A stretch of DNA of 64,000 nucleotides from Mariprofundus ferrooxydans PV-1 (GTDB taxonomy: Bacteria > Pseudomonadota > Zetaproteobacteria > Mariprofundales > Mariprofundaceae): positions 155,828 to 219,827 of the forward strand of contig NZ_DS022295.1 of the NCBI RefSeq assembly GCF_000153765.1, read 5' to 3'. Of the stretch, positions 1 to 64,000 are shown one piece after another. The notes below the pieces were generated by a model. That model was given only the letters and a program-made list of their open reading frames with translations, had not been told where the DNA came from and did no database searches. The translations under genes and the position numbers were made by a program. The stretch's first letter is position 1, and each line of letters begins with the position of its first letter.

Positions 1-1
1 C

Positions 2-808
2 TACGACTTCTGTACCGTGCATATTCCCAAGACCATCGATAATGACCTGAGAGTAACCGACCACTGCCCCGGCTTTGCTTCGGCAGCCCGTTTTGTGGCG
101 CTGGCCTTTATAGGTGACGATCGTGATAACGCCGCATTGTCGGGCATCAAGATCAATGTTGTCATGGGCCGCGATGCCGGTTTTCTGACAGCGGCTTCCG
201 CACTGGCCAGGCAGGCAGAAGGCGATGGTCCGCATCTGATTTATGTGCCGGAGCGGGCATTTGATGTGGCCCGATTCCAGTCTGATGTGAAGGCGGTCGT
301 GGCTAAATACGGCCGTTGTGTGGTGGCGGTATCTGAAGGTATTACCGATGCAGACGGGCACCCGGTGATGACCAGTGGTGAGCGTGACAGCCACGGTAAT
401 CTGCAGCTTTCCGGAACCGGCGCGCTGGGTGACTTCCTCTCTACCAAGGTTAAGGAGGCTTATGCCGGTGAAAGCGTGCGCGTACGTGCCGATACCTTCG
501 GTTATCTGCAGCGCAGTTTTCCGACTGTCGTATCCGAAGTGGATGCCAGCGAGGCACGCATGGTCGGCGCATTCGGCGTCAGTCAGGCTGTGGCTACTGG
601 TGAACCGGGCTCCGTGGCTATTCGCCGCCTCTCCAGTGTTCCGTATAAGAGTGAATGTTTTATGACGCCGCTCTCAACGGTGGCCCGTGAAGCGACTTCT
701 TTGAAGGATGAGTACATCAATGCCGAGAGTAATGATGTGACCGAGGCATGGCTTGATTACGTCAGGCCTCTGGTTGGCGATCTGCCGAAGATTGGTCGCC
801 TCTTCTAA
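2..808 (+). CDS. pfp: Pyrophosphate-dependent 6-phosphofructokinase, 3' part
   Basis: The gene is cut by the window edge: the frame is open from base 2 and the true start lies upstream. The product phosphorylates fructose 6-phosphate to fructose 1,6-bisphosphate in glycolysis. The visible part begins with the catalytic segment PKTIDND. In this family a Lys before TIDND (PKT) is the known mark of pyrophosphate-using enzymes, while ATP enzymes have PGT. MGRDAGF and GERDSHG segments follow, as in the PPi-type family. A strong terminator follows directly. A pyruvate phosphate dikinase (ppdK) further along the window would fit PPi-linked glycolysis. The substrate call rests on motif knowledge, not on a full alignment. 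Confidence 0.88.
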   Translation, partial: YDFCTVHIPKTIDNDLRVTDHCPGFASAARFVALAFIGDDRDNAALSGIKINVVMGRDAGFLTAASALARQAEGDGPHLIYVPERAFDVARFQSDVKAVVAKYGRCVVAVSEGITDADGHPVMTSGERDSHGNLQLSGTGALGDFLSTKVKEAYAGESVRVRADTFGYLQRSFPTVVSEVDASEARMVGAFGVSQAVATGEPGSVAIRRLSSVPYKSECFMTPLSTVAREATSLKDEYINAESNDVTEAWLDYVRPLVGDLPKIGRLF

Positions 809-832
809 AGCTTAAGGTTCTACCTGCAAACC

Positions 833-868
833 AAAAGAGCTGCCAGAAGGCAGCTCTTTTTTTGTTTT
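833..868 (+). terminator. Rho-independent terminator after pfp
   Basis: A 12-bp inverted repeat (AAAAGAGCTGCC/GGCAGCTCTTTT) with a four-base loop is followed by a T-rich tract. It ends the phosphofructokinase transcript and separates it from prfB. Confidence 0.9.
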
Positions 869-946
869 TTTAAACCCTGCGGGTTGATTTGGAACGTTGA
901 ATATGTACCTTCCAGCTTCTTTCGAAACAGGTGATGGAGTATAGTG

Positions 947-2072
947 ATGAGCATTGAAGACCGGATTGCAGGATTCAGAACACGGCTGGAAGATTATAAC
1001 AGCCGACTGGACTCGATGCGGAGGTCACTTTGACGTTGATGCCAGAGAAGAAGAGCTGCGCGAGTTAAACGCCCGTATTGAAGATCCCACATTGTGGGAC
1101 AGGCCGGAAGAGGCCCAGAAACTGATGCAGGAAAAAACCCGCATAGAGCGGACCTTGCAAACCTTTCATAATTCGACTGAGGCGCTGGATGATGCGCTGA
1201 CACTGTTTGAGATGGGTGCGGAAGAGAGCGATCCCGATACCCAGATGGAAGCGGTAGAGACGCTCGATAGTGTGCAGGCTGAACTCGAGGCGCTGGAGCT
1301 GGCCCGTATGCTGGGTGGAGAAACAGATGCCGAGTCGGCATTTCTTGATATTAATGCCGGTTCCGGCGGTACCGAAGCGCAGGACTGGGCTGAGATGCTG
1401 CTGCGCATGTATCTACGCTGGGCTGAGCGTAAAGGCTTCAAAACCGAGTTGATGGAGTGTACGGCTGGCGAAGAGGCCGGCATCAAGTCCGCCACCGTAT
1501 CGATCAAGGGTGAGTATGCCTATGGCTTCCTGAAAGCCGAAGTCGGGGTTCACAGGCTGGTGCGCAAGTCGCCCTATGATTCAGGTAATCGCCGTCACAC
1601 CTCATTTGCTTCGGTATTTGCTTATCCGGATATTGAGAAAGATATTGAAATCGATATCGATCCGAGTGACGTACGTACCGATACCTATCGCGCCTCCGGC
1701 GCTGGTGGTCAGCACATCAATAAAACCGATTCGGCCGTTCGTTTGACGCATGTTCCGACCAATATTGTCGTGCAGTGTCAGAATGACCGCTCACAGCATA
1801 AAAACAGGGCTGCGGCCTGGAGCATGCTCAAGGCGCGTCTGTATGAGCATGAACTGAACCTGCGCAATGCCGAGAAACAGGAAATAGAAGATGGCAAGAC
1901 CGATATCGGCTGGGGCCATCAGATTCGCTCCTATGTGCTGGATCAGTCGCGCATCAAGGATCTCAGAACAGGTATGGAAACAGGCAATACGCAGGCCTTT
2001 CTGGACGGTGATATCGATGCATTTATCCAGGCCGAATTGATGGGAATTCGCCGTGGCGATGGCAGTGAATAA
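947..2072 (+). CDS. prfB: Peptide chain release factor 2 (programmed +1 frameshift)
   Basis: RF2 recognises UGA and UAA stop codons and triggers peptide release on the ribosome. The reading frame starts at ATG 947 (GGAG 7 bases upstream), runs 28 codons to an in-frame TGA at 1031, and continues in the +1 frame from GAC 1032 to the stop at 2072, giving about 374 residues (E. coli: 365). The GGQ catalytic motif is at about residues 253-255 of the joined product, within GAGGQHINKT. The stop-codon-reading tripeptide, normally SPF, reads SPY at about 208-210. The annotation should be join(947..1030,1032..2072). A start at 954 in the second frame would give a wrong N-terminus. Confidence 0.96.
1020..1034 (+). 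promoter_or_regulatory. prfB: RF2 autoregulatory +1 frameshift site
   Basis: A Shine-Dalgarno-like GGAGG (1020-1024) lies three bases upstream of the slippery CTT (1028-1030), followed by TGA C (1031-1034). This matches the classical prfB recoding site in element order and spacing. Low RF2 slows reading of UGA and favours the slip to the +1 frame, so the protein controls its own synthesis. Confidence 0.95.
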
Positions 2073-2163
2073 GCGGGCTGAAGCTATAACGCCTGTAACG
2101 AAGTAGTAATAGTCTCAGGTGAAGAGCGTACTGTTCTGGATATTATTATACGGAGCGGGAAAG

Positions 2164-2195
2164 AAAAAAGGCAGGCCATCATGGCCTGCCTTTTT
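2164..2195. terminator. Bidirectional terminator between prfB and typA
   Basis: GGCAGGCC/GGCCTGCC stem with five-base loop, flanked by an A-run on the left and a T-run on the right, so it can act on both converging transcripts. Confidence 0.88.
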
Positions 2196-2198
2196 GAT

Positions 2199-4016
2199 TT
2201 ATGACGCGCGTGGGGTGCTGCGTTTACGCTCGTTCTCTTTCAGGTGCCGTTTGCGCAGGCGGATCGATTTCGGCGTGATCTCCACCAGCTCATCGTCTGC
2301 GATGAACTCGATAGCGCGCTCTAGCGTCAATTTCAGAGGTGGAACCAGATCAATGGCTTCATCCTTGCCCGATGCGCGTACGTTGGAGAGTTTCTTCTCC
2401 TTGATCGGGTTGACGGTCATGTCGGTATCACGGCTGTTGATGCCGATGATCATGCCTTCATACAGCTTCTCACCGGAACCGATGAACATCTTGCCGCGCT
2501 CCTGCAGTTTCCACAAAGCGAAGGCAACAGATTCACCATTTTCCATGGAGATCAGCACGCCATTGGTGCGACCCGGCAGGGCGCCGACATACGGACCATA
2601 AGAGTGGAATACATGATGCATAATACCGGTGCCGCGCGTGTCGGTGAGGAATTCAGAGGTGTAACCGATCAGACTGCGGGTAGGGGACATGAACTCAATG
2701 CGGGTGGAGCCGTCTGCATCGGTTTCCATTGAGGTCATCTCTGCGCCGCGTTTGCCCAGCTTTTCAATGACAGAACCCTGATATTCAGATTCCACATCCA
2801 CGGTGACGTGCTCATATGGTTCCTGTTTGACGCCATCAATGGTACGAACAATAACGGTCGGACGAGATACCGCCATTTCAAAGCCTTCGCGACGCATGGT
2901 TTCCAGCAGGATGCCGATATGCAGCTCGCCGCGACCGGATACCTTGTAGATATCGGCGGAGTCGGTCTCTTCAACACGCATGGCCACATTGGTGCGGATC
3001 TCACGCATCAGGCGGTCACGAATCTGACGGGTTGTGATCAGCTTGCCTTCGGTGCCGGCCAGAGGGGAGTTGTTAACATGCAACTCCATCGACAATGTCG
3101 GTTCATCCACATGGATAACCGGCAGGGCAATCGGATCCTCTTTGGAGGCAATGGTTTCACCGATATTGATATGTTCGATACCGGCAACAGCGATAATATC
3201 GCCGGCTTCGGCTTCGGTGATCTCCGTGCGGTGCATGCCAAGAAAGCCGAGCAGCTTGGTGATCTTGAAGTTCTCCTGTGAGGAGTCGGCGTGGACAACG
3301 GTGATATCCTGGCCGGTTTTGATACGACCGTTGGCAACACGACCGATCACGATACGGCCGATGTATTCGTCCCAGTCGAGCGTGGTGGCCAGCATCTGCA
3401 GCGGGTGCTCCGGGTCACCGTGTGGTGCATCAACATGGTTGATGATGGTGTCAAACAGGCAGGTCATGTTGTCGGACTCTTCGCCGAGGTTCATCATGGC
3501 ATAACCGTTTTTGGCGGAAGCATAAACAACAGGGAACTCCAGCTGTTCATCGGTCGCACCAAGAGATGCGAACAGATCGAAGGTGAGATCGACTACAGAA
3601 TCAGGATCAGAACCTTCACGGTCAATTTTGTTGATTACAACAATCGGCTTCAGGCCCAGCGCCAGTGCCTTGGAGGTGACAAATTTGGTCTGCGGCATCG
3701 GGCCTTCACGGGCATCCACCAGCAACACCACGCCGTCAACCATGTTCAGTACACGTTCTACCTCGCCGCCGAAGTCGGCATGGCCAGGGGTGTCGATGAT
3801 GTTGATCAGTGTATTATCGCCGTAGCGGATAGCGGTGTTTTTTGCCGTAATGGTAATGCCGCGCTCTTTTTCGAGCACATTGGAGTCCATCATGCAGGTG
3901 ACAGCATCTTCTCGTGCATCGAGTGTGCCGGACTGCTTGAGTAGCTCGTCGACCAGTGTGGTTTTGCCGTGATCAACGTGGGCGATGATGGCGATATTGC
4001 GCAAATTGCGTGACAT
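2199..4016 (-). CDS. typA: Ribosome-associated GTPase TypA/BipA
   Basis: Translational GTPase of the elongation-factor superfamily that binds ribosomes and affects 50S assembly and stress growth. The 605-residue product begins with [21 protein letters not shown], which holds the P-loop. It then shows the G2/G3 segments ([13 protein letters not shown]) and NKID (G4). Length is normal for the family. The start ATG at 4016 has GAGGT upstream on the minus strand. The gene is convergent with prfB and divergent from ndk. Confidence 0.97.
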
Positions 4017-4300
4017 AAGGTGAACCTCAGAGTTTAAAAGTGTCGCGCATAATAGCGATTTAGTTTGTGGAAGATAGAGAAATATATCAAACCGCTTCCC
4101 GGGGACGCTATTTCCACTACGCCGGTGACAATCATTCCTTGCCGCTAACAGGGTTAAACTTTCTCAATGAGTTGCCGATATTAATTGGTTCGCATGCGTA
4201 TTCTTATACAAGCCGGATTCTGTAGCTTGGAAGTTATCATGCCCATCTGTAGAGTGCCGCTCCCGCAGCGGGAAGCTGTGTGAAAAGGGGGATTCATTAA

Positions 4301-4729
4301 ATGCCAGTTCAACGTACACTTTCTATTATCAAGCCCGACGCAGTCGGTAAAAATGTTATCGGTGATATTATTCGCCGCTTTGAAGAGAATGGTCTCTCCG
4401 TTATCGGAACCAGAATGACCCATCTGAGTGCAGCTGAAGCAGGTCGCTTTTATGCCGTGCATGAAGGTCGTCCGTTTTATAATGATCTGTGCGCCTTTAT
4501 GAGCTCAGGTCCGATTCTGGCCATGGTGCTGGAAGGACAGAATGCTGTTGTTCTCAATCGCCAGCTGATGGGTGCGACCAATCCGAAGGAAGCTGAGCCA
4601 GGCACGATCCGCGCCGATCATGCTGACTCGATTGATGCCAATGCCGTCCACGGTTCCGACTCCGAAGAGAATGCTGCCATTGAAATCGCCTTCTTCTTTT
4701 CCGATCTCGACCTGCAAAGCCGCGGGTAA
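4301..4729 (+). CDS. ndk: Nucleoside diphosphate kinase
   Basis: Transfers the gamma phosphate of ATP to other nucleoside diphosphates through a phosphohistidine. The 142-residue protein has the family N-terminus ([11 protein letters not shown]) and the active-site His117 in NAVHGSDS. Length is typical. A strong AGGGGG ribosome site lies about 9 bases before ATG 4301. lysS begins 8 bases after the stop, so the two are probably co-transcribed. The roughly 280 bp between typA and ndk hold the two divergent control regions. Confidence 0.97.
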
Positions 4730-4737
4730 GTTCAAGT

Positions 4738-6267
4738 ATGAGTAAAACTGTTGTAGAGCAAGCCGGCCCTGTGGCCGGCGCAAGCGAGCCGGTTGTCAGC
4801 GAGCAGATCGTTGTCCGGCGTGGCAAACTTGCCGCCATGCGGGAGGCAGGCTCAGCCTATCCGAATACATGGCGTAGCGATCATCAGTGCGTTGACATCC
4901 ATGCGCGTTTTGACGACATGGATGATCAAACGCTTGAGCAGTATACCGACCCGATGCGTGTGGCCGGGCGTATGATGGCGCACCGGGTCATGGGCAAGTC
5001 CAGTTTTGTCAAATTACAGGATGGCAGCGGCCAGATCCAGTTGTTTCTGAACAGGGATGTGCTGGGTGCAGATGTCTATAATCCGACCCGCAAGTGGGAT
5101 CTGGGTGATATCATTGGTGCCGAAGGCACGCTTTTCCGCACGCGTGCGGGCGAGCTCTCTATTCGTGTGACTCATATCGAAACGGTCAGCAAGTGTTTAC
5201 GGCCGTTGCCTGAGAAGTGGCACGGACTCAGCGATGTCGAAACCCGTTATCGTCAGCGCTATGTTGATCTGATGGTGACGCCTGAATCCCGGGATACATT
5301 CCGCCAGCGCTCGCGTATCGTGTCACTATTGCGTCAGGGGCTCGAAGAGCGGGGCTTTATTGAGGTGGAAACACCGATGCTGCAGCCGGAGGCGGGCGGG
5401 GCTGCGGCCAGGCCGTTTTCCACTCACCACAATGCATTGAATATGGAACTGTTCCTGCGCATTGCACCGGAGTTGTATCTGAAGCGGCTGCTGGTCGGCG
5501 GCTTTGAGCGCGTGTTTGAGATGAATCGCAACTTCCGTAATGAGGGGTCGGATGCCACGCATAACCCGGAATTTACCATGGTCGAGTTTTATCAGGCCTA
5601 TGCTGATTTCAATGATGCGATGGATACGACCGAAGGGTTGATGCGCTCTATTGCTACCACGCTTGGCTGTGAACAGGTTGAGTGGGAAGGCGTGGATATC
5701 AATCTGACTCAGCCATTTAAACGCGTAAGGCTGGATGAGTCCGTGTTTGACAGGCGTCCGGATCTGCGCGGTCATGCCAACGACAAGGCTCTGCTGGCTA
5801 CGGTCTGTATGCAGGTGATTCCGGATTTTAAACCGTTGATTACCTGGAAGGCGGGGCACTACCTGCTGGCGTTGTTCGAGGAGTTGGTTGAGCCGGAATT
5901 GTTGCAGCCGACATTTATTACCCATTATCCGGTTGATGTTTCGCCATTGGCCCGGCGCAGTAATGATGATGCAACAGTGACCGATCGCTTTGAGCTGTTT
6001 GTGGCAGGAAGAGAAATGGCAAACGGTTTTTCCGAATTGAATGATCCGGATGATCAGCGTGGTCGTCTGGTGGCGCAGGCGCAGGCCAAGGCCGCCGGTG
6101 ACGCTGAAGCCTCGGGCGTGGATGAGGATTTTTTGCGTGCGCTGGAGTTCGGTATGCCGCCGGCAGCAGGGGTGGGTATTGGTGTGGACCGGTTGGTTAT
6201 GATGTTGACCGGGCAGCACTCGATTCGCGATGTGTTGTTGTTTCCGCATATGCGTCCTGAGCAGTAA
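4738..6267 (+). CDS. lysS: Lysyl-tRNA synthetase, class II
   Basis: Charges tRNA-Lys. The 509-residue protein has an N-terminal OB-fold anticodon-binding domain (about residues 60-165) and a class II catalytic core. Motif 2 is seen as FEMNRNFRNEG, and motif 3 as GVGIGVDRLVMML near the C-terminus. Length agrees with bacterial class II LysRS. It sits directly behind ndk. The genes downstream (CBS protein, antiporter, lolCD) run in the same direction with short gaps. Confidence 0.97.
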   Translation: MSKTVVEQAGPVAGASEPVVSEQIVVRRGKLAAMREAGSAYPNTWRSDHQCVDIHARFDDMDDQTLEQYTDPMRVAGRMMAHRVMGKSSFVKLQDGSGQIQLFLNRDVLGADVYNPTRKWDLGDIIGAEGTLFRTRAGELSIRVTHIETVSKCLRPLPEKWHGLSDVETRYRQRYVDLMVTPESRDTFRQRSRIVSLLRQGLEERGFIEVETPMLQPEAGGAAARPFSTHHNALNMELFLRIAPELYLKRLLVGGFERVFEMNRNFRNEGSDATHNPEFTMVEFYQAYADFNDAMDTTEGLMRSIATTLGCEQVEWEGVDINLTQPFKRVRLDESVFDRRPDLRGHANDKALLATVCMQVIPDFKPLITWKAGHYLLALFEELVEPELLQPTFITHYPVDVSPLARRSNDDATVTDRFELFVAGREMANGFSELNDPDDQRGRLVAQAQAKAAGDAEASGVDEDFLRALEFGMPPAAGVGIGVDRLVMMLTGQHSIRDVLLFPHMRPEQ

Positions 6268-6300
6268 AGCGGCAGCTATGCCGAAGTGGGAGAGGGTGGC

Positions 6301-6777
6301 ATGATTGCATCGAAGATTATGTTTGAGCAGCCGCAAACCTGTACGATTGATGAGCCTGTCGGCGTCGTGTTCAGGCGCATGCGAAGCCTGAGTCTGCGTA
6401 TGCTGCCGGTTGTCGATGCAGACGGCGTTGTACAAGGCGTGCTCTCTACCTTTTCAGTGCTCGGGCATATTGTTCCGGATTATATCGTCAGCGGTGATCT
6501 GAACGCGATACCGTACGCACCGGATATCGGTTTGCTGCACAAGCACCATATTACGGTCTCCGCTCAAACAGTTGCAGAGATCATGGAAACAGAGTGTCTG
6601 ACTGTCGGGCCACAGGAGTCATTGCTCAGTGTGGCCGCGGCGCTCATCGCATTCGGTAAACATGAATATGCGCTGGTTGTCGAGAAGGGTGGTCGCCTGC
6701 TCGGAATTATTTCTGCCGGCGATATTCTCGATGAATTGTCGAATATGGGTGATCAATGGCGGCAGAGTGATGCCTGA
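6301..6777 (+). CDS. CBS-domain pair protein
   Basis: A 158-residue protein made almost wholly of two CBS domains (about residues 1-55 and 95-150), which as a pair usually bind adenine nucleotides. Typical CBS strings are seen in LPVVDADGVVQGV and GRLLGIISAGDIL. ATG 6301 is chosen over GTG 6286 because GGAGAGGG lies just upstream of it. The 3' end overlaps the start of the antiporter gene by 8 bases. This tight coupling suggests, but does not prove, that the CBS protein modulates the transporter. Confidence 0.85.
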   Translation: MIASKIMFEQPQTCTIDEPVGVVFRRMRSLSLRMLPVVDADGVVQGVLSTFSVLGHIVPDYIVSGDLNAIPYAPDIGLLHKHHITVSAQTVAEIMETECLTVGPQESLLSVAAALIAFGKHEYALVVEKGGRLLGIISAGDILDELSNMGDQWRQSDA

Positions 6778-8113
6778 GGCTGCTGTGCATCACAGCGTAA
6801 TCTTTGGTATGGATCCCTTGTGGCTGGCTGTTTCCGTTCTGCTGCTGGTTTATGCTGTGGTCATGCTTGAAAAGTTTAACCGTGCCGTATTATCCCTGCT
6901 GGGAGCCGGCATGATGATTCTCGGTGGCGTCTTGACTCAGGAGCAGGCTGTTGCCGGGGTGGACTTTAATACCATCGGCCTGCTAACCGGTATGATGGTG
7001 ATTGTAGCCATTAGTCAAAAGACCGGCATGTTCCAATATGTTGCTATCCGCGCCGCCAAGTCCGTCAAGGGCAAGCCGTGGGGAGTATTGGTAATGCTGG
7101 CTACGGTCACAGCCGTGTTTTCAGCCTTTCTGGATAATGTGACGACGGTACTGCTGATCGCGCCGGTGACACTGCTGATTACCGATGCGCTGGGCGTGCG
7201 TCCCTATCCCTATCTGTTTAGTCAGATACTGGCCTCCAACATCGGGGGTACAGCGACACTGATTGGTGATCCGCCGAATATCATGATCGGTTCTGCGGCG
7301 CATCTGAGTTTCTATGATTTTCTGATCAATCTGACGCCGGTTATTCCGGTGGTATTTCTGGTTACTATTTTGATGATCTGGCTGATGTTCGGACGGGACT
7401 TGAAGGCCAGTGAAGAGCATCGCCAGCTGATTATGGCGTTCAATGAGAACGAAGCGATCAAGGATGTGGTTTTGCTCAAAAAATGCCTTTCGGTGCTGGG
7501 GCTGGTGATAGGCGGTTTTACCTTCGCGCATTACTTTCACCTGGAGCCGGCATCTATTGCCATGGCCGGTGCCGCAGTGCTGCTGTTGATGCAGACATGG
7601 GGGGCGCCGCTGAAGGATAAGGATCATGCCTTTGAAGGAATCATGGCAGAGGTGGAGTGGACGACCATATTCTTTTTTGTCGGCCTGTTTATTGTGGTGA
7701 CCGGTGTGGAACATACCGGTGCGATTACATGGTTGGCAAACCGGACGCTGGCGATGACAGGTGGCGATTTCACGGCCACGGTGGCCGCTGTTTTATGGAT
7801 CTCTGCATTGGCGTCAGCCCTGATCGATAATATTCCTTTTGTGGCAACAATGATTCCGATGATTCACGACATGGGACCCAGTTTCGGTGGAGCGGATGCC
7901 CTGCGTCCATTATGGTGGGCACTGGCGCTTGGAGCCTGTCTTGGCGGTAACGGAACCCTGATTGGTGCTTCGGCCAACCTGATTGTGGCCGGATTTGCCC
8001 AGCGGGCAGGACATCCGATCTCCTTTTTGGTGTTTATGAAACACGCTTTCTGGCTGATGCTTGTTACAGTCGGCATGGCTCATATCTATCTCTACCTGCG
8101 TTATCTCTCCTGA
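6770..8113 (+). CDS. NhaD/ArsB-family (ion transporter superfamily) antiporter
   Basis: Polytopic inner-membrane protein of about 447 residues with roughly 10-12 hydrophobic segments. The signature SNIGGTATLIGDPPN followed by IMIGSAAHLSF is typical of the NhaD/ArsB/P-protein branch. A second, inverted-repeat half carries GNGTLIGASAN. Members are Na+/H+ antiporters or oxyanion permeases, and the substrate cannot be read here. ATG 6770 is chosen because it gives the family length and overlaps the CBS gene by 8 bases. The same frame is open further upstream, but that part is in shadow of the CBS gene. Confidence 0.85.
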   Translation: MPEAAVHHSVIFGMDPLWLAVSVLLLVYAVVMLEKFNRAVLSLLGAGMMILGGVLTQEQAVAGVDFNTIGLLTGMMVIVAISQKTGMFQYVAIRAAKSVKGKPWGVLVMLATVTAVFSAFLDNVTTVLLIAPVTLLITDALGVRPYPYLFSQILASNIGGTATLIGDPPNIMIGSAAHLSFYDFLINLTPVIPVVFLVTILMIWLMFGRDLKASEEHRQLIMAFNENEAIKDVVLLKKCLSVLGLVIGGFTFAHYFHLEPASIAMAGAAVLLLMQTWGAPLKDKDHAFEGIMAEVEWTTIFFFVGLFIVVTGVEHTGAITWLANRTLAMTGGDFTATVAAVLWISALASALIDNIPFVATMIPMIHDMGPSFGGADALRPLWWALALGACLGGNGTLIGASANLIVAGFAQRAGHPISFLVFMKHAFWLMLVTVGMAHIYLYLRYLS

Positions 8114-8150
8114 TGCACATATCTGTGATCAATACGTCGGAGGTGAAGCG

Positions 8151-9401
8151 TTGAGAAGTTCTCTTTTTAAACCGTACGAATGGATGCTGGCCAGACGTTA
8201 CCTGCGCTCCAGGCGCAGCGAGCGCTTTGTTTCACTGATCAGCTGGAGTTCCGGTATCGGTATTGCAATCGGCGTGATGACTCTGATTGTGGTGCTCTCG
8301 GTGATGAATGGTGCGGCTGTTGAGATCAGAGACAAAATACTCGGTTTCTCCTCGCATGTGGATATTCAGGGGCCGGATGAGTCTTTGCACGGTTGGCATG
8401 CCTGGCTGGATACAGCGTCCAGGCTGGACGGGGTGGTCCGCGTTGCTCCCTACATCTCGACACAGGTGCTGGCATCGGCCGGGACACGTGCGGTTGGTGC
8501 GATTCTTAAAGGTGTGGACCCCGCCAACAGTAGTGAAATCGCCGACCATGTTGTGCAGGGACGCTTTATCAAGACGGACAAATCGCCGTTCCAGGTGGTG
8601 ATTGGTAAGGATCTGGCTCATAAGCTGGGGTTGACGGTTGGTGACAAGGTGCGCCTGATGTCGCCGTCAGGCGGGATTAGCCCGTCGGGGGCTACGCCAC
8701 GGATGCGGGCGTTTGATGTGGTCGGTATCTTTGATTCGGGTTTTTATGAATATGACGTCGGCATGATCATCACGCCGCTCTCTGCCGTGCAGCGTCTCAA
8801 CCGGATGGGTAACGGCATCACCGGTATCGAAGTGTTCCTCAAGGACAGGGATCAGGCTTCGGCCGTGGCTGCGATGGCACGCGAGCAGTTGCCGGCCGGA
8901 GCCTGGGTCACCGATTGGCAACATCGTCATCGCTCGTTCTTCAAGGCGTTGAAAACCGAGCGCGTGGCCATGGGTGTTATTCTGTCACTGATTGTCATGG
9001 TGGCCGTCTTCAATATGGTGGCGTCATTGGTCATGGTGGTGATGGAGCGACGTAAGGAGATTGCAATCCTGAAAACCGTGGGGGCTACGCATGCGTCGGT
9101 GATGCGGGTGTTCCTGCTGATGGGATGTCTGCTCAGTGGTATCGGTACATTGCTGGGGGCGAGTCTGGGACTGCTACTGGCCTGGAAGCTGAGTGATCTG
9201 CTGGAGTGGGTGGAGAGCGTGACCGGTGTTACGTTTATGTCTTCCGATGTCTACTTTATTGATCACGTGCCATCGGTTATCGATCCGGTTGCCGTCAGCA
9301 CGATTATCATAGCCAGTCTGGTCATGGGTTTCCTGGCAACTTTCTATCCGGCCTGGCGTGCGGCCAGCGTGCCGCCGGCCGAGGCTTTGCGTTATGAGTG
9401 A
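8151..9401 (+). CDS. lolC: Lipoprotein-releasing system permease LolC/LolE
   Basis: Inner-membrane subunit of the LolCDE ABC transporter, which extracts outer-membrane lipoproteins from the inner membrane. About 416 residues. It has an N-terminal membrane helix (about 25-50), a large periplasmic domain, and a C-terminal FtsX-type permease domain with three helices (about 270-410) ending SVPPAEALRYE, as in LolC/E. The start is TTG 8151, supported by GGAGGTG (8139-8145) at good spacing; no ATG start fits. Only one LolC/E-type subunit is present, as in organisms with a LolF-type homodimer. Confidence 0.92.
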   Translation: MRSSLFKPYEWMLARRYLRSRRSERFVSLISWSSGIGIAIGVMTLIVVLSVMNGAAVEIRDKILGFSSHVDIQGPDESLHGWHAWLDTASRLDGVVRVAPYISTQVLASAGTRAVGAILKGVDPANSSEIADHVVQGRFIKTDKSPFQVVIGKDLAHKLGLTVGDKVRLMSPSGGISPSGATPRMRAFDVVGIFDSGFYEYDVGMIITPLSAVQRLNRMGNGITGIEVFLKDRDQASAVAAMAREQLPAGAWVTDWQHRHRSFFKALKTERVAMGVILSLIVMVAVFNMVASLVMVVMERRKEIAILKTVGATHASVMRVFLLMGCLLSGIGTLLGASLGLLLAWKLSDLLEWVESVTGVTFMSSDVYFIDHVPSVIDPVAVSTIIIASLVMGFLATFYPAWRAASVPPAEALRYE

Positions 9402-10110
9402 GATTACAGCGGGTGCGCCAGTTGCAGGCGGGAGTGATTGTCTGTTAGAGGTCACCAATCTGCATAAGAGTTTTTCTGCTCCGGCCGGTGAGCTGCATAT
9501 CCTGCAGGGGCTGGCATTTGAGCTGGCGGAAGGTGAATTTCTTGCCGTGGTGGGTGAATCGGGCTCCGGTAAATCGACGATGTTGCAGATACTGGGAACG
9601 CTTGAGAGACCGGATCGGGGCGAGATGCTGCTGGACGGGGAAGCCATTGAATCATTGAGCAGTACCCGCCAGGCCCACTTGCGTAATGAGAAAATAGGCT
9701 TTGTCTATCAGGCTCACCACCTGATTCCCGAGTTAACGGCACTGGAAAATGTTGCGCTGCCGCTGCTGGTGCAGGGCTTGCCGGAGAAGGATGCACAGCT
9801 GCGTGCCAGCGCATTGCTCGCGCGTTTGGGGTTGGCCGCACGAGAGAGTCATGTGCCCGCCCGCCTGTCGGGTGGAGAGGCGCAGCGGGTAGCAGTAGCC
9901 AGGGCTTTGGTTACCAGTCCGCGTCTGCTGCTGGCTGATGAGCCGACGGGAAACCTCGATGAGCATACGGCGCAGGAGGTGTTTGTGCTGCTGCAGGCTC
10001 TGTGCAGGGAAGAGAATGCTGCGGTTGTTATGGTCACACACAGCATGGCGCTTGCCCGTAGTTGCGATAGAATATTGTATCTGCATGACGGACGCCTGAT
10101 TCAGCGCTGA
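9394..10110 (+). CDS. lolD: Lipoprotein-releasing ABC transporter ATP-binding protein
   Basis: Cytoplasmic ATPase of the Lol system, 238 residues. Walker A is GESGSGKST, the signature is LSGGEAQRVAVARAL, Walker B is LLLADEPTGNLD, and the switch His is in VTHS. ATG 9394 overlaps the lolC stop by 8 bases, showing translational coupling. An upstream in-frame start would only add residues encoded inside lolC. Confidence 0.95.
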   Translation: MSEITAGAPVAGGSDCLLEVTNLHKSFSAPAGELHILQGLAFELAEGEFLAVVGESGSGKSTMLQILGTLERPDRGEMLLDGEAIESLSSTRQAHLRNEKIGFVYQAHHLIPELTALENVALPLLVQGLPEKDAQLRASALLARLGLAARESHVPARLSGGEAQRVAVARALVTSPRLLLADEPTGNLDEHTAQEVFVLLQALCREENAAVVMVTHSMALARSCDRILYLHDGRLIQR

Positions 10111-10166
10111 AATAAGAATCAATTCACGCCATTTGTATGGCTGATGCATCATGTTTCAAATAACCT

Positions 10167-10194
10167 TTGACAGATTAACAGGTTCTATTACTCT
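10167..10194 (+). promoter_or_regulatory. Possible ihfA promoter
   Basis: A perfect TTGACA (10167-10172) lies in the AT-rich gap before ihfA. The best -10 candidate at 16-bp spacing is TACTCT, which is weak. No other strong candidate was seen in this gap. Confidence 0.35.
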
Positions 10195-10267
10195 TCATAC
10201 GTTGTTTCTAGCGAGTGTCGAAAGTGACTTGTTTTAGTCCGGATCGACAGGCAACAGGTGAGGGGAT

Positions 10268-10552
10268 GTGACGAAAGCTGAAATTGCCAGAATCGTGCAT
10301 GAACGTGTCGGGCTGACAAAAAAAGAATCTGCCGAGATTGTTGAATCCGTATTGGATGTAATTCGCGATTCGCTTGAGCGCGGCGAGAATGTCAAGGTCT
10401 CGGGCTTTGGCCATTTTATGGTGCGCGAGAAGCATGCCCGTCGGGGGCGTAATCCCAAGACCGGTACCGACATTACTATTGAACCGCGTTCGGTCGTAAC
10501 ATTCCGTGCAAGCCCTTTGCTGAAAGATAAACTGGCAGAGGCGACAGAATGA
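10268..10552 (+). CDS. ihfA: Integration host factor subunit alpha
   Basis: Small DNA-bending protein of the HU/IHF family, 94 residues, expected to pair with IhfB. The arm region RRGRNPKTGTDITI holds the conserved RNPKTG motif with the DNA-intercalating Pro. The start is GTG 10268, preceded by AGGTGAGGGG; the ATG three bases upstream reads straight into TGA. The end overlaps the merR-type gene by 4 bases. The order ihfA-merR-tRNA-Pro is widespread in Proteobacteria. Confidence 0.95.
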   Translation: MTKAEIARIVHERVGLTKKESAEIVESVLDVIRDSLERGENVKVSGFGHFMVREKHARRGRNPKTGTDITIEPRSVVTFRASPLLKDKLAEATE

Positions 10553-10920
10553 GCACAGAACAGGCATTGGCAAAAGCCGGACTGGCCGTACCTGTACTGC
10601 CGGACAAACTCTTTTTTTCGATTCGGGAAGTCAGCGATGTATGTGGCATAGAACCGCACGTGCTTCGCTATTGGGAGACCGAGTTTAAACATATTAAACC
10701 GGTCAAACGAACGGGTAACCGACGCTTTTACCGCCACAGGGATGTTTATGCGGTACTGCAAATCAAACATCTGCTTTATGATCTTAATTTCACCATTCGC
10801 GGCGCCAAGAAGCGTATGTTAAACGGTGATCTGGAAGATATCGTCGAACAAAAGGATTCCCGCACGACACTGACTCAGATCAGGCAGGAATTGAACGACA
10901 TCCTCAGTCTACTCGACTGA
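10549..10920 (+). CDS. MerR-family transcriptional regulator
   Basis: A 123-residue protein with an N-terminal MerR winged helix-turn-helix (about residues 24-92). The start of the domain reads FFSIREVSDVCGIEPHVLRYWE, and the wing contains TGNRRFYRHRDV. A short helical tail follows and no effector cysteines are seen, so the signal is unknown. This is the conserved ihfA-linked MerR protein of Proteobacteria. ATG 10549 overlaps ihfA by 4 bases. Confidence 0.9.
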   Translation: MSTEQALAKAGLAVPVLPDKLFFSIREVSDVCGIEPHVLRYWETEFKHIKPVKRTGNRRFYRHRDVYAVLQIKHLLYDLNFTIRGAKKRMLNGDLEDIVEQKDSRTTLTQIRQELNDILSLLD

Positions 10921-11062
10921 CCCAGCGATAATCTGTTTTGATGTGCGTGGCTACGGCATGACTGGCGCGATGGTAGCCATGATCTTTTTTGCACGACTGT
11001 TTGTGCATCTTTCCGGACTTACATTCGCGACTGTTTTGCGTATGCTTCCGGCCTCAATAAAT

Positions 11063-11139
11063 CGGGACGTAGCGCAGTCTGGTAGCGCACACGGCTGGGG
11101 GCCGTGTGGTCGGAGGTTCGAATCCTCTCGTCCCGACCA
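11063..11139 (+). tRNA. tRNA-Pro (anticodon GGG)
   Basis: 77 bases fold as a full cloverleaf. The acceptor stem is CGGGACG/CGTCCCG, the D stem GCGC/GCGC, the anticodon stem CACGG/CCGTG with loop CTGGGGG (anticodon 11097-11099), and the T arm GGAGG-TTCGAAT-CCTCT. The 3' end is ACCA and the CCA is encoded. Its place after ihfA-merR is conserved in other Proteobacteria. Confidence 0.97.
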
Positions 11140-11286
11140 TTTTCTCAAAGCGGCATTGCGCTGCTTTGTTTATGCCCGGCACGACTGCGTGGCGGCGGAC
11201 CGCCGCCGCACTTGCCTGACGCCTCCGCTGCCTTCAGGCGCGAGTGTTTCCGACCATTCATCACTGTTTTTCAAGGTTTACTCGCT

Positions 11287-11955
11287 GTGAACACTGCGAT
11301 CGGGCAAGCCCCATTATCGTCGGCGATGGATCGGCCGCGCCAGCGCATGGTAAATGATCAGTTGGTCGCACGTGGTATTCATGACGGGAAAGTGCTGGCA
11401 GCTATGGCCTCGGTGCCGCGTCATCTGTTTGTCGATTCTGCGCTGGCTTCGCGTGCCTACCATGACTGCGCCCTGCCTATCGGCTGCGGACAGACGATAT
11501 CCCAGCCTTATATGGTTGCCCGGATGACGGAACTGCTCGAATTGAAAGAGACGGATCGGGTGCTGGAAATCGGCACGGGTTGCGGCTATCAGACGGCGGT
11601 GCTCTCCCGCATCTGCCGCCGTGTGTACAGTATCGAACGCATTGAGGCGCTGCACAACAGGGCGAGGCAGAATCTGCGCGCAGCCCGTCATGCTAATGTA
11701 ATGCTTAAATGTGGCGATGGTCTGTTGGGTTGGGAAGAATATGCCCCCTATGATGCGATCATTGTCACTGCAGGCGGCTTTGCCTCTGATGCATGGTTGC
11801 AGCAGTTAAAGCCGGGCGGACTGTTGCTGTTGCCGGAAGGCGAGGGAGGCAACCACTGCCTGGTCAGGCGTCGGAAGTTGGGTCGCGGCTGGTCGGAGGA
11901 GTATTTTGATGCATGTACGTTTGTTCCATTGTTGGAAGGAGTGAATCATCTCTGA
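11287..11955 (+). CDS. pcm: Protein-L-isoaspartate O-methyltransferase
   Basis: Repairs isoaspartyl residues in aged proteins with S-adenosylmethionine. The family start region is seen as RMVNDQLVARGI, then VPRHLFV. The SAM-binding motif I is VLEIGTGCGYQTAVLS, and GGLLLLPEGEG lies near the C-terminus. The start is uncertain: GTG 11287 (222 residues, weak AAGG upstream) or ATG 11326 (209 residues, closer to E. coli's 208). It opens a run pcm-yqaA-nlpD-rpoS-apt, and pcm, nlpD and rpoS are also neighbours in gammaproteobacteria. Confidence 0.93.
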   Translation: MNTAIGQAPLSSAMDRPRQRMVNDQLVARGIHDGKVLAAMASVPRHLFVDSALASRAYHDCALPIGCGQTISQPYMVARMTELLELKETDRVLEIGTGCGYQTAVLSRICRRVYSIERIEALHNRARQNLRAARHANVMLKCGDGLLGWEEYAPYDAIIVTAGGFASDAWLQQLKPGGLLLLPEGEGGNHCLVRRRKLGRGWSEEYFDACTFVPLLEGVNHL

Positions 11956-11968
11956 GCAGACTGTGATC

Positions 11969-12556
11969 ATGAAACCCTCCTGGCTGCGGCGCAGTTATAA
12001 CTGGACGCTGGCCTGGGCTACGCATCCACAGGCATCGTGGGCGTTGTTTGTGATTGCCATGATTGAAGCCAGTGTTTTCCCTATTCCACCTGATATCCTG
12101 TTGCTGGCGCTGGCGCTCGGTAAGCCACAAAAAGCATTGCGTTTTGCATCCATTGCCACTGCAGGCTCGGTTGTCGGGGCCGTGATCGGTTATGGCATCG
12201 GTATGTTTCTGTTTGTCGCTGTCGCGCAGCCGCTGCTGGAGTTTTACCATGCTATGGAGCGCTTTGCCGAAGTGCAGCAATTGTTTGCAGAATATGGTGT
12301 TGTCATTGTCCTGATTGCCGGTTTCTCGCCGATCCCGTTCAAGGTGATTACGATTGCTGCCGGAGCATTCGGGTTGTCATTCCCGGCATTTATTGTGGCA
12401 GCGTTACTCTCCAGAGGTGCGCGCTTTTATCTGGAAGGAGCACTTCTGCGTTGGGGTGGTGATGCATTGCGGGCGCTGGTGGAGCGCCATTTCGAATGGT
12501 TGACCGTCGCTGTAGTTGTGGTCGTGATCGGAGGGTTTGCACTGTTGTGGTTGTAG
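11969..12556 (+). CDS. YqaA/DedA-family inner-membrane protein
   Basis: Polytopic membrane protein of about 195 residues of the SNARE-associated/DedA superfamily (VTT domain), YqaA branch. The motif EASVFPIPPDILLL near the N-terminus and FSPIPFKVITIAAGAFG in the middle are typical of the branch. DedA relatives are linked to lipid-carrier flipping and membrane homeostasis; the exact job here is unknown. ATG 11969 or GTG 11963 may be used. It sits between pcm and the nlpD-like gene, a known variant of that gene order. Confidence 0.85.
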   Translation: MKPSWLRRSYNWTLAWATHPQASWALFVIAMIEASVFPIPPDILLLALALGKPQKALRFASIATAGSVVGAVIGYGIGMFLFVAVAQPLLEFYHAMERFAEVQQLFAEYGVVIVLIAGFSPIPFKVITIAAGAFGLSFPAFIVAALLSRGARFYLEGALLRWGGDALRALVERHFEWLTVAVVVVVIGGFALLWL

Positions 12557-13353
12557 CTCGCCGCGTTATCTACCTGCTGGTAGCGGTGTTTTCACTGTCC
12601 GGTTGCTTCAGCACCAGTGTTGAGAAGGCCGCTTTGCATGACCGGTCGGTATCGAACAGCAGGACTCAGATATATCACGTGCGTGCCAATGATACGCTCT
12701 ACAGCATAGGCAAGCGATTTGGTGTGAGTTACCGCCGCATTGCCGCACGTAATCACCTGCGTGCCCCTTATCGAATTTATGTCGGCCAGCAGTTGTATAT
12801 CAACCGTGTTGCACCTGTTGCGTCCAATCGTCCGGTAGCCAGAACGATCAGGCATGTGTCGAGTACAAAACGTCGGCACTCGTCTGCCCGCAGTAGCAGG
12901 GTGAAAGTCAGGCATGCCAAGCCTGTTGCTAAAAAAACACAAAGCCGCTCCCAGCACCGCAAGGCCTCAGCAAGTATAAAAGGAAAGTTACTATGGCCGG
13001 TCAGAGGAACGGTGACCAGTCGCTTTGGTCGTCGTGGTAGTCGTATGCATGACGGCATTGATATTGGCGCAAAGCAGGGGACGGCAGTACACGCTGCAGC
13101 CAGCGGTGAGGTGGTCTATTCGGACTCCCGGCTCTCCGGTTATGGTAAACTGGTGATTATCCGCCACGGCAATAACCTGTTTACGGCTTATGCCCACAAT
13201 CAGCGCAACCTCGTGCGTAAGGGGGATAAGGTGCGTGCCGGTGATGTTATCGCCCGGGTTGGGCAGACCGGCAGGGCAACCGGTCCGCATTTACATTTTG
13301 AGGTAAGGCAGGGTAGCACGCCGGTAGACCCGCTTGCCTATTTACCGCGGTGA
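12547..13353 (+). CDS. nlpD: NlpD-like lipoprotein with LysM and M23 (LytM) domains
   Basis: Outer-membrane lipoprotein acting on the cell wall. GTG 12547 is chosen because it gives a short signal peptide with Arg-Arg and a lipobox LSGC (Cys about 19), and GGAGGG lies upstream. It overlaps yqaA by 10 bases. One LysM domain (about 37-80) binds peptidoglycan, and a basic Ser/Arg-rich linker follows. The C-terminal M23 domain (about 155-265) keeps the zinc ligands: H and D in MHDGIDIG and HLHFE near the end. E. coli NlpD lacks these, so this protein may be an active endopeptidase rather than only an amidase activator. Confidence 0.9.
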   Translation: MVVARRVIYLLVAVFSLSGCFSTSVEKAALHDRSVSNSRTQIYHVRANDTLYSIGKRFGVSYRRIAARNHLRAPYRIYVGQQLYINRVAPVASNRPVARTIRHVSSTKRRHSSARSSRVKVRHAKPVAKKTQSRSQHRKASASIKGKLLWPVRGTVTSRFGRRGSRMHDGIDIGAKQGTAVHAAASGEVVYSDSRLSGYGKLVIIRHGNNLFTAYAHNQRNLVRKGDKVRAGDVIARVGQTGRATGPHLHFEVRQGSTPVDPLAYLPR

Positions 13354-13428
13354 TCAGTTGTTGAACAATATGGGCCTGATGATGACATCTTCTTATTTCC
13401 CGCGCCCATTGTGGCTATGGTGTAAACC

Positions 13429-14277
13429 GTGAGCAGCAACAGCGGCGGTTTGGAGCCGATGGCTATTTATATGCGCGAGATATCACGCTATGAATTGCTG
13501 ACGGCTGCAGAGGAAATCGCATTGGCCAAGCGTATTGGCGCAGGCGATAAAGAGGCTCATCACTATATGGTGCAGGCCAATTTGCGTCTGGTGGTCAAGA
13601 TCTCCCGCCGGTATATGAACCGCGGTGTGGCTTTGGCGGATCTGATTGAAGAGGGAAACCTGGGCTTGATAAGGGCTGTGGAAAAATTTGATGTGACGCA
13701 CGGCTGCCGGTTTTCGACATATGCAACATGGTGGATTCGTCAGGCGGTTGAGCGCGCGATCATGAATCAGTCTCGCACGATTCGAGTGCCGGTGCATGTG
13801 GGCAAAGAGCTTTATGCCCTGACCAAACACACCAATCGTTTGCGCTCAGAGCTGGAGCGTGACCCGACGGATGTTGAGATCGCTGAAGCGATGGGTGTTT
13901 CAGTGCAACGCATTCAGGAGTTGATGGGTGCGGCGGTGCGAACGGATAGTGCCGATGATATGCTGCATGATGACAGCGACTTCACGCTTTATGATGTGAC
14001 TGCGGATGAGGCGGCGGAATCCCCTGGAGATCAGATGCAGACCGTGCTGCGCAATGAGATACTGCAGGTCTGGATGAGTAAACTGGAGAAGAAGGAGCGG
14101 GAGGTGGTGCGTCTGCGTTATGGCCTGGACGATGCCGGTGATCCGTGGACGCTGGAAATGATCGGGGAACAGCTTGGGGTGACACGCGAGCGCATTCGCC
14201 AGATTCAGGTGCAGGCGCTGCAAAAGTTGCGTCGGATTGTCAGCCAGGAAAATATAGATTTTGAGGAGATACTCTGA
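13429..14277 (+). CDS. rpoS: RNA polymerase sigma factor RpoS
   Basis: Sigma-70 family, 282 residues, without the long N-terminal 1.1 region. Region 2 has [18 protein letters not shown] and the -10 reading segment [12 protein letters not shown]. Region 4 ends [19 protein letters not shown], which is characteristic of RpoS rather than RpoD or RpoH. The location after nlpD supports the call. The start at GTG 13429 has a poor ribosome site. ATG 13459 has GGAG upstream but would remove part of region 1.2, so 13429 is kept. The stop overlaps apt by one base. Confidence 0.9.
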
Positions 14278-14801
14278 TGGCGGATTCCGCAGGCCAATGG
14301 CAGGAATATATTCGTGATGTGCCGGATTTTCCCAAGCCGGGCATTGTGTTCAAGGATATCACGCCGCTGCTGGCAAACGGGGAGGCTTTTGCCGCCACCA
14401 TTGCAGAGATGGCCGCGCTGGTGGGTTCGGATGTCGATGCGATTGTGGGCATAGAGTCGCGCGGATTTATTTTTGGTGCGGCACTGGCTCAGAAGCTGGG
14501 GCTGGGGCTAATCACGGTGCGCAAACCCGGCAAGCTGCCTGCGGATGTGCACAGTATTGAATATGAGCTGGAATATGGTTTTGACCGTCTGGAAATCCAT
14601 CGCGACGCCTTGAGTGCAGGTCATCGTGTAGTCATCGTTGATGACCTGCTGGCAACCGGAGGTACGGCTGCGGCGACCGTTAAACTGGTCGGGCAACTGG
14701 GCGCAACAGTCGATGCCTGTCTGTTTCTTATTGAGCTGGATTTTCTTGAGGGGCACAAAGCCTTGTCCGGAACCCGGGTGGAGAGTCTGTTGCATTATTG
14801 A
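14277..14801 (+). CDS. apt: Adenine phosphoribosyltransferase
   Basis: Salvages adenine to AMP with PRPP. The 174-residue protein has the N-terminal motif PDFPKPGIVFKDITPL and the PRPP-binding loop VVIVDDLLATGGT. Length matches the family. ATG 14277 overlaps the rpoS TGA, so translation is coupled. A weak GC-rich hairpin followed by a few Ts near 14921-14941 may end this transcript. Confidence 0.96.
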   Translation: MADSAGQWQEYIRDVPDFPKPGIVFKDITPLLANGEAFAATIAEMAALVGSDVDAIVGIESRGFIFGAALAQKLGLGLITVRKPGKLPADVHSIEYELEYGFDRLEIHRDALSAGHRVVIVDDLLATGGTAAATVKLVGQLGATVDACLFLIELDFLEGHKALSGTRVESLLHY

Positions 14802-15002
14802 TCATGCATGAATTATGGCTATTTCACCGTGCACACGATGGCTGATGACGCTATGCTTCGAGGCCGTCGCCGGGTGTTTAATGCCGAGAAGTTGTCAGCC
14901 CCCGTCAGGCAGGCGAAAAAGCGCAGTTTTGCGCGTGTTTTAAGATGATGGAAGCAATGTATGAATCAGCGCTTCCTTTGGGAGCAGTTATCTGTTTCCT
15001 CC

Positions 15003-15079
15003 GCCCTCGTAGCTCAGCTGGATAGAGCGGTCGCCTCCTAAGCGACAGGCCGTGCGTTCGAATCGCGCCGAGGGCACCA
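15003..15079 (+). tRNA. tRNA-Arg (anticodon CCT)
   Basis: 77-base cloverleaf. The acceptor stem is GCCCTCG/CGAGGGC, the D stem GCTC/GAGC, and the anticodon stem GTCGC/GCGAC with loop CTCCTAA (anticodon 15037-15039). The T arm is GTGCG-TTCGAAT-CGCGC and the 3' end is an encoded ACCA. Confidence 0.97.
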
Positions 15080-15222
15080 GTTAATGTTTAATAACGACAG
15101 CGGCAGGAGTATCGCTGACGTTGAGTAGATGTAGGGAAAGGCGAAGCAGAATATTTTCTTTTCCGTTATGAAAGAGCTGCATGTATGCGGTTTTTAGATG
15201 TTCCGTGATAAAGAGGTTGATT

Positions 15223-17784
15223 ATGGATGAAACCCTGAACTCGTCAGTATCGGTACTCATCGAAGATGAGATGAAACGCTCCTATCTGGATTACGCCATG
15301 AGCGTGATTGTCGGGCGAGCCTTGCCGGATGCCCGCGACGGTTTGAAGCCGGTACACAGACGTATTCTCTTTGCCATGCAGGATCTGGGTTCGACCTTTG
15401 ATAAGCCATTCAAGAAGTCGGCGCGTGTGGTCGGTGATGTAATCGGTAAATATCATCCGCACGGCGATTCAGCGGTCTATGATGCGCTGGTGCGTATGGC
15501 CCAGCCATGGAGCATGCGTCATGTGCTGGTGGACGGGCAGGGAAACTTCGGTTCGGTTGATGGCGATTCGCCGGCGGCCATGCGTTATACCGAAGCCCGC
15601 ATGAGTCGCCTGGCCGGTGAGCTGCTGGCGGATATCGACAAGGACACCGTTGATTTCGGCCCTAACTACGATGAATCGATGCGTGAGCCAAAGGTGTTGC
15701 CGGCTCGCTATCCCAATTTGCTGATCAATGGTTCTCAGGGCATTGCTGTGGGTATGGCCACCAATATTCCGCCGCATAATCTGGCTGAAACCATCAATGC
15801 CACCATTGCTCTGGTGAACAACCCCGAGATTGATGATGATGAGCTGATGCAGATTATGCCCGGCCCGGATTTTCCGACCGGCGGATTTATTTACGGCCGC
15901 AGCGGTATACGCAGTGCCTTCATGACCGGCCGCGGTTCGGTGACGATGCGCGCGCGCGCGATTGTTGAGGTAAATCCGCGTACGCATCGCCAGTCTCTGA
16001 TTATTACCGAGCTGCCATATCAGGTGAACAAGGCCAATCTGATTGAGAATATTGCCCATCAGGTTCGCGACAAGAAGCTCGAAGGTATTACCGATCTGCG
16101 TGATGAGTCGGATCGTGACGGCATGCGTATCGCCATTGAGCTGAAAAAGAATGAAATTCCTGAAGTGGTGCTGAATAACCTTTACAAGCATACGCAGTTG
16201 CAATGCAACTTCGGCTGCAACCTGCTGGCGCTGCTGGATGGCCAGCCGAAGTTGTGCGGTGTAAGAGAGCTGTTGCTGCACTTTTTGGATCACCGTCGTC
16301 AGGTGGTGACGCGTCGCTGCCTGTTTGATCTGGCCAAAGCTGAAGCACGTGCCCATATTCTGGAAGGTTTGCTGATTGCCCTGGATCGTATTGATGAAGT
16401 GATCAAACTGATTCGTGCCAGCCAGACCGGAGCGGAAGCCAAAGCAGGGCTGATGGAGCATTTCGGTCTCTCCGACCTGCAGGCTCAGGCGATTCTTGAT
16501 ATGCGTCTGCAACGCCTGACCGGGCTTGAGCGGGACAAGATTAAAGCGGAATACGAAGAGATCCAGCGTCTGATTACCCATCTCAAAGCCATTCTGGCTG
16601 ATGAGAAGTTGCTGATGAATGTGATTGTCGAGGAGATGGAGGCGGTTCGGGATCGTTATGCGGATCCGCGTCGCAGTGAGATCATGGATGAAACGGCGGA
16701 ACTCTCCGTGGAAGATCTGATTACCGAAGAGGACATGGTCGTGACCATCTCCAATGAAGGTTATATCAAACGCAATGCGACATCCCTCTACCGCGCCCAG
16801 CGGCGAGGAGGACAGGGCAAGACAGCGATGACCACCAAAGATGAGGATTTTGTCGCACAGCTGATGGTCGCTTCCACGCATGACTACCTGCTGTTCTTCT
16901 CTGATCAGGGGCGTGTGTTCCGCAAGAAGGTTTATGAAGTGCCGCAGGCAGGCAGTACGGCGCGCGGTAAGGCGCTGGTGAATCTGCTGCCGGTAGAGAA
17001 AGATGAGCGCATCTCTGCGACATTGGCGATTCGTGAGTTTGACGAGAACCGGTTTATTATCATGGCCACGAAAAACGGTGTTGTGAAAAAGACGCGGCTC
17101 TCCGAATATCAGAATATCCGGGCCAATGGTATTATTGCCATCAAGCTCGATGATGATGACGGTCTGATCAGTGTGCTCGTTTCCAACGGGGATGAAGATG
17201 TCATGCTGGCAACCAGCGGAGGCAAGGCGATTCGTTTTGCTGAATCCGATGTGCGTCCGATGGGTCGCTCGACCCGTGGTGTTACCGGCATGCGCCTGCC
17301 AGGTGATTGCAATGTGATTTCGATGACGCTGGTGTCGGATGAGGCCACATTGCTGGCGGTGTCCGAGAATGGTTTCGGCAAGCGAACTTCAGTCTCCGAA
17401 TACAATGTGCAGAAGCGCGGCGGACAGGGCGTATTTACGCTGAAGACCGGCGGACGCAATGGCGACATGGTTGCGGCACTACTGGTGCACGATGATGATC
17501 AGGTGATGATGATGACCGATAGTGGTCGACTGGTGCGGATTCGTCTCAACGGTGTATCGGTGATCGGTCGCAATACCCAGGGCGTGAAGCTGATCGCCTG
17601 CAAGGAAGGCGAGCGCGTGATCGGTGCGGTACGCGTGGCTGAACAGGCGGACGATGAGCTTGCTACGGACGAACTGATCGAAGGCACTGCTGACGAAGCG
17701 ACTGCGAATGACGCGGCTGCCGGGGAGCAGCAAGAGGCAGCAGGCGAGAGTGATGTCAGTAACGATGAAGGTGATGATGCATGA
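15223..17784 (+). CDS. gyrA: DNA gyrase subunit A
   Basis: Breaks and rejoins DNA in the GyrA2B2 supercoiling enzyme. 853 residues from ATG 15223 (AGAGG upstream; the in-frame ATG at 15181 lacks support). Active-site Tyr122 is in AAMRYTEAR. The quinolone-determining region reads HGDSAVYD with Ser83 and Asp87 unchanged, so no classical resistance change is present. The GyrA box QRRGGQG at about 526-532 separates it from ParC. The C-terminal tail is acidic (Glu/Asp/Ala-rich). serS overlaps the stop by 4 bases. Confidence 0.97.
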
Positions 17785-19064
17785 TAGATCGGCAGGCATT
17801 ACGGCGTGATTTCGACTCCATGCAGGCAGCGCTTGCCCGCCGTGGAGAGGATGTGGTGGGTGCAGGCAGTGCCTGGGCGAAGGTGGCGCTGCTTGATATA
17901 CGCCAGCGTGAGCTGAAGACGGAATCCGAAGCACTTCAGGCTGATCGCAATCGCGTATCGAAGCTGATCGGGCAGAAGAAGGGTGCCGGCGAAGATGCAT
18001 CTGCCGAGATGGCGGCGATGGGTGAGGTGGCTCGCCAGGCCAAGGCACTGGATGCTCAGGCAAAGGATGCGGAAGCTGAATTTGCAGCTGCGCTGCTGGA
18101 GATTCCCAATCCGCTGCATGACTCTGTACCGAATGGCGCAAGCGAAGACGACAATGTCGAAGTCAGTCGCTGGGGCAACCCGCGCATGGATGAGGTGCCA
18201 CCCCACTGGGATATCGGCGTGGATCTCGGCATCCTCGATTTTGAGGCGGGAGCAACGCTTGCAGGCAGCCGTTTTACGGTTATGAAGGGAGCTGCTGCCC
18301 GCATGGAGCGTGCACTGATGCAGTTCATGCTTGATCTGCATGCCGATGCACACGGTTATCAAGAGGTGTGGGTCCCTGCTATTGCCAACAGCAAGACGAT
18401 GACAGGAACCGGGCAGCTGCCGAAGTTTGCCGATGATCTGTACAAGCTGGAGGGGGAGGATGCCTTTCTGATCCCGACGGCCGAAGTGCCGGTCACTAAT
18501 CTCTATCAGGACAAGATTCTCGATGCCTCAGAGCTGCCGAAACGCCATTGTGCCTATACGCCCTGTTTCCGACGTGAGGCGGGAAGCGCCGGTCGCGATG
18601 AGCGCGGTATTATCCGCCAGCATCAGTTCGACAAGGTGGAGCTGGTTCATATCACCACGCCGGAGCGGGCGCTCTCTGACCTGGAAGAGCTGACCGCTCA
18701 TGCAGAAGCGGTGCTGCAGGCGCTGGAGTTGCCGTACCGCAAGGTTGAGCTGTGCAGCGCCGATATCGGTTTCTCGTCACAGAAAACCTATGATCTGGAA
18801 GTATGGCTGCCGAGCCAGAACTGCTATCGTGAAATCTCATCCTGTTCATCCTTCGGCCAGTTTCAGGGCCGCCGTGCAGGTATCCGTTATCGCGACGAGA
18901 GCGGCAAACCGCAACCGGCGGCAACGCTGAACGGTTCGGGTCTGGCGATCGGACGCTGTCTGGTGGCGGTGCTGGAAAACGGCTGGCAGAGCGATGGCTC
19001 CGTGCTGATTCCGCAAGTGCTGCAACCCTATATGGGTGGCATGCAGCGCATTACCCCGAATTAA
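17781..19064 (+). CDS. serS: Seryl-tRNA synthetase
   Basis: Charges tRNA-Ser (and tRNA-Sec where present). 427 residues: an N-terminal helical tRNA-binding arm (about 1-110) and a class II core. Motif 2 is seen as [18 protein letters not shown], and motif 3 ends with [17 protein letters not shown]. The ATGA overlap with gyrA shows an operon. Confidence 0.97.
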
Positions 19065-19375
19065 ATCCCACTGCAAACTTGTGTGATGACGGGTTTATCC
19101 AACAGGGTGGGGATTTTCGCTCCTCCTGTATGCCTCTAAATTGTGTAACTCTGCGTTTTAGTTGTGGCAAATCGTTTGTTTCAGGTTGATGTAACAGCAG
19201 GTGCTTGGGTATCGGCTGGCCAGACTGTAGCATTAGGGCATGTTCAAAAAACTACCTACTCCCGGTCATCCGGAGGCTCACTGTCTTTTGCTCCAGAGGG
19301 ATGGCCATTTATGATTTCCATTGCAGCATTGCCTGTATGTACGGGGCACGGTGCCGAATCAAGTGAGTCCTGCAG
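19065..19375. other. Intergenic region between serS and pssA
   Basis: About 310 bases with no supported gene. A 71-codon frame from GTG 19164 has no ribosome site and no recognisable family. No clear terminator hairpin or promoter was seen. The pssA start at its right end has only a weak ribosome site. Confidence 0.4.
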
Positions 19376-20197
19376 ATGACTAAACTTAAAGAGCGTATGG
19401 GGCGTCGGGGCGTTTATGTGCTGCCCAGCCTGTTTACCACAATGGGCCTTTTTTCCGGTTTTTATGCCCTGATTGCAGCCGTTCAGGGACGTTATGAACT
19501 GGCGGCCTGGGCGATTCTGGCCGCTGCCGTGTTTGATATGCTTGATGGCCGTGTAGCACGCATGCTGCATGCCGAGACTGCATTTGGCGCTGAATATGAT
19601 TCACTCTGCGATATGCTCTCATTCGGTATTGCGCCGGCGGTACTGGTGTATCTGTGGGCACTGATTCACCTGCCGGCGGATCTTCACAAGCTGGCATGGC
19701 TGGGCGCTTTTTTTCTGGTGGCTGGCGCTGCGCTGCGACTGGCCAGATTTAATGTGCAGCTGGAGTGTCAGGATAAACGCTATTTTCAGGGCCTGCCGAC
19801 ACCGGGAGCAGCACTGCTTATTGCAACGGCCGTCCTCTACCACGAAAAATCCGGTTTTGATCCGCAGCCGTGGTTGTGGCTGGCTTCTTCGGTGTTTCTG
19901 GCGTGGTTAATGGTCAGTAATGTGCGTTTTATCTCCGGCAAGGATATCGATTTAAACAAGCGCCGTTCTACCGGCGTGCTGGTGTTGATGGTCCTAACCG
20001 TCGGGCTGGTGATGGTCGATCCTTACCGTGTCCCGTTTACGGTTATGCTGGCCTACTGCCTGCATGGACCGATGCTCAGTTTGTGGCAGAACTGGCGGTT
20101 GGCCCGCTATCGGCGTATGCGGAAAATGAAGAAGGCGGAAAAGGCTGCGCGGGCCAATGAGGCAGTGAAAAATGATGAGCCCGGCGATCAGGTTTGA
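19376..20197 (+). CDS. pssA: CDP-diacylglycerol-serine O-phosphatidyltransferase
   Basis: Membrane enzyme making phosphatidylserine, the precursor of phosphatidylethanolamine. 273 residues with several membrane helices. The CDP-alcohol phosphotransferase motif D-G-x2-A-R-x8-G-x3-D-x3-D is present from about residue 61: DGRVARML, then GAEYDSLCDM. The C-terminus is Lys/Arg-rich and cytoplasmic. This is the type II (integral) PssA branch. Its stop codon overlaps a TTGACC that may be the -35 box of the leuA leader promoter. Confidence 0.93.
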   Translation: MTKLKERMGRRGVYVLPSLFTTMGLFSGFYALIAAVQGRYELAAWAILAAAVFDMLDGRVARMLHAETAFGAEYDSLCDMLSFGIAPAVLVYLWALIHLPADLHKLAWLGAFFLVAGAALRLARFNVQLECQDKRYFQGLPTPGAALLIATAVLYHEKSGFDPQPWLWLASSVFLAWLMVSNVRFISGKDIDLNKRRSTGVLVLMVLTVGLVMVDPYRVPFTVMLAYCLHGPMLSLWQNWRLARYRRMRKMKKAEKAARANEAVKNDEPGDQV

Positions 20198-20229
20198 CCG
20201 AGTTGAAATAAACTGCTTGAATACGTCAC

Positions 20230-20304
20230 ATGAACTTTTATACGCACACATCCGTTTTTACGCGTCAGTACCTGCTACTGCGACTACGGCTGTGTGTCTG
20301 CTGA
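20230..20304 (+). CDS. leuL: Leucine-rich leader peptide of leuA
   Basis: A 24-codon frame ATG 20230 to TGA 20302. The peptide ends in QYLLLRLRLCVC: five Leu codons in seven (CTG CTA CTG CGA CTA CGG CTG), including two CTA codons. It lies 24 bases before a strong terminator hairpin and 89 bases before leuA. This is the layout of a leucine attenuator. When charged tRNA-Leu is scarce, the ribosome would stall at the Leu run and prevent the terminator. No strong ribosome site is seen; a TTGACC/TTGAAT promoter (20194-20222) would start the RNA very near the ATG, so translation might be leaderless. Confidence 0.8.
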   Translation: MNFYTHTSVFTRQYLLLRLRLCVC

Positions 20305-20327
20305 ACGCGTTTCAGTAACAGATATAC

Positions 20328-20356
20328 AGGCCGCGCTTACCCCGCGGCCTTTTTTT
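20328..20356 (+). terminator. Attenuator terminator in the leuA leader
   Basis: AGGCCGCG/CGCGGCCT stem with a 7-base loop and a run of seven Ts. It lies between the leader peptide and leuA, inside the transcribed leader, so it is read as an attenuator rather than only the end of pssA. A smaller CTGAA/TTCAG hairpin starts at the leader stop codon and could be part of the alternative fold. Confidence 0.8.
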
Positions 20357-20392
20357 ATGCCCTGTTTGAGTTGCTAATCTGAGGAGAGTGAA

Positions 20393-21937
20393 ATGAGCGA
20401 CCGTATATATATCTTTGATACCACCTTGCGCGACGGTGAGCAGTCGCCGGGCTGCTCGATGAATATCGACGAAAAAATTCGTGTGGCACATGCTCTGGCA
20501 GCACTCGGTGTGGATATCATTGAAGCAGGTTTTCCCATCGCTTCACCGGGTGATTTTGAGGCGGTACACCGCATTGCCTCGGAGGTGCACGGGCCGTGTA
20601 TTGCCGGTCTGGCGCGCGCGGCAGAGGGCGATATCCGGCGTGCGGCAGAGGCGATCAAGCCTGCCGGCGATCACGGTCGTATTCACACCTTTATTGCCAC
20701 CAGTCCTATTCATATGGAAGCGAAATTGCGCATGACGCCGGATCAGGTGCTTGAACGTGCGGTCGCATCGGTGAAGCTGGCGCGTTCGCTGGTGCCGGAG
20801 GTGGAATTCTCGGCAGAAGATGCGGGTCGCACCGATATGGATTTTCTCTGCCGTGTGGTTGAGGCGACGATTGCCGCCGGTGCCCGGGTGATCAATATTC
20901 CGGATACGGTGGGTTATATGACGCCGGCGGAATTCGGCGGTCGTATCCGTGAGTTGATTGAACGCGTACCTAACTCCGATCAGGCAATTATTTCCGTGCA
21001 TTGTCATAATGATCTGGGTTTGGCCGTAGCCAATTCACTGGCTGCCGTTGAAAACGGTGCCCGTCAGGTGGAGTGCACCATTAACGGGTTGGGCGAGCGT
21101 GCCGGTAATGCGGCACTCGAAGAGATCGTCATGATTCTGCGTACCCGCGCTGATCGTTATGCACTGCATACCGATATCGACACGACGAAAATCGTACCGA
21201 CGTCGAAACTGGTATCGCAGATTACCGGTATGCCGATTCAGGCAAACAAGGCCATTGTCGGCGCCAATGCCTTCGCACATGAGTCGGGCATTCATCAGGA
21301 CGGCGTACTTAAACACCAGAAGACCTATGAGATCATGACGCCGGAATCGGTCGGCTTGAATACCAACCGGATGGTACTGGGCAAGCATTCGGGCAGGGCT
21401 GCGCTGAAGTCGCGTTACGGGCAGTTGGGTGTTGAGCTTGATGGTGAGCGGCTGATTGAGGTGTTTAACCGCTTCAAGCTGTTGGCAGACAAGAAAAAGG
21501 ATATCTTTGATGAAGATCTGATGGCGCTGCTTTCCGGTGACGGCGGTGTGGAATCCGAGCGTGTTAAACTGGTTTCCCTGCATACGGCATCGGGCACAAG
21601 CGATGCGCCGGTTGCGGCAGTGGTACTCGATATTGAAGGTGTGGAGCATAAGGCGACAGCCGAGGGTGATGGTCCGGTGGATGCCGCATTCAAGGCTATC
21701 CAGTCACTGGTTGAACCCAATGGCAAGCTGTTGCTCTATGCAGTCAATGCGATCACGGCCGGTACCGATGCCCAGGGTGAAGTGACGGTGCGTTTGCAGA
21801 ATGGCGATCGTATCGTCAACGGGCAGGGCTCGGATACCGATATCATTGTGGCTTCCGCCAGAGCGCTGATTGCTGCACTGAACAAGCTGCCGGATATGCA
21901 TGCGCGCTCGGTCCACGCCCAGTATTCGGGCGTATAA
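20393..21937 (+). CDS. leuA: 2-isopropylmalate synthase
   Basis: First committed step of leucine synthesis: acetyl-CoA plus 2-oxoisovalerate to 2-isopropylmalate. 514 residues. The N-terminal TIM barrel has FDTTLRDGEQSPG, the metal site HCHNDLGLAVANS and the GLGERAGNAALEE motif. The C-terminal regulatory LeuA dimer domain (about 390-510) binds leucine for feedback inhibition. GAGGAGAG precedes ATG 20393. Expression is probably also controlled by the upstream leader peptide and terminator. The rest of the pathway (leuBCD) is not in the window. Confidence 0.97.
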   Translation: MSDRIYIFDTTLRDGEQSPGCSMNIDEKIRVAHALAALGVDIIEAGFPIASPGDFEAVHRIASEVHGPCIAGLARAAEGDIRRAAEAIKPAGDHGRIHTFIATSPIHMEAKLRMTPDQVLERAVASVKLARSLVPEVEFSAEDAGRTDMDFLCRVVEATIAAGARVINIPDTVGYMTPAEFGGRIRELIERVPNSDQAIISVHCHNDLGLAVANSLAAVENGARQVECTINGLGERAGNAALEEIVMILRTRADRYALHTDIDTTKIVPTSKLVSQITGMPIQANKAIVGANAFAHESGIHQDGVLKHQKTYEIMTPESVGLNTNRMVLGKHSGRAALKSRYGQLGVELDGERLIEVFNRFKLLADKKKDIFDEDLMALLSGDGGVESERVKLVSLHTASGTSDAPVAAVVLDIEGVEHKATAEGDGPVDAAFKAIQSLVEPNGKLLLYAVNAITAGTDAQGEVTVRLQNGDRIVNGQGSDTDIIVASARALIAALNKLPDMHARSVHAQYSGV

Positions 21938-21945
21938 GATAAGGC

Positions 21946-21974
21946 GCTGATGCATGGTTATGCCATGCATCAGC
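21946..21974. repeat. Perfect 12-bp palindrome after leuA
   Basis: GCTGATGCATGG/CCATGCATCAGC with a 5-base loop, directly upstream of the leuA terminator. As RNA it makes a stable hairpin that could protect the 3' end, or the DNA could be a protein-binding site. No T-run follows, so it is not itself a terminator. Confidence 0.7.
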
Positions 21975-21987
21975 ATATCCGTTAATC

Positions 21988-22013
21988 AGGTGGGCATTCG
22001 CCCACCTTTTTTT
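21988..22013 (+). terminator. leuA: Rho-independent terminator of leuA
   Basis: AGGTGGGC/GCCCACCT stem, 4-base loop, followed by eight Ts. It lies between the converging leuA and ppdK genes. Confidence 0.92.
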
Positions 22014-22024
22014 ATTCGGGCAAA

Positions 22025-24790
22025 TTATTGAGTGGATTCCAGCAGCGCTGCGTGGGCGGCGGCAAGACGTGCAATCGGTACGCGCGGACCTGAGCAGGAT
22101 ACATAGCTCAGTCCTATTTTGTGGCAGAAGCGGATAGAAGCCGGATGGCCGCCGTGTTCGCCGCAGATGCCGATCTTCATATCCGGTTTGACGCCGCGTC
22201 CCCAGCCGACAGCCAGTTTCATCAGTTTGCCGACGCCGTTGGCATCGAGTACCTCAAACGGATTGTCCTGAAGGATACCTGCTTCGTTGTACATTGGCAG
22301 AAACTTGTTTTCAGCATCTTCACGCGAGAAGGAGAAGGTTGCCTGGGTCAGGTCATTGGTACCGAAGCTGAAGAAGTCTGCTTCCTGAGCCAGTTCGTCG
22401 GCACGCATACAGGCGCGCACAACCTCCATCATGGTGCCGAACCTGAATATCGGTGCAACACCCTCTGAGAGCTCCACCTCTTTCCTGATGGCTTCAACAT
22501 GCACCTTGATACTCTTGAGCTCTTCGGATGTGCAGACCTGAGGAATCATGATCTCCGGATGTACTTCGACGCCCGCTTTCTGACATGCACAGGCCGCTTC
22601 CAGCACTGCACGAATCTGCATGGCGTAGATCTCCGGAAAGGTGATGCCGAGCCGCACGCCACGATGGCCGAGCATCGGATTGACTTCGAACAGGGAGCGT
22701 ACTTTCTTCAGGATAGCTTCCTTTTTCTCGATTGCTTCATCCACAAGAGAGGAGTCAGCCAGCTGTTGAATGGGTGCAATTTTACCGTTTATATTGGAGA
22801 GCAGGCTCAGTGTCGCCGAAAGCACCTCCGATCCGCGCATCGTATCCTTCAGGTGTTTTAGCTGAATCAGATCATCAAGCAGCTGATTTTCCGAAGGCAG
22901 AAACTCGTGAATAGGCGGATCAAGCAGACGCACGGTCACAGGATTCGGTGCCATGGTGGTGAACAGTTCAATAAAATCCTGTCGCTGAATGGGTAGCAGT
23001 TTGTCCAGCGCGGCCTGACGCTGCTCCAGTGTATCGGAGACGATCATTTCAAGTACAATAGGCAGGCGCTCTGCGGCATTGAACATTCGCTCTGTGCGGC
23101 ACAGACCGATACCCATGGCGCCATAGCGTAGCGCACGTTCAGCATCTTCCGGAATATCGGCATTGGCCATGACCTTTAAGCCAGCCCGCTCATCAGCCCA
23201 TCCAAGCAGCGTCTTGAGCTCTTCAGAGAACTCCGCCTCAACGGTTGGAACGGCACCGAGATAGACGTTACCGGAGGTGCCATCGATGGTGATGATATCT
23301 CCCTCCTTAATAACCACGTCACCGATATGTGCGCGCCTTGCCGCCACATCTACCTCAATACCATCGGCACCGGCCACGCATGGCTTGCCCATGCCGCGTG
23401 CAACCACGGCTGCGTGACTGGTTTTGCCGCCACGTGATGTGAGGATGGCTTCGGAGACAAAAAAGCCGTGGATATCTTCCGGCTTTGTCTCCTCGCGCAG
23501 CAGAATAAGCGGTCTGCTATTGACGCTCTTCTGCGCCACAGCACGATCGGCATCAAATACCACGTGGCCGCATGCAGCACCGGGGCTGGCCGGCAGGCCG
23601 GTGGCCAGCGGTGTAACATCCGCTCTGGGATCCAGGCGCGGAAAGAGCATCTGCTCCAGTGATTCCGGTGCGATACGCAGCAGTGCCTGCTCCTTGTTGA
23701 TCAGTCCTTCTGCTACCAGCTCCACCGAGGTGCGAACCATGGCCTGGGTGTTCATTTTGCCGTTGCGAGTCTGCAGGCAGTAGAGGATTCCCTTCTCAAT
23801 GGTGAACTCAAAATCCTGAATTTCGGTGTAATGCGTTTCGAGCTTGCTGCGCAACTCTTCAAGCTGACGGTAAATATCCGGCATCTCTTCACGCATTTGT
23901 GCGATTGGTTTTGGCGTGCGGATGCCTGCAACCACATCTTCGCCCTGTGCATTGACCAGATACTCGCCGTAAAAAATATTTTCACCGGTGCCGGGGTTGC
24001 GTGTGAAGGCTACGCCCGTTGCACAGTCGTTACCGCGATTGCCGAATACCATGGTGCAGATATTGACCGCCGTGCCGTTGGCCATATCCGGCGTGATGCC
24101 AAATTCGCGACGGTAGTCGACCGCGCGCTTGCCCGACCAGGAGCCGAGTACTGCCTTGATCGCCAGATCCAGCTGTTCGTATGGATTCTCAGGAAAAGGG
24201 CGGCCGGTCTGGCCGTGCACGACTTCAAGGAATACTTCGGAGATCTCTTTCAGATTGTCTGCCGATAGCCCTACATCTTCTTTCACGCCTTCACGTTTTT
24301 TGATGGATTCAAACGGCTCATCAAAATGTTCATCGGCTATACCGAGGGCCACTTTGCCGAAGAGCTGGATAAAGCGGCGGTATGCATCATAGGCAAAGCG
24401 CTCATCGCCGGTTTGTTCAATTTCGCCCTGCAATGTATCGCTGTTCATACCGAGATTGAGAATGGTGTCCATCATGCCGGGCATTGATATGGCTGAGCCT
24501 GAACGGACCGATACGAGTAGCGGGTTATGGGCGTCGCCGAAGCCCTTGCCTGTCAGTTTTTCCAGCGTTGTCATCTGCTCCCGGACTTCCTTCATAACGC
24601 CGTCCGGCAGGGTGTTACCGCTCTCCAGATAAGCCAGACATGCCTCAGTTGTAATAGTGAACCCCGGCGGCACATTCAGGCCGATCTGGGTCATCTCACA
24701 CAGGTTGGCCCCCTTGCCGCCAAGCAGCATTTTGTTATGACCGTCTCCTTTGGCAAAGGAGTACACATATTGCTTTACTGGGTCTGTCAT
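22025..24790 (-). CDS. ppdK: Pyruvate, phosphate dikinase
   Basis: Reversibly converts pyruvate, ATP and phosphate to PEP, AMP and PPi. About 921 residues, the normal full length. The N-terminal ATP-grasp domain is followed by the swivelling phosphohistidine domain (GGKTSHAAVVARGMGKPCV). The C-terminal PEP-binding barrel has SFGTNDLTQ and the Cys-containing GICGEHGGHP. Two Met codons are possible: ATG 24796 is only two bases from the GGAG site, whereas ATG 24790 has proper spacing and is chosen. PPi made or used here couples naturally to the PPi-type phosphofructokinase at the window's left end. Confidence 0.97.
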   Translation of the reverse strand: MTDPVKQYVYSFAKGDGHNKMLLGGKGANLCEMTQIGLNVPPGFTITTEACLAYLESGNTLPDGVMKEVREQMTTLEKLTGKGFGDAHNPLLVSVRSGSAISMPGMMDTILNLGMNSDTLQGEIEQTGDERFAYDAYRRFIQLFGKVALGIADEHFDEPFESIKKREGVKEDVGLSADNLKEISEVFLEVVHGQTGRPFPENPYEQLDLAIKAVLGSWSGKRAVDYRREFGITPDMANGTAVNICTMVFGNRGNDCATGVAFTRNPGTGENIFYGEYLVNAQGEDVVAGIRTPKPIAQMREEMPDIYRQLEELRSKLETHYTEIQDFEFTIEKGILYCLQTRNGKMNTQAMVRTSVELVAEGLINKEQALLRIAPESLEQMLFPRLDPRADVTPLATGLPASPGAACGHVVFDADRAVAQKSVNSRPLILLREETKPEDIHGFFVSEAILTSRGGKTSHAAVVARGMGKPCVAGADGIEVDVAARRAHIGDVVIKEGDIITIDGTSGNVYLGAVPTVEAEFSEELKTLLGWADERAGLKVMANADIPEDAERALRYGAMGIGLCRTERMFNAAERLPIVLEMIVSDTLEQRQAALDKLLPIQRQDFIELFTTMAPNPVTVRLLDPPIHEFLPSENQLLDDLIQLKHLKDTMRGSEVLSATLSLLSNINGKIAPIQQLADSSLVDEAIEKKEAILKKVRSLFEVNPMLGHRGVRLGITFPEIYAMQIRAVLEAACACQKAGVEVHPEIMIPQVCTSEELKSIKVHVEAIRKEVELSEGVAPIFRFGTMMEVVRACMRADELAQEADFFSFGTNDLTQATFSFSREDAENKFLPMYNEAGILQDNPFEVLDANGVGKLMKLAVGWGRGVKPDMKIGICGEHGGHPASIRFCHKIGLSYVSCSGPRVPIARLAAAHAALLESTQ

Positions 24791-24990
24791 TGTCATTCTC
24801 CAGAATAGTCGTGTTTATATCGTATAAACAGGAAGAGGGATACATGGCCTGGGTTATGGCAGATCTCCCCTTATCGGGTGATTGTACACCTTTTGAACGT
24901 GGTGGAAAACCGCTCAGGTGCAATGAACCTTCACGGGAAAGGTGTGCCTGCAGGTTCAGGCAGTGTGTACTCCTGTCAAATCCATAATAA

Positions 24991-25018
24991 TTGACGAAAC
25001 TGTCATAACTATCATAAT
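24991..25018 (+). promoter_or_regulatory. Sigma-70 promoter of the signalling operon
   Basis: TTGACG (24991-24996), 16-bp spacer, CATAAT (25013-25018), within an AT-rich stretch carrying repeated GTCATAAC/TATCATAAT strings. It lies 24 bases before the first gene of the four-gene operon. Confidence 0.6.
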
Positions 25019-25041
25019 CCGTGATTGGCACGGAGGGTGCG

Positions 25042-25668
25042 TTGAATCTCATTACCACAGGCAAAGCGGCACGCATCTGCGGCGTCGGTCTTAATACGAT
25101 CAAGAGCTGGATCAGGAGCGGCCATATTCGGGGAATTCAGTTGCCCAGTGGCCATTGGCGCATACCGGCTGTGGAGCTGGACCGCTTTCTTGCCACAGCA
25201 GAATTTAATTCAGGTGCAAAGAACAGGAAGCCACTGCAATCGGTTGATAGCAATGGAGAACGCCCGCGTGTGCTGGTGGTTGATGATGACCCTCAGATGC
25301 ATGTGTTTATCGAAGATGCATGCGGGGTTGGTGGCATGGATGCCGAATTTGTCTTCTCCTCCGATGGTTATGCCGGTTTGATCGAGATCGGGCGCTTCAA
25401 ACCTCACCTGTTGGTGCTGGATATCATGATGCCGGAAATCAACGGATTGGAGCTGATTCAGCGAATTAAAAAAGATGTGGAACTGGCCCGATCCATGCCC
25501 GTTCTGGTGATCACAGGGGCTCAGAATCGCAGGCTGGTCATGCACAGGCTGGAGCAGGCAGGGCCGGATGCTATTCTGCACAAGCCGGTGGCAGCCCCTG
25601 TGCTGATTGAAACGATGCGCAGCCTGCTTGAGCAGTGCGGCAGCAAAGGGGCTGCACATGCCGGATGA
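25042..25668 (+). CDS. HTH-REC protein: DNA-binding domain followed by response-regulator receiver
   Basis: 208 residues. The N-terminal part (about 1-55) is a MerR/excisionase-type winged helix-turn-helix: ITTGKAARICGVGLNTIKSW, then SGHWRIPAVELDRFL. A linker leads to a CheY-like receiver (about 75-200) with VVDDDP and phospho-acceptor Asp127 in LVLDIMMPE. The receiver Lys is in LHKPVA. This domain order is the reverse of most response regulators. TTG 25042 is chosen because GGAGGG lies 4 bases upstream and the protein then begins directly at the HTH; GTG 25021 is the alternative. It is the first gene of a tightly overlapping operon with two further receivers and a hybrid kinase. Confidence 0.85.
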   Translation: MNLITTGKAARICGVGLNTIKSWIRSGHIRGIQLPSGHWRIPAVELDRFLATAEFNSGAKNRKPLQSVDSNGERPRVLVVDDDPQMHVFIEDACGVGGMDAEFVFSSDGYAGLIEIGRFKPHLLVLDIMMPEINGLELIQRIKKDVELARSMPVLVITGAQNRRLVMHRLEQAGPDAILHKPVAAPVLIETMRSLLEQCGSKGAAHAG

Positions 25669-26056
25669 AACCAGACGGCAACGTGTTCTCGTGGTTGATG
25701 ACGACCCGGTGCAGTTGGAATATTATATGGCGGTACTCGAATCCGATTATGATGTCATGACGGCGCACAGTATCAACGATGCCATCGAGATGCTGCGTCG
25801 TGGTACTCCGGTGGATGCACTTGCCAGCGATATGTATCTGGGGCGGGGGAGAAGTGGCATCGATTTGCTGGCGTGGGTAGGAGAGCACCAGCCCGATTTG
25901 ATAACCCGCTTCGTCATTATCAGTGGCAATCCCGTTGTCGATACAGGCGCATATTCGGTGAGAGTAATCATGAAACCGGTAGACCCGGGTGAATTGCTAC
26001 AGTCTGTGAGCATGTTGTTGGAACAGGGCCCCGAACAAACGATTACAGCGGGATGA
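25658..26056 (+). CDS. Single-domain response regulator (CheY-like)
   Basis: 132 residues, almost only a receiver domain. The acidic pocket is VVDDDP (Asp14-16), the phospho-acceptor is Asp58 in LASDMYLG, and the Lys is in IMKPVD. No output domain is present. ATG 25658 has AAGGGG at good spacing and overlaps the previous gene by 11 bases; the next gene overlaps its stop by 4 bases. It probably receives or relays phosphate from the hybrid kinase of the same operon. Confidence 0.88.
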   Translation: MPDETRRQRVLVVDDDPVQLEYYMAVLESDYDVMTAHSINDAIEMLRRGTPVDALASDMYLGRGRSGIDLLAWVGEHQPDLITRFVIISGNPVVDTGAYSVRVIMKPVDPGELLQSVSMLLEQGPEQTITAG

Positions 26057-29000
26057 GCAATATGGGATTCAGTAGTATTAGCGTAAGGACATCACTGGTT
26101 GTGGGGGGGCTGGCAGCATCGATGCTGTTCTTCTGCTGGCTCTGGCTGGATAAGGTCAGTGTTTCGCTGACCGATCAGGGCGAACGGGAGCGCGCACTGA
26201 CGACGGCCAAGTCGCTGGAAGCCAGTCTCAGAAGCATCATGCTCACCGGCAATGCACCTATAGCGCATGACTGGATTAAGCGGGTATCAAAATTGCCCGA
26301 TGTCTCCAGCGTACGCATCTACAGAACTGACGGCGTAGAAGCCTTTGTCGACCAGAAAACACTCTCGGCAGTGAACGGCTGGCTGGGGGAGGCGCATTTT
26401 GCCATGCGTCCGGTAGAGCGGGCTCCGGCACAGGTGCCGGATAAGCTGGCGAAAGTGTTTAAATCCGTCGCCGATTCGGAGACGCCCTGGTTGCGCAAGG
26501 ATGAGAGTGGGCACATGATGCTGTTTTACCCGATCCGGGTAGAGAGTGCCTGTCTGCACTGCCATGGCTACGATAAACATATTAATCGTGGCGTGCTGTC
26601 GCTATCGATCTCCACAGATCAGGCTGCCTCAATGCTTACATCGCTGAAAGAGCAGGCGCTGATGATCTTTTTTGCCATGACCCTGTTGTTGATCGTGGCT
26701 GTATGGCTCTATTCACAGCGCACCATTCTCTCTCCCATTACCCGTTTTGCTGAAACAGCTCGCCGTATCGGCGCAGGGGATCGTTTGCAGCGTTTTGACC
26801 GCTCCCGCAATGATGAACTGGGAGAGTTGGCAGCATGTTCGAACTCTTTGCTTGAACAGCTGGAAGAGGAGATCAAGGCTGAACAGCAGTTATTGGTGCG
26901 TCAGCAGGGGCTGGTGGATGCGACAATCAGCCTCTCGTCCGAGAACATATCAAACGATGTACTGAGACGGGTTGGCGAATTGGCCATGCAGATGACGGGT
27001 GCGAAATACGCCATGCTCGGCCACCTGGATGAAGAGGGGAACAAGCAGTTCATCGCCTTGGGGATGGATGCTGAAGATGAGGCGAAAATCAATCATGCAC
27101 CTGAGGGTAAGGGCTTGCTCGGTCTGCTCTGGGATGAAGGTGAAGCGGTGCGTACCGATGATATCAACGGTCATCCTGCCAGTTCCGGTTTTCCGGCCGG
27201 ACATCCGCCAATGAAGCATTTCCTGGGTACTCCGATCAGGTTTGGTGATCGGGTGATCGGGGCGCTTTATCTCACGGATCGGGGCGATGGACAACCGTTC
27301 AGCGAAGCGGATCAGACTATTGTGCAGGCGCTCTCGGCGGCCTGCGCCGTTGCGCTGGCTAATGCGCAGGCCATGGAGCAGCTCAGGCGGTTCAATGATG
27401 AGCTGGAATCACAGGTGAGTGAGAGAACCAGTGAACTGCAATCCTCCAATGCCCGGTTGCGAGCCCGCGAGGTGGAACTGGAGATTATCAATGAGGAGCT
27501 GGTTCAGGCCAGCGAGGCGAAAAACCAGTTTCTGGCCAATACCAGCCACGAGTTGCGTACGCCGCTCAATGCGATTATCGGGTTTTCGGAGTTGATGGGT
27601 AATCCACGCATGGGGCCTCTCAATAGCAAACAGCATCGATATGTCGAAAATATTCATTCCAGCGGCAAGCGGTTGCTGAAAATCATCAACGACCTGCTGG
27701 ATATCAGCCGTATTGAAGCAGGCATGATGGTAGTGGAGGAGCAGGTGTTTCCGCCCCGTGAAGTGGCAAATCAGGTGATGGCGGAAATGACATCGCTGGC
27801 CAGCCTGAAGGGACTGAAACTGACAATGGACGCCTGTCCCGACGAGGGCCAGTTAATTCGTACCGATCGCGGCAAACTGCACCAGATGATGGTGAATCTG
27901 GTTGGTAATGCGATCAAATTTACGCCGGAGGGAGGGAGTGTCACCCTGTCGATGGAGATCAATGTGGTCAGTGCGCGTCAAAGAGAGCTGGTCGTGCATG
28001 TGAAGGATAACGGTATTGGCATTCCAGCGGCGGATTTGGAAAAGATATTCGAGCCGTTTGTGCAGGTGCATGGCGGCCTTGCCCGTGCTTATGAAGGGAC
28101 AGGTCTGGGCCTTGCACTGACGCGCAGGCAGGTTCGGATGCTTGGTGGCGATGTAAGCGGCGAAAGCCGCGAGGGTGATGGTAGTACATTCATCATCAGG
28201 TTGCCGTTTGATACCGTCGTTGTTGACTCGGATGGAAGGGCTGCAGTTGATGATGATGTGCAAGCCGGGGTGGATGCTTCGTATCATACAATTTCGGACG
28301 AAGTAGATGAAGTGGATGAAGTTATCCCGAGTCACGGCCCGCGTCCGCGCATTATTATTATTGATGAGCAGGATGCCCGTGGCGTTACTGTGGCTCGCTC
28401 GCTGGAAGCTGAAGGCTGGTATGAAACAGTTGTCTGTAGCAACGTGGCGGATGGCATTCAGGCTGCTGCCAGCGCATTTCCGTTTCTGATTATGTTGGGT
28501 CTGTCTGCAGATGGAGAGCTGACTCATCGTAATCTGCAGGACATTAAAAGCTGCCGGCCGATTCATGATACGCCGGTAATTCTGGTCGGCGGTACGGACG
28601 ATACTCCTGAATACTCGATGGGAGAGGTAGGCGTGATCGCCAAGGGGATGTCGCAGCATCAAATGGTCGATGTCATTAGCCGTTATGGTCGCATGGTGCC
28701 GGTTCGTCAGGCTTTGCCGACTGTGTTGGTTATTGACGATGATGCTTCTGTGCGTGAGCTGCTAAAGGAGATGCTGGTACAGGGTGGCTACCGTACCCTG
28801 CTCGCGGCAAATGGTGAGGAGGGCATCCACAAGGCGATTGAACGGGAGCCGGACCTGATTATTCTGGATTTGATGATGCCGGGGATGAGCGGTTTTGATG
28901 TTATGACCAGCCTGCGCAAAAATCCGGCTGTCGCGGATATCCCTGTATTGATATTCACGGCCAAGGACCTGAGTCGCGAGGAGATCCTGCAACTGGGTCA

Positions 29001-29595
29001 CCAGGCAGATCGCGTGCTGCTCAAGGGCGACTCCAATCAGAAGGAGATCATGCGCCACTTGCAGCGGCTGGAGTTGCTCTATCCGGTGCAGGCGCATCTG
29101 ATTGATACGACACTGGGCTGCTTTAATCAGCGTTATATGCGCCGCAGACTGGCTCAGGAAGTTGCCAACGGCTTGCGTCATCAGCGTGTATTCTCACTGC
29201 TGGGCTGGGAGATGGATGGTTATGAAGCCTATGCCAAAGAACATGGGGAACGGTGGGCTGTAGCAGCGTTGAAGGAGATGGCCGAGACGGTGAAAGCCCT
29301 GATCCGGCATGGCGATGTGTTTGCCCGCATATCTGAAAACCGGTTTGAGATATTTTTGCCTGCTGTCATGCCAAGCGGGGCTGCGCGTGTGGCTGAGAAG
29401 TTGCGGCTGCGCATACAGCATCAGCGTTTTCCGCTACCGCAGGGGGCGGTGGCCGGCTTTACCGCCTCATTCGGGGTAGTGCACTTTCCGCTGGACGGTG
29501 AGGATTCGGAGCGGTTAATGAAACTGTTGCAGTCCCGCATTGATGAAGCCTGTCAGAGTGGCGGTAACCACTGTATATTGGGAGATTCGATATGA
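26053..29595 (+). CDS. Hybrid sensor histidine kinase with periplasmic haem-c motif
   Basis: 1180 residues. Membrane helix 1 is at about 13-32, a periplasmic sensor at about 33-200, and helix 2 at about 202-221. The sensor carries CLHCH (Cys167, Cys170, His171), the c-type haem attachment motif. HAMP (about 222-275), a GAF-like domain (about 285-440) and a coiled segment follow. The HisKA domain has His499 in NTSHELRTPLN, and the ATPase domain carries VGNAIKF and GTGLGLAL. A degenerate receiver (about 765-880) lacks a clear phospho-acceptor. A complete receiver has Asp939 in LILDLMMPG. The C-terminal GGDEF-like domain (about 1020-1175) has SENRFEIF where GGDEF should be, so it is unlikely to make c-di-GMP. 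Redox or gas sensing is inferred from the haem motif. Confidence 0.85.
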   Translation: MSNMGFSSISVRTSLVVGGLAASMLFFCWLWLDKVSVSLTDQGERERALTTAKSLEASLRSIMLTGNAPIAHDWIKRVSKLPDVSSVRIYRTDGVEAFVDQKTLSAVNGWLGEAHFAMRPVERAPAQVPDKLAKVFKSVADSETPWLRKDESGHMMLFYPIRVESACLHCHGYDKHINRGVLSLSISTDQAASMLTSLKEQALMIFFAMTLLLIVAVWLYSQRTILSPITRFAETARRIGAGDRLQRFDRSRNDELGELAACSNSLLEQLEEEIKAEQQLLVRQQGLVDATISLSSENISNDVLRRVGELAMQMTGAKYAMLGHLDEEGNKQFIALGMDAEDEAKINHAPEGKGLLGLLWDEGEAVRTDDINGHPASSGFPAGHPPMKHFLGTPIRFGDRVIGALYLTDRGDGQPFSEADQTIVQALSAACAVALANAQAMEQLRRFNDELESQVSERTSELQSSNARLRAREVELEIINEELVQASEAKNQFLANTSHELRTPLNAIIGFSELMGNPRMGPLNSKQHRYVENIHSSGKRLLKIINDLLDISRIEAGMMVVEEQVFPPREVANQVMAEMTSLASLKGLKLTMDACPDEGQLIRTDRGKLHQMMVNLVGNAIKFTPEGGSVTLSMEINVVSARQRELVVHVKDNGIGIPAADLEKIFEPFVQVHGGLARAYEGTGLGLALTRRQVRMLGGDVSGESREGDGSTFIIRLPFDTVVVDSDGRAAVDDDVQAGVDASYHTISDEVDEVDEVIPSHGPRPRIIIIDEQDARGVTVARSLEAEGWYETVVCSNVADGIQAAASAFPFLIMLGLSADGELTHRNLQDIKSCRPIHDTPVILVGGTDDTPEYSMGEVGVIAKGMSQHQMVDVISRYGRMVPVRQALPTVLVIDDDASVRELLKEMLVQGGYRTLLAANGEEGIHKAIEREPDLIILDLMMPGMSGFDVMTSLRKNPAVADIPVLIFTAKDLSREEILQLGHQADRVLLKGDSNQKEIMRHLQRLELLYPVQAHLIDTTLGCFNQRYMRRRLAQEVANGLRHQRVFSLLGWEMDGYEAYAKEHGERWAVAALKEMAETVKALIRHGDVFARISENRFEIFLPAVMPSGAARVAEKLRLRIQHQRFPLPQGAVAGFTASFGVVHFPLDGEDSERLMKLLQSRIDEACQSGGNHCILGDSI

Positions 29596-29957
29596 GTCGC
29601 ATATTGATTGTTGATGATAATGCGCTGAATCTGGAGTTGGCCCGGGATATACTGGAGCTCGATGGTTTCGAGGTGGAAACTGCCTCTGCCGGCGATGAGG
29701 GGGTGGCGATGGTTCGCAGAAACCCGCCGGACCTGGTATTGATGGATTTGCGCATGCCCGGAATCAGTGGCCTGGAAGCACTGGCGATTCTGCGCAAGGA
29801 TGGTTTCGATGACCTGCCCGTGGTTGTGCTGACGGCATCGGTGATGAAGGGGGAAAAGGAGCGCTTGCTTGATATGGGCTTCAACGGATTTTTACAGAAA
29901 CCGATTGATGCAGCCTCGTTTTCTGACGAGGTCTCATCCTTTCTAAGGAAGCGTTGA
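29592..29957 (+). CDS. Single-domain response regulator (CheY-like)
   Basis: 121 residues forming one receiver domain. ILIVDDN lies at the N-terminus, Asp52 in LVLMDLRMPG is the phospho-acceptor, and the Lys is in LQKPID. The ATG at 29592 overlaps the hybrid-kinase stop by 4 bases. As the last gene of the operon it is the likely soluble target of the kinase or part of a phosphorelay. No strong terminator follows; only a short ATTGGC/GCCAAT hairpin without T-run lies in the 46-bp gap to tolA. Confidence 0.9.
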   Translation: MSRILIVDDNALNLELARDILELDGFEVETASAGDEGVAMVRRNPPDLVLMDLRMPGISGLEALAILRKDGFDDLPVVVLTASVMKGEKERLLDMGFNGFLQKPIDAASFSDEVSSFLRKR

Positions 29958-30003
29958 TTATTGGCAGGGCCAATAAATCAGCACCTTCCAGACCGAATTT
30001 CTT

Positions 30004-30798
30004 CTATTTTAGCGGGTGAAAGCGCAGATTGTTTACCCGGAAAAATTCGAATTGCTGCGCAGGCACTTGGAACGGTGCAGCGGCCTGAATAGCGCGAACC
30101 AGAGATGCATCCAGCAACGCACTGCCGGAGCTTTCCAGAATTTTTACTGAGGCGATATCGCCGTTAGGTAGCAGTTTCATCTCCACCAGCGGGTCGGTAA
30201 ATGTGCCGCTGCTTGCCGGTACTTTCCAGTGCTCCTGTACGGCCGCCTGCATCAATGCGATATAACGCTCCTTCTCACTGGTCGATAACTGTTTGCCGGC
30301 CAGATCAGCCAGCTCCGGACGTGTGGTCTGCGCATGTGTGGCGGAACGATCAGTTGAAGATGAAACCGGTGCGAACGGGTCGAAGTTTTTATCCGCTTTG
30401 GGGATGGTTTTTGTGTGCGGTTTTGCGGCCGGTTTTACCACGGCCTTTGGCTTAGCAACCGGTTTCGGCTTCACCACGGGTTTTGGTTTTACAACCGGCT
30501 TCGCTTTTTTTACCGGCTTTGGTTTCGGCTTTTTGATGACTGGCTTTGGTTTTACCTCGGCAGCCTTGGTATGTTTAGGCCTGTTGTGTGCCTGCTGCTC
30601 CAGTTTGGCCAGCTCTTTGGCCGAGATCATCATTACCTCAATGCGTTTGAGCGGCTCGATTTTATGTGCCTGTTGCCAGTAGGCGAGAACCAGGATGATG
30701 ATGAGCACCAGCAGATGCAGCAGCACTGCCAGTAGCAGGTCTGCACTTTTGAGATCGGCGGCGCCTTCGCCTTGTTTAGCGGTGCGGCTCAGTGACAA
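30004..30798 (-). CDS. tolA: TolA protein (TonB C-terminal-like)
   Basis: 264 residues. Part of the Tol-Pal envelope system that helps outer-membrane constriction in cell division. One membrane helix lies at about 21-42. A long Lys/Pro/Val-rich periplasmic segment built of KPKPV-type repeats (about 75-130) follows, then a C-terminal TonB/TolA fold (about 175-264). The start is TTG 30798: GGAAGG lies 6 bases upstream and no ATG is available in the N-terminal region. It overlaps tolR by 23 bases. tolB and pal do not follow, since the next genes are on the other strand; they must lie elsewhere. Confidence 0.9.
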   Translation of the reverse strand: MSLSRTAKQGEGAADLKSADLLLAVLLHLLVLIIILVLAYWQQAHKIEPLKRIEVMMISAKELAKLEQQAHNRPKHTKAAEVKPKPVIKKPKPKPVKKAKPVVKPKPVVKPKPVAKPKAVVKPAAKPHTKTIPKADKNFDPFAPVSSSTDRSATHAQTTRPELADLAGKQLSTSEKERYIALMQAAVQEHWKVPASSGTFTDPLVEMKLLPNGDIASVKILESSGSALLDASLVRAIQAAAPFQVPAQQFEFFRVNNLRFHPLK

Positions 30799-31192
30799 GG
30801 CCGACCTTCCGGATACCGGCTGTTTCCAGCAGGCTCATCACTTCGGCAACGCGCCCGTAAGGGGTTTTACTGTCGCCGCGAATAAAGACGGGCAGGCCGG
30901 GCTTCTGCTTGCGTATCGCTTCGATGCGCGGGGCCAACTGCTTGAGCTCAATAGCCTGTTTTTGTATGAACAGCTTGCCATCGGCCTGGATGCTGACAAC
31001 CAGAGGCTCGACATTCTGCTGCATGGCAGGTGATTCGGCGTCGGGCAGGTCGACATTGACGCCCTGGCTGAGTAGCGGCGCTGTCACCATGAAGATGATC
31101 AACAACACCAGCATGACATCGACCAGCGGGGTGACATTTATCTCACCCATCGGTTCTGTGCCCTTATCCCATTTGCTTTGACCGGCCCACAT
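30776..31192 (-). CDS. tolR: TolR/ExbD-type protein
   Basis: 138 residues, inner-membrane partner of TolQ and TolA. The single N-terminal helix (about 22-42) contains the ion-translocating Asp in NVTPLVDVMLVLL. A periplasmic domain of ordinary length follows. ATG 31192 has AAGGA upstream and lies two bases after the tolQ stop. Confidence 0.94.
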   Translation of the reverse strand: MWAGQSKWDKGTEPMGEINVTPLVDVMLVLLIIFMVTAPLLSQGVNVDLPDAESPAMQQNVEPLVVSIQADGKLFIQKQAIELKQLAPRIEAIRKQKPGLPVFIRGDSKTPYGRVAEVMSLLETAGIRKVGLVTEPHR

Positions 31193-31194
31193 GA

Positions 31195-31884
31195 TTAATC
31201 CTTGACGTGACGGGCGATAATATTGAGGAACTCTGAGGAGAACTGCTCCATATTTGCGCCCATGCGTTTGAGGTCGGCAGTGAACTTGTTGTAGGCGACC
31301 ACGGCCGGAATAGCCGCCACCAGGCCGAATGCAGTGGCTACCAGCGCTTCCGCGATACCGGGGGCAACGGATGTCAGGGCGGTGTTTTTGGTCATCGCAA
31401 TACTCTGGAAGGCATTAACGATGCCCCATACCGTGCCGAACAGCCCGATGAACGGCGATGTGGAGCCGACGGTAGCCAGAAAGGCCAGATGGCGGGAGAG
31501 CTTCTCGATTTCGCGGGAGAAAGCGGCATCCAGTGACCTGCGCACACCGTCGATGCCGCCGCCGGCCGTGATCTTGGCCGTGTGGCTCTGGCTTGCATCG
31601 CGTCTGAGGCGCAGGAATTCACGGTAACCGGCCTGAAAAATATTGGGCAGAGAGCTGTCCGGGTACTGCTGGGGAATACCTGCCAGTACGGTATCCATAT
31701 CCGTACCGCCCCAGAAAGACTGCGAGAACAACTCTGCTTCGCGGCGGGTTTTTCGATACAGACGCCATTTGTTAAAGATAATCGCCCATGACATCAGCGA
31801 TAGCATGATCAGCATGATCAGCACGCCCTGCACGATGACTCCGGCATTGAGGATCAGATGGAGGATGGAGAGATCCTGATTCAT
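31195..31884 (-). CDS. tolQ: TolQ/ExbB-type proton channel protein
   Basis: 229 residues with three membrane helices (about 14-38, 135-155, 170-192). The MotA/TolQ/ExbB pattern is seen in TVGSTSPFIGLFGTVWGIV and in the GIAEALVATAFGLVAAIPAV helix. With TolR it uses proton flow to energise TolA. The 5' end overlaps ybgC by 4 bases. Confidence 0.95.
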   Translation of the reverse strand: MNQDLSILHLILNAGVIVQGVLIMLIMLSLMSWAIIFNKWRLYRKTRREAELFSQSFWGGTDMDTVLAGIPQQYPDSSLPNIFQAGYREFLRLRRDASQSHTAKITAGGGIDGVRRSLDAAFSREIEKLSRHLAFLATVGSTSPFIGLFGTVWGIVNAFQSIAMTKNTALTSVAPGIAEALVATAFGLVAAIPAVVAYNKFTADLKRMGANMEQFSSEFLNIIARHVKD

Positions 31885-32309
31885 ATATGCTCCTTGTTAA
31901 GGTGATTCTGTAATATCTTGATGAGCGGGGCCGGAATACGGCAGGCAGCACTCTCTCTGTTGATGCAGGCAAGGCGGATGGTGGCGGTGCAGAGTTGTCT
32001 GCGTGTTGCCTGATGGTAAATGGTCTGGGTGAAGGCAAGGCGGGCGCCGCGCATCTCGATCAGACTCGTATCCACCTCGAGCAGGTCATTAAATCGGGCC
32101 GGTGTCTGATAGCGGACATGAGCCTCGGTAACGGCGAACAGGATGCCGAATTCCGTTTCAATCGCATCAAGCTCCAGACCGATAGCGCGCAGGAATTCGG
32201 TACGTCCGCGCTCCATGAATTTCAGGTAATTGGCATAATAGACTACGCCGCCATGGTCGGTATCCTCATAATAGACGCGCACGGGGATACTTTCCGAAAA
32301 ACGGCTCAC
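31881..32309 (-). CDS. ybgC: Acyl-CoA thioesterase YbgC (Tol-Pal associated)
   Basis: Hot-dog fold thioesterase, 142 residues, that cleaves acyl-CoAs and is regularly the first gene of tol operons. The active-site segment [19 protein letters not shown] carries the family Asp and the conserved Tyr-Ala-Asn. Start GTG 32309 overlaps the end of ruvB by 4 bases, linking the ruv and tol genes in one transcript. Confidence 0.93.
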
Positions 32310-33346
32310 AGCAGCGACTCCTGTTTTGAATCCGGTAGCAGTGAGTCGGGCAGCTCCCGATTCATATGGGCATAGGCGAGCGGGGTGGCTGTGCGCCCGC
32401 GCGGGGTGCGGGCAATCAGCCCTTCCTGCAACAGATAGGGCTCCAGCACATCCTCAATGGTATCGCGCTCCTCGGAAATCGATGCCGCCAGTGTGTCGAG
32501 TCCGACCGGGCCGCCACCGTATTTGTCGATCATCACGGCCAGCAGCCGTCGATCCTGATGATCGAGTCCCAGATGATCGACTTCCAGTCTCTCCAGTGAG
32601 CTGTCGGCCACTTTGCCGGTAATCACGCCGCTGTGTTCAACTTCGGCAAAGTCTCGTACCCGTCGCAGCAATCGATTGGCAATGCGAGGTGTGCCGCGTG
32701 AGCGTCTGGCGATCTCCAGGGCGCCACCGTGATCGGTCTGAATATTCAGCAGTCTGGCCGAGCGCTCGGCAATCAGAGTCAATTCCGGGTGCGAGTAGAA
32801 CTCCAGTCGCTCAATCACGCCGAAGCGGTCGCGCAACGGGTTGGTCAACAGTCCCGCCCGTGTGGTTGCACCAACCAGCGTGAAGCGCGGGATATCCATC
32901 TTGATCGAGCGAGCGGCCGGCCCCTGGCCGATGATCAGATCCAGCTGGAAATCCTCCATGGCAGGGTAGAGAATCTCTTCAACCTGCGGGCTGAGCCGGT
33001 GAATCTCATCGATAAACAGCACGTCGCCCTCTTCGATATTGGTGAGCATGGCAGCCAGATCGCCCGGTTTTTCAATAACGGGGCCTGATGTGGCGCGGAT
33101 ATGTACGCCCATCTCCATGGCGATGATATTGGCCAGCGTGGTTTTGCCGAGTCCCGGAGGGCCGTAGAGCAGGACATGGTCGAGTGATTCATTGCGTGCC
33201 CTGGCGGCCTTGATATAGACGCCCAGATTAGCGCGTATTTTTTCCTGACCGACATACTCATCCAGCTTTTTCGGGCGCAGCGCTGCATCCCAGTTGTCGC
33301 TGGCGTTTATTTCGCCGCCCAACAGCCTCTCCTGCTCATCCGACAT
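32306..33346 (-). CDS. ruvB: Holliday junction branch migration ATPase RuvB
   Basis: 346 residues, AAA+ motor that drives branch migration with RuvA. Walker A is [11 protein letters not shown], Walker B LFIDEIH, and sensor 1 and Arg-finger segments [20 protein letters not shown]-terminal winged helix includes RTPRGR. The gene begins 2 bases after the ruvA stop. Confidence 0.97.
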
Positions 33347-33348
33347 GT

Positions 33349-33915
33349 TTAACTCATGGCCTTTAAGGCGGCGCGGAACATGCTTTCAAAATCAGCCGGT
33401 TCTACATGTTTGAGTGCCAAATCGATCTGTGCCGGTTTGTAACCGAGATTGGTCAGGGCGGAGCGTACTTCATCGGCCTTGTTGCTGATCGCGGCGCCTC
33501 CCTCGGCAGCCACACTGCCCAATTTGCCCTGGAGCTCCAGAATCAGACGCTGGGCCGTTTTTTTGCCGATGCCGGGCGTGCGGGCAATAGCCAGATCATC
33601 GGCGTGCTCAATTGCGCCAATCAGCTCTTCAATGCTCATGCCGCCCATCAGGTTCAGAGCCATACGGGCACCGATGCCGGAGACGCTGGTCAGTTTGCGA
33701 AAGATCTCGCGTTCATTGCTGTTGGCGAATCCGAACAGCGTGATCTGATCCTCCCGTACATAGGTATGAATCGACAGTTCGGCAGCCTCGCCCAGCCGCA
33801 GTTTACATAGCGTCTGCACGCTGACGCTCACATCATAGCCTATGCCGCCGGTGACCAGCAGTACGCTGCCTGCCGGGTCCAGCGCTCTGACTGTGCCGGA
33901 GAGCCAGCCGATCAT
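33349..33915 (-). CDS. ruvA: Holliday junction DNA-binding protein RuvA
   Basis: 188 residues. The N-terminal OB fold begins MIGWLSG. Helix-hairpin-helix motifs follow: [14 protein letters not shown] and [19 protein letters not shown]-terminal domain III contacts RuvB. The frame is open further upstream, but ATG 33915 matches the family N-terminus and overlaps the ruvC stop as ATGA. Slightly shorter than E. coli RuvA (203), mainly in the linker. Confidence 0.96.
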
Positions 33916-34403
33916 CGTAAAGTACCTGTAAGTGTTTGCATGGGGGCATGATGCGCATGACAGATGGCCACGGCAAGCGCATCTGCAGCATCTTCCGCCA
34001 GTGGCTCGGGGGGATGCAGCAGTATGCGTATCATATGTTGTACCTGCTCCTTGTCTGCCCGGCCGAATCCGACCACAGCCTGCTTCACTTTGGTGGGGGA
34101 ATAGGGTGAGACACGCAGGCCGGAATCCGTACATGCAGCGATCAGTGCGCCGCGCGCCTGTCCCAGTTTCAGCGCCGAATTGACATTTTTCGATACAAAC
34201 ACATCTTCAATGGCAGCAAGGGTGGGGTGGAATTCCGCAATCACCAGTTTCAGCCCGCTAAAGAGTATGTGCAGGCGATCATCAAAGTCGCCCGCACCAC
34301 AGCGAATGACGCTGTGATGTACATGGCGGATGCGGTTGCCCTGTACATCAATAATACCAACGCCGGTTTTCAGTGATCCGGGATCAACGCCGAGTATGCG
34401 CAC
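33912..34403 (-). CDS. ruvC: Holliday junction resolvase RuvC
   Basis: 163 residues, RNase H-fold endonuclease cutting Holliday junctions. Catalytic acidic residues are visible in ILGVDPGS (Asp7), AIEDVFVSKN (Glu) and EDAADALAVAICH (two Asp). ruvC, ruvA and ruvB follow each other directly. The yebC-type gene lies 2 bases upstream. Confidence 0.96.
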   Translation of the reverse strand: MRILGVDPGSLKTGVGIIDVQGNRIRHVHHSVIRCGAGDFDDRLHILFSGLKLVIAEFHPTLAAIEDVFVSKNVNSALKLGQARGALIAACTDSGLRVSPYSPTKVKQAVVGFGRADKEQVQHMIRILLHPPEPLAEDAADALAVAICHAHHAPMQTLTGTLR

Positions 34404-34405
34404 GC

Positions 34406-35161
34406 TCAGGCAGAGATCCGTTCGATTTCTGCATCGGATATATCGTAGTTGGCATAGACATTCTGTACGTCATCCAGATCTTCCAGTCGCTCGATCAGGG
34501 CCAGCACTTTTTCGGCCGCCTCTCCCTCGACGCTGATGCTGTTCTCCGGCACCCATGATATTTCGGAAACCTGTGCCTCCAGCCCGACATCATCGAGCGC
34601 CTGATGCAGCGTGCCGAAGGCGGTTGGTTCACAACTGACAATCATGCAGCCGGCATCGCTATCCTCTTCGATATCGTCAGCGCCGGCGCCCAGAGCAACC
34701 TCCATCAGCTGCTCTTCATCTACCGTGCCGCTTGCGAAGACGAATTGTCCTTTTTGATGAAACATCCAGCTGACGCAGCCGGCTTCACCCATGTTGCCGC
34801 CACCCTTGTTGAAGGCGGAACGAACGTCGGCCACGGTGCGGTTGCGATTGTCGGTCATGCAGTCCACCAAGATGGCAACACCGCCCTGTCCGTAACCCTC
34901 GTAACGCACCTCTTCAATATTCTCCCCGTCATCGCCGCCGGCTCCGCGGGAGATGGCACGCTCGATATTGTCCCTGGGCATGTTGACGCCCTTGGCTGCG
35001 GTGATAGCGGCTCGCAGGCGCGGATTGGCATCAGGATCATCGCCACCCAGGCGGGCTGCGATAGTGATTTCACGGATGTAGCGGGTAAAAATCTTGCCGC
35101 GCTTGGCGTCGACTGCCGCTTTTTTGTGTTTGATGCTGGACCATTTATTATGACCGGACAT
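34406..35161 (-). CDS. yebC: YebC/PmpR-family regulatory protein
   Basis: 251 residues. The family start is MSGHNKWSSIKHKKAAVDAK, and the hallmark segment GRGAGG-type appears as ISRGAGGDDGENIEEVRYEG. YebC proteins act on translation of difficult Pro stretches and have also been called transcriptional regulators. ATG 35161 is chosen for its GGAGGAG site; an upstream in-frame start adds nine unrelated residues. The place directly before ruvC is the common one in Proteobacteria. Confidence 0.95.
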   Translation of the reverse strand: MSGHNKWSSIKHKKAAVDAKRGKIFTRYIREITIAARLGGDDPDANPRLRAAITAAKGVNMPRDNIERAISRGAGGDDGENIEEVRYEGYGQGGVAILVDCMTDNRNRTVADVRSAFNKGGGNMGEAGCVSWMFHQKGQFVFASGTVDEEQLMEVALGAGADDIEEDSDAGCMIVSCEPTAFGTLHQALDDVGLEAQVSEISWVPENSISVEGEAAEKVLALIERLEDLDDVQNVYANYDISDAEIERISA

Positions 35162-35230
35162 GGAACGTGCTCCTCCAATAGAAATCAATCTGAAGCATAG
35201 CAGTGCCGGTGAGATGCGTCATGGACGCTA

Positions 35231-35716
35231 TTACTTACCGGCGTGGCCTGCGCTCGATTGCGTGTTTTGAGCCGGGGGAGATAACGTGCAATAGAGGAAT
35301 GTATCGCCTACCACCTGTTTTGAGGAGACGTCCAGTTTTACGTCGTTCATGGTCAGCGACCTGCTGCTTCCGGTGGTTGCGGCATCCTGAATCAGTGCGC
35401 CGATTTTGGAGCGTTGTGCCTCATCCTTTGGTGAGAGACCAATCGTGCCCAGAACCATGCAGCGCAGTATGGCCGGTGCGATCTGGCCTGCATCCATCAG
35501 GGATGCGATGACTTCCGTATTGTTTTTGCTTACTGATATAATAACACCCTTCAGCCCTGTCTCGGCAACCGAAACATCATCGCCCGCAGCTCTCCAGTTT
35601 TTGATATGAAATGACTCTGAATGCTCGCTCATGCCTGCCTTGATGGCTTGCGGATTATATTCTGACCAGGCCAGCGCCGGGTACAAAAACAGGATCATTG
35701 AAATAATATAACGCAT
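35231..35716 (-). CDS. Exported protein of unknown function
   Basis: 161 residues, not recognised. ATG 35716 has a good AAGGAG site and gives a signal peptide (MRYIISMILFLYPALAW, cleavage near residue 17-19). The mature part (about 140 residues) has two Cys, in RCMVLG and LYCTLS, which could form a disulphide, and a Pro/Gln/Ser-rich tail. No catalytic motif is seen. It stands alone between yebC and coq7 on the same strand, with 70- and 154-base gaps. Confidence 0.65.
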   Translation of the reverse strand: MRYIISMILFLYPALAWSEYNPQAIKAGMSEHSESFHIKNWRAAGDDVSVAETGLKGVIISVSKNNTEVIASLMDAGQIAPAILRCMVLGTIGLSPKDEAQRSKIGALIQDAATTGSSRSLTMNDVKLDVSSKQVVGDTFLYCTLSPPAQNTQSSAGHAGK

Positions 35717-35870
35717 GATGTTTCTCCTTGTTGGGGTCGTCAGGCAGGGGTGATGATTGCGTGATTGCACCTCCCCGATGAACGGGCGGGGACCATGATG
35801 GATGCAGACAATATTGGCAACCTCGCGCATGCATAGTCGCTCGGGTTGTGTGCTGCGGGTAAAGCCGGGT

Positions 35871-36575
35871 TTACAACTTTGCAGCCAGGCTGGTCATCAC
35901 CTTCGAGGTCAGTTTCATGACCTGTTTGATCGCTTGCGGCAGTTCAGCAGCACCCAGGTTCTCGGCGAGCTCTGCATGACCCTGTTCATCGATTTTCATC
36001 TGCTCAATGATGGCGCGGCTGCGGCTGTCTTCAGGCGGCAGGTGTTCCAGGTGGCTATCGAGATGACGCACGACCTGATGCTCCGTCTCCGCCAGAAAAC
36101 CCAGATTCCAGCGGTCTCCTGCAATGCCGGCAGCCATGCCGATAGCGAAGGAGCCGGCATACCACAGCGGGTCTAGCAGGGAAGGCTTTTCATCCAGTTC
36201 CGTCAGCCTGCGTCGGCACCAGTTCAGGTGATCGCTCTCCTCAACCGAGGCGTGTTTAAGACGTTCTGCCAGAGCCGGGTCGCGTGCGGTCAGGCTTTGC
36301 CCCTGATAGAGCGCCTGGGCAGCCATTTCTCCGGCATGGTTGACCCGCATCAGGCCAGCCGCCAGCCGCTTTTGTTGGGCTGTCATTTCGTGCGCAGACG
36401 AGTTGGCAGTATCTGATGCATCCGGATTATCCGCAGGAGGATAGGGGCGTGAACTGACCTGCTCGCAGAAGATGTTGTTCAGTGCCCGATCCAGCTCACC
36501 GATCAGTTTATCCTGCAGTGTGGGGGTACGAAATGGCTTCATGGGAGATATGGCATCCTGATCTGTTTTCTTCAT
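35871..36575 (-). CDS. coq7: 3-demethoxyubiquinol 3-hydroxylase Coq7
   Basis: 234 residues, carboxylate-bridged di-iron enzyme for the penultimate step of ubiquinone synthesis. Iron ligands are seen in RVNHAGEMAA, SVEESDHLNWC, ETEHQVV and IDEQGHAEL, giving the expected E-ExxH-E-ExxH set. The N-terminus has about 60 residues of variable sequence. The start is uncertain, ATG 36575 or 36542, because neither has a good ribosome site. Its presence shows that the organism makes ubiquinone by an oxygen-dependent route. Confidence 0.92.
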   Translation of the reverse strand: MKKTDQDAISPMKPFRTPTLQDKLIGELDRALNNIFCEQVSSRPYPPADNPDASDTANSSAHEMTAQQKRLAAGLMRVNHAGEMAAQALYQGQSLTARDPALAERLKHASVEESDHLNWCRRRLTELDEKPSLLDPLWYAGSFAIGMAAGIAGDRWNLGFLAETEHQVVRHLDSHLEHLPPEDSRSRAIIEQMKIDEQGHAELAENLGAAELPQAIKQVMKLTSKVMTSLAAKL

Positions 36576-36624
36576 AAGGGCTTATTTTTACCCTAAACGG
36601 TTTGTTTGCAAGGGTTTGCATCGT

Positions 36625-36835
36625 GTATCCACAGATGCTGTGGATAACATTGTGGATGGATGAGCCTATATCCTTAGCTATAAGGCAGGCGCGTGACAGG
36701 TGTGTGGCATGCCTTTATTTTAGGCGCATGTAATAAGACATATTTATTAGTATGTTATGAGCTTTTATTGAGGTGGCGAAGGAAAATAAAACAATAAATA
36801 TTTATTTATGTTTTTTGCTTGCTTAAAGTGGATAA
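36625..36835. other. DnaA-box cluster with adjoining AT-rich DNA
   Basis: One perfect DnaA box on the minus strand (TGTGGATAA, 36639-36647) is flanked by GTATCCACA (36625-36633, one mismatch) and TGTGGATGG (36651-36659, two mismatches). The first two are head-to-head and make a 7-bp palindrome. An AT-rich stretch (about 36712-36820) follows. A fourth box-like AGTGGATAA (36827-36835, one mismatch) overlaps the end of hpnE. This could be a replication origin or a DnaA-binding/titration site; function is not shown. Confidence 0.5.
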
Positions 36836-38107
36836 GGCTGATAAGTGTGACCCGGAATGCATGATTGCGCAGCGATTTCACCGCGACGGACGGCAGATTC
36901 AATGGTTGCCGGCAACTGCCCGGGGAGGGGGGTCTCACAGGCATTGATGATTGATGCCGGTAGACATTCACCGCCTGAATGATCGGGGCGTACCAGTGTG
37001 GTTGCACGTCGTTCACTCACAATGCGGCTATGGATGAGTTCCGGTTGTTGGCTCATTCCGCATAACTGTGATAACTCATCGATACAGCAGCGAACCAGAT
37101 CCGGCCCGGATCTGTGGCCTTCATCCGCGCTGATGACAGCGCAGATATGTTTGCCGGGCGTAGTTGTAAGCCACTGCTGCGACACATCGAAATACCATTG
37201 CCCGACACCGTCAATGCAGCCGATCAGCGGTGCGGGCATAGGCACGGCGTGGCGCAGCCACAGATGAATATTGCTGATCGCACGTGTTTCACGAGTGAGC
37301 TGCCGATGCATCAGTTTGTCCGCGGCATGGGAGGGCAGTGCGACAACAACCTTGTCATAGTTTTTGCCATCGACACGCGCATCTTCATCGCCTCCAACCA
37401 GCTGGCGGACCCTGTGGCCGGTATGGATCTGCACTCCGAGTTGACGTGCCTGTTGTGCAAGCGGTTCAATCAGTGCGGTTTGCAGTGGTGCTGTAAACCA
37501 GCCGAGCCGAGCCTGATCGCGACCGGCAAAGCTCTCTTTCAGTACGCGCCTGAAGGTGAGCGTGCTGGCTGTCTCTGTTGCTTCATTCATTGCGCCCAGG
37601 CACAGGGGTTCAAGCAGATCACGTACAAGCTGATCGGGGATGCGCAGCTCATCCAGCCAGCCGGCTACCTGTTTCTCCCGGGGCGGTTTTTTCCGTTGCA
37701 GTGCGGCAGCCAGCCTCAGCATGGCAAGGGAGGAGGTAAGCGAGTGCCCCGGCATGGAGGCAGCGGCGAGCAGTAGGGCCGGAGCAAAGGGGAGTTTGGC
37801 AGCAGGCTGAAATGCGAAGTGGCCGCGCCGGATATCCCATAATGGCAGTGACAGGGACGGTTGCCAGTGCAGGTGTTTTCGCATTGCAATCGCGCAGCAA
37901 TCGCCGGGTTGCGGCATAAGCGCCGATCAGCAGATGCGGGCCATTATCGCAGAGCTGTTGCATGGTGGGTTCAAAAAATGAGCGCGTGCGTCCGCCAAGC
38001 GAGGGAGCTGCTTCAAACAGCTCTGTGCTAATACCCTGTTCGGCCAGACGAATGGCTGCAGTTAGACCGGTCAGGCCGCCGCCGATGACGGCTACGCTGG
38101 TTGTCAT
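36823..38107 (-). pseudogene. hpnE: Hydroxysqualene dehydroxylase HpnE, frameshifted
   Basis: FAD amine-oxidase-type protein that turns hydroxysqualene into squalene in the HpnCDE route. The N-terminal part (from ATG 38107) has the FAD motif VAVIGGGLTGLTAAIRLAEQG and GGRTRSF, then DNGPHLLIGAYAATRRLLRDC. The rest of the protein (WQPSLSLPLWDIRRGHF and onward, to TAA 36823) is in another frame. The join needs skipping one base at the AAAA run 37876-37879 (minus strand), that is, one base too many relative to an intact gene. Without the shift the N-terminal frame runs on as unrelated sequence to 37649. It may be a true lesion, a sequencing error or, less likely, recoding. Confidence 0.82.
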
Positions 38108-38112
38108 GGGGT

Positions 38113-38405
38113 TAGGAGCCTGTCGGACTTAGGGTGATCGTAGCGAGCAGGAGCAAGGCAGTGAAACCATACTTTGGTTTCACTGGTACGATAGCAACAT
38201 AGTGGTGACTATGTGACGACAAATCGGCAGGAGAGCCGATTTGCACGCCTTGCGCCCAAAGGGTGCAGGCCATGGATGGGCTGCATGATAAATCAGGATA
38301 ATTTGGGCCGCTCTCGCTGCCGCGCACGACTGCATGGATGCAGGAGGTAGAGCAACGCAGGAGCAGCTTGCCGAGTAGATTTCTCATAAGTTCGACTGAC
38401 TCCTA
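38113..38405. mobile_element. MITE-like element with terminal inverted repeats
   Basis: A 293-bp non-coding unit bounded by 19-bp imperfect inverted repeats, TAGGAGCCTGTCGGACTTA on the left and the complement of TAGGAGTCAGTCGAACTTA on the right (16/19 identical). Inside are further hairpins: CAGTGAAACC/GGTTTCACTG and CAAATCGGC/GCCGATTTG. No transposase frame is present. It separates hpnD from hpnE, and its right end supplies the TAG stop codon of hpnD. Target duplication is unclear; at most TA. Confidence 0.7.
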
Positions 38406-39278
38406 GAACTCGAGGCGGATCGGAGTACCATGCTTGCAGGCACGACGTTCATGGCGCCAGGCTCGCCAGGCGACCCATATTTTGCGTGCCGGCAGGATAC
38501 GCACCGGCTGTTGCCATACATCGAAACCATTCTGGCGGAGTCTGCGCAGATAGGTGTAATAGATTGCGCCCATGACAATAGACGGGCGCAGGCTTTCACG
38601 ATCCTCGGGCGGCAGTGTGGCGATGGCTGTCCGATAGGCCTGCTCGGCTTTTTCACCGTACTCCTGTAGTAGTTGCTGCATGGACTCACTCATCAGGCCA
38701 CTCTTGAATGCCTGATCGCTCAGCTGATAGCGACTGCGGGCATCCTGCGGGATATAAATCCTGCCGATGGCGGCATCATCAGCCAGATCGCGCAGTATAT
38801 TGGTCAGCTGCAGCGCCTCGCCCAGATGGGTGGCAAAATCCCGACTTTTTCGTTGTGTGTATCCGAAAACCTCAATGGAGAGCAGTCCGACCACGCCGGC
38901 TACACGATAGATATAGAGGGAGAGATCGGCCTGTTTAACGAATGGCTTGCCCAATACATCGGTCTGCATGCCGTCGAGAATTTCCAGCAGCAGTTCTTCG
39001 GAGATAGGGAAGTGGGCGGCGCACCAGTAGAGCTCATGGCCGACCGGGTGCTGTGCCTTGCCGGCAAAGGCACGGCCCAGCTCCTCGCGCCAGAAGCCGA
39101 GCTTGGCCAGCGCCACATGCTGCTCGCTAACTTCATCTGCCACATCATCGACTTCCCGGCAGAAGGCATACAGCGCCATCATGGCGCGGCGCTGATCTTC
39201 AGGTAAAAACATAAACGCGTAAAAAAATGAGGAGCCGGATCCCCGTGTTTTATCGCGACAGTAGATTTCAGGTGTCAT
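38403..39278 (-). CDS. hpnD: Presqualene diphosphate synthase HpnD
   Basis: 291 residues, trans-isoprenyl synthase joining two farnesyl diphosphates to presqualene diphosphate. First Asp-rich motif in CREVDDVADEV, second in NILRDLADDAAIGRIYIP. Start ATG 39278 overlaps hpnC by 11 bases. The TAG stop is made by the end of the MITE-like element, so the original C-terminus may have been altered by one or a few residues. Confidence 0.92.
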   Translation of the reverse strand: MTPEIYCRDKTRGSGSSFFYAFMFLPEDQRRAMMALYAFCREVDDVADEVSEQHVALAKLGFWREELGRAFAGKAQHPVGHELYWCAAHFPISEELLLEILDGMQTDVLGKPFVKQADLSLYIYRVAGVVGLLSIEVFGYTQRKSRDFATHLGEALQLTNILRDLADDAAIGRIYIPQDARSRYQLSDQAFKSGLMSESMQQLLQEYGEKAEQAYRTAIATLPPEDRESLRPSIVMGAIYYTYLRRLRQNGFDVWQQPVRILPARKIWVAWRAWRHERRACKHGTPIRLEF

Positions 39279-40182
39279 GTGTATGCTCGCTTACAGCGCG
39301 TGAGGGGAAGAGGCTGTCTCTGAGGATGGGAAAAATCATCTTCTTCCAGTCGTTTCTGCCCAGCGTGATACGTACGCTGAGCGGGCTCTCCAGTTCCTGT
39401 AGCTTGTCGAGCATGGTGAAGCCGCCATGCAGGGTGGCTGCTATCTGCAGGCGCAGGCGCATCGGCAGCAGTGGCAATAGCGGTATACCCTGGTGCAATA
39501 TCGCGCGCGTTGCGGCAAGCGCATGTAGGAAAACAGGCTGGAACCGGGGCTCATCCACCTGAGCCTCAAGCAATGCTTCGGTAGTCAGGTCGTGTAAAGC
39601 AAGCCATTCGCCGGGGATGTAACAACGGCCTTTTTTCAGGTCAATGCTAAGATCCTGCCAGAAATTAATCAGCTGCAGTGCCGTGCAGATTTGATCCGAA
39701 TAATGTTTTGCCTCAGCCGAATGGATGCCGTGCAGAGCCAGCATCAGGCGTCCCACGGGGTTGGCGGAATGGCGGCAGTAAAACAGCAGTTCATCCATGC
39801 TGCCATAGGCATGCAGCGTGACATCCATACGGAACGCAATAATCAGGTTATACAACTCTTCAACCGGCAGCTGACGTTTGCGGATGGCATCGCCCAGCGC
39901 CATGAATACAGCGTGATCGATATTGCTATCCTTCTCGCAGCGCTCCAGCAGTATCTCCCATGCATCCAGCTGTTTCAGGCGTGTGGCAGGCGTTGCATCG
40001 CCCTCGTCAGCCAGATCGTCGGCATGACGGGCAAAGGCATAAATGGCGGCAACAGCCGGGCGCAGATCGGCACGCAGCAGTTTGGATGCCGTCGGAAAAT
40101 TCTCATAGTGGTTGCGTGCGGTATCCAGACAATGTTGATAAGCTTGCGCTAGTTGCATCGACTGGCCTGTTGAGGCTTGCAT
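39268..40182 (-). CDS. hpnC: Squalene synthase-like protein HpnC
   Basis: 304 residues, paralogue of HpnD. HpnC converts presqualene diphosphate to hydroxysqualene. First Asp motif in FARHADDLADEG, second in NFWQDLSIDLKKGRCYIP. The family N-terminus (HYENFPTASKLL) is intact. ATG 40182 or ATG 40158 may be the start; neither has a strong ribosome site. hpnC-hpnD-hpnE form one minus-strand run, the usual squalene module for hopanoids. No squalene-hopene cyclase gene is in the window. Confidence 0.92.
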   Translation of the reverse strand: MQASTGQSMQLAQAYQHCLDTARNHYENFPTASKLLRADLRPAVAAIYAFARHADDLADEGDATPATRLKQLDAWEILLERCEKDSNIDHAVFMALGDAIRKRQLPVEELYNLIIAFRMDVTLHAYGSMDELLFYCRHSANPVGRLMLALHGIHSAEAKHYSDQICTALQLINFWQDLSIDLKKGRCYIPGEWLALHDLTTEALLEAQVDEPRFQPVFLHALAATRAILHQGIPLLPLLPMRLRLQIAATLHGGFTMLDKLQELESPLSVRITLGRNDWKKMIFPILRDSLFPSRAVSEHTHDT

Positions 40183-40251
40183 GGCGGCATGGTGGCAATG
40201 CCGGGCAGATTCCGCAAGCGCATTGCATCAATTGATTCGGGGGAGAGTTTC

Positions 40252-41418
40252 GTGAACGCTTTTAAACAGGGTGATGGCAGGCGTGTAGCAGTTGTTGGCG
40301 GCGGTATTATCGGCTGCCTGACAGCACTCTACCTCCATCGGCTCGGTGCCAACCCGATTGTACTGGAAAAGGGCGATGCCGGACGCGAATCCTCGTGGGC
40401 GGGCGCAGGCATTCTCTGCCCGATTCATCCATGGCTTTATCCCGACAGTTTTACCCGCCTGATTGATGCCAGTCTCGCGCTGTTTCCATCCATGAATGAG
40501 ATGGTTGAGCAGTTAAGCGACCTGAAAACCGAGTGGCAATCATCCGGCATGATGATTCCGTTGTTTGCCGATGATCGTATTCATCATCGTGATGATGCGC
40601 TGGCCTGGTCAAAGCGCTTTGGCTGGCAGGTTGAGGAGTTGGACAGACAACAGAGCTGTGAGCTGGAAGCAACCATGAGCGGGCATGTTGGCGGCTCGTT
40701 GTTGTGGCCGAACGTCGGGCAGGTGCGTAATCCGCGTCTGCTGGCAGCGATCAGGAAAGCACTGGAAATCTGTCATGTACCCATCCGTGAGCAGGCCGAG
40801 GTGATCGGTGTTGGCAAAAACGGACAGGGTGATGTCGCAAGCGTAGTGCTTGCCGGTGGTGAGCGTATCGATACCGATGCCGTGTTGCTGGCTGCCGGTA
40901 GCTGGAGCGGCGGGCTGGCCCGCCAGATCGGCCTTGAGTTGCCTGTGGAGCCGGTAAAGGGGCAGATTGTGCTGCTCAGGGATGAACCGGGCAAAGTGAA
41001 ACACATTATCAAGCATGACGATGTCTATCTGGTGCCGCGCGCAGATGGTCATATTCTGGTTGGTGCCAGCATGGAGCGGGTCGGTTTTGAACCCGGCACC
41101 ACTGAAGCGGTGGTAAACAACCTGCTTGAGGCGACTTACCGCATCACGCCGGGCCTGAAGGATTCAAAAATTATTCAACAGTGGATGGGTTTTCGCCCCG
41201 GTAGCCCCGACGGTATGCCGTATCTCGGTCCTGTTGATGGCTATCCGGGCCTGTGGGTGGCTACCGGCCACTACCGCAACGGCGTTGCCCTTGCCCCCGG
41301 CACGGCCGATCTGATGAGTCGTTGGATCATGGGTGAAGCACCGCAGGTGGATCTCTCCGATTTCCGCGTCAACAGACCTGCGGTCAATATCGATAAGGTA
41401 GGTTTTCCCACCGCCTGA
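40252..41418 (+). CDS. thiO: Glycine oxidase ThiO
   Basis: FAD-dependent D-amino-acid-oxidase-fold enzyme that makes iminoglycine for the thiazole ring of thiamine. 388 residues. The FAD motif VAVVGGGIIGCLTALYL is near the N-terminus, then SSWAGAGIL, and TGHYRNGVALAPGTADL at the C-terminus, typical of ThiO. GTG 40252 is chosen for its GGGGGAGAG site; the frame is open to 40177 but that part is antisense to hpnC. No other thi gene is adjacent, so another DAO-family amine oxidase role remains possible. Confidence 0.87.
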   Translation: MNAFKQGDGRRVAVVGGGIIGCLTALYLHRLGANPIVLEKGDAGRESSWAGAGILCPIHPWLYPDSFTRLIDASLALFPSMNEMVEQLSDLKTEWQSSGMMIPLFADDRIHHRDDALAWSKRFGWQVEELDRQQSCELEATMSGHVGGSLLWPNVGQVRNPRLLAAIRKALEICHVPIREQAEVIGVGKNGQGDVASVVLAGGERIDTDAVLLAAGSWSGGLARQIGLELPVEPVKGQIVLLRDEPGKVKHIIKHDDVYLVPRADGHILVGASMERVGFEPGTTEAVVNNLLEATYRITPGLKDSKIIQQWMGFRPGSPDGMPYLGPVDGYPGLWVATGHYRNGVALAPGTADLMSRWIMGEAPQVDLSDFRVNRPAVNIDKVGFPTA

Positions 41419-41669
41419 TGTGAACGCTTCGCATACCTGATTTCGCGAATATCATCAGCATGCTTTGCCTGCCCATCAATATTTTCGTATGTCGTATTGC
41501 GGCCAACATAAGACATTCGAAAGTCAGCGCGTACGAGCGGGGTCGCAGGCGCCAGCAGTATGGTCTAACCAAACTCCATGGTTATGATTATTCATGTTGT
41601 TGCCATAGTGTTTGGTAATCCGGTGGCTAATTACCGCTAGGTTTATGTAATGGAGAATTAGAGTTTCAT

Positions 41670-42428
41670 ATGAGAATTATTAGTATTGATGCACAGCCAT
41701 TTCATGAACTGGCGTACGTATCATCGGGAGCCTCAGGCATCCCTAAGCTTCCTTTTTTCAAGGTGACTGTCGATGCGCTTCCCAGTGGAGCAGAGTGTCT
41801 CGTAGCTGTATCCGATCTGCAAGGAAGGGAACATAACGGTGCCAACCGATTGCTGGGAGAAGTTGTTTGCGAAGAGCTTGCATTGCTTCAAGAGCTCGAA
41901 GAAATACCAGCCGTGGCAGCGGTGATGCTGGCCGGCGACCTTTACGACAATCCTCAGAGCGATAAAAAGGGCTGCTCCGGCGATGTCACATCTGTGTGGA
42001 ATGCCTTTGTTTCCTCTTTTCCTGCTGTCATCGGCGTGCATGGCAATCACGATATCGTCGATGAATCAATTCTAAGTGAGCTGGCATGCGTACTGGATGG
42101 TAGCAAAACCAACCTGCTCGGTCTTATGGTAGGCGGGGTCTCCGGAATTATTGGCCGTGCCGACCGAAACCAGCGCAAACCGGCAACTGAATTTACCGAG
42201 GCTCTTCAAAAAGTACTGAGGTCCTCTGATCTTGTCTTGCTTCATCAGGGGCCTGATGAGCCGACCACAGGTCGAATCGGCGAACCCATGGTGCGGGAGT
42301 TATTGGAGAGACATGGGGAAAGCCTTGTCATCTTTGGTCATTGTGCTTGGTCCCCTCCCTACGCAGAAATGGGAAAGAATCAGCTTCTTAATGTGGACGG
42401 CAAGGTGATGATTTTCGTTGCAGGCTAG
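41670..42428 (+). CDS. Atypical calcineurin-like metallophosphoesterase
   Basis: 252 residues of the metallophosphoesterase fold. Motifs in order: SDLQG (Asp49), AGDLYDN (Asp90, Asp93), HGNHD (Asn126, His127), LLHQG (His192), FGHCAW (His224). The first motif normally reads DxH and the last GHxH; here Gln51 and Ala replace the metal-binding His of each, so the metal site or substrate may differ. A GGAG site precedes ATG 41670. No membrane segment or signal peptide. It stands with the next gene in an accessory stretch between thiO and the haemoglobin gene. Substrate unknown. Confidence 0.75.
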   Translation: MRIISIDAQPFHELAYVSSGASGIPKLPFFKVTVDALPSGAECLVAVSDLQGREHNGANRLLGEVVCEELALLQELEEIPAVAAVMLAGDLYDNPQSDKKGCSGDVTSVWNAFVSSFPAVIGVHGNHDIVDESILSELACVLDGSKTNLLGLMVGGVSGIIGRADRNQRKPATEFTEALQKVLRSSDLVLLHQGPDEPTTGRIGEPMVRELLERHGESLVIFGHCAWSPPYAEMGKNQLLNVDGKVMIFVAG

Positions 42429-42613
42429 TTGTGCTGAAGCATCAGCAAATGTGGCCGTGGATAACTATCCTGAACAACCCAACTTGGCCGAAATGGCAAA
42501 TAGTTACTTGAGTATTCCTGCATATAACGTTGGCATCTTTATCGATAGATGATAATTTCATTTATTGGATCATTGATTAACTACGAAAACATGCGAATTA
42601 TAAGGGCTTCAGA

Positions 42614-43936
42614 ATGGACATCATTAATCACTTATTGGATTGGACAATTGCTACAATGGGGTTCTTACACATTGAAGCAAATAGAAAAGAAATCTTATTT
42701 TTCATTTCAGGTTTACTGATTCCTTATTCCCTTGATGCGATTAAGGCCGCTGCCATTGTACCAATAATTCGCTCTATTCGAACTACGGTCATTAAACTGA
42801 TTGTAAGCCGGAAACGTATTTCCCTCTTCGAGTTTGTAGATAAGAAACTGACCCATGCACCATATTGCGCCTTTAATCCGCCAATATTCATTGATGCAGA
42901 TAGCAGTCCACAATTTACCTGCAAAATTCTTCGCAAGCCCTTTTTGCTAGCACCACCAGAATTGGATGCAAATGCTCCTCCTGAAGCGCATGACAGACTC
43001 TTATCAGGTCAGTTTGCAGAATCGCATACATATGAGCTTGGCTCAGATGGCGATAGTTCATTGGAGATATTCAACAAACTCATTGCTGATGAGGAGTTCC
43101 TAGCAACGACATGCCTCAAGGTGAGAGATGATTTTTTGGCCTGCAAAGATGGGTTCCACTTCAACGGGAAAATGCTCGCTGTAGCAAACTTTCAAATTAG
43201 CAGAACTCTCGACGAGTTGCCTTCGATTAAGCTAGAGCTACAGGAAACCGACTATTATTCTTACCGCGTCATTTCTGAAGCTGCCTCAAAAATCAGAAAT
43301 CAGTATGGTCTTGATGCGATGGTCAATGGCAACTTCAATGAATACTTGGCTACTGCCTTTCAACGCTATATCCATTTAAGTTTGGGGTTGGCAATTATAG
43401 TACACACACTACAAGACAACCGAATTATCATTACTCGCCGGTCATCCCATGCTGCAAATAACGCTGGCGAAGCAGGCGCCTATTTTATGTCTGTTAATGA
43501 AGGTATTAACACCAATGATATCGACCCGAACAATCCATTAAAACTAAACAGCTTGCACCGTATTGTTCTCAGATCTCTTGAGGAAGAGTTGTTTGGGGCC
43601 AGCTCAGGGGAGAATTTGCTCTCGAAGATTAATCATTGTGCTATTACAGGAGCCTTTGTTTACCAGCCAAATATGAGCATTGATCTAGCACTTTACGTTT
43701 CTGTCGACTGTGATTCGACGCAAATTCGCCAAGCCTATCGTTATGCTCGTGATGGCGGGTTTGAAACCTCCGAGATTATTGATGAGAACCGCTGGGATAA
43801 AAAAACGGGCCTGCCCCGGTTCGACGAGGAAAGCATCCTATCATTTTTATCCAGAACTGTAGGCAGCAAACCTGCATATATGACTTGGGATGAGGGAGCA
43901 TTAGTGACAGTAGCTTTATCAACACTGGTACGATGA
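42614..43936 (+). CDS. Membrane-anchored protein with Nudix-like domain, unknown function
   Basis: 440 residues. The first about 60 contain one hydrophobic helix (about 27-50) followed by basic residues, suggesting inner-membrane attachment with the bulk in the cytoplasm. Residues about 270-400 look Nudix-like: the segment SVNEG (293-297) and RSLEEELFG (320-328) resemble the EG and REUxEExGU parts of a Nudix box, but with Ser in place of the first Glu and one extra residue before the Gly. Codon and base use are visibly AT-richer than in neighbouring genes, suggesting transfer. The partner is the phosphoesterase 185 bases upstream. A nucleotide-linked function is inference only. Confidence 0.6.
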   Translation: MDIINHLLDWTIATMGFLHIEANRKEILFFISGLLIPYSLDAIKAAAIVPIIRSIRTTVIKLIVSRKRISLFEFVDKKLTHAPYCAFNPPIFIDADSSPQFTCKILRKPFLLAPPELDANAPPEAHDRLLSGQFAESHTYELGSDGDSSLEIFNKLIADEEFLATTCLKVRDDFLACKDGFHFNGKMLAVANFQISRTLDELPSIKLELQETDYYSYRVISEAASKIRNQYGLDAMVNGNFNEYLATAFQRYIHLSLGLAIIVHTLQDNRIIITRRSSHAANNAGEAGAYFMSVNEGINTNDIDPNNPLKLNSLHRIVLRSLEEELFGASSGENLLSKINHCAITGAFVYQPNMSIDLALYVSVDCDSTQIRQAYRYARDGGFETSEIIDENRWDKKTGLPRFDEESILSFLSRTVGSKPAYMTWDEGALVTVALSTLVR

Positions 43937-44061
43937 TAATCTTTAGAAAAACATTTTGAATGACCGAAGTTGGCCGGTTCCTGCCGTTTGCAAAAGCAGT
44001 GCTGCTGATAGCCATGTTGGGTTGGTAAAAGGGGCAATGCTGGTCTGAAACGTCGTGGAAG

Positions 44062-44469
44062 CTATTTCTCCGTATCTGGTTGATTGCGCATGAAATCGGC
44101 GACGCCGTAGAGCGATTGCAGCAACTCTGTGCGCAGTTTCTCGTCCTCGATGACGTCATCGAGCGCATGCTTCATGCACAGGATCCACTGATCGCGCGCG
44201 GATTCGTCGATCTTGAATGAGAGGTGACGCATGCGCAGGCGCGGATGGCCAAATTTCTCAATATATAACTGTGGACCGCCCATCCAGCCGGAGAGAAACA
44301 TGAACAGCTTATCCTCGGCCGATTGCAGGTTGTCGGCATGCATCCAGCGAATGGGCTGCGCTTCAGGCAGCTCGTCCATATGCTGGTAAAAGCGATGCAC
44401 CAGCTGGCGTAGTTTGGTTTCACCGCCGATACGTTCATAAAACGGGCGGATATCACTTTGTATTTGCAT
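44062..44469 (-). CDS. Truncated haemoglobin, group II
   Basis: 135 residues of the 2-on-2 globin fold (trHbO/YjbI type). The N-terminal FYERIGGE, the proximal-His region HLSFKID, and Trp G8 in DQWILCM point to group II. Such proteins bind oxygen or NO with high affinity. On the minus strand behind carbonic anhydrase (20-base gap) and hemN. Role, such as NO or oxygen handling, is inferred from the family. Confidence 0.92.
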   Translation of the reverse strand: MQIQSDIRPFYERIGGETKLRQLVHRFYQHMDELPEAQPIRWMHADNLQSAEDKLFMFLSGWMGGPQLYIEKFGHPRLRMRHLSFKIDESARDQWILCMKHALDDVIEDEKLRTELLQSLYGVADFMRNQPDTEK

Positions 44470-44489
44470 GGTATGAAGGCCTCTCTGGC

Positions 44490-45104
44490 TTACGACGGCA
44501 TGCCGTCGAAGAAGTCCACGACACCTGTCTCAATCGAGTATTCGGCACCGACGACGAGTAGTTTACCCTGCTGGATCAGATTCTCGAGGATCTGCGATCC
44601 GTGGCGCAGGTGATTGGCCGAGGCGCGGATATTGGCGCGAACGGCATGATGCATCAGGGTGTCATGGCTGTCGGCAGCTTTCGTCTCCAGTAGCGGCTCC
44701 ACCGACGGGCGGATGCGATTCACAATCGACAACAGGTTGGTTGAGCGGCTCTCCTGTGGGCGCTCCAACTCCTCGATTGTGGCCTGAACGGCGCCGCACT
44801 TGGAGTGACCGAGTACAATGACAAGCGGGGTGCCGAAACGTTCAGCAGCAAACTCCACGCTGCGACTGGAGGAGCACATATTGCCGGCTACGCGGATCAC
44901 AAACAGATCACCCAGTCCCTGATCGAAGACGATCTCGGCAGGTACCCGCGAGTCGGAGCAGCCGAGAATAATGGCGAACGGTTCCTGTCCCGCCAGGAGA
45001 GCTGTGCGGCGTGTCTGGTCGGTGAGCGTGCTGCTCTCTGCTTCCGAGACAAAATGGCGGTTTCCTTCTATCAGTCTGTTCAGAGCTTCTGTTGCTGAGA
45101 TCAT
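44490..45104 (-). CDS. can: Beta-class carbonic anhydrase
   Basis: 204 residues, zinc enzyme interconverting CO2 and bicarbonate. Zinc ligands Cys in LGCSDSRVPAE, His and Cys in LGHSKCGAV; the Asp-Arg dyad follows the first Cys. Length is typical. Useful for bicarbonate supply to carboxylations. Separated from hemN by a strong terminator. Confidence 0.94.
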   Translation of the reverse strand: MISATEALNRLIEGNRHFVSEAESSTLTDQTRRTALLAGQEPFAIILGCSDSRVPAEIVFDQGLGDLFVIRVAGNMCSSSRSVEFAAERFGTPLVIVLGHSKCGAVQATIEELERPQESRSTNLLSIVNRIRPSVEPLLETKAADSHDTLMHHAVRANIRASANHLRHGSQILENLIQQGKLLVVGAEYSIETGVVDFFDGMPS

Positions 45105-45281
45105 TGTATGTCGTCCTTATTCAGAATATGCAATGTTGCAGGGCGGCGTTTCTCATCTTCCGGCAATCGGGCGCGGCAGTGTACGCCGGGCGGTTGTGAA
45201 ATTTCACCCATTGGTTTTCCGGGTGTTTATCATCGCGAGGGGATAGGGGTGTACATCGCCAGAGTATTTCCGAGTCGGCAA

Positions 45282-45323
45282 CAACAAAAAACGCCGGGCA
45301 GATCCGCCCGGCGTTTTTTGTTG
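45282..45323 (-). terminator. hemN: Terminator of hemN
   Basis: A perfect 18-bp inverted repeat with GCCCGGCG core and 6-base loop; A-run on one side and T-run on the other are part of the stem. Lies between the 3' end of hemN and the start of can. Confidence 0.92.
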
Positions 45324-45341
45324 CGTGTTGTGTCCTGGCAG

Positions 45342-46781
45342 TCAGATGACCTTGGAAAAGCTGGTGCTTTCCTTTTTCTGGCGCAGATATTCATCGAAGA
45401 CCATGGCGACGTTGCGGATCAGTAGTCGGCCGGCCGGCAGTACGCTCAGGCCGTCGTCGCGCAATTCAACCAGATGGTCGTCGCTCATCTCCTGCAGATC
45501 AGCCAGTCCGTCAGCGAAGTGCTCTTTGAAGACGATGCCGAACTCGCGCTCGAACTGAGCGTATTCCAGAGAAAAGTCGCACATCAGGCGCATGATCACC
45601 TGACGACGCAGATGATCCTCTTCCGACAGGATATAGCCGCGGAAGACGGGAAACTCACCTGCTTCGACTGCCTCGCTGTAACTCTCCATCTCCTTCCTGT
45701 TCTGGAAGAAGCCGCCGCCGACATAGCCGATTGAGGTGACCCCCAGACCGATCAGGTCACAATCGGCCTGCGTGCTGTAGCCCTGGAAGTTGCGGTAGAG
45801 CTTGCCTTCCTGCTGGGCAATGGTCAGCTCATCATCGGGTTTGGCGAAATGATCCATGCCGATGAATACATAGCCGGCATCGAGCAGCTTGTTAATGCTG
45901 TGCTCGAGAATATTCAGCTTCTCCTGTGCGGAGGGCAGGGCGGATTCATCAATGCGGCGCTGCGGCATGAACATGTGCGGCAGGTGAGCATAGTTGAACA
46001 GGGCGATGCGATCCGGACTGAATTCGATAATGGTATCCAGCGTCGTGTTGAATGTATCCACGGTCTGATGCGGCAAACCGTACATCAGGTCGATATTCAT
46101 CGACTCGAAACCGTGTGCGCGTGCTTCGTTGAGCACACGCAGCGTCTCTTCCTTGCTCTGGATACGATTGACTGCCTTTTGCACGATCGGATCAAAATCC
46201 TGCACGCCCATGCTCATGCGATTCAGGCCGATCTCCTGCAGTACGCGAACGGTATCTTCATCGCATTCGCGCGGATCGATCTCAATGCTGAACTCGCCCT
46301 CGTCTTTGGCGACGAAATTGAAGCGCTCACGCAATTTGGCCATGATGGTGCGCATCTGATCGTTGTTCATGAAGGTCGGTGTACCACCACCGAAATGCAG
46401 TTGGGTGACAGGGCGCATGCAGTCGGTGCCGTCGGCCTCTTTCAGGCAATCGGCAACACGATCGATCTCCTTAAGCAGCAGTTCCAGATAGGGCTCGGCA
46501 CGGTGATATTGTTTGGTGACGATTTTGCTGCAGCCGCAGTAGTAGCAGACGGTGTTGCAGAACGGGATATGTATGTAGAGCGACAATGGTGTGTTGTCAT
46601 GCGCAACGCGCTTGAGAGTGGCAGCATAATCTCCGGCGCCAATGCCTGTGTGAAACATCGGGGCAGTCGGGTAGGAGGTATACCGGGGGCCTGCCTTGTC
46701 ATACTTCTTGATGATTTCCAGGTTAAACAGGTCAGCGCCACCGAGTCGGGCATTGCTATGGTTGGGGAGTCTGCTGGTCAT
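45342..46781 (-). CDS. hemN: Oxygen-independent coproporphyrinogen III oxidase
   Basis: Radical SAM enzyme of haem synthesis, making protoporphyrinogen IX without oxygen. 479 residues from ATG 46781 (GAGGAGAG upstream); the frame is open further up but that part looks non-coding. The cluster motif is IPFCNTVCYYCGCS (CxxxCxxC), then GGGTPT and the family N-terminal YDKAGPRYTSYPTAPMF. Full-length HemN rather than HemW, judged by that N-terminus. Supplies haem to the cytochromes and globin encoded nearby. Confidence 0.95.
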   Translation of the reverse strand: MTSRLPNHSNARLGGADLFNLEIIKKYDKAGPRYTSYPTAPMFHTGIGAGDYAATLKRVAHDNTPLSLYIHIPFCNTVCYYCGCSKIVTKQYHRAEPYLELLLKEIDRVADCLKEADGTDCMRPVTQLHFGGGTPTFMNNDQMRTIMAKLRERFNFVAKDEGEFSIEIDPRECDEDTVRVLQEIGLNRMSMGVQDFDPIVQKAVNRIQSKEETLRVLNEARAHGFESMNIDLMYGLPHQTVDTFNTTLDTIIEFSPDRIALFNYAHLPHMFMPQRRIDESALPSAQEKLNILEHSINKLLDAGYVFIGMDHFAKPDDELTIAQQEGKLYRNFQGYSTQADCDLIGLGVTSIGYVGGGFFQNRKEMESYSEAVEAGEFPVFRGYILSEEDHLRRQVIMRLMCDFSLEYAQFEREFGIVFKEHFADGLADLQEMSDDHLVELRDDGLSVLPAGRLLIRNVAMVFDEYLRQKKESTSFSKVI

Positions 46782-47142
46782 TGGTGTATGTCTCTCCTCA
46801 TGTAAGCCGTTATATGGATCATTCCATGGCTGTGCCCTTTGCGCTGCAGGTATGCATGCGGCGCATTTCATCGCGATCAATCAAGGCTGGATAACCCGGA
46901 GGTTCCTGACAGAAAACGGCTTCAGGCTTTCTGCGCCGTAATCAGGTTACTTTGCCAGTTGCACCATGAGTGGCACAACTGGCTTGGTAATGTGGCTTTC
47001 CATCCAGCGAATCGGTTGCTGGCGCGTGCATCGGCATGAATGCCGGCATGGCCGCGATCCGCTGTTTGGTTGGCATAGGTTTTCAAATCCCCTTACGACA
47101 ACAGGGGCTAACTATTTACCAGAACAGTTGTTAGCGCAAAGA
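46782..47142. other. Intergenic region upstream of hemN
   Basis: About 360 bases without a supported gene. It holds an 8-bp inverted repeat GCCAGTTG/CAACTGGC (46954-46983) and a looser GCTAAC/GTTAGC pair just after the cytochrome stop (about 47112-47138). A TTGAT string near the hemN start resembles half of an FNR box, but the second half is absent. No further motif recognised. Confidence 0.4.
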
Positions 47143-47439
47143 TTACTTGGCGACAGCCTGTTTGCTCTGGATGAATGCGACCATGGCGTCGATCTCTTCC
47201 TCACTCAGTTTGCTACTGAATTTAGGCATCATCTTTCTACCATTGGTAATGGCTTCTTTCAGTACTGATGCATCGCTATTCATCATGGCGAAGCCGGGAC
47301 CCACTTTCTTCTTGTCGATCTTATGGCACATCTTGCACTTGCTGCTATAGATCTTTTCGACATTGACTTCCGCCATAGCCACCTGAGAGGTCAGGCCGAA
47401 GCATGCTGCAGCTGCGATGATCAGATATGTTTTTTTCAT
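47143..47439 (-). CDS. Small mono-haem c-type cytochrome
   Basis: 98 residues. Signal peptide MKKTYLIIAAAACFGLTSQ to AMA (cleavage about 23), then a class I cytochrome c with CKMCH (Cys35, Cys38, His39). A methionine axial ligand is likely in KMMPKFSS. AAGGAG precedes the ATG. A periplasmic electron carrier. The next gene upstream on the same strand is a membrane protein with its own haem c motif, so both may serve one electron route; the partner is not shown. Confidence 0.92.
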   Translation of the reverse strand: MKKTYLIIAAAACFGLTSQVAMAEVNVEKIYSSKCKMCHKIDKKKVGPGFAMMNSDASVLKEAITNGRKMMPKFSSKLSEEEIDAMVAFIQSKQAVAK

Positions 47440-47538
47440 TGTACTTCTCCTTGTTGCTCCTTATGGAGCGATAATACCCCGGACCCGGAATTGTGTTAAG
47501 TGCAAGGATTCCTCACCGAAGCAAAGTGTTGTGTTGCT

Positions 47539-48279
47539 CTACATTTCGACAGGGTTGCTTTTGGGTTTGTAGAACCACATCTGGTAAAGGCTGGTTAACA
47601 GCTGTGCACCGAAAGCTGTGCCCATCAGTGCGCCATTGGCGATGATGACGTAGGCAAAGCCGGGGATAAGCTTGGCGATATACCAGGAAAATATGTCACC
47701 GATCAGAAAGAGGAACGGAATAGCTACGGTGATACGTTTCAGCCAGACCGGTATTTCACACAGGATGAAAATGCGTCCGACGAAAAACAGAATAAAGGCG
47801 ATACCGAACAGATGGATATGCGATACGCGTACCAGTGCCGGAATGGTGGCGCCCGTATCGGTCTCGGTCAGCTTGACGACATTGGCATAGGATGTGAAGT
47901 GGGGGATGGGCAGCCCGCTTTCGGCAGAGTGACACATGACGCAGTTCTGCTGCATGATCGGTTCCACTTTTTCGTGGAACTCAGCCTCTTTGGCACCTCT
48001 GTTGATCCAGTCCAGAATGGTCTGCTTGGCCGCCGGATTGGGCAGGTTTGACTCCATCGGTCCATTGATGGCTGCGCCCAGTCGGGTCTGATTATGGCTG
48101 CCGTAGTAAGCCAGCTGTATATCTTTCACCGACAGCCCCGGTTCTCCATCGCGGCCCTGATCGGTGTAATAGAGATTGAGCAGAGCGAAAAGGTAGCCGA
48201 TGCCGATGGTGATGAGGAACATGGAATCGAGAATTTTTTCACTGACGGAAGCGTCGGCGAAGCGCTTATACCTGGGCAT
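47539..48279 (-). CDS. Membrane-bound c-type cytochrome, unknown role
   Basis: 246 residues. One N-terminal helix (about 15-40), a periplasmic part with CVMCH (Cys113, Cys116, His117), and about three further helices at 150-235. Start ATG 48279 has AGAGGTG at good spacing. The haem segment (HEKVEPIMQQNCVMCHS) resembles those of PSD/planctomycete-type cytochrome domains. A function in membrane electron transfer is plausible; I do not recognise a characterised family. Confidence 0.75.
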   Translation of the reverse strand: MPRYKRFADASVSEKILDSMFLITIGIGYLFALLNLYYTDQGRDGEPGLSVKDIQLAYYGSHNQTRLGAAINGPMESNLPNPAAKQTILDWINRGAKEAEFHEKVEPIMQQNCVMCHSAESGLPIPHFTSYANVVKLTETDTGATIPALVRVSHIHLFGIAFILFFVGRIFILCEIPVWLKRITVAIPFLFLIGDIFSWYIAKLIPGFAYVIIANGALMGTAFGAQLLTSLYQMWFYKPKSNPVEM

Positions 48280-48484
48280 CAAAATGCACCTCTTTTTTTC
48301 GTTTTCGGTATTCTAGGAGTGGTAGAGTAAATAGCAACGGGTCTAAATACCTGATTTTTCTGCTCGGATATGGATTTGTTTTGTGATGCTCACTGTTTCG
48401 GCTGGCTTGTATTTAACCCATCCCCGGTTCGGACGCGGACCGGCTATAACAGAGATGTGTGCGGAGGTTGGCAGCAGGGCTGTC

Positions 48485-49636
48485 TCAGCCTGATTCGTGG
48501 TTAAGTGGTTGTGTTTGCAGTTCGTCCAGACTGTGCATAAGCAGCATCTGCTGCTTTTCAGCATAACTCAGCAGCGCTTTGCGCAGAGGTGGGTAAGCTT
48601 CGGTAATGTTTCTGAAGCTGGCATAAGGAATATGCAGAATCTCGACCTTATGCTCACTGACCAGATCCGCCGCACAGCCATTGTCATGAATAGCCGAAGT
48701 TGCCCCGATCAGCGAACCGGCTTTGAGTGCTTCCAGTCGTTTAATGAGACCGTCACTTTCCAGCTGATAGTTGGCAACACCACGTACGATCAGATCCACA
48801 TGACTCAGGTGCTCGCCGGCTTTATGAATCAGCGTTCCCGGCTCGTATTGACGAGTATGAGACTCCTCTGCCAGTTGTTTGCGCATATTCAGCGGTACAT
48901 CCTGCAGTAGCGGGGAAATCGAAATCATTGCCATCAGGTTACGCGCATCGAGCTTGTGTTGCAGCGCGATTCTCAGCGCCGGTTTTCTGATCAGGGCTGC
49001 TGCCATTGCTTTGCGGGGTAACTTGATGACTTCTGATTCTTTATTGGCTACGACGTCTGCGGGGTAGGGGCCCGACTGCAGTATCATATGTTCACCAATA
49101 ATCTCACCCGCCCCGATCAGGCCCAGAAGCACAGGACGATTTTGCTCGCCATTGGTGAATTCGGCTAATTCACCGCTACTTACCAGATAGAGTGCATCAG
49201 GCTGCTCACCGCGGCGAATCAGGTGTTGCCCCTCTTTGATGTGCCGTTGATGCAGACGCAGCCACAGCTTGTTGCGCATGGATGAGGGTAATAGGCGCTC
49301 AATGGAGGCGTGCGTTTGTACATCATCCGTGCGAATGCGACCAATTTCCGGGTACTGATGACTCAGGGCATCGGCTTTGCCGGGCTCGCCATTTGTCAGC
49401 AGTATCTGGTACAGGTGGCGCAGGGCTTCTGTTGCCGTCGTTAGCTGACCATGCTGGATTAACAGCTCTGCGTACTGCCTGAGGTAGGCCTCGTTGTCAG
49501 GGTAGAGGTGAACCAGATCAGTATAGACCTTGAGCTGATTGGCTGAATTTAATGACTTAGGCGGAGTAGGTTTATCCATGGCCGGTGTATTCTGCTGCAG
49601 ATCGACATTCTGGTACAGCATTGTATGTTGATCCAC
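48485..49636 (-). CDS. Protein with two cyclic-nucleotide-binding domains
   Basis: 383 residues. After an N-terminal helical, possibly TPR-like region (about 30-110) come two cNMP-binding folds (about 125-235 and 245-360). The first shows GELAEFTNGEQ and GAGEIIGEHMILQSGPYPADVVA, the second GSLIGATSAIHDNGCAADLV. Unlike CRP/FNR there is no C-terminal helix-turn-helix, so it is not a DNA-binding regulator by itself. No cysteine cluster is present. Start is uncertain (GTG 49636 or ATG 49621). Confidence 0.8.
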   Translation of the reverse strand: MDQHTMLYQNVDLQQNTPAMDKPTPPKSLNSANQLKVYTDLVHLYPDNEAYLRQYAELLIQHGQLTTATEALRHLYQILLTNGEPGKADALSHQYPEIGRIRTDDVQTHASIERLLPSSMRNKLWLRLHQRHIKEGQHLIRRGEQPDALYLVSSGELAEFTNGEQNRPVLLGLIGAGEIIGEHMILQSGPYPADVVANKESEVIKLPRKAMAAALIRKPALRIALQHKLDARNLMAMISISPLLQDVPLNMRKQLAEESHTRQYEPGTLIHKAGEHLSHVDLIVRGVANYQLESDGLIKRLEALKAGSLIGATSAIHDNGCAADLVSEHKVEILHIPYASFRNITEAYPPLRKALLSYAEKQQMLLMHSLDELQTQPLNHESG

Positions 49637-49705
49637 GTGATAGAGGTGAGATCACGCAAGCGGTTCGACAGATGTGCGACTGTATTTATCAGTTATGACG
49701 TCTAG

Positions 49706-50526
<821 letters not shown>

Positions 50527-50544
50527 TCCGGCACCCGCCTTTGT

Positions 50545-50572
50545 AGGGTCATTGCATTAAAGACCCTTTTTC
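50545..50572 (+). terminator. Possible terminator after gmk
   Basis: AGGGTC/GACCCT stem with an 11-base loop and five Ts. Weak because of the short stem and wide loop. Confidence 0.45.
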
Positions 50573-50688
50573 ATTTACTGATATATTCAACCCGTAGCCG
50601 TGCCACGGCTGTTTGGAATATCACAAGTAAAAACTTGTATCAGCCTTTGACTGTCGGTATTGCTCAAAAAAACCTCCTTTTAGATCTG

Positions 50689-50755
50689 CCTCGGTATGCA
50701 TATTTTAGCGGAGTAGAGCGGCGGAGCCGTGGCCGCTAAAATATGCATGCCGAGG
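50689..50755. repeat. Long palindromic repeat
   Basis: Two 23-base arms (50689-50711 and 50733-50755) are complementary at 22 positions; the one mismatch would be a G-U pair in RNA. The arms contain TATGCATATTTTAGCGG and its complement. The 21-base loop is GC-rich. Downstream CGGCTTTCTTTCGTCC resembles dispersed GGCGGCAAAGAAAG-type repeats of Proteobacteria. Confidence 0.7.
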
Positions 50756-50987
50756 GCACCCGAAGGGCAGAGATAGCGGAGGCGGCTTTCTTTCGTCCTC
50801 TCTTTGCCGCCAAAGAAAGGACATATAATATCTCATATACTTTGGGCCAGTTCCAGGTCATCCATGTATTCATATTGAGTGACTACAATATCTTTAATGC
50901 GATTGCCCTGCCTCCCTTTGCGATCATGGTTGCATTTTGTTTTTGTTTTCCTAGGTTTGAGCTTAAGTTCCTCCGGAGGTAAGCCGT

Positions 50988-51251
50988 ATGGCTCGCGTAA
51001 CAGTTGAAGATTGTATCAGTTATTATCCAAATCGTTTTGAGATGGTGCTGCTTGCGGCCAGACGCGCTCGACAGATTCAGGTCGGCATGCCTCTGATGAT
51101 GGAAACCGAAGGCGACAAGCCCTCCGTTAGTGCCCTGCGTGAGATGGGTGAAGGCTTTGTTTCATGGGAAGTGCTGTTTGAACAGGATGATCAGCTGCGT
51201 CGCAGACAGCAGGCGGCCTATAATGATGAAGAGGGAAACAGGGAAGTCTGA
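50988..51251 (+). CDS. rpoZ: RNA polymerase omega subunit
   Basis: 87 residues, assembly factor of RNA polymerase. The family N-terminus MARVTVEDC and FEMVLLAARRARQI are clear. CCGGAGGTAA precedes ATG 50988. spoT starts 35 bases downstream. Confidence 0.94.
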   Translation: MARVTVEDCISYYPNRFEMVLLAARRARQIQVGMPLMMETEGDKPSVSALREMGEGFVSWEVLFEQDDQLRRRQQAAYNDEEGNREV

Positions 51252-51285
51252 TTTTTCACGGCTTACCTTATCGCTGTAGCTGATT

Positions 51286-53421
51286 GTGAGCCGTATATTC
51301 GAAATCACAGAGCGCGTTGCGCTGTATGCTCCCAAAGCCAATCTGGAGCTGATTAACTGCGCCTACGTGTTTGCCGCGCATGCCCATGCCGGGCAGGTCA
51401 GAAGTTCCGGCGATCCTTATATTACTCACCCGCTTGCTGTGGCGGGCATTCTTGCCAGCCTCGGTATGGATGAGGCGTCGGTGATTACCGCGCTGCTGCA
51501 TGATACGGTAGAAGATACCGGGGTAAAACTGTCTGAAATTGAAGAGAATTTCGGCGCAGATGTGGCCCGACTGGTTGATGGCGTCACCAAAATCGGACAA
51601 ATTCACTTTAACTCTTCGGAGCACAAGCAGGCTGAGAACTTTCGCAAGATGATTCTGGCGACAGCCAAGGATTTGCGCGTGCTTATCGTGAAGCTGGCCG
51701 ACCGGTTGCACAATATGCGCACGCTCGGCTTTGTGCCGGAGCATAAACGCCGCCGCATTGGTGAAGAGACACTGCAGATTTACGCACCTCTGGCGCACCG
51801 GCTGGGTATGCACTGGATCAAGCAGGAGATGGAGGATCTGGTATTCTCGCATCTGGAGCCTGAGGCCTATAAGGCGCTGATGGTTGAAATGCAGGGGCGC
51901 CTGGAGATGCTTAATCAGACGCGAGAGCGGCTGGAGATGTTGATTCAGGAAGCATTGCAGCGCAAGGGGTTGGCTGCCACGGTACACGGGCGGATGAAGC
52001 ACCTGTATAGCATTCATGAAAAGATGCAGCGCAAGCATGTGAACTTCGATGATATTTTTGACCTGATCGCATTCCGTGTCATTGTCGATGATGCCCAGAC
52101 CTGTTATCAGGCGCTTGGTATTGTACATAGCCTGTATCGGCCTGTGCCCGGGCGTTTCAAGGATTATATTGCTCTCCCCAAGCCTAATGGTTATCAGTCA
52201 CTGCATACGGCGGTGATCGGGCCGGAAAACTTTCGTATTGAAATACAGATTCGCACCCATCTGATGCACAGTTATGCTGAAGATGGTGTGGCTTCCCACT
52301 GGGCTTATAAAGAGGGGAAGACAGCGGAAAAAGAGAGTTTCAAGTGGCTGCGCCAGCTGACGGAACTGATTCAGGAGACCGATAATCCGGGTGAATTCCT
52401 GGAGAACGTCAGACTCGATCTGTTTGTTCAGGAGGTCTATGTATTCAGCCGGGACGGAGATATCTTTGCTCTGCCGCGCGGAGCGCGACCGCTGGATTTT
52501 GCTTATGCGGTGCATACCGATGTCGGACACCACTGTATCGGTGTTCGGATTAATGGCGAGGTGTCTGATTTTTCCACCCGTCTGCATAATGGCGACCAGA
52601 TTGAAATTATGACCAGCCCGGATCAGTCGCCGAGCAGGCAGTGGTTGCAGTATGCAAAAACACCGCGCGCCCGTCAGGCTATCCGTCACTGGTTCCGCCG
52701 CCAGGAGCGTGACGGCAGCATTCGCATGGGCGAGAAAATACTGCATGAAGCAATCGGCAAAAAAGATGCGAGCAAGGCAATTATAGAGCAGTTCGGTTGT
52801 GTCGATCAGCAGGATCTGAAGGCACGTATAGGGCGCGGTGATATTGCTATTCACCGGCTATTGGAGCTGGCGGATAACAAGCACTTTATGCCGTTGAAAC
52901 TCAGAGGCATGAAGCGCTCTATGATGCAGGCGGCGGACTGCTGTCATCCTGTTCCCGGAGATCCTGTTCTCGGCCGTTTTGTCGCCGGTGACGGCATGAT
53001 TCTGCACCACCGCAAATGCGAGGCTCTGACCGAGGCTGATTTTGAGGATAGCCTGGAAGTTCAGTGGGAAGGCAAGCCCGGTGAGTTGTTCAGCACGGGG
53101 ATTGAAGTCCATTCAAAGAACAAGCGCGGTATGCTGGCCAATGTTACCCATAATATTGCCGAGGCGAATTCAGGCATTGAAGACTTGAAACTGACCCAGC
53201 GGGGCGGGGCAATGACCGAGCTGCTCTTCCTCGTCGAGGTTGAAGATCGTAAGCACCTTGCCCAGGTGATACGGGCGATTAAATCGGTGGATGGTGTCAC
53301 CAGCGTTGCTCGCCGCAATCGGGTTGGTTTGAGCGGGAAGCCTGTCGGCAAACCATTTGCCGCTACATTACGCAATCTGTTCAGCAGAAAATTATTGGAA
53401 CATGGAGATGAGACGAAATGA
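51286..53421 (+). CDS. spoT: Bifunctional (p)ppGpp synthase/hydrolase
   Basis: 711 residues. The N-terminal HD hydrolase domain has AHAGQVRSSGDPYITHP and LLHDTVEDT (His-Asp intact). The synthetase domain carries RFKDYIALPKPNGYQSLHT; the RxKD form marks bifunctional Rel/SpoT, not RelA (ExDD). Then a TGS domain (about 385-445) and a C-terminal ACT domain (about 635-705). It should both make and degrade (p)ppGpp. Start GTG 51286 has a weak ribosome site. Overlaps ridA by 4 bases. Confidence 0.95.
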   Translation: MSRIFEITERVALYAPKANLELINCAYVFAAHAHAGQVRSSGDPYITHPLAVAGILASLGMDEASVITALLHDTVEDTGVKLSEIEENFGADVARLVDGVTKIGQIHFNSSEHKQAENFRKMILATAKDLRVLIVKLADRLHNMRTLGFVPEHKRRRIGEETLQIYAPLAHRLGMHWIKQEMEDLVFSHLEPEAYKALMVEMQGRLEMLNQTRERLEMLIQEALQRKGLAATVHGRMKHLYSIHEKMQRKHVNFDDIFDLIAFRVIVDDAQTCYQALGIVHSLYRPVPGRFKDYIALPKPNGYQSLHTAVIGPENFRIEIQIRTHLMHSYAEDGVASHWAYKEGKTAEKESFKWLRQLTELIQETDNPGEFLENVRLDLFVQEVYVFSRDGDIFALPRGARPLDFAYAVHTDVGHHCIGVRINGEVSDFSTRLHNGDQIEIMTSPDQSPSRQWLQYAKTPRARQAIRHWFRRQERDGSIRMGEKILHEAIGKKDASKAIIEQFGCVDQQDLKARIGRGDIAIHRLLELADNKHFMPLKLRGMKRSMMQAADCCHPVPGDPVLGRFVAGDGMILHHRKCEALTEADFEDSLEVQWEGKPGELFSTGIEVHSKNKRGMLANVTHNIAEANSGIEDLKLTQRGGAMTELLFLVEVEDRKHLAQVIRAIKSVDGVTSVARRNRVGLSGKPVGKPFAATLRNLFSRKLLEHGDETK

Positions 53422-53807
53422 GCAAGATGCATATTGTTGATACAGAGCATGCCCCCAAAGCTGTCGGGCCGTACAGTCAGGCAGTTATCAGCCACGGGGT
53501 GCTGTACGCTTCAGGTCAAATTGGACTGGACCCGATGACGGGCAAGCTGGTGGGTGAGGATGTGCTCATGCAGGCAAGACAGGTAACCGGAAACCTGAGC
53601 GCTGTGCTGGATGCAGCGGGTGCATCGCTATCCGATATTCTCAAGGTGAATATCTTCCTGACCAATATGGGTGATTTTCCGGCTGTCAACGAGATTTACG
53701 CCGACTGGCTTGGTAACCATCGTCCGGCACGGGCAACTGTCGCAGTGGCTGCGCTGCCGCTGGGGGCCAGTATCGAAATGGATCTGATCGCGCGGGTTAC
53801 AGGCTAG
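53418..53807 (+). CDS. ridA: Reactive enamine/imine deaminase RidA
   Basis: 129 residues, YjgF/YER057c/UK114 family. Hydrolyses 2-aminoacrylate and similar enamines from PLP enzymes. Family segments GPYSQAV, YASGQIGLDP, and the Arg-bearing RPARATVAVAALPLGASIEMD are intact. ATG 53418 overlaps spoT by 4 bases, as in other Proteobacteria with spoT-ridA pairs. Confidence 0.95.
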   Translation: MSKMHIVDTEHAPKAVGPYSQAVISHGVLYASGQIGLDPMTGKLVGEDVLMQARQVTGNLSAVLDAAGASLSDILKVNIFLTNMGDFPAVNEIYADWLGNHRPARATVAVAALPLGASIEMDLIARVTG

Positions 53808-53856
53808 CCGTTTGAAAGCCGGCCTCTCATCAGCCTTAAGGTTGATGAGCAATAAA

Positions 53857-53888
53857 AAAGGCCTCTGTCCAACAGGACAAAGGCCTTT
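53857..53888 (-). terminator. Terminator of rpmB
   Basis: AAAGGCCT-C-TGTCC / GGACA-A-AGGCCTTT stem with AACA loop. On the minus strand a T-run follows, so it serves mainly rpmB; on the plus strand the T-tract is short. A CTCATCA/TGATGAG hairpin immediately left (53824-53848) may help end ridA. Confidence 0.82.
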
Positions 53889-53902
53889 GAAATTGGTTGT
53901 AA

Positions 53903-54094
53903 TTAGGCGGCTTTCTGAACTTTATCGGAACGCAGGCAGCTGGCACAAACCTTGATCTTGCTTGTCTGACCATTCACGATAGCACGAACCTGCATCAGGT
54001 TGGGCAGAAACCGACGCTTGGTCGTATTGTGTGCGTGACTGACATTGTTGCCGCTCATTGGGCCTTTTCCACATACTTCACAACGCTTAGCCAT
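53903..54094 (-). CDS. rpmB: 50S ribosomal protein L28
   Basis: 63 residues, structural protein of the large ribosomal subunit. Begins [25 protein letters not shown]-like, with two CxxC pairs (CEVC and CASC) that can bind zinc, as in the Cys-plus L28 form. rpmG (L33), often its neighbour, is not adjacent here. Confidence 0.93.
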
Positions 54095-54415
54095 GATAAA
54101 CCTCCATTGAAAACGCGGCGCACTTTAGGTGAAGCGGGAGCGGGATACAAGTAAAAAAACCGCTTTGCATCGTTTGCTCACGATTCATGTTGATGCTGTT
54201 GCAATATATGCGGAGATCAGTGCGTCATCCTTGTCGCGCCGGGCAAACAGTTTGATCCGATTTTGTACAGGATTTATGAACGACCGGCAGGTTCGTGGTC
54301 GGGACCGGATAAAACTGATGATGCATCTCTTTGCCTGATCTGCCTGCCGGCGTTAGTCTGCGCAACCTTTTTACCGGCACAATTGTACCCATCAGCAGAT
54401 TCGGAGGCAGGCATT

Positions 54416-56200
54416 ATGTTAGCACGCACACATTGCGGCGATTTCAGAGTTCATCATATCGGGCAGACGGTGCGTCTGAACGGGTGGGCACAGACCAATC
54501 GCGATCACGGCGGCGTTGTCTTTATCGATGTGCGTGACCGCTCCGGTCTGGTGCAGATTGTCGTGCATCCGGATGACCCGGCCGTACACCAGCTGGCCCA
54601 TAGTCTGCGTCAGCAGGATGTGATCGAGGTGGTTGGCGAAGTGATTGCCCGCTCGGATGAAACCGTTAATGCCAAGCTGCCGACCGGTGCGATTGAAGTG
54701 AAGGCATCAACCATTACCGTGCTCAACCGCTCGGAGACGCCGCCATTCATGATTGATGATACCTGCGATACCGGTGAACAACATCGCCTGGAATACCGTT
54801 ATCTGGATCTGCGTCGGCCAAAGATGCAGGGCTTTATGGCGCTGCGTCACCGTGTGACGCATGCCGCCCGAAACTACCTGGACAGCCAGAGTTTTCTGGA
54901 AATTGAAACCCCGATACTGAATAAGTCGACGCCGGAGGGTGCTCGCGATTATCTGGTACCGTCGCGTGTTTATCCCGGCTCGTTTTTCGCCCTGCCGCAG
55001 AGCCCCCAGATATTCAAGCAGCTGCTGATGGTGGCCGGTATGGATCGCTATTATCAGATTGCCCGCTGCTTCCGTGATGAGGATCTGCGTGCAGATCGTC
55101 AGCCGGAATTCACGCAGGTGGATATTGAACTCTCGTTTGTATCGCAGGATGAGGTGATGGCCGTGGCTGAAGGGCTGTTGCGCTCAATGTTTGATGCCGG
55201 TGTCGGCATCCATCTGCCGGAAACATTCCCGAGGATCACCTATGCCGATGCCATGGATCGATACGGCCTGGATCGCCCGGATGTCCGTTTCGGACTGGAG
55301 CATGTCAATATTACCGAAATGATGAAGCGGGTTGAGTTCAAGGTGTTCCGTGAACCGGCTGATAACGGCGGTCTGGTCAAGATTATGCGTGTGCCCGGTG
55401 GCAGCGCGCTCAGCCGCAAACAGATTGATGATTACACGAAGTTTGTCTCGATTTACGGTGCCAAAGGACTGGCCTGGATCAAGGTCAATGATGTGACGGA
55501 TCTGCCTGGCGGCCTGCAGTCACCGATTGTGAAGTTTCTACCTGAAGATGTGCTGGCCGATATGCTACAAGCTTGTGGTGCGGAAAACGGCGACCTGCTC
55601 TTCTTCGGTGCCGGCGATGAGAAGGTGGTCAATGATGCACTGGGTAATCTGCGTGTGAAGGTCGGTCATGATATGGGCCTGGTCGCGGCAGGTGATCACC
55701 GTTTTGTCTGGGTGGTGGATTTCCCGATGTTTGCGTGGAATGCCGATGAGAAGCGTCCGGAAGCGCTGCATCATCCGTTTACCGCACCGTATGCGGAGGA
55801 TCTGGACAAGCTGGAGAGCGATCCGCTGAACATGCGCTCACAGGCCTATGACCTGGTCTGGAACGGCACCGAGATCGGTGGCGGCTCGATTCGTATTCAT
55901 AATCCTGAGGTGCAGGCGCGCGTATTCAAGACGCTCGGCATCTCCGATGAAGAGGCCGATAGCAAATTCGGTTTTCTGGTTAATGCACTGAAATATGGTG
56001 CACCGCCGCATGGCGGTCTGGCATTCGGCCTGGATCGTGTACTATCACTGATGGCCGGTGTTGACTCGATCCGTGATGTCATCGCCTTTCCGAAAACCCA
56101 GAAGGCAGCGGACCCCATGTCCAATGCGCCGAGCGAAGTCTCCGATGCACAGTGGAAAGAGCTGGGGCTGCGCAAACGCCGGACGATTCAGGAGAGCTGA
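54416..56200 (+). CDS. aspS: Aspartyl-tRNA synthetase (probably nondiscriminating)
   Basis: 594 residues, bacterial-type AspRS with N-terminal OB fold, class II core, GAD insert (about 290-420) and motif 3 near GLAFGLDRVLSLMAG. Motif 2 is RCFRDEDLRADRQPEFTQ. ATG 54416 has GGAGG upstream; open frame further left is not conserved. His31 in NRDHGG is the residue reported for nondiscriminating AspRS (Pseudomonas aeruginosa), where E. coli has Leu. If so, it also charges tRNA-Asn with Asp and the cell uses GatCAB. This substrate inference rests on one position. Confidence 0.95.
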   Translation: MLARTHCGDFRVHHIGQTVRLNGWAQTNRDHGGVVFIDVRDRSGLVQIVVHPDDPAVHQLAHSLRQQDVIEVVGEVIARSDETVNAKLPTGAIEVKASTITVLNRSETPPFMIDDTCDTGEQHRLEYRYLDLRRPKMQGFMALRHRVTHAARNYLDSQSFLEIETPILNKSTPEGARDYLVPSRVYPGSFFALPQSPQIFKQLLMVAGMDRYYQIARCFRDEDLRADRQPEFTQVDIELSFVSQDEVMAVAEGLLRSMFDAGVGIHLPETFPRITYADAMDRYGLDRPDVRFGLEHVNITEMMKRVEFKVFREPADNGGLVKIMRVPGGSALSRKQIDDYTKFVSIYGAKGLAWIKVNDVTDLPGGLQSPIVKFLPEDVLADMLQACGAENGDLLFFGAGDEKVVNDALGNLRVKVGHDMGLVAAGDHRFVWVVDFPMFAWNADEKRPEALHHPFTAPYAEDLDKLESDPLNMRSQAYDLVWNGTEIGGGSIRIHNPEVQARVFKTLGISDEEADSKFGFLVNALKYGAPPHGGLAFGLDRVLSLMAGVDSIRDVIAFPKTQKAADPMSNAPSEVSDAQWKELGLRKRRTIQES

Positions 56201-56286
56201 TCGTCCTGTTTATCAAAGGGGAGGAGAGCGTCCGCGTGCCCGGGCTGCATGCCTCCCCGGGATTGACAACACAGTCTTATGACAGG

Positions 56287-56583
56287 ATGATGCAAGGCAT
56301 GAGATTTACACTGTGTTTGCTACTGTTGCTCTGCGCTGCTTGTGCGATGAAGCCGCCTGCACAGGAGATGTCTGATGCGCGTTCCGCCATCAAAACAGCG
56401 CAGCAGCTACCGAGCGGGGATAATACGTCAAAGGCAGATCGTTATCTGCAGAGCGCAGAGCAGGCTCTGGATCAGGCTGCTGAGGCCATGCGTGCAGAGC
56501 AATATGACAGGGCGCGTAACAAGGCGCTGGAAGCGCGGCGCAATGCGCAGGAAGCAGCCCGTATCAAGCAATCAAATAAATAA
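56287..56583 (+). CDS. Small lipoprotein, DUF4398-like
   Basis: About 98 residues (ATG 56287, 56290 or 56299). Lipoprotein signal with lipobox LCAAC. The mature part is an Ala/Arg/Gln-rich helical hairpin (DARSAIKTAQQ ... YLQSAEQALDQA ... DRARNKALEARR), the pattern of DUF4398 envelope lipoproteins. Function unknown. It lies 86 bases after aspS. Confidence 0.75.
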   Translation: MMQGMRFTLCLLLLLCAACAMKPPAQEMSDARSAIKTAQQLPSGDNTSKADRYLQSAEQALDQAAEAMRAEQYDRARNKALEARRNAQEAARIKQSNK

Positions 56584-56639
56584 TAAATAACTTAGAACTG
56601 ACTCCTTTGGGGGAGTCGGGGGAATAGGGGTTTGAACAG

Positions 56640-58385
56640 ATGGTATTAAAACACATATGTGCGCCGGAAAATGGTGAAAAAATCACCATGGGCGATGATG
56701 GAAAACTGAATGTCCCCGATCAGCCAATTGTGACCTTTATTGAAGGTGACGGAATTGGGCCTGATATCTGGAAAGCAACCCGCGCGATGCTCGATGCTGC
56801 GGTTGAAAAAGCTTATGCCGGCAGTCGCAAGATATCCTGGATGGAAGTATACGCGGGTGAAAAGGCGTGGAATCTGTATGGCCAGAGTGATGATGCATGG
56901 CTGCCCAAAGAGTCGCTGGATGCGATGACGGAGTATCTGGTTGGTTTGAAAGGTCCGCTGACCACGCCGATCGGTGGCGGTATGGGCTCATTGAATGTGG
57001 CGATCCGCCAAGTGATGGATCTGTATGTATGTCTGCGTCCGGTGAAGCATTTTACCGGTGTACCGAGCCCGGTGAAGCGTCCTGAAGATGTGGATATGGT
57101 GATATTCCGCGAAAATACCGAAGATATCTATGCCGGTATTGAATGGCCGGCCGGTAGTGATGACGTTAAAAAAGTCATTGATTTCCTGCAAAATGAAATG
57201 GGCGTATCAAAAATTCGTTTTCCTGAGAGTAGCGGTATTGGTGTGAAGCCGGTGTCGCAGGAAGGTACGGCCCGACTGGTGCGCGCAGCCATCCAGTATG
57301 CCATCGATAATGAGCTCAAGAGCGTTACCCTGGTTCATAAGGGTAATATCATGAAGTACACCGAGGGTGCGTTCCGTAACTGGGGCTATGAGATTGCCAA
57401 GAATGAATTCGGTGCGGTAGAGATCGATGGCGGCCCATGGTGCAAACTGCCTAATGGTATCGTCATCAAGGATGCGATAGCCGATATCGCGCTGCAACAG
57501 GTGCTGACCCGTCCGACAGAGTTTGACGTGATTGCCACGCTGAACCTCAATGGCGATTACCTATCCGATGCGCTGGCTGCACAGGTCGGCGGTATTGGTA
57601 TCGCACCGGGTGCGAATATCAATTACACCAGCGGCCATGCCATCTTTGAAGCAACCCACGGCACTGCCCCGAAGTATGCGGGCAAGGATATGGTCAATCC
57701 TTCATCAATGACGCTCTCCGGTGAGATGATGCTGCGTTATCTGGGTTGGACGGAAGCGGCCGATCTGGTACTCAAGGGTATCAATGGGGCCATTGCCGCC
57801 AAAACTGTGACCTATGATTTCCACCGCCTGATGGAAGGAGCTACCAAGCTATCCACCTCGGAATTTGGTGATGCGGTTATTGCCCATATGGGTGATGCAG
57901 AGCATACCGGGGATGAAGTGGCTGATCAGTACGATCAACTGGCTGAACGATTCAAGGAGTTGTTCGAGTCGGGAGCCGAGAAGTCATCCGAATTTGCCGC
58001 TACAGCGATGGAAAAGGCACGCCAGCAGCTCACTGCTGCCGGTGCATTCAGCGAAGAGCAGGGCAAGAACCTGAAGGTGTTTCTCGAGCGTGATTTCTCG
58101 CAAATGGCGCAGACGATGCGTGACGGAGCGAAGGAGAAGCTCAATCCTTCGCGTGTCAGTGTCGGTGCTCTCTCATCACTGTATGCCTTGCTTAATGCTG
58201 CCGGTCTTGCACTGAGTTCCGTGGCTGTGCGCACACAAAAAGCGCTCTCCTGCCGCTCCGGTGAAATTACCAGTGCCGGTACGCTGACCTGCATCAGCTG
58301 CGATCATGAGTTGCACTTCAAGAAGACAGGGCGTGTACCTCCATGTCCGAAGTGTCACGCTACCGAGTTCCGCAAGAGCTATTAA
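56640..58385 (+). CDS. icd: NADP-isocitrate dehydrogenase fused to a zinc-ribbon (DUF1451-like) domain
   Basis: 581 residues. Residues about 1-420 are a complete E. coli-type isocitrate dehydrogenase (isocitrate to 2-oxoglutarate, TCA cycle): [12 protein letters not shown], Ser117 in SLNVAIRQ (E. coli phospho-Ser113), and the NADP residues Lys345-Tyr346 and Tyr392/Arg396. A further about 150 residues follow without a stop: a helical stretch (about 430-530) and a zinc ribbon with Cys551, Cys554, Cys569, Cys572 (CISC ... PPCPKC). The tail resembles DUF1451 zinc-ribbon proteins. Usual IDH ends near 416. The role of the tail is unknown; regulation or partner binding is possible. Confidence 0.93.
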
Positions 58386-58404
58386 GGCGAGGGCAGTAGG
58401 AAAT

Positions 58405-58438
58405 AAAAAAGGCCGGATCAGAAGATCCGGCCTTTTTT
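58405..58438. terminator. Bidirectional terminator after icd
   Basis: A 15-bp perfect stem (AAAAAAGGCCGGATC/GATCCGGCCTTTTTT) with AGAA loop. Serves icd and the converging beta-barrel gene. Confidence 0.93.
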
Positions 58439-58464
58439 GTGCCTGCTTTTCTGAAAGCAGTGTT

Positions 58465-59217
58465 TCAGAAGCGGAAGAAACCACCGACAAAAGGACCTTT
58501 CAGTGTCATATCAGCGATCATGCCGGTGTTGTTGAGTTTCAGCTTGATATAGCGATAACCGGCAAAGATACCGAGTGTTGGCAGAGGCGAGAACTCTATC
58601 TGTGCACTGGCATCGGTGAATGTATTGCCGGAGTAACCGAGATAACCGATACGACCGGTGACGCCGATAAAGTCAGCCAGTGCAACGCGACCGCGAAGGC
58701 CAACAGTGGGGATCGGAATGGTCATATTCTTATTGGTTGTGGTGCCGAGGTTGGTCATGGATGTTTTGGCTCTCACAGTTTTTACCGACGTCTCAATACC
58801 CAGTTGGATGCGTGAAGGTAGGTCATCCATATTGACCAGATAATAGGTGTACCCGACATCAAACACATCTGCCTTGAATGTGCTTGTGGCGGGAGTGCCG
58901 GCGCCAAAGGTCAGGCCGTTAAACGTGATATTGCGCGCAAGTGTGCCGGAACCACTGAAGCTCATCGGGATGTACTCAAATGAGAGTTGTGAATCTCCGA
59001 GCAGGAGGTCGATTTCACCCGTTGCCTGAGAGCTGTTTTTGAAGTTCAGATCCAGATTCATGTCAATGCGGCTGCCGACATTGTTCGTGGTGGAGCCGAA
59101 ATAGCCTGAGGGCGAGAGCAGCATAAAGCCCGGTTTGATTGCGATGGTTTCATCGGCCTGGGCGGCCGAGGCAAAACTGATGGCGACAGTGGCCAGAGCA
59201 AGCAATTTACGTTTCAT
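58465..59217 (-). CDS. Outer-membrane beta-barrel protein, unknown role
   Basis: 250 residues. Signal peptide MKRKLLALATVAISFASAAQA (cleavage about 21). The mature chain alternates polar and hydrophobic residues, rich in Gly, Thr, Phe and Tyr, and ends in GGFFRF with the terminal Phe typical of BamA-inserted barrels. No specific porin family recognised. Monocistronic, convergent with icd. Confidence 0.75.
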   Translation of the reverse strand: MKRKLLALATVAISFASAAQADETIAIKPGFMLLSPSGYFGSTTNNVGSRIDMNLDLNFKNSSQATGEIDLLLGDSQLSFEYIPMSFSGSGTLARNITFNGLTFGAGTPATSTFKADVFDVGYTYYLVNMDDLPSRIQLGIETSVKTVRAKTSMTNLGTTTNKNMTIPIPTVGLRGRVALADFIGVTGRIGYLGYSGNTFTDASAQIEFSPLPTLGIFAGYRYIKLKLNNTGMIADMTLKGPFVGGFFRF

Positions 59218-59341
59218 TTTGATTCTCCATTATGTGATTGATGCCGTCGGATCTTGCGCGGTCGGCACTATATAGCTGCGAGCTGGATCACACCATCATG
59301 TCGGACGCTGCAAATCTTTCGCAAGACGATACAATCCCGGC

Positions 59342-61300
59342 ATGTTTTTAGGTGTGGATACCGGCGGTACGTTTACCGACTTTGTGCATTTTGGCGCAGA
59401 CGGCCTGCGTTTTCACAAGGTACTCTCCACACCTGCCGATCCGTCGCGGGCCATTGAACAGGGTGTTGCTGAACTGAAACTGAAAGCCTCTGACCTGCAC
59501 CTGGTGCACGGCTCAACGGTGGCCACCAATGCCGTACTCGAGCGTAAGGGCGCACGCACGCTGTTTGTCACCAATAAGGGTTTCGAGGATTTACTGACCA
59601 TCGGCCGGCAGACCAGAGGTGAGCTTTATGATCTCTGTCCCGAGCTGCCGGAGGTATGGCTGAAACGCAGCGATGCTGTCGGCGTGGACGGCCGCATTGA
59701 TGCACAGGGCGGTATGTTGCATGCGCTGGATAGTGCATCGGTTGATGCGCTGACCCGGCGGCTGGCCAGCGGTGATTACGAGTCGGTTGCCATCTGTCTG
59801 CTCTTCTCCTTTCTCAATCCCGCTCATGAGCAGGCTTTGGCCGCGGCCATACCCGCCAACCTGTTTGTCTCGTCATCCCATCAGGTGCTGGCCGAATACC
59901 GCGAGTATGAGCGGGGCACAACTACCTTTCTCAATGCCTATGTCGGCCCGCTGGTACAGCGTTACCTGCAACGGCTGCAGCATACGCTTATCCCGCGTCA
60001 TCTGTTTGTCATGCACTCGGCAGGCGGGGTCATGCAGGCCGAAAGAGCGGGGGAGCAGGCGGTAAGGCTGCTACTTTCGGGGCCTGCAGGCGGGCTTGTT
60101 GCCGCAACTGCGGTCGGTCGCCAACTGGGTGAAACGAAGCTGTTGAGCTTTGATATGGGTGGTACCAGCACCGATGTGGCGCTGATTTGTGGTGAACCGG
60201 CTATGACCACGGAAGGTGAGGTGGCGGGGCTGCCGGTATCGTTGCCGATGCTGGATATCCATACCATCGGTGCCGGTGGTGGCTCGCTCGCCTGGCTGGA
60301 TGAGGCGGGGCTGCCGCAGGTCGGACCGGCCTCGGCGGGAGCTGATCCGGGGCCTGTCTGTTACGGGCGAGGCGGCAGACAGGTGACGGTAACCGATGCC
60401 AATCTGCTGCTCGGTCGCATTCCTGCAGCTGCCCGTATGGCAGGCTCCATGCCGCTGGACAGGGATGCGGCCGAGCGGGCCTTCGAGCAGTACGGGCGAT
60501 CGTTTGGTCTTGGCGCAATCCGGGCTGCGGAGGCCGTGATTGCTATTGCCGAAGAACATATGGCCGGTGCCCTGCGCGTAGTGTCGGTGCAGCGTGGTCA
60601 TGACCCGGCCGATTTTGCACTGATCTGCTTCGGCGGCGCCGGCGGTTTGCACGCCTGTGCGCTGGCCGAGAAGCTGGCCATGCGACGGGTGATTGTGCCG
60701 GTTGCCAGCGGCGCATTCTCGGCGCTGGGTATGCTGGCCGGGCGCCAGCAGAGCGAGTTTTCGCGCAGCCGCCGCATGGCTGTTGACGATACGGAAACCG
60801 CCGTGCAGTTACAATCACTGCTTACGGAGCTTGAGCATGAAGCGGCGCTGCAGATGCCGGGATTGGCACTCTCGTTTGAGCGGCGGGTCGATATGCGTTA
60901 TGCAGGTCAGGGCTTTCACCTGATGATTCCGCTGGCTGATGGCCCGGATATTGACCTCCCTGCACTGGCGGAGCAGTTCTGCGCGGCACACGACAAGGCT
61001 TACGGCCACAGGCTGGCTCGCGCTGTGGAGATCATGACGGTGCGGTTAACGGCTTTTGTCGCGGGCCCCGAACTCATCTGGCCGCCGCTGCCTGCTGCAG
61101 GAACGCAAGCGCCCTGTACCATGGTGGATATACACGGGGCAGGTGAGGTGTGCTGCTATCGGCGTGAGGATCTTGTTGCAGGCAGTCATATCGATGGTCC
61201 GGCACTGGTGATTGAGGATATCGCCACACTCTGGTTGCCCGAGCGGTGGTGTCTGCAACTCTCGCCGCACGGGCATCTTCTGCTGGAGCGTATGGAATGA
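59342..61300 (+). CDS. Hydantoinase/oxoprolinase A-type subunit
   Basis: 652 residues, HyuA/OplaH-A family ATPase subunit. The N-terminus FLGVDTGGTFTDF is the hydantoinase A signature; ASHK-type nucleotide motifs DMGGTSTDVALI and GGAGGLHACAL follow. Such proteins use ATP to open hydantoin, 5-oxoproline or related rings, or carboxylate ketones; substrate not readable. Overlaps the B subunit by 4 bases. Confidence 0.88.
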   Translation: MFLGVDTGGTFTDFVHFGADGLRFHKVLSTPADPSRAIEQGVAELKLKASDLHLVHGSTVATNAVLERKGARTLFVTNKGFEDLLTIGRQTRGELYDLCPELPEVWLKRSDAVGVDGRIDAQGGMLHALDSASVDALTRRLASGDYESVAICLLFSFLNPAHEQALAAAIPANLFVSSSHQVLAEYREYERGTTTFLNAYVGPLVQRYLQRLQHTLIPRHLFVMHSAGGVMQAERAGEQAVRLLLSGPAGGLVAATAVGRQLGETKLLSFDMGGTSTDVALICGEPAMTTEGEVAGLPVSLPMLDIHTIGAGGGSLAWLDEAGLPQVGPASAGADPGPVCYGRGGRQVTVTDANLLLGRIPAAARMAGSMPLDRDAAERAFEQYGRSFGLGAIRAAEAVIAIAEEHMAGALRVVSVQRGHDPADFALICFGGAGGLHACALAEKLAMRRVIVPVASGAFSALGMLAGRQQSEFSRSRRMAVDDTETAVQLQSLLTELEHEAALQMPGLALSFERRVDMRYAGQGFHLMIPLADGPDIDLPALAEQFCAAHDKAYGHRLARAVEIMTVRLTAFVAGPELIWPPLPAAGTQAPCTMVDIHGAGEVCCYRREDLVAGSHIDGPALVIEDIATLWLPERWCLQLSPHGHLLLERME

Positions 61301-62886
61301 CGATCGATGCTGTTGCCATAAGCCTCTTCTCGCATCGTTTGTCGGCGCTCTGCGAAGAGATGGGTGCCGTACTCAAACATAGTGCGATTTCACCCAATAT
61401 CCGTGATCGCGAGGATTTCTCCTGCGCGCTGTTCGATCGCACAGGTGAGTTGGTTGCGCAGGCGGCCCATATTCCGGTTCATCTCGGCTCGATGGCTTTT
61501 GCCATGCACGATGTGGTGGGTCGGTTCGACTGGTGCGATGGGGATGTGGTGGTGTTCAACGATCCGTTTCTCGGCGGCACCCACCTGCCCGATATCACCG
61601 TTGTGATGCCGATATTTATCAAGGCAGTGCTGGTCGGTTTTTCCGCCACGCGTGCCCACCATGCCGATATCGGCGGCAAATCACCGGGGTCGATGGGGCT
61701 GGAAACTTCGCTTGCCGATGAGGGGATGGTGATCTCTCCGCGCTACTGGTTTGTTGCGGGAGAGGAGCAGCCGGCGCTGGCTGCGTCTTTTTATCAGCGT
61801 GTGCGTGCGCCGGATGAGCGACTGGGCGATCTCTCCGCCCAGCGCGCGGCCTGTGCGGTGGGTGTCATGCGGCTGGCGGACTATGAGCAGGATAAGTTGC
61901 AATCGATGTTTGCGCAGTTGATGGCGGTCTCCTCGCGTTACGGTCGCCAGTGTATTGCCGCCATTCCCGATGGTGTTTTCTGCTTTGCCGATACGCTGGA
62001 GGATGACGGCTGCGGCAACGGCCCGCTGAGGATTATGGTGCGCGTGACTATCGCAGGGGAGACGGCCTGCGTGGATTTTACCGGCACAGATTTGCAGACT
62101 ACCGGGCCGGTCAACTGCCCGCTGGCGGTGACGGCGGCCAGCGTATTTTATGTCTTCCGCTGCCTGATGCCGAAGCATGTGCCGCAAACAGCGGCCGTAT
62201 TTGAACCGATTACGATCACGACAGAAGCAGGCTCTCTGGTGCATGCCGGAGAGGGTGCGGCGGTGGCTGCCGGCAATGTGGAGACCAGCCAGCGCATTGT
62301 CGATGTGCTGCTCGGTGCACTGGCGCAGGCTATCCCTGAGCGCATACCGGCAGCCGCGCAGGGCACGATGAATAATGTGATTTTCGGCGGTGGTGATCAG
62401 GCCGATAATACATGGGTTTATTATGAGACGCTGGCCGGCGGCATGGGTGCACATGCATCGGGTAACGGACTCTCCGCCGTGCAGTGTCATATGACCAATA
62501 CAAAGAACTCTTCCATTGAAGTGCTGGAAATGCACTATCCGCTCAGGCTGCGGGCTTATGCGCTGCGCCATGGCTCCGGCGGGGCAGGTCTGCACCATGG
62601 TGGCGACGGGCTGATTCGTGAGTGGGAAGTGTTGGAGGGTTGCCATCTATCCTTGCTCAGTGAGCGGCGCACGAATGCCCCCTGGGGGTTGGCAGGTGGT
62701 GAAACGGGACGAAGTGGTATCAACAGCATCTGCCGCGATGGTGTGTGGTCGGCTCTGCCGGGCAAATGCACGACCCGTTTGATGGCGGGTGATCGGTTGC
62801 GTGTGGAAACCCCCGGCGGCGGCGGTTACGGATTAAGCCGTGAAAACGAACATCAGGACAGCGATCATGATCATACTGGCAATTGA
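61297..62886 (+). CDS. Hydantoinase/oxoprolinase B-type subunit
   Basis: 529 residues, HyuB family. Family segments include SPNIRDREDFSCALFD at the N-terminus, VVFNDPFLGGTHLPDI, ATRAHHADIGG with candidate metal His-His, and near the C-terminus RSGGAG-type RHGSGGAGLHHGGDGL and ETPGGGGYG. Start ATG 61297 overlaps the A subunit, so the two make one enzyme. A 5-oxoprolinase role is most common but not proven. tsaD overlaps its 3' end by 20 bases. Confidence 0.88.
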   Translation: MTIDAVAISLFSHRLSALCEEMGAVLKHSAISPNIRDREDFSCALFDRTGELVAQAAHIPVHLGSMAFAMHDVVGRFDWCDGDVVVFNDPFLGGTHLPDITVVMPIFIKAVLVGFSATRAHHADIGGKSPGSMGLETSLADEGMVISPRYWFVAGEEQPALAASFYQRVRAPDERLGDLSAQRAACAVGVMRLADYEQDKLQSMFAQLMAVSSRYGRQCIAAIPDGVFCFADTLEDDGCGNGPLRIMVRVTIAGETACVDFTGTDLQTTGPVNCPLAVTAASVFYVFRCLMPKHVPQTAAVFEPITITTEAGSLVHAGEGAAVAAGNVETSQRIVDVLLGALAQAIPERIPAAAQGTMNNVIFGGGDQADNTWVYYETLAGGMGAHASGNGLSAVQCHMTNTKNSSIEVLEMHYPLRLRAYALRHGSGGAGLHHGGDGLIREWEVLEGCHLSLLSERRTNAPWGLAGGETGRSGINSICRDGVWSALPGKCTTRLMAGDRLRVETPGGGGYGLSRENEHQDSDHDHTGN

Positions 62887-63913
62887 ATCTTCATGCGATG
62901 AAACGGCAACGGCCCTGTATGACGGGGATCTGGCGAGCGGCAGCGGTCGTATCCTGGGCGAATGTATTGCCTCGCAGATCGAAACCCACGCCCGCTTTGG
63001 CGGTGTGGTGCCGGAAGTGGCATCGCGTGAGCATCTGGCCGCTTTGCCGCCGATGGTGGATGAGATCATGCAGGAGGCCGGGCTCGGCTGGGCGGATATC
63101 GATGCCATCGCTGTGACAGCCGGCCCCGGCCTGATGGGAGCGCTGCTGGTGGGTGTCTCCTATGCGCGTGCTGCAGGAGCTGTGCACAATATACCGGTGA
63201 TACCGGTGCATCATATGGAAGGGCATCTGCTCGCACCCGGCTTAAGTGGCGAGCTGCCGGCCTTCCCGTTTATCACGCTGCTGGTCTCAGGCGGCCATAC
63301 GTTGCTTGTGCGCGTAGATGGTATTGGCGCCTACAGCCTGATCGGACAGACGCTCGATGATGCTGCCGGTGAATGTTTTGATAAGTCCGCACGCCTGTTG
63401 GGTCTGCCGTATCCGGGCGGACCGGAAGTGGCCCGTCTGGCGCTGAAAGGGGATGCCAAACGCTTCAAACTACCGCGTCCGATGCTGAACAAGGATAATC
63501 TCGATTTCAGTTTTTCCGGCCTGAAAACGGCGGTGATGTATGCCGTGCGCAAGGCCGGCGGCAGCGACGCCCTGGATGATACGGCACGCTGCGATATGGC
63601 GGCTGCCATCGAAGCCTCCATCTGCGAGGTGCTGGTTAAAAAAGCGGTGCGCGCCTGTCGTCAGCAGAATGCACCAAGGCTGGTGATTGCCGGCGGTGTG
63701 GCTGCCAACAGCAGCCTGCGCAAGCTGCTGGCAACCTATGCCGATGAAGTTACCGTATTTCTGCCGGAGCCCAAACACTGCACGGACAATGCCGCAATGA
63801 TCGCCTATGCCGCCTTTGCCCGTTTACGTACCGGCAGCGAAGCTTCCACCGATTGGGATGCGCGCCCCCGCTGGCCGCTGAATGAACAGACCAGAGCGGT
63901 ATCCGCTCCTTGA
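62867..63913 (+). CDS. tsaD: tRNA N6-adenosine threonylcarbamoyltransferase TsaD
   Basis: 348 residues, Kae1/TsaD/YgjD family, universal enzyme for the t6A37 modification of ANN-reading tRNAs. The N-terminus ILAIESSCDETATA, iron ligands in HHMEGH, and GGVAANSSLR near the C-terminus are diagnostic. ATG 62867 is chosen to match the family start (AGGA upstream); an earlier in-frame start would add nine residues inside hyuB. Confidence 0.96.
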   Translation: MIILAIESSCDETATALYDGDLASGSGRILGECIASQIETHARFGGVVPEVASREHLAALPPMVDEIMQEAGLGWADIDAIAVTAGPGLMGALLVGVSYARAAGAVHNIPVIPVHHMEGHLLAPGLSGELPAFPFITLLVSGGHTLLVRVDGIGAYSLIGQTLDDAAGECFDKSARLLGLPYPGGPEVARLALKGDAKRFKLPRPMLNKDNLDFSFSGLKTAVMYAVRKAGGSDALDDTARCDMAAAIEASICEVLVKKAVRACRQQNAPRLVIAGGVAANSSLRKLLATYADEVTVFLPEPKHCTDNAAMIAYAAFARLRTGSEASTDWDARPRWPLNEQTRAVSAP

Positions 63914-63937
63914 TTTGAACAGGCGAACTTCACGGAT

Positions 63938-64000
63938 ATGACCCCTCGGACTCTCAGCCAGGGCGTGAAATTTCGATTTGGAATTGACCTGGGTCTGGGT
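63938..64000 (+). CDS. 5' end of an unidentified gene
   Basis: An open frame of 21 codons from ATG 63938 runs off the window (MTPRTLSQGVKF, then RFGIDLGLG). The ribosome site is weak. The Gly/Leu-rich turn could be the start of a small membrane protein such as an AtpI-like protein, but too little is visible to identify it. Confidence 0.35.
   Translation, partial: MTPRTLSQGVKFRFGIDLGLG

Follow-up and report, generated by a model that had tools for sequence, protein, structure and literature searches.

What does the four-gene operon at positions 25042-29957 sense, and what does it act upon? It lies in the window, the 64,000-nucleotide stretch of the 2.99 Mb genome of Mariprofundus ferrooxydans PV-1 that we analysed, and the original prediction described it as a phosphorelay around a haem-c hybrid kinase. 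Open reading frame coordinates bore out the four genes on the + strand (A, B, C, and D) with the claimed successive overlaps of 11, 4, and 4 bp. The proposed single transcription unit held as well: one promoter-like site precedes A, and a search of the operon found no terminator-like site between genes A to D. The unit is composed as follows:

24991-25018, + strand: promoter, sigma-70-like TTGACG-16-CATAAT (10/12), directly ahead of gene A
25042-25668, + strand: gene A, response regulator with an N-terminal HTH_17 domain (BldC/excisionase-type), then a C-terminal receiver with intact phosphorylation residues
25658-26056, + strand: gene B, single-domain receiver (Pfam Response_reg)
26053-29595, + strand: gene C, membrane hybrid kinase of 1180 aa, predicted haem-c Cache sensor-HAMP-GAF-HisKA-HATPase-pseudo-receiver-receiver-degenerate GGDEF with an inhibition-site motif
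29592-29957, + strand: gene D, a lone receiver domain whose phosphorylation residues are intact; the most conserved of the small partners

Gene A starts with a TTG codon, with GGAGGG ahead of it at 25032-25037, and matches Pfam HTH_17 (42 bits) followed by Response_reg. All of the three additional receiver proteins originally listed beside the kinase do have receivers, but A is a DNA-binding response regulator. Gene B retains the phospho-Asp and Lys across all aligned relatives. In gene C, two hydrophobic segments (~aa 9-33 and 197-223, by hydropathy) flank the sensor, and Pfam places HAMP at aa 223-260, GAF at 301-435, HisKA at 489-557, and HATPase at 605-720. The tail is made of a degenerate receiver 1 (~764-880), receiver 2 (891-999), and the GGDEF domain (1018-1172). 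HisKA and HATPase_c are intact, and phosphorylation residues are present in A, B, D, and receiver 2, while receiver 1 lacks the Asp.

Strong relatives of gene A were found in 19/78 genomes of the class Zetaproteobacteria, and the genome-neighbourhood search that had been suggested for the four-gene order recovered A-B-C-D in further species and genera of the class. The same gene order recurring with an invariant CxxCH makes this a real cassette, a conserved signalling unit of iron-oxidising marine bacteria. Nine complete A-B-C-D loci carry a CxxCH sensor (the window, L049, L050, L051, L052, L053, L054, L171, and L172), and three more haem-type cassettes are truncated at contig ends (L058, L061, and L170; L061 breaks off ahead of the motif). 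A-C-D with CxxCH occurs in L174, and L055, L056, and L057 have only C-D. In L059 and L060 the order A-B-C-D is kept, but C begins just ahead of GAF and is sensorless; L175 has A-C-D without a sensor, and in L173, of layout A-receiver-C-receiver, a dCache domain replaces the haem sensor. The kinase tree places L059 and L060 inside the haem group (branches 96/92 and 100/100), so that loss of the sensor in that pair is the simplest account, and the sensor labels require three changes in total. From the sensorless and dCache cassettes we conclude that the input module is swappable.

A single in-frame stop within GAF breaks the kinase frame of L052 (7185-10694; G019), either a draft-assembly error or a decaying gene. 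No conserved neighbour genes were found around the cassette: Tol and Ruv genes adjoin it in the PV-1 genome, and argininosuccinate lyase, thiolase, or NirB-like reductase in others. Because neighbours vary between genomes, context gives no functional link. The NirB-like gene (L054:112-2571, G022), for a nitrite/sulphite reductase, is oriented divergently beside the cassette and adjoins it in no other locus seen. Scanning genome contigs with gene A returned only ~30% identical Desulfobacterota relatives and plain receivers, and the kinases near them differ in layout. The PV-1 genome also holds a paralogous receiver-GAF/kinase/receivers/GGDEF-receiver cluster that lacks both a haem sensor and an HTH regulator (L064:3503-7307; C3:389502-393306).

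The sensor of C is extracytoplasmic, between two membrane helices with HAMP after them, and two features in it bear on haem binding:

26551-26565, + strand: haem-c motif CLHCH, aa 167-171 of C
26239-26241, + strand: Met63 of C, invariant, predicted distal haem ligand, aligning with Met60 of GSU0582

Loss of CxxCH from orthologues had been named beforehand as evidence against a haem-c sensor; the motif is present in 11/11 aligned sensors and in the complete haem-type cassettes, in support of that assignment. The 11 sensors share CxxCHGY, the invariant Met (M63; alignment column 35), an RG pair, likewise invariant, behind the haem motif, and other invariant columns. Assigning the domain to a family was less direct. 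The window protein scores 19.9 bits against Tll0287-like (PF11845), below the cut-off of 24.1, which counts against the assignment and leads us to file it as a divergent relative of Tll0287/DUF3365 and not as a Pfam-level member. Its orthologue from G016 passes at 26.1 bits, Tll0287-like is matched by 11/11 sensors (best 7.9e-6), and the class-40H chemoreceptor sensor family by 7/11. Aligned with hhalign to Pfam-positive Tll0287 domains of related genomes, the sensor profile gave a probability of 95.7 (E 1e-8). A PDB profile search returned 5b82 (Tll0287, E 0.012), 3b47 (GSU0582), and 3b42 (GSU0935) with marginal E values (0.012-0.62), and Foldseek of a weak single-sequence model (pLDDT 54) had the WalK Cache among its leading matches, along with GSU0935 and GSU0582, both in the top 7. 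These profile comparisons relate the sensor, as a diverged form, to the Tll0287/DUF3365 (sCache_heme) family. No relatives of it turned up in the viral contigs searched.

In the profile alignment the invariant Met falls opposite M26 of 3b47, which is residue 60 when counted from the axial His143 (PMC8396549). Cys167 and Cys170 of CLHCH are the sole cysteines in the periplasmic part of C; Cys/His ligation of the Tll0287 type, which takes an axial Cys, is thereby excluded. A cytochrome-c assembly protein is encoded in the PV-1 genome. Three more Tll0287-like haem domains over the Pfam cut-off occur there (C3:616764, C3:862186, and C4:1466321), one of them within a 199-aa frame, possibly a protein on its own.

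Which signal might such a haem report? A 2026 preprint named the family sCache_heme and assigned NO sensing to its signalling members; a HAMP-linked member releases NO slowly and forms no stable oxygen complex (PMC12889525). By analogy with it, oxygen sensing by C is unlikely, so that of the redox, oxygen, or NO input first envisaged the redox/NO type stays plausible. The preprint also qualifies the view that this is not a described system: no description of the four-gene operon was found in the literature searched, but the sensor family has one. In the Geobacter sensors GSU0582/0935, the distal ligand Met60 is let go when the haem is oxidised, or gives way to CO and NO (PMC8396549). A dedicated NO sensor, as proposed for signalling sCache_heme domains, is a possible but not a probable reading of C, and one compatible with the explanation we favour. 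The behaviour of the HAMP-linked member speaks for it, as do the missing axial Cys of Tll0287 and the binding of NO by the GSU sensors too (PMC8396549), but the invariant Met corresponds to the redox-switching ligand of GSU0935 (PMC8396549). Moreover, the PV-1 genome lacks NirS and NirK by profile (top NirK score 68.9 bits vs a cut-off of 296.3). A denitrification link through NirK/NirS co-occurrence gave a negative result, with NirK passing its cut-off in just one haem-cassette genome (G046). There is consequently no tie to self-made NO, and we keep both redox and NO as candidate signals.

On the output side, the promoter of the operon is covered by a repeat:

24989-25015, + strand: 9-bp direct-repeat array AATTGACGA-AACTGTCAT-AACTATCAT, predicted operator of gene A, overlapping the -35 and -10 elements

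At 25016-25024 follows a fourth and weaker unit, AATCCGTGA. In 17 cassettes, the region upstream of A has a mean best 18-base self-match of 12.35 at lag 9, vs 8.32 in shuffles (z = 11.5). A further 16 homologues, four Desulfobacterota-type loci of ~30% identity among them, show the signal at lag 9 alone (z = 7.2), although both values overstate the independent evidence because the sequences are related. Lags 6-8 and 10-15 upstream of A stay between z = -2.2 and 2.4. At least 12 matches at lag 9 were seen in 12/17 gene A upstreams vs 5.6% of control upstream regions (other ORFs of the same loci). The 9-base period is retained across homologues while the sequence of the unit changes, the array of L070 for instance reading AACCATAAT-AACCATAAT-AACTATAAT. 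Such 9-bp direct repeats also stand at the promoters of Desulfobacterota-type genes for HTH_17 response regulators (L070, L071, and L073); this type of operator thus extends beyond the cassette.

Such a period has a precedent: a BldC protomer binds one 9-bp direct repeat, AATTXXXX(C), and its Arg30 reads the last C (PMC5859096). The HTH of A aligned with BldC structures 6ama/6amk at E 0.27-0.31. Against the BldC subfamily model it scores 18.8 bits, below the cut-off of 77, and we therefore do not file A as a BldC, only as probably working alike. At the position of Arg30, homologues with Arg have repeats ending in TCC in 8/9 cases, and those with Ser, Asn, or another residue in 0/14 (Fisher p = 1.8e-5, a post hoc comparison of related sequences). 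The arrays of L174 and L175 are weak, and L174 has the Arg yet not the expected operator. From the array and its covariation with the recognition helix, A probably switches its own operon by binding the repeats over the promoter, and the position of the array suggests either default repression or MerR-like remodelling. In the PV-1 genome, the two-unit operator pattern has one exact match, at the gene A promoter, and two weaker matches that we checked both lie inside ORFs, so no further target was identified. In G058, G002, and G016 the class pattern likewise matches exactly only once per genome, always upstream of A.

The tail of the kinase departs from the architecture first given for it. Receiver 1 is too degenerate for Pfam but can be aligned with paralogues: its phospho-Asp is Gly across the cassette kinases, and the Asp is kept in the paralogue L064 and the dCache-type L173. 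By this substitution it is a pseudo-receiver. In receiver 2, active-site residues are intact in every cassette kinase possessing that domain. The predicted GGDEF remnant is indeed degenerate, but it retains a c-di-GMP inhibition-site motif:

29305-29316, + strand: RHGD, aa 1085-1088 of C, inhibition-site motif RxxD, 5 residues before the degenerate active site SENRF

R1085, D1088, and R1092 are found in 15/15 kinases though the GGDEF signature is lost in all of them, and the residues around R1085 and D1088 vary. Both align with RKSD of 6zxm, where 6zxb/6zxc read AKSA. The domain resembles PleD moderately (E 1.6e-6). By PleD numbering, Lys seems to replace the secondary-site Arg for c-di-GMP in C, and this weakens the case for binding. 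On balance, the conserved motif makes the domain probably a c-di-GMP binder, inactive as a cyclase. A sensor of the same kind as that of C occurs elsewhere in the PV-1 genome (L063:4151-6259; C3:366150-368258), where CMGCH, HAMP, and PAS precede an intact GGDEF (RDADTVARIGGDEF). This protein is a probable haem-controlled diguanylate cyclase and could supply the c-di-GMP site of C.

Could the GGDEF domain instead be a structural remnant that binds nothing, with the 9-bp repeats belonging to the promoter independently of A? No relative retains the active site, the secondary Arg is apparently replaced, and structural reasons could preserve RxxD. We nevertheless find this unlikely: R1085 and D1088 are invariant amid varying neighbours, and the repeats appear at one lag only, also in 30% identical relatives and with differing sequences, while their sequence tracks the residue of the recognition helix.

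Less likely still is the true multistep phosphorelay of the original prediction, from His499 of C through receiver 2 and an HPt encoded elsewhere to A, B, and D: receiver 2 does have its complete set of active-site residues and four HPt domains exist in the PV-1 genome, but all four lie within other large proteins and none stands alone, Pfam found no HPt in the operon or in the cassette kinases examined, receiver 1 is without the usual phosphorylation, and the kinase SgmT, whose RHPD site binds c-di-GMP though its active site is dead, phosphorylates DigR directly and not its own receiver (PMC3509222). By analogy with SgmT-DigR, direct transfer from kinase to regulator is the likelier route.

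We thus favour, as probable, a two-component module that regulates itself and whose sensor can be exchanged, with haem-c and c-di-GMP inputs and a BldC-like output on 9-bp repeats. The predicted periplasmic Cache domain would carry one covalent c-type haem with His171 as proximal and Met63 probably as distal ligand; oxidation of the haem, or binding of NO, would free Met63 and cause a conformational change that reaches the kinase core by way of TM2, HAMP, and GAF. The kinase would then phosphorylate the receivers made with it, A as the output, B and D each as a competitor, sink, or branch. Receiver 2 would probably be a regulator or sink in cis, and receiver 1 a docking pseudo-receiver. The GGDEF domain would make no c-di-GMP and would probably bind it, as a second input tuning or placing the kinase. 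Through its BldC-like HTH, A would oligomerise head to tail along the repeats and so coat the operon promoter, and the state of its receiver would therefore set the level of the whole operon. Of this scheme, the sequence itself shows the gene order, its conservation, which residues are kept or lost, and the repeat array with its covariation; haem attachment, the ligands, the phosphotransfer partners, binding of c-di-GMP and DNA, and the direction of autoregulation are inferences.

We found in the literature no described binding mode for response regulators with an N-terminal HTH_17, and the array gives them a concrete predicted operator. More tentatively, Zetaproteobacteria and Desulfobacterota may share an undescribed response-regulator class in which the receiver controls a BldC-like head-to-tail filament on 9-bp repeats. 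Kinase activity would there set the filament length over the regulator's own promoter, the kinase of the cassette integrating periplasmic haem-c and cytoplasmic c-di-GMP. Iron oxidisers inhabit steep oxygen and iron gradients, and could by means of the favoured module connect periplasmic redox or NO state with the c-di-GMP-governed choice between attached and motile life. The swappable sensor would also offer a natural chassis to compare inputs.

The cassette is thus real, conserved, and modular, built from known parts with an unexpected operator, and it would join three things known separately: haem-c sensing in the periplasm, a kinase that is probably a c-di-GMP receptor, and a phosphorylation-controlled BldC-like regulator. 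For the first, the closest systems are sCache_heme/Tll0287, GSU0582, and GSU0935, which share with C a periplasmic sensor domain (in C a predicted single Cache-like one), CxxCH with a proximal His, and linkage to HAMP (PMC12889525, PMC8396549). GSU0582 has Met60 where C has the invariant Met63, and both are without the Tll0287-type axial Cys. Unlike GSU0582 and GSU0935, C has a longer stretch from the Met to CxxCH, falls below the Pfam cut-off, and drives a hybrid kinase in its own operon instead of a chemoreceptor.

For the second, SgmT-DigR of Myxococcus xanthus has the same GAF-kinase-receiver-GGDEF series, with a dead active site and the inhibition site kept (RHPD, RHGD in C), and pairs the kinase with a DNA-binding response regulator (PMC3509222). 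SgmT is, however, cytoplasmic, encoded by an orphan gene, and has one receiver, whereas the cassette has a transmembrane haem sensor, an added pseudo-receiver, and two more receiver proteins; DigR carries an Xre-type domain at its C-terminus, in contrast to the N-terminal HTH_17 of A. Receiver, receiver, and GGDEF in series also recall PopA/PleD-type proteins, and in PopA, too, the active site has degenerated while the inhibition site is kept (as told in PMC3509222), but in C this run sits behind a histidine kinase.

For the third, BldC is a winged helix of HTH_17 type that binds sites of 9-bp direct repeats varying in number (PMC5859096). It is a protein of 68 residues without a receiver, whereas in A the HTH is joined to a receiver at the C-terminus and scores below the cut-off of the BldC subfamily. 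The pairing of Arg with C at the end of the repeat is nonetheless apparently preserved in the Arg-type homologues of A.
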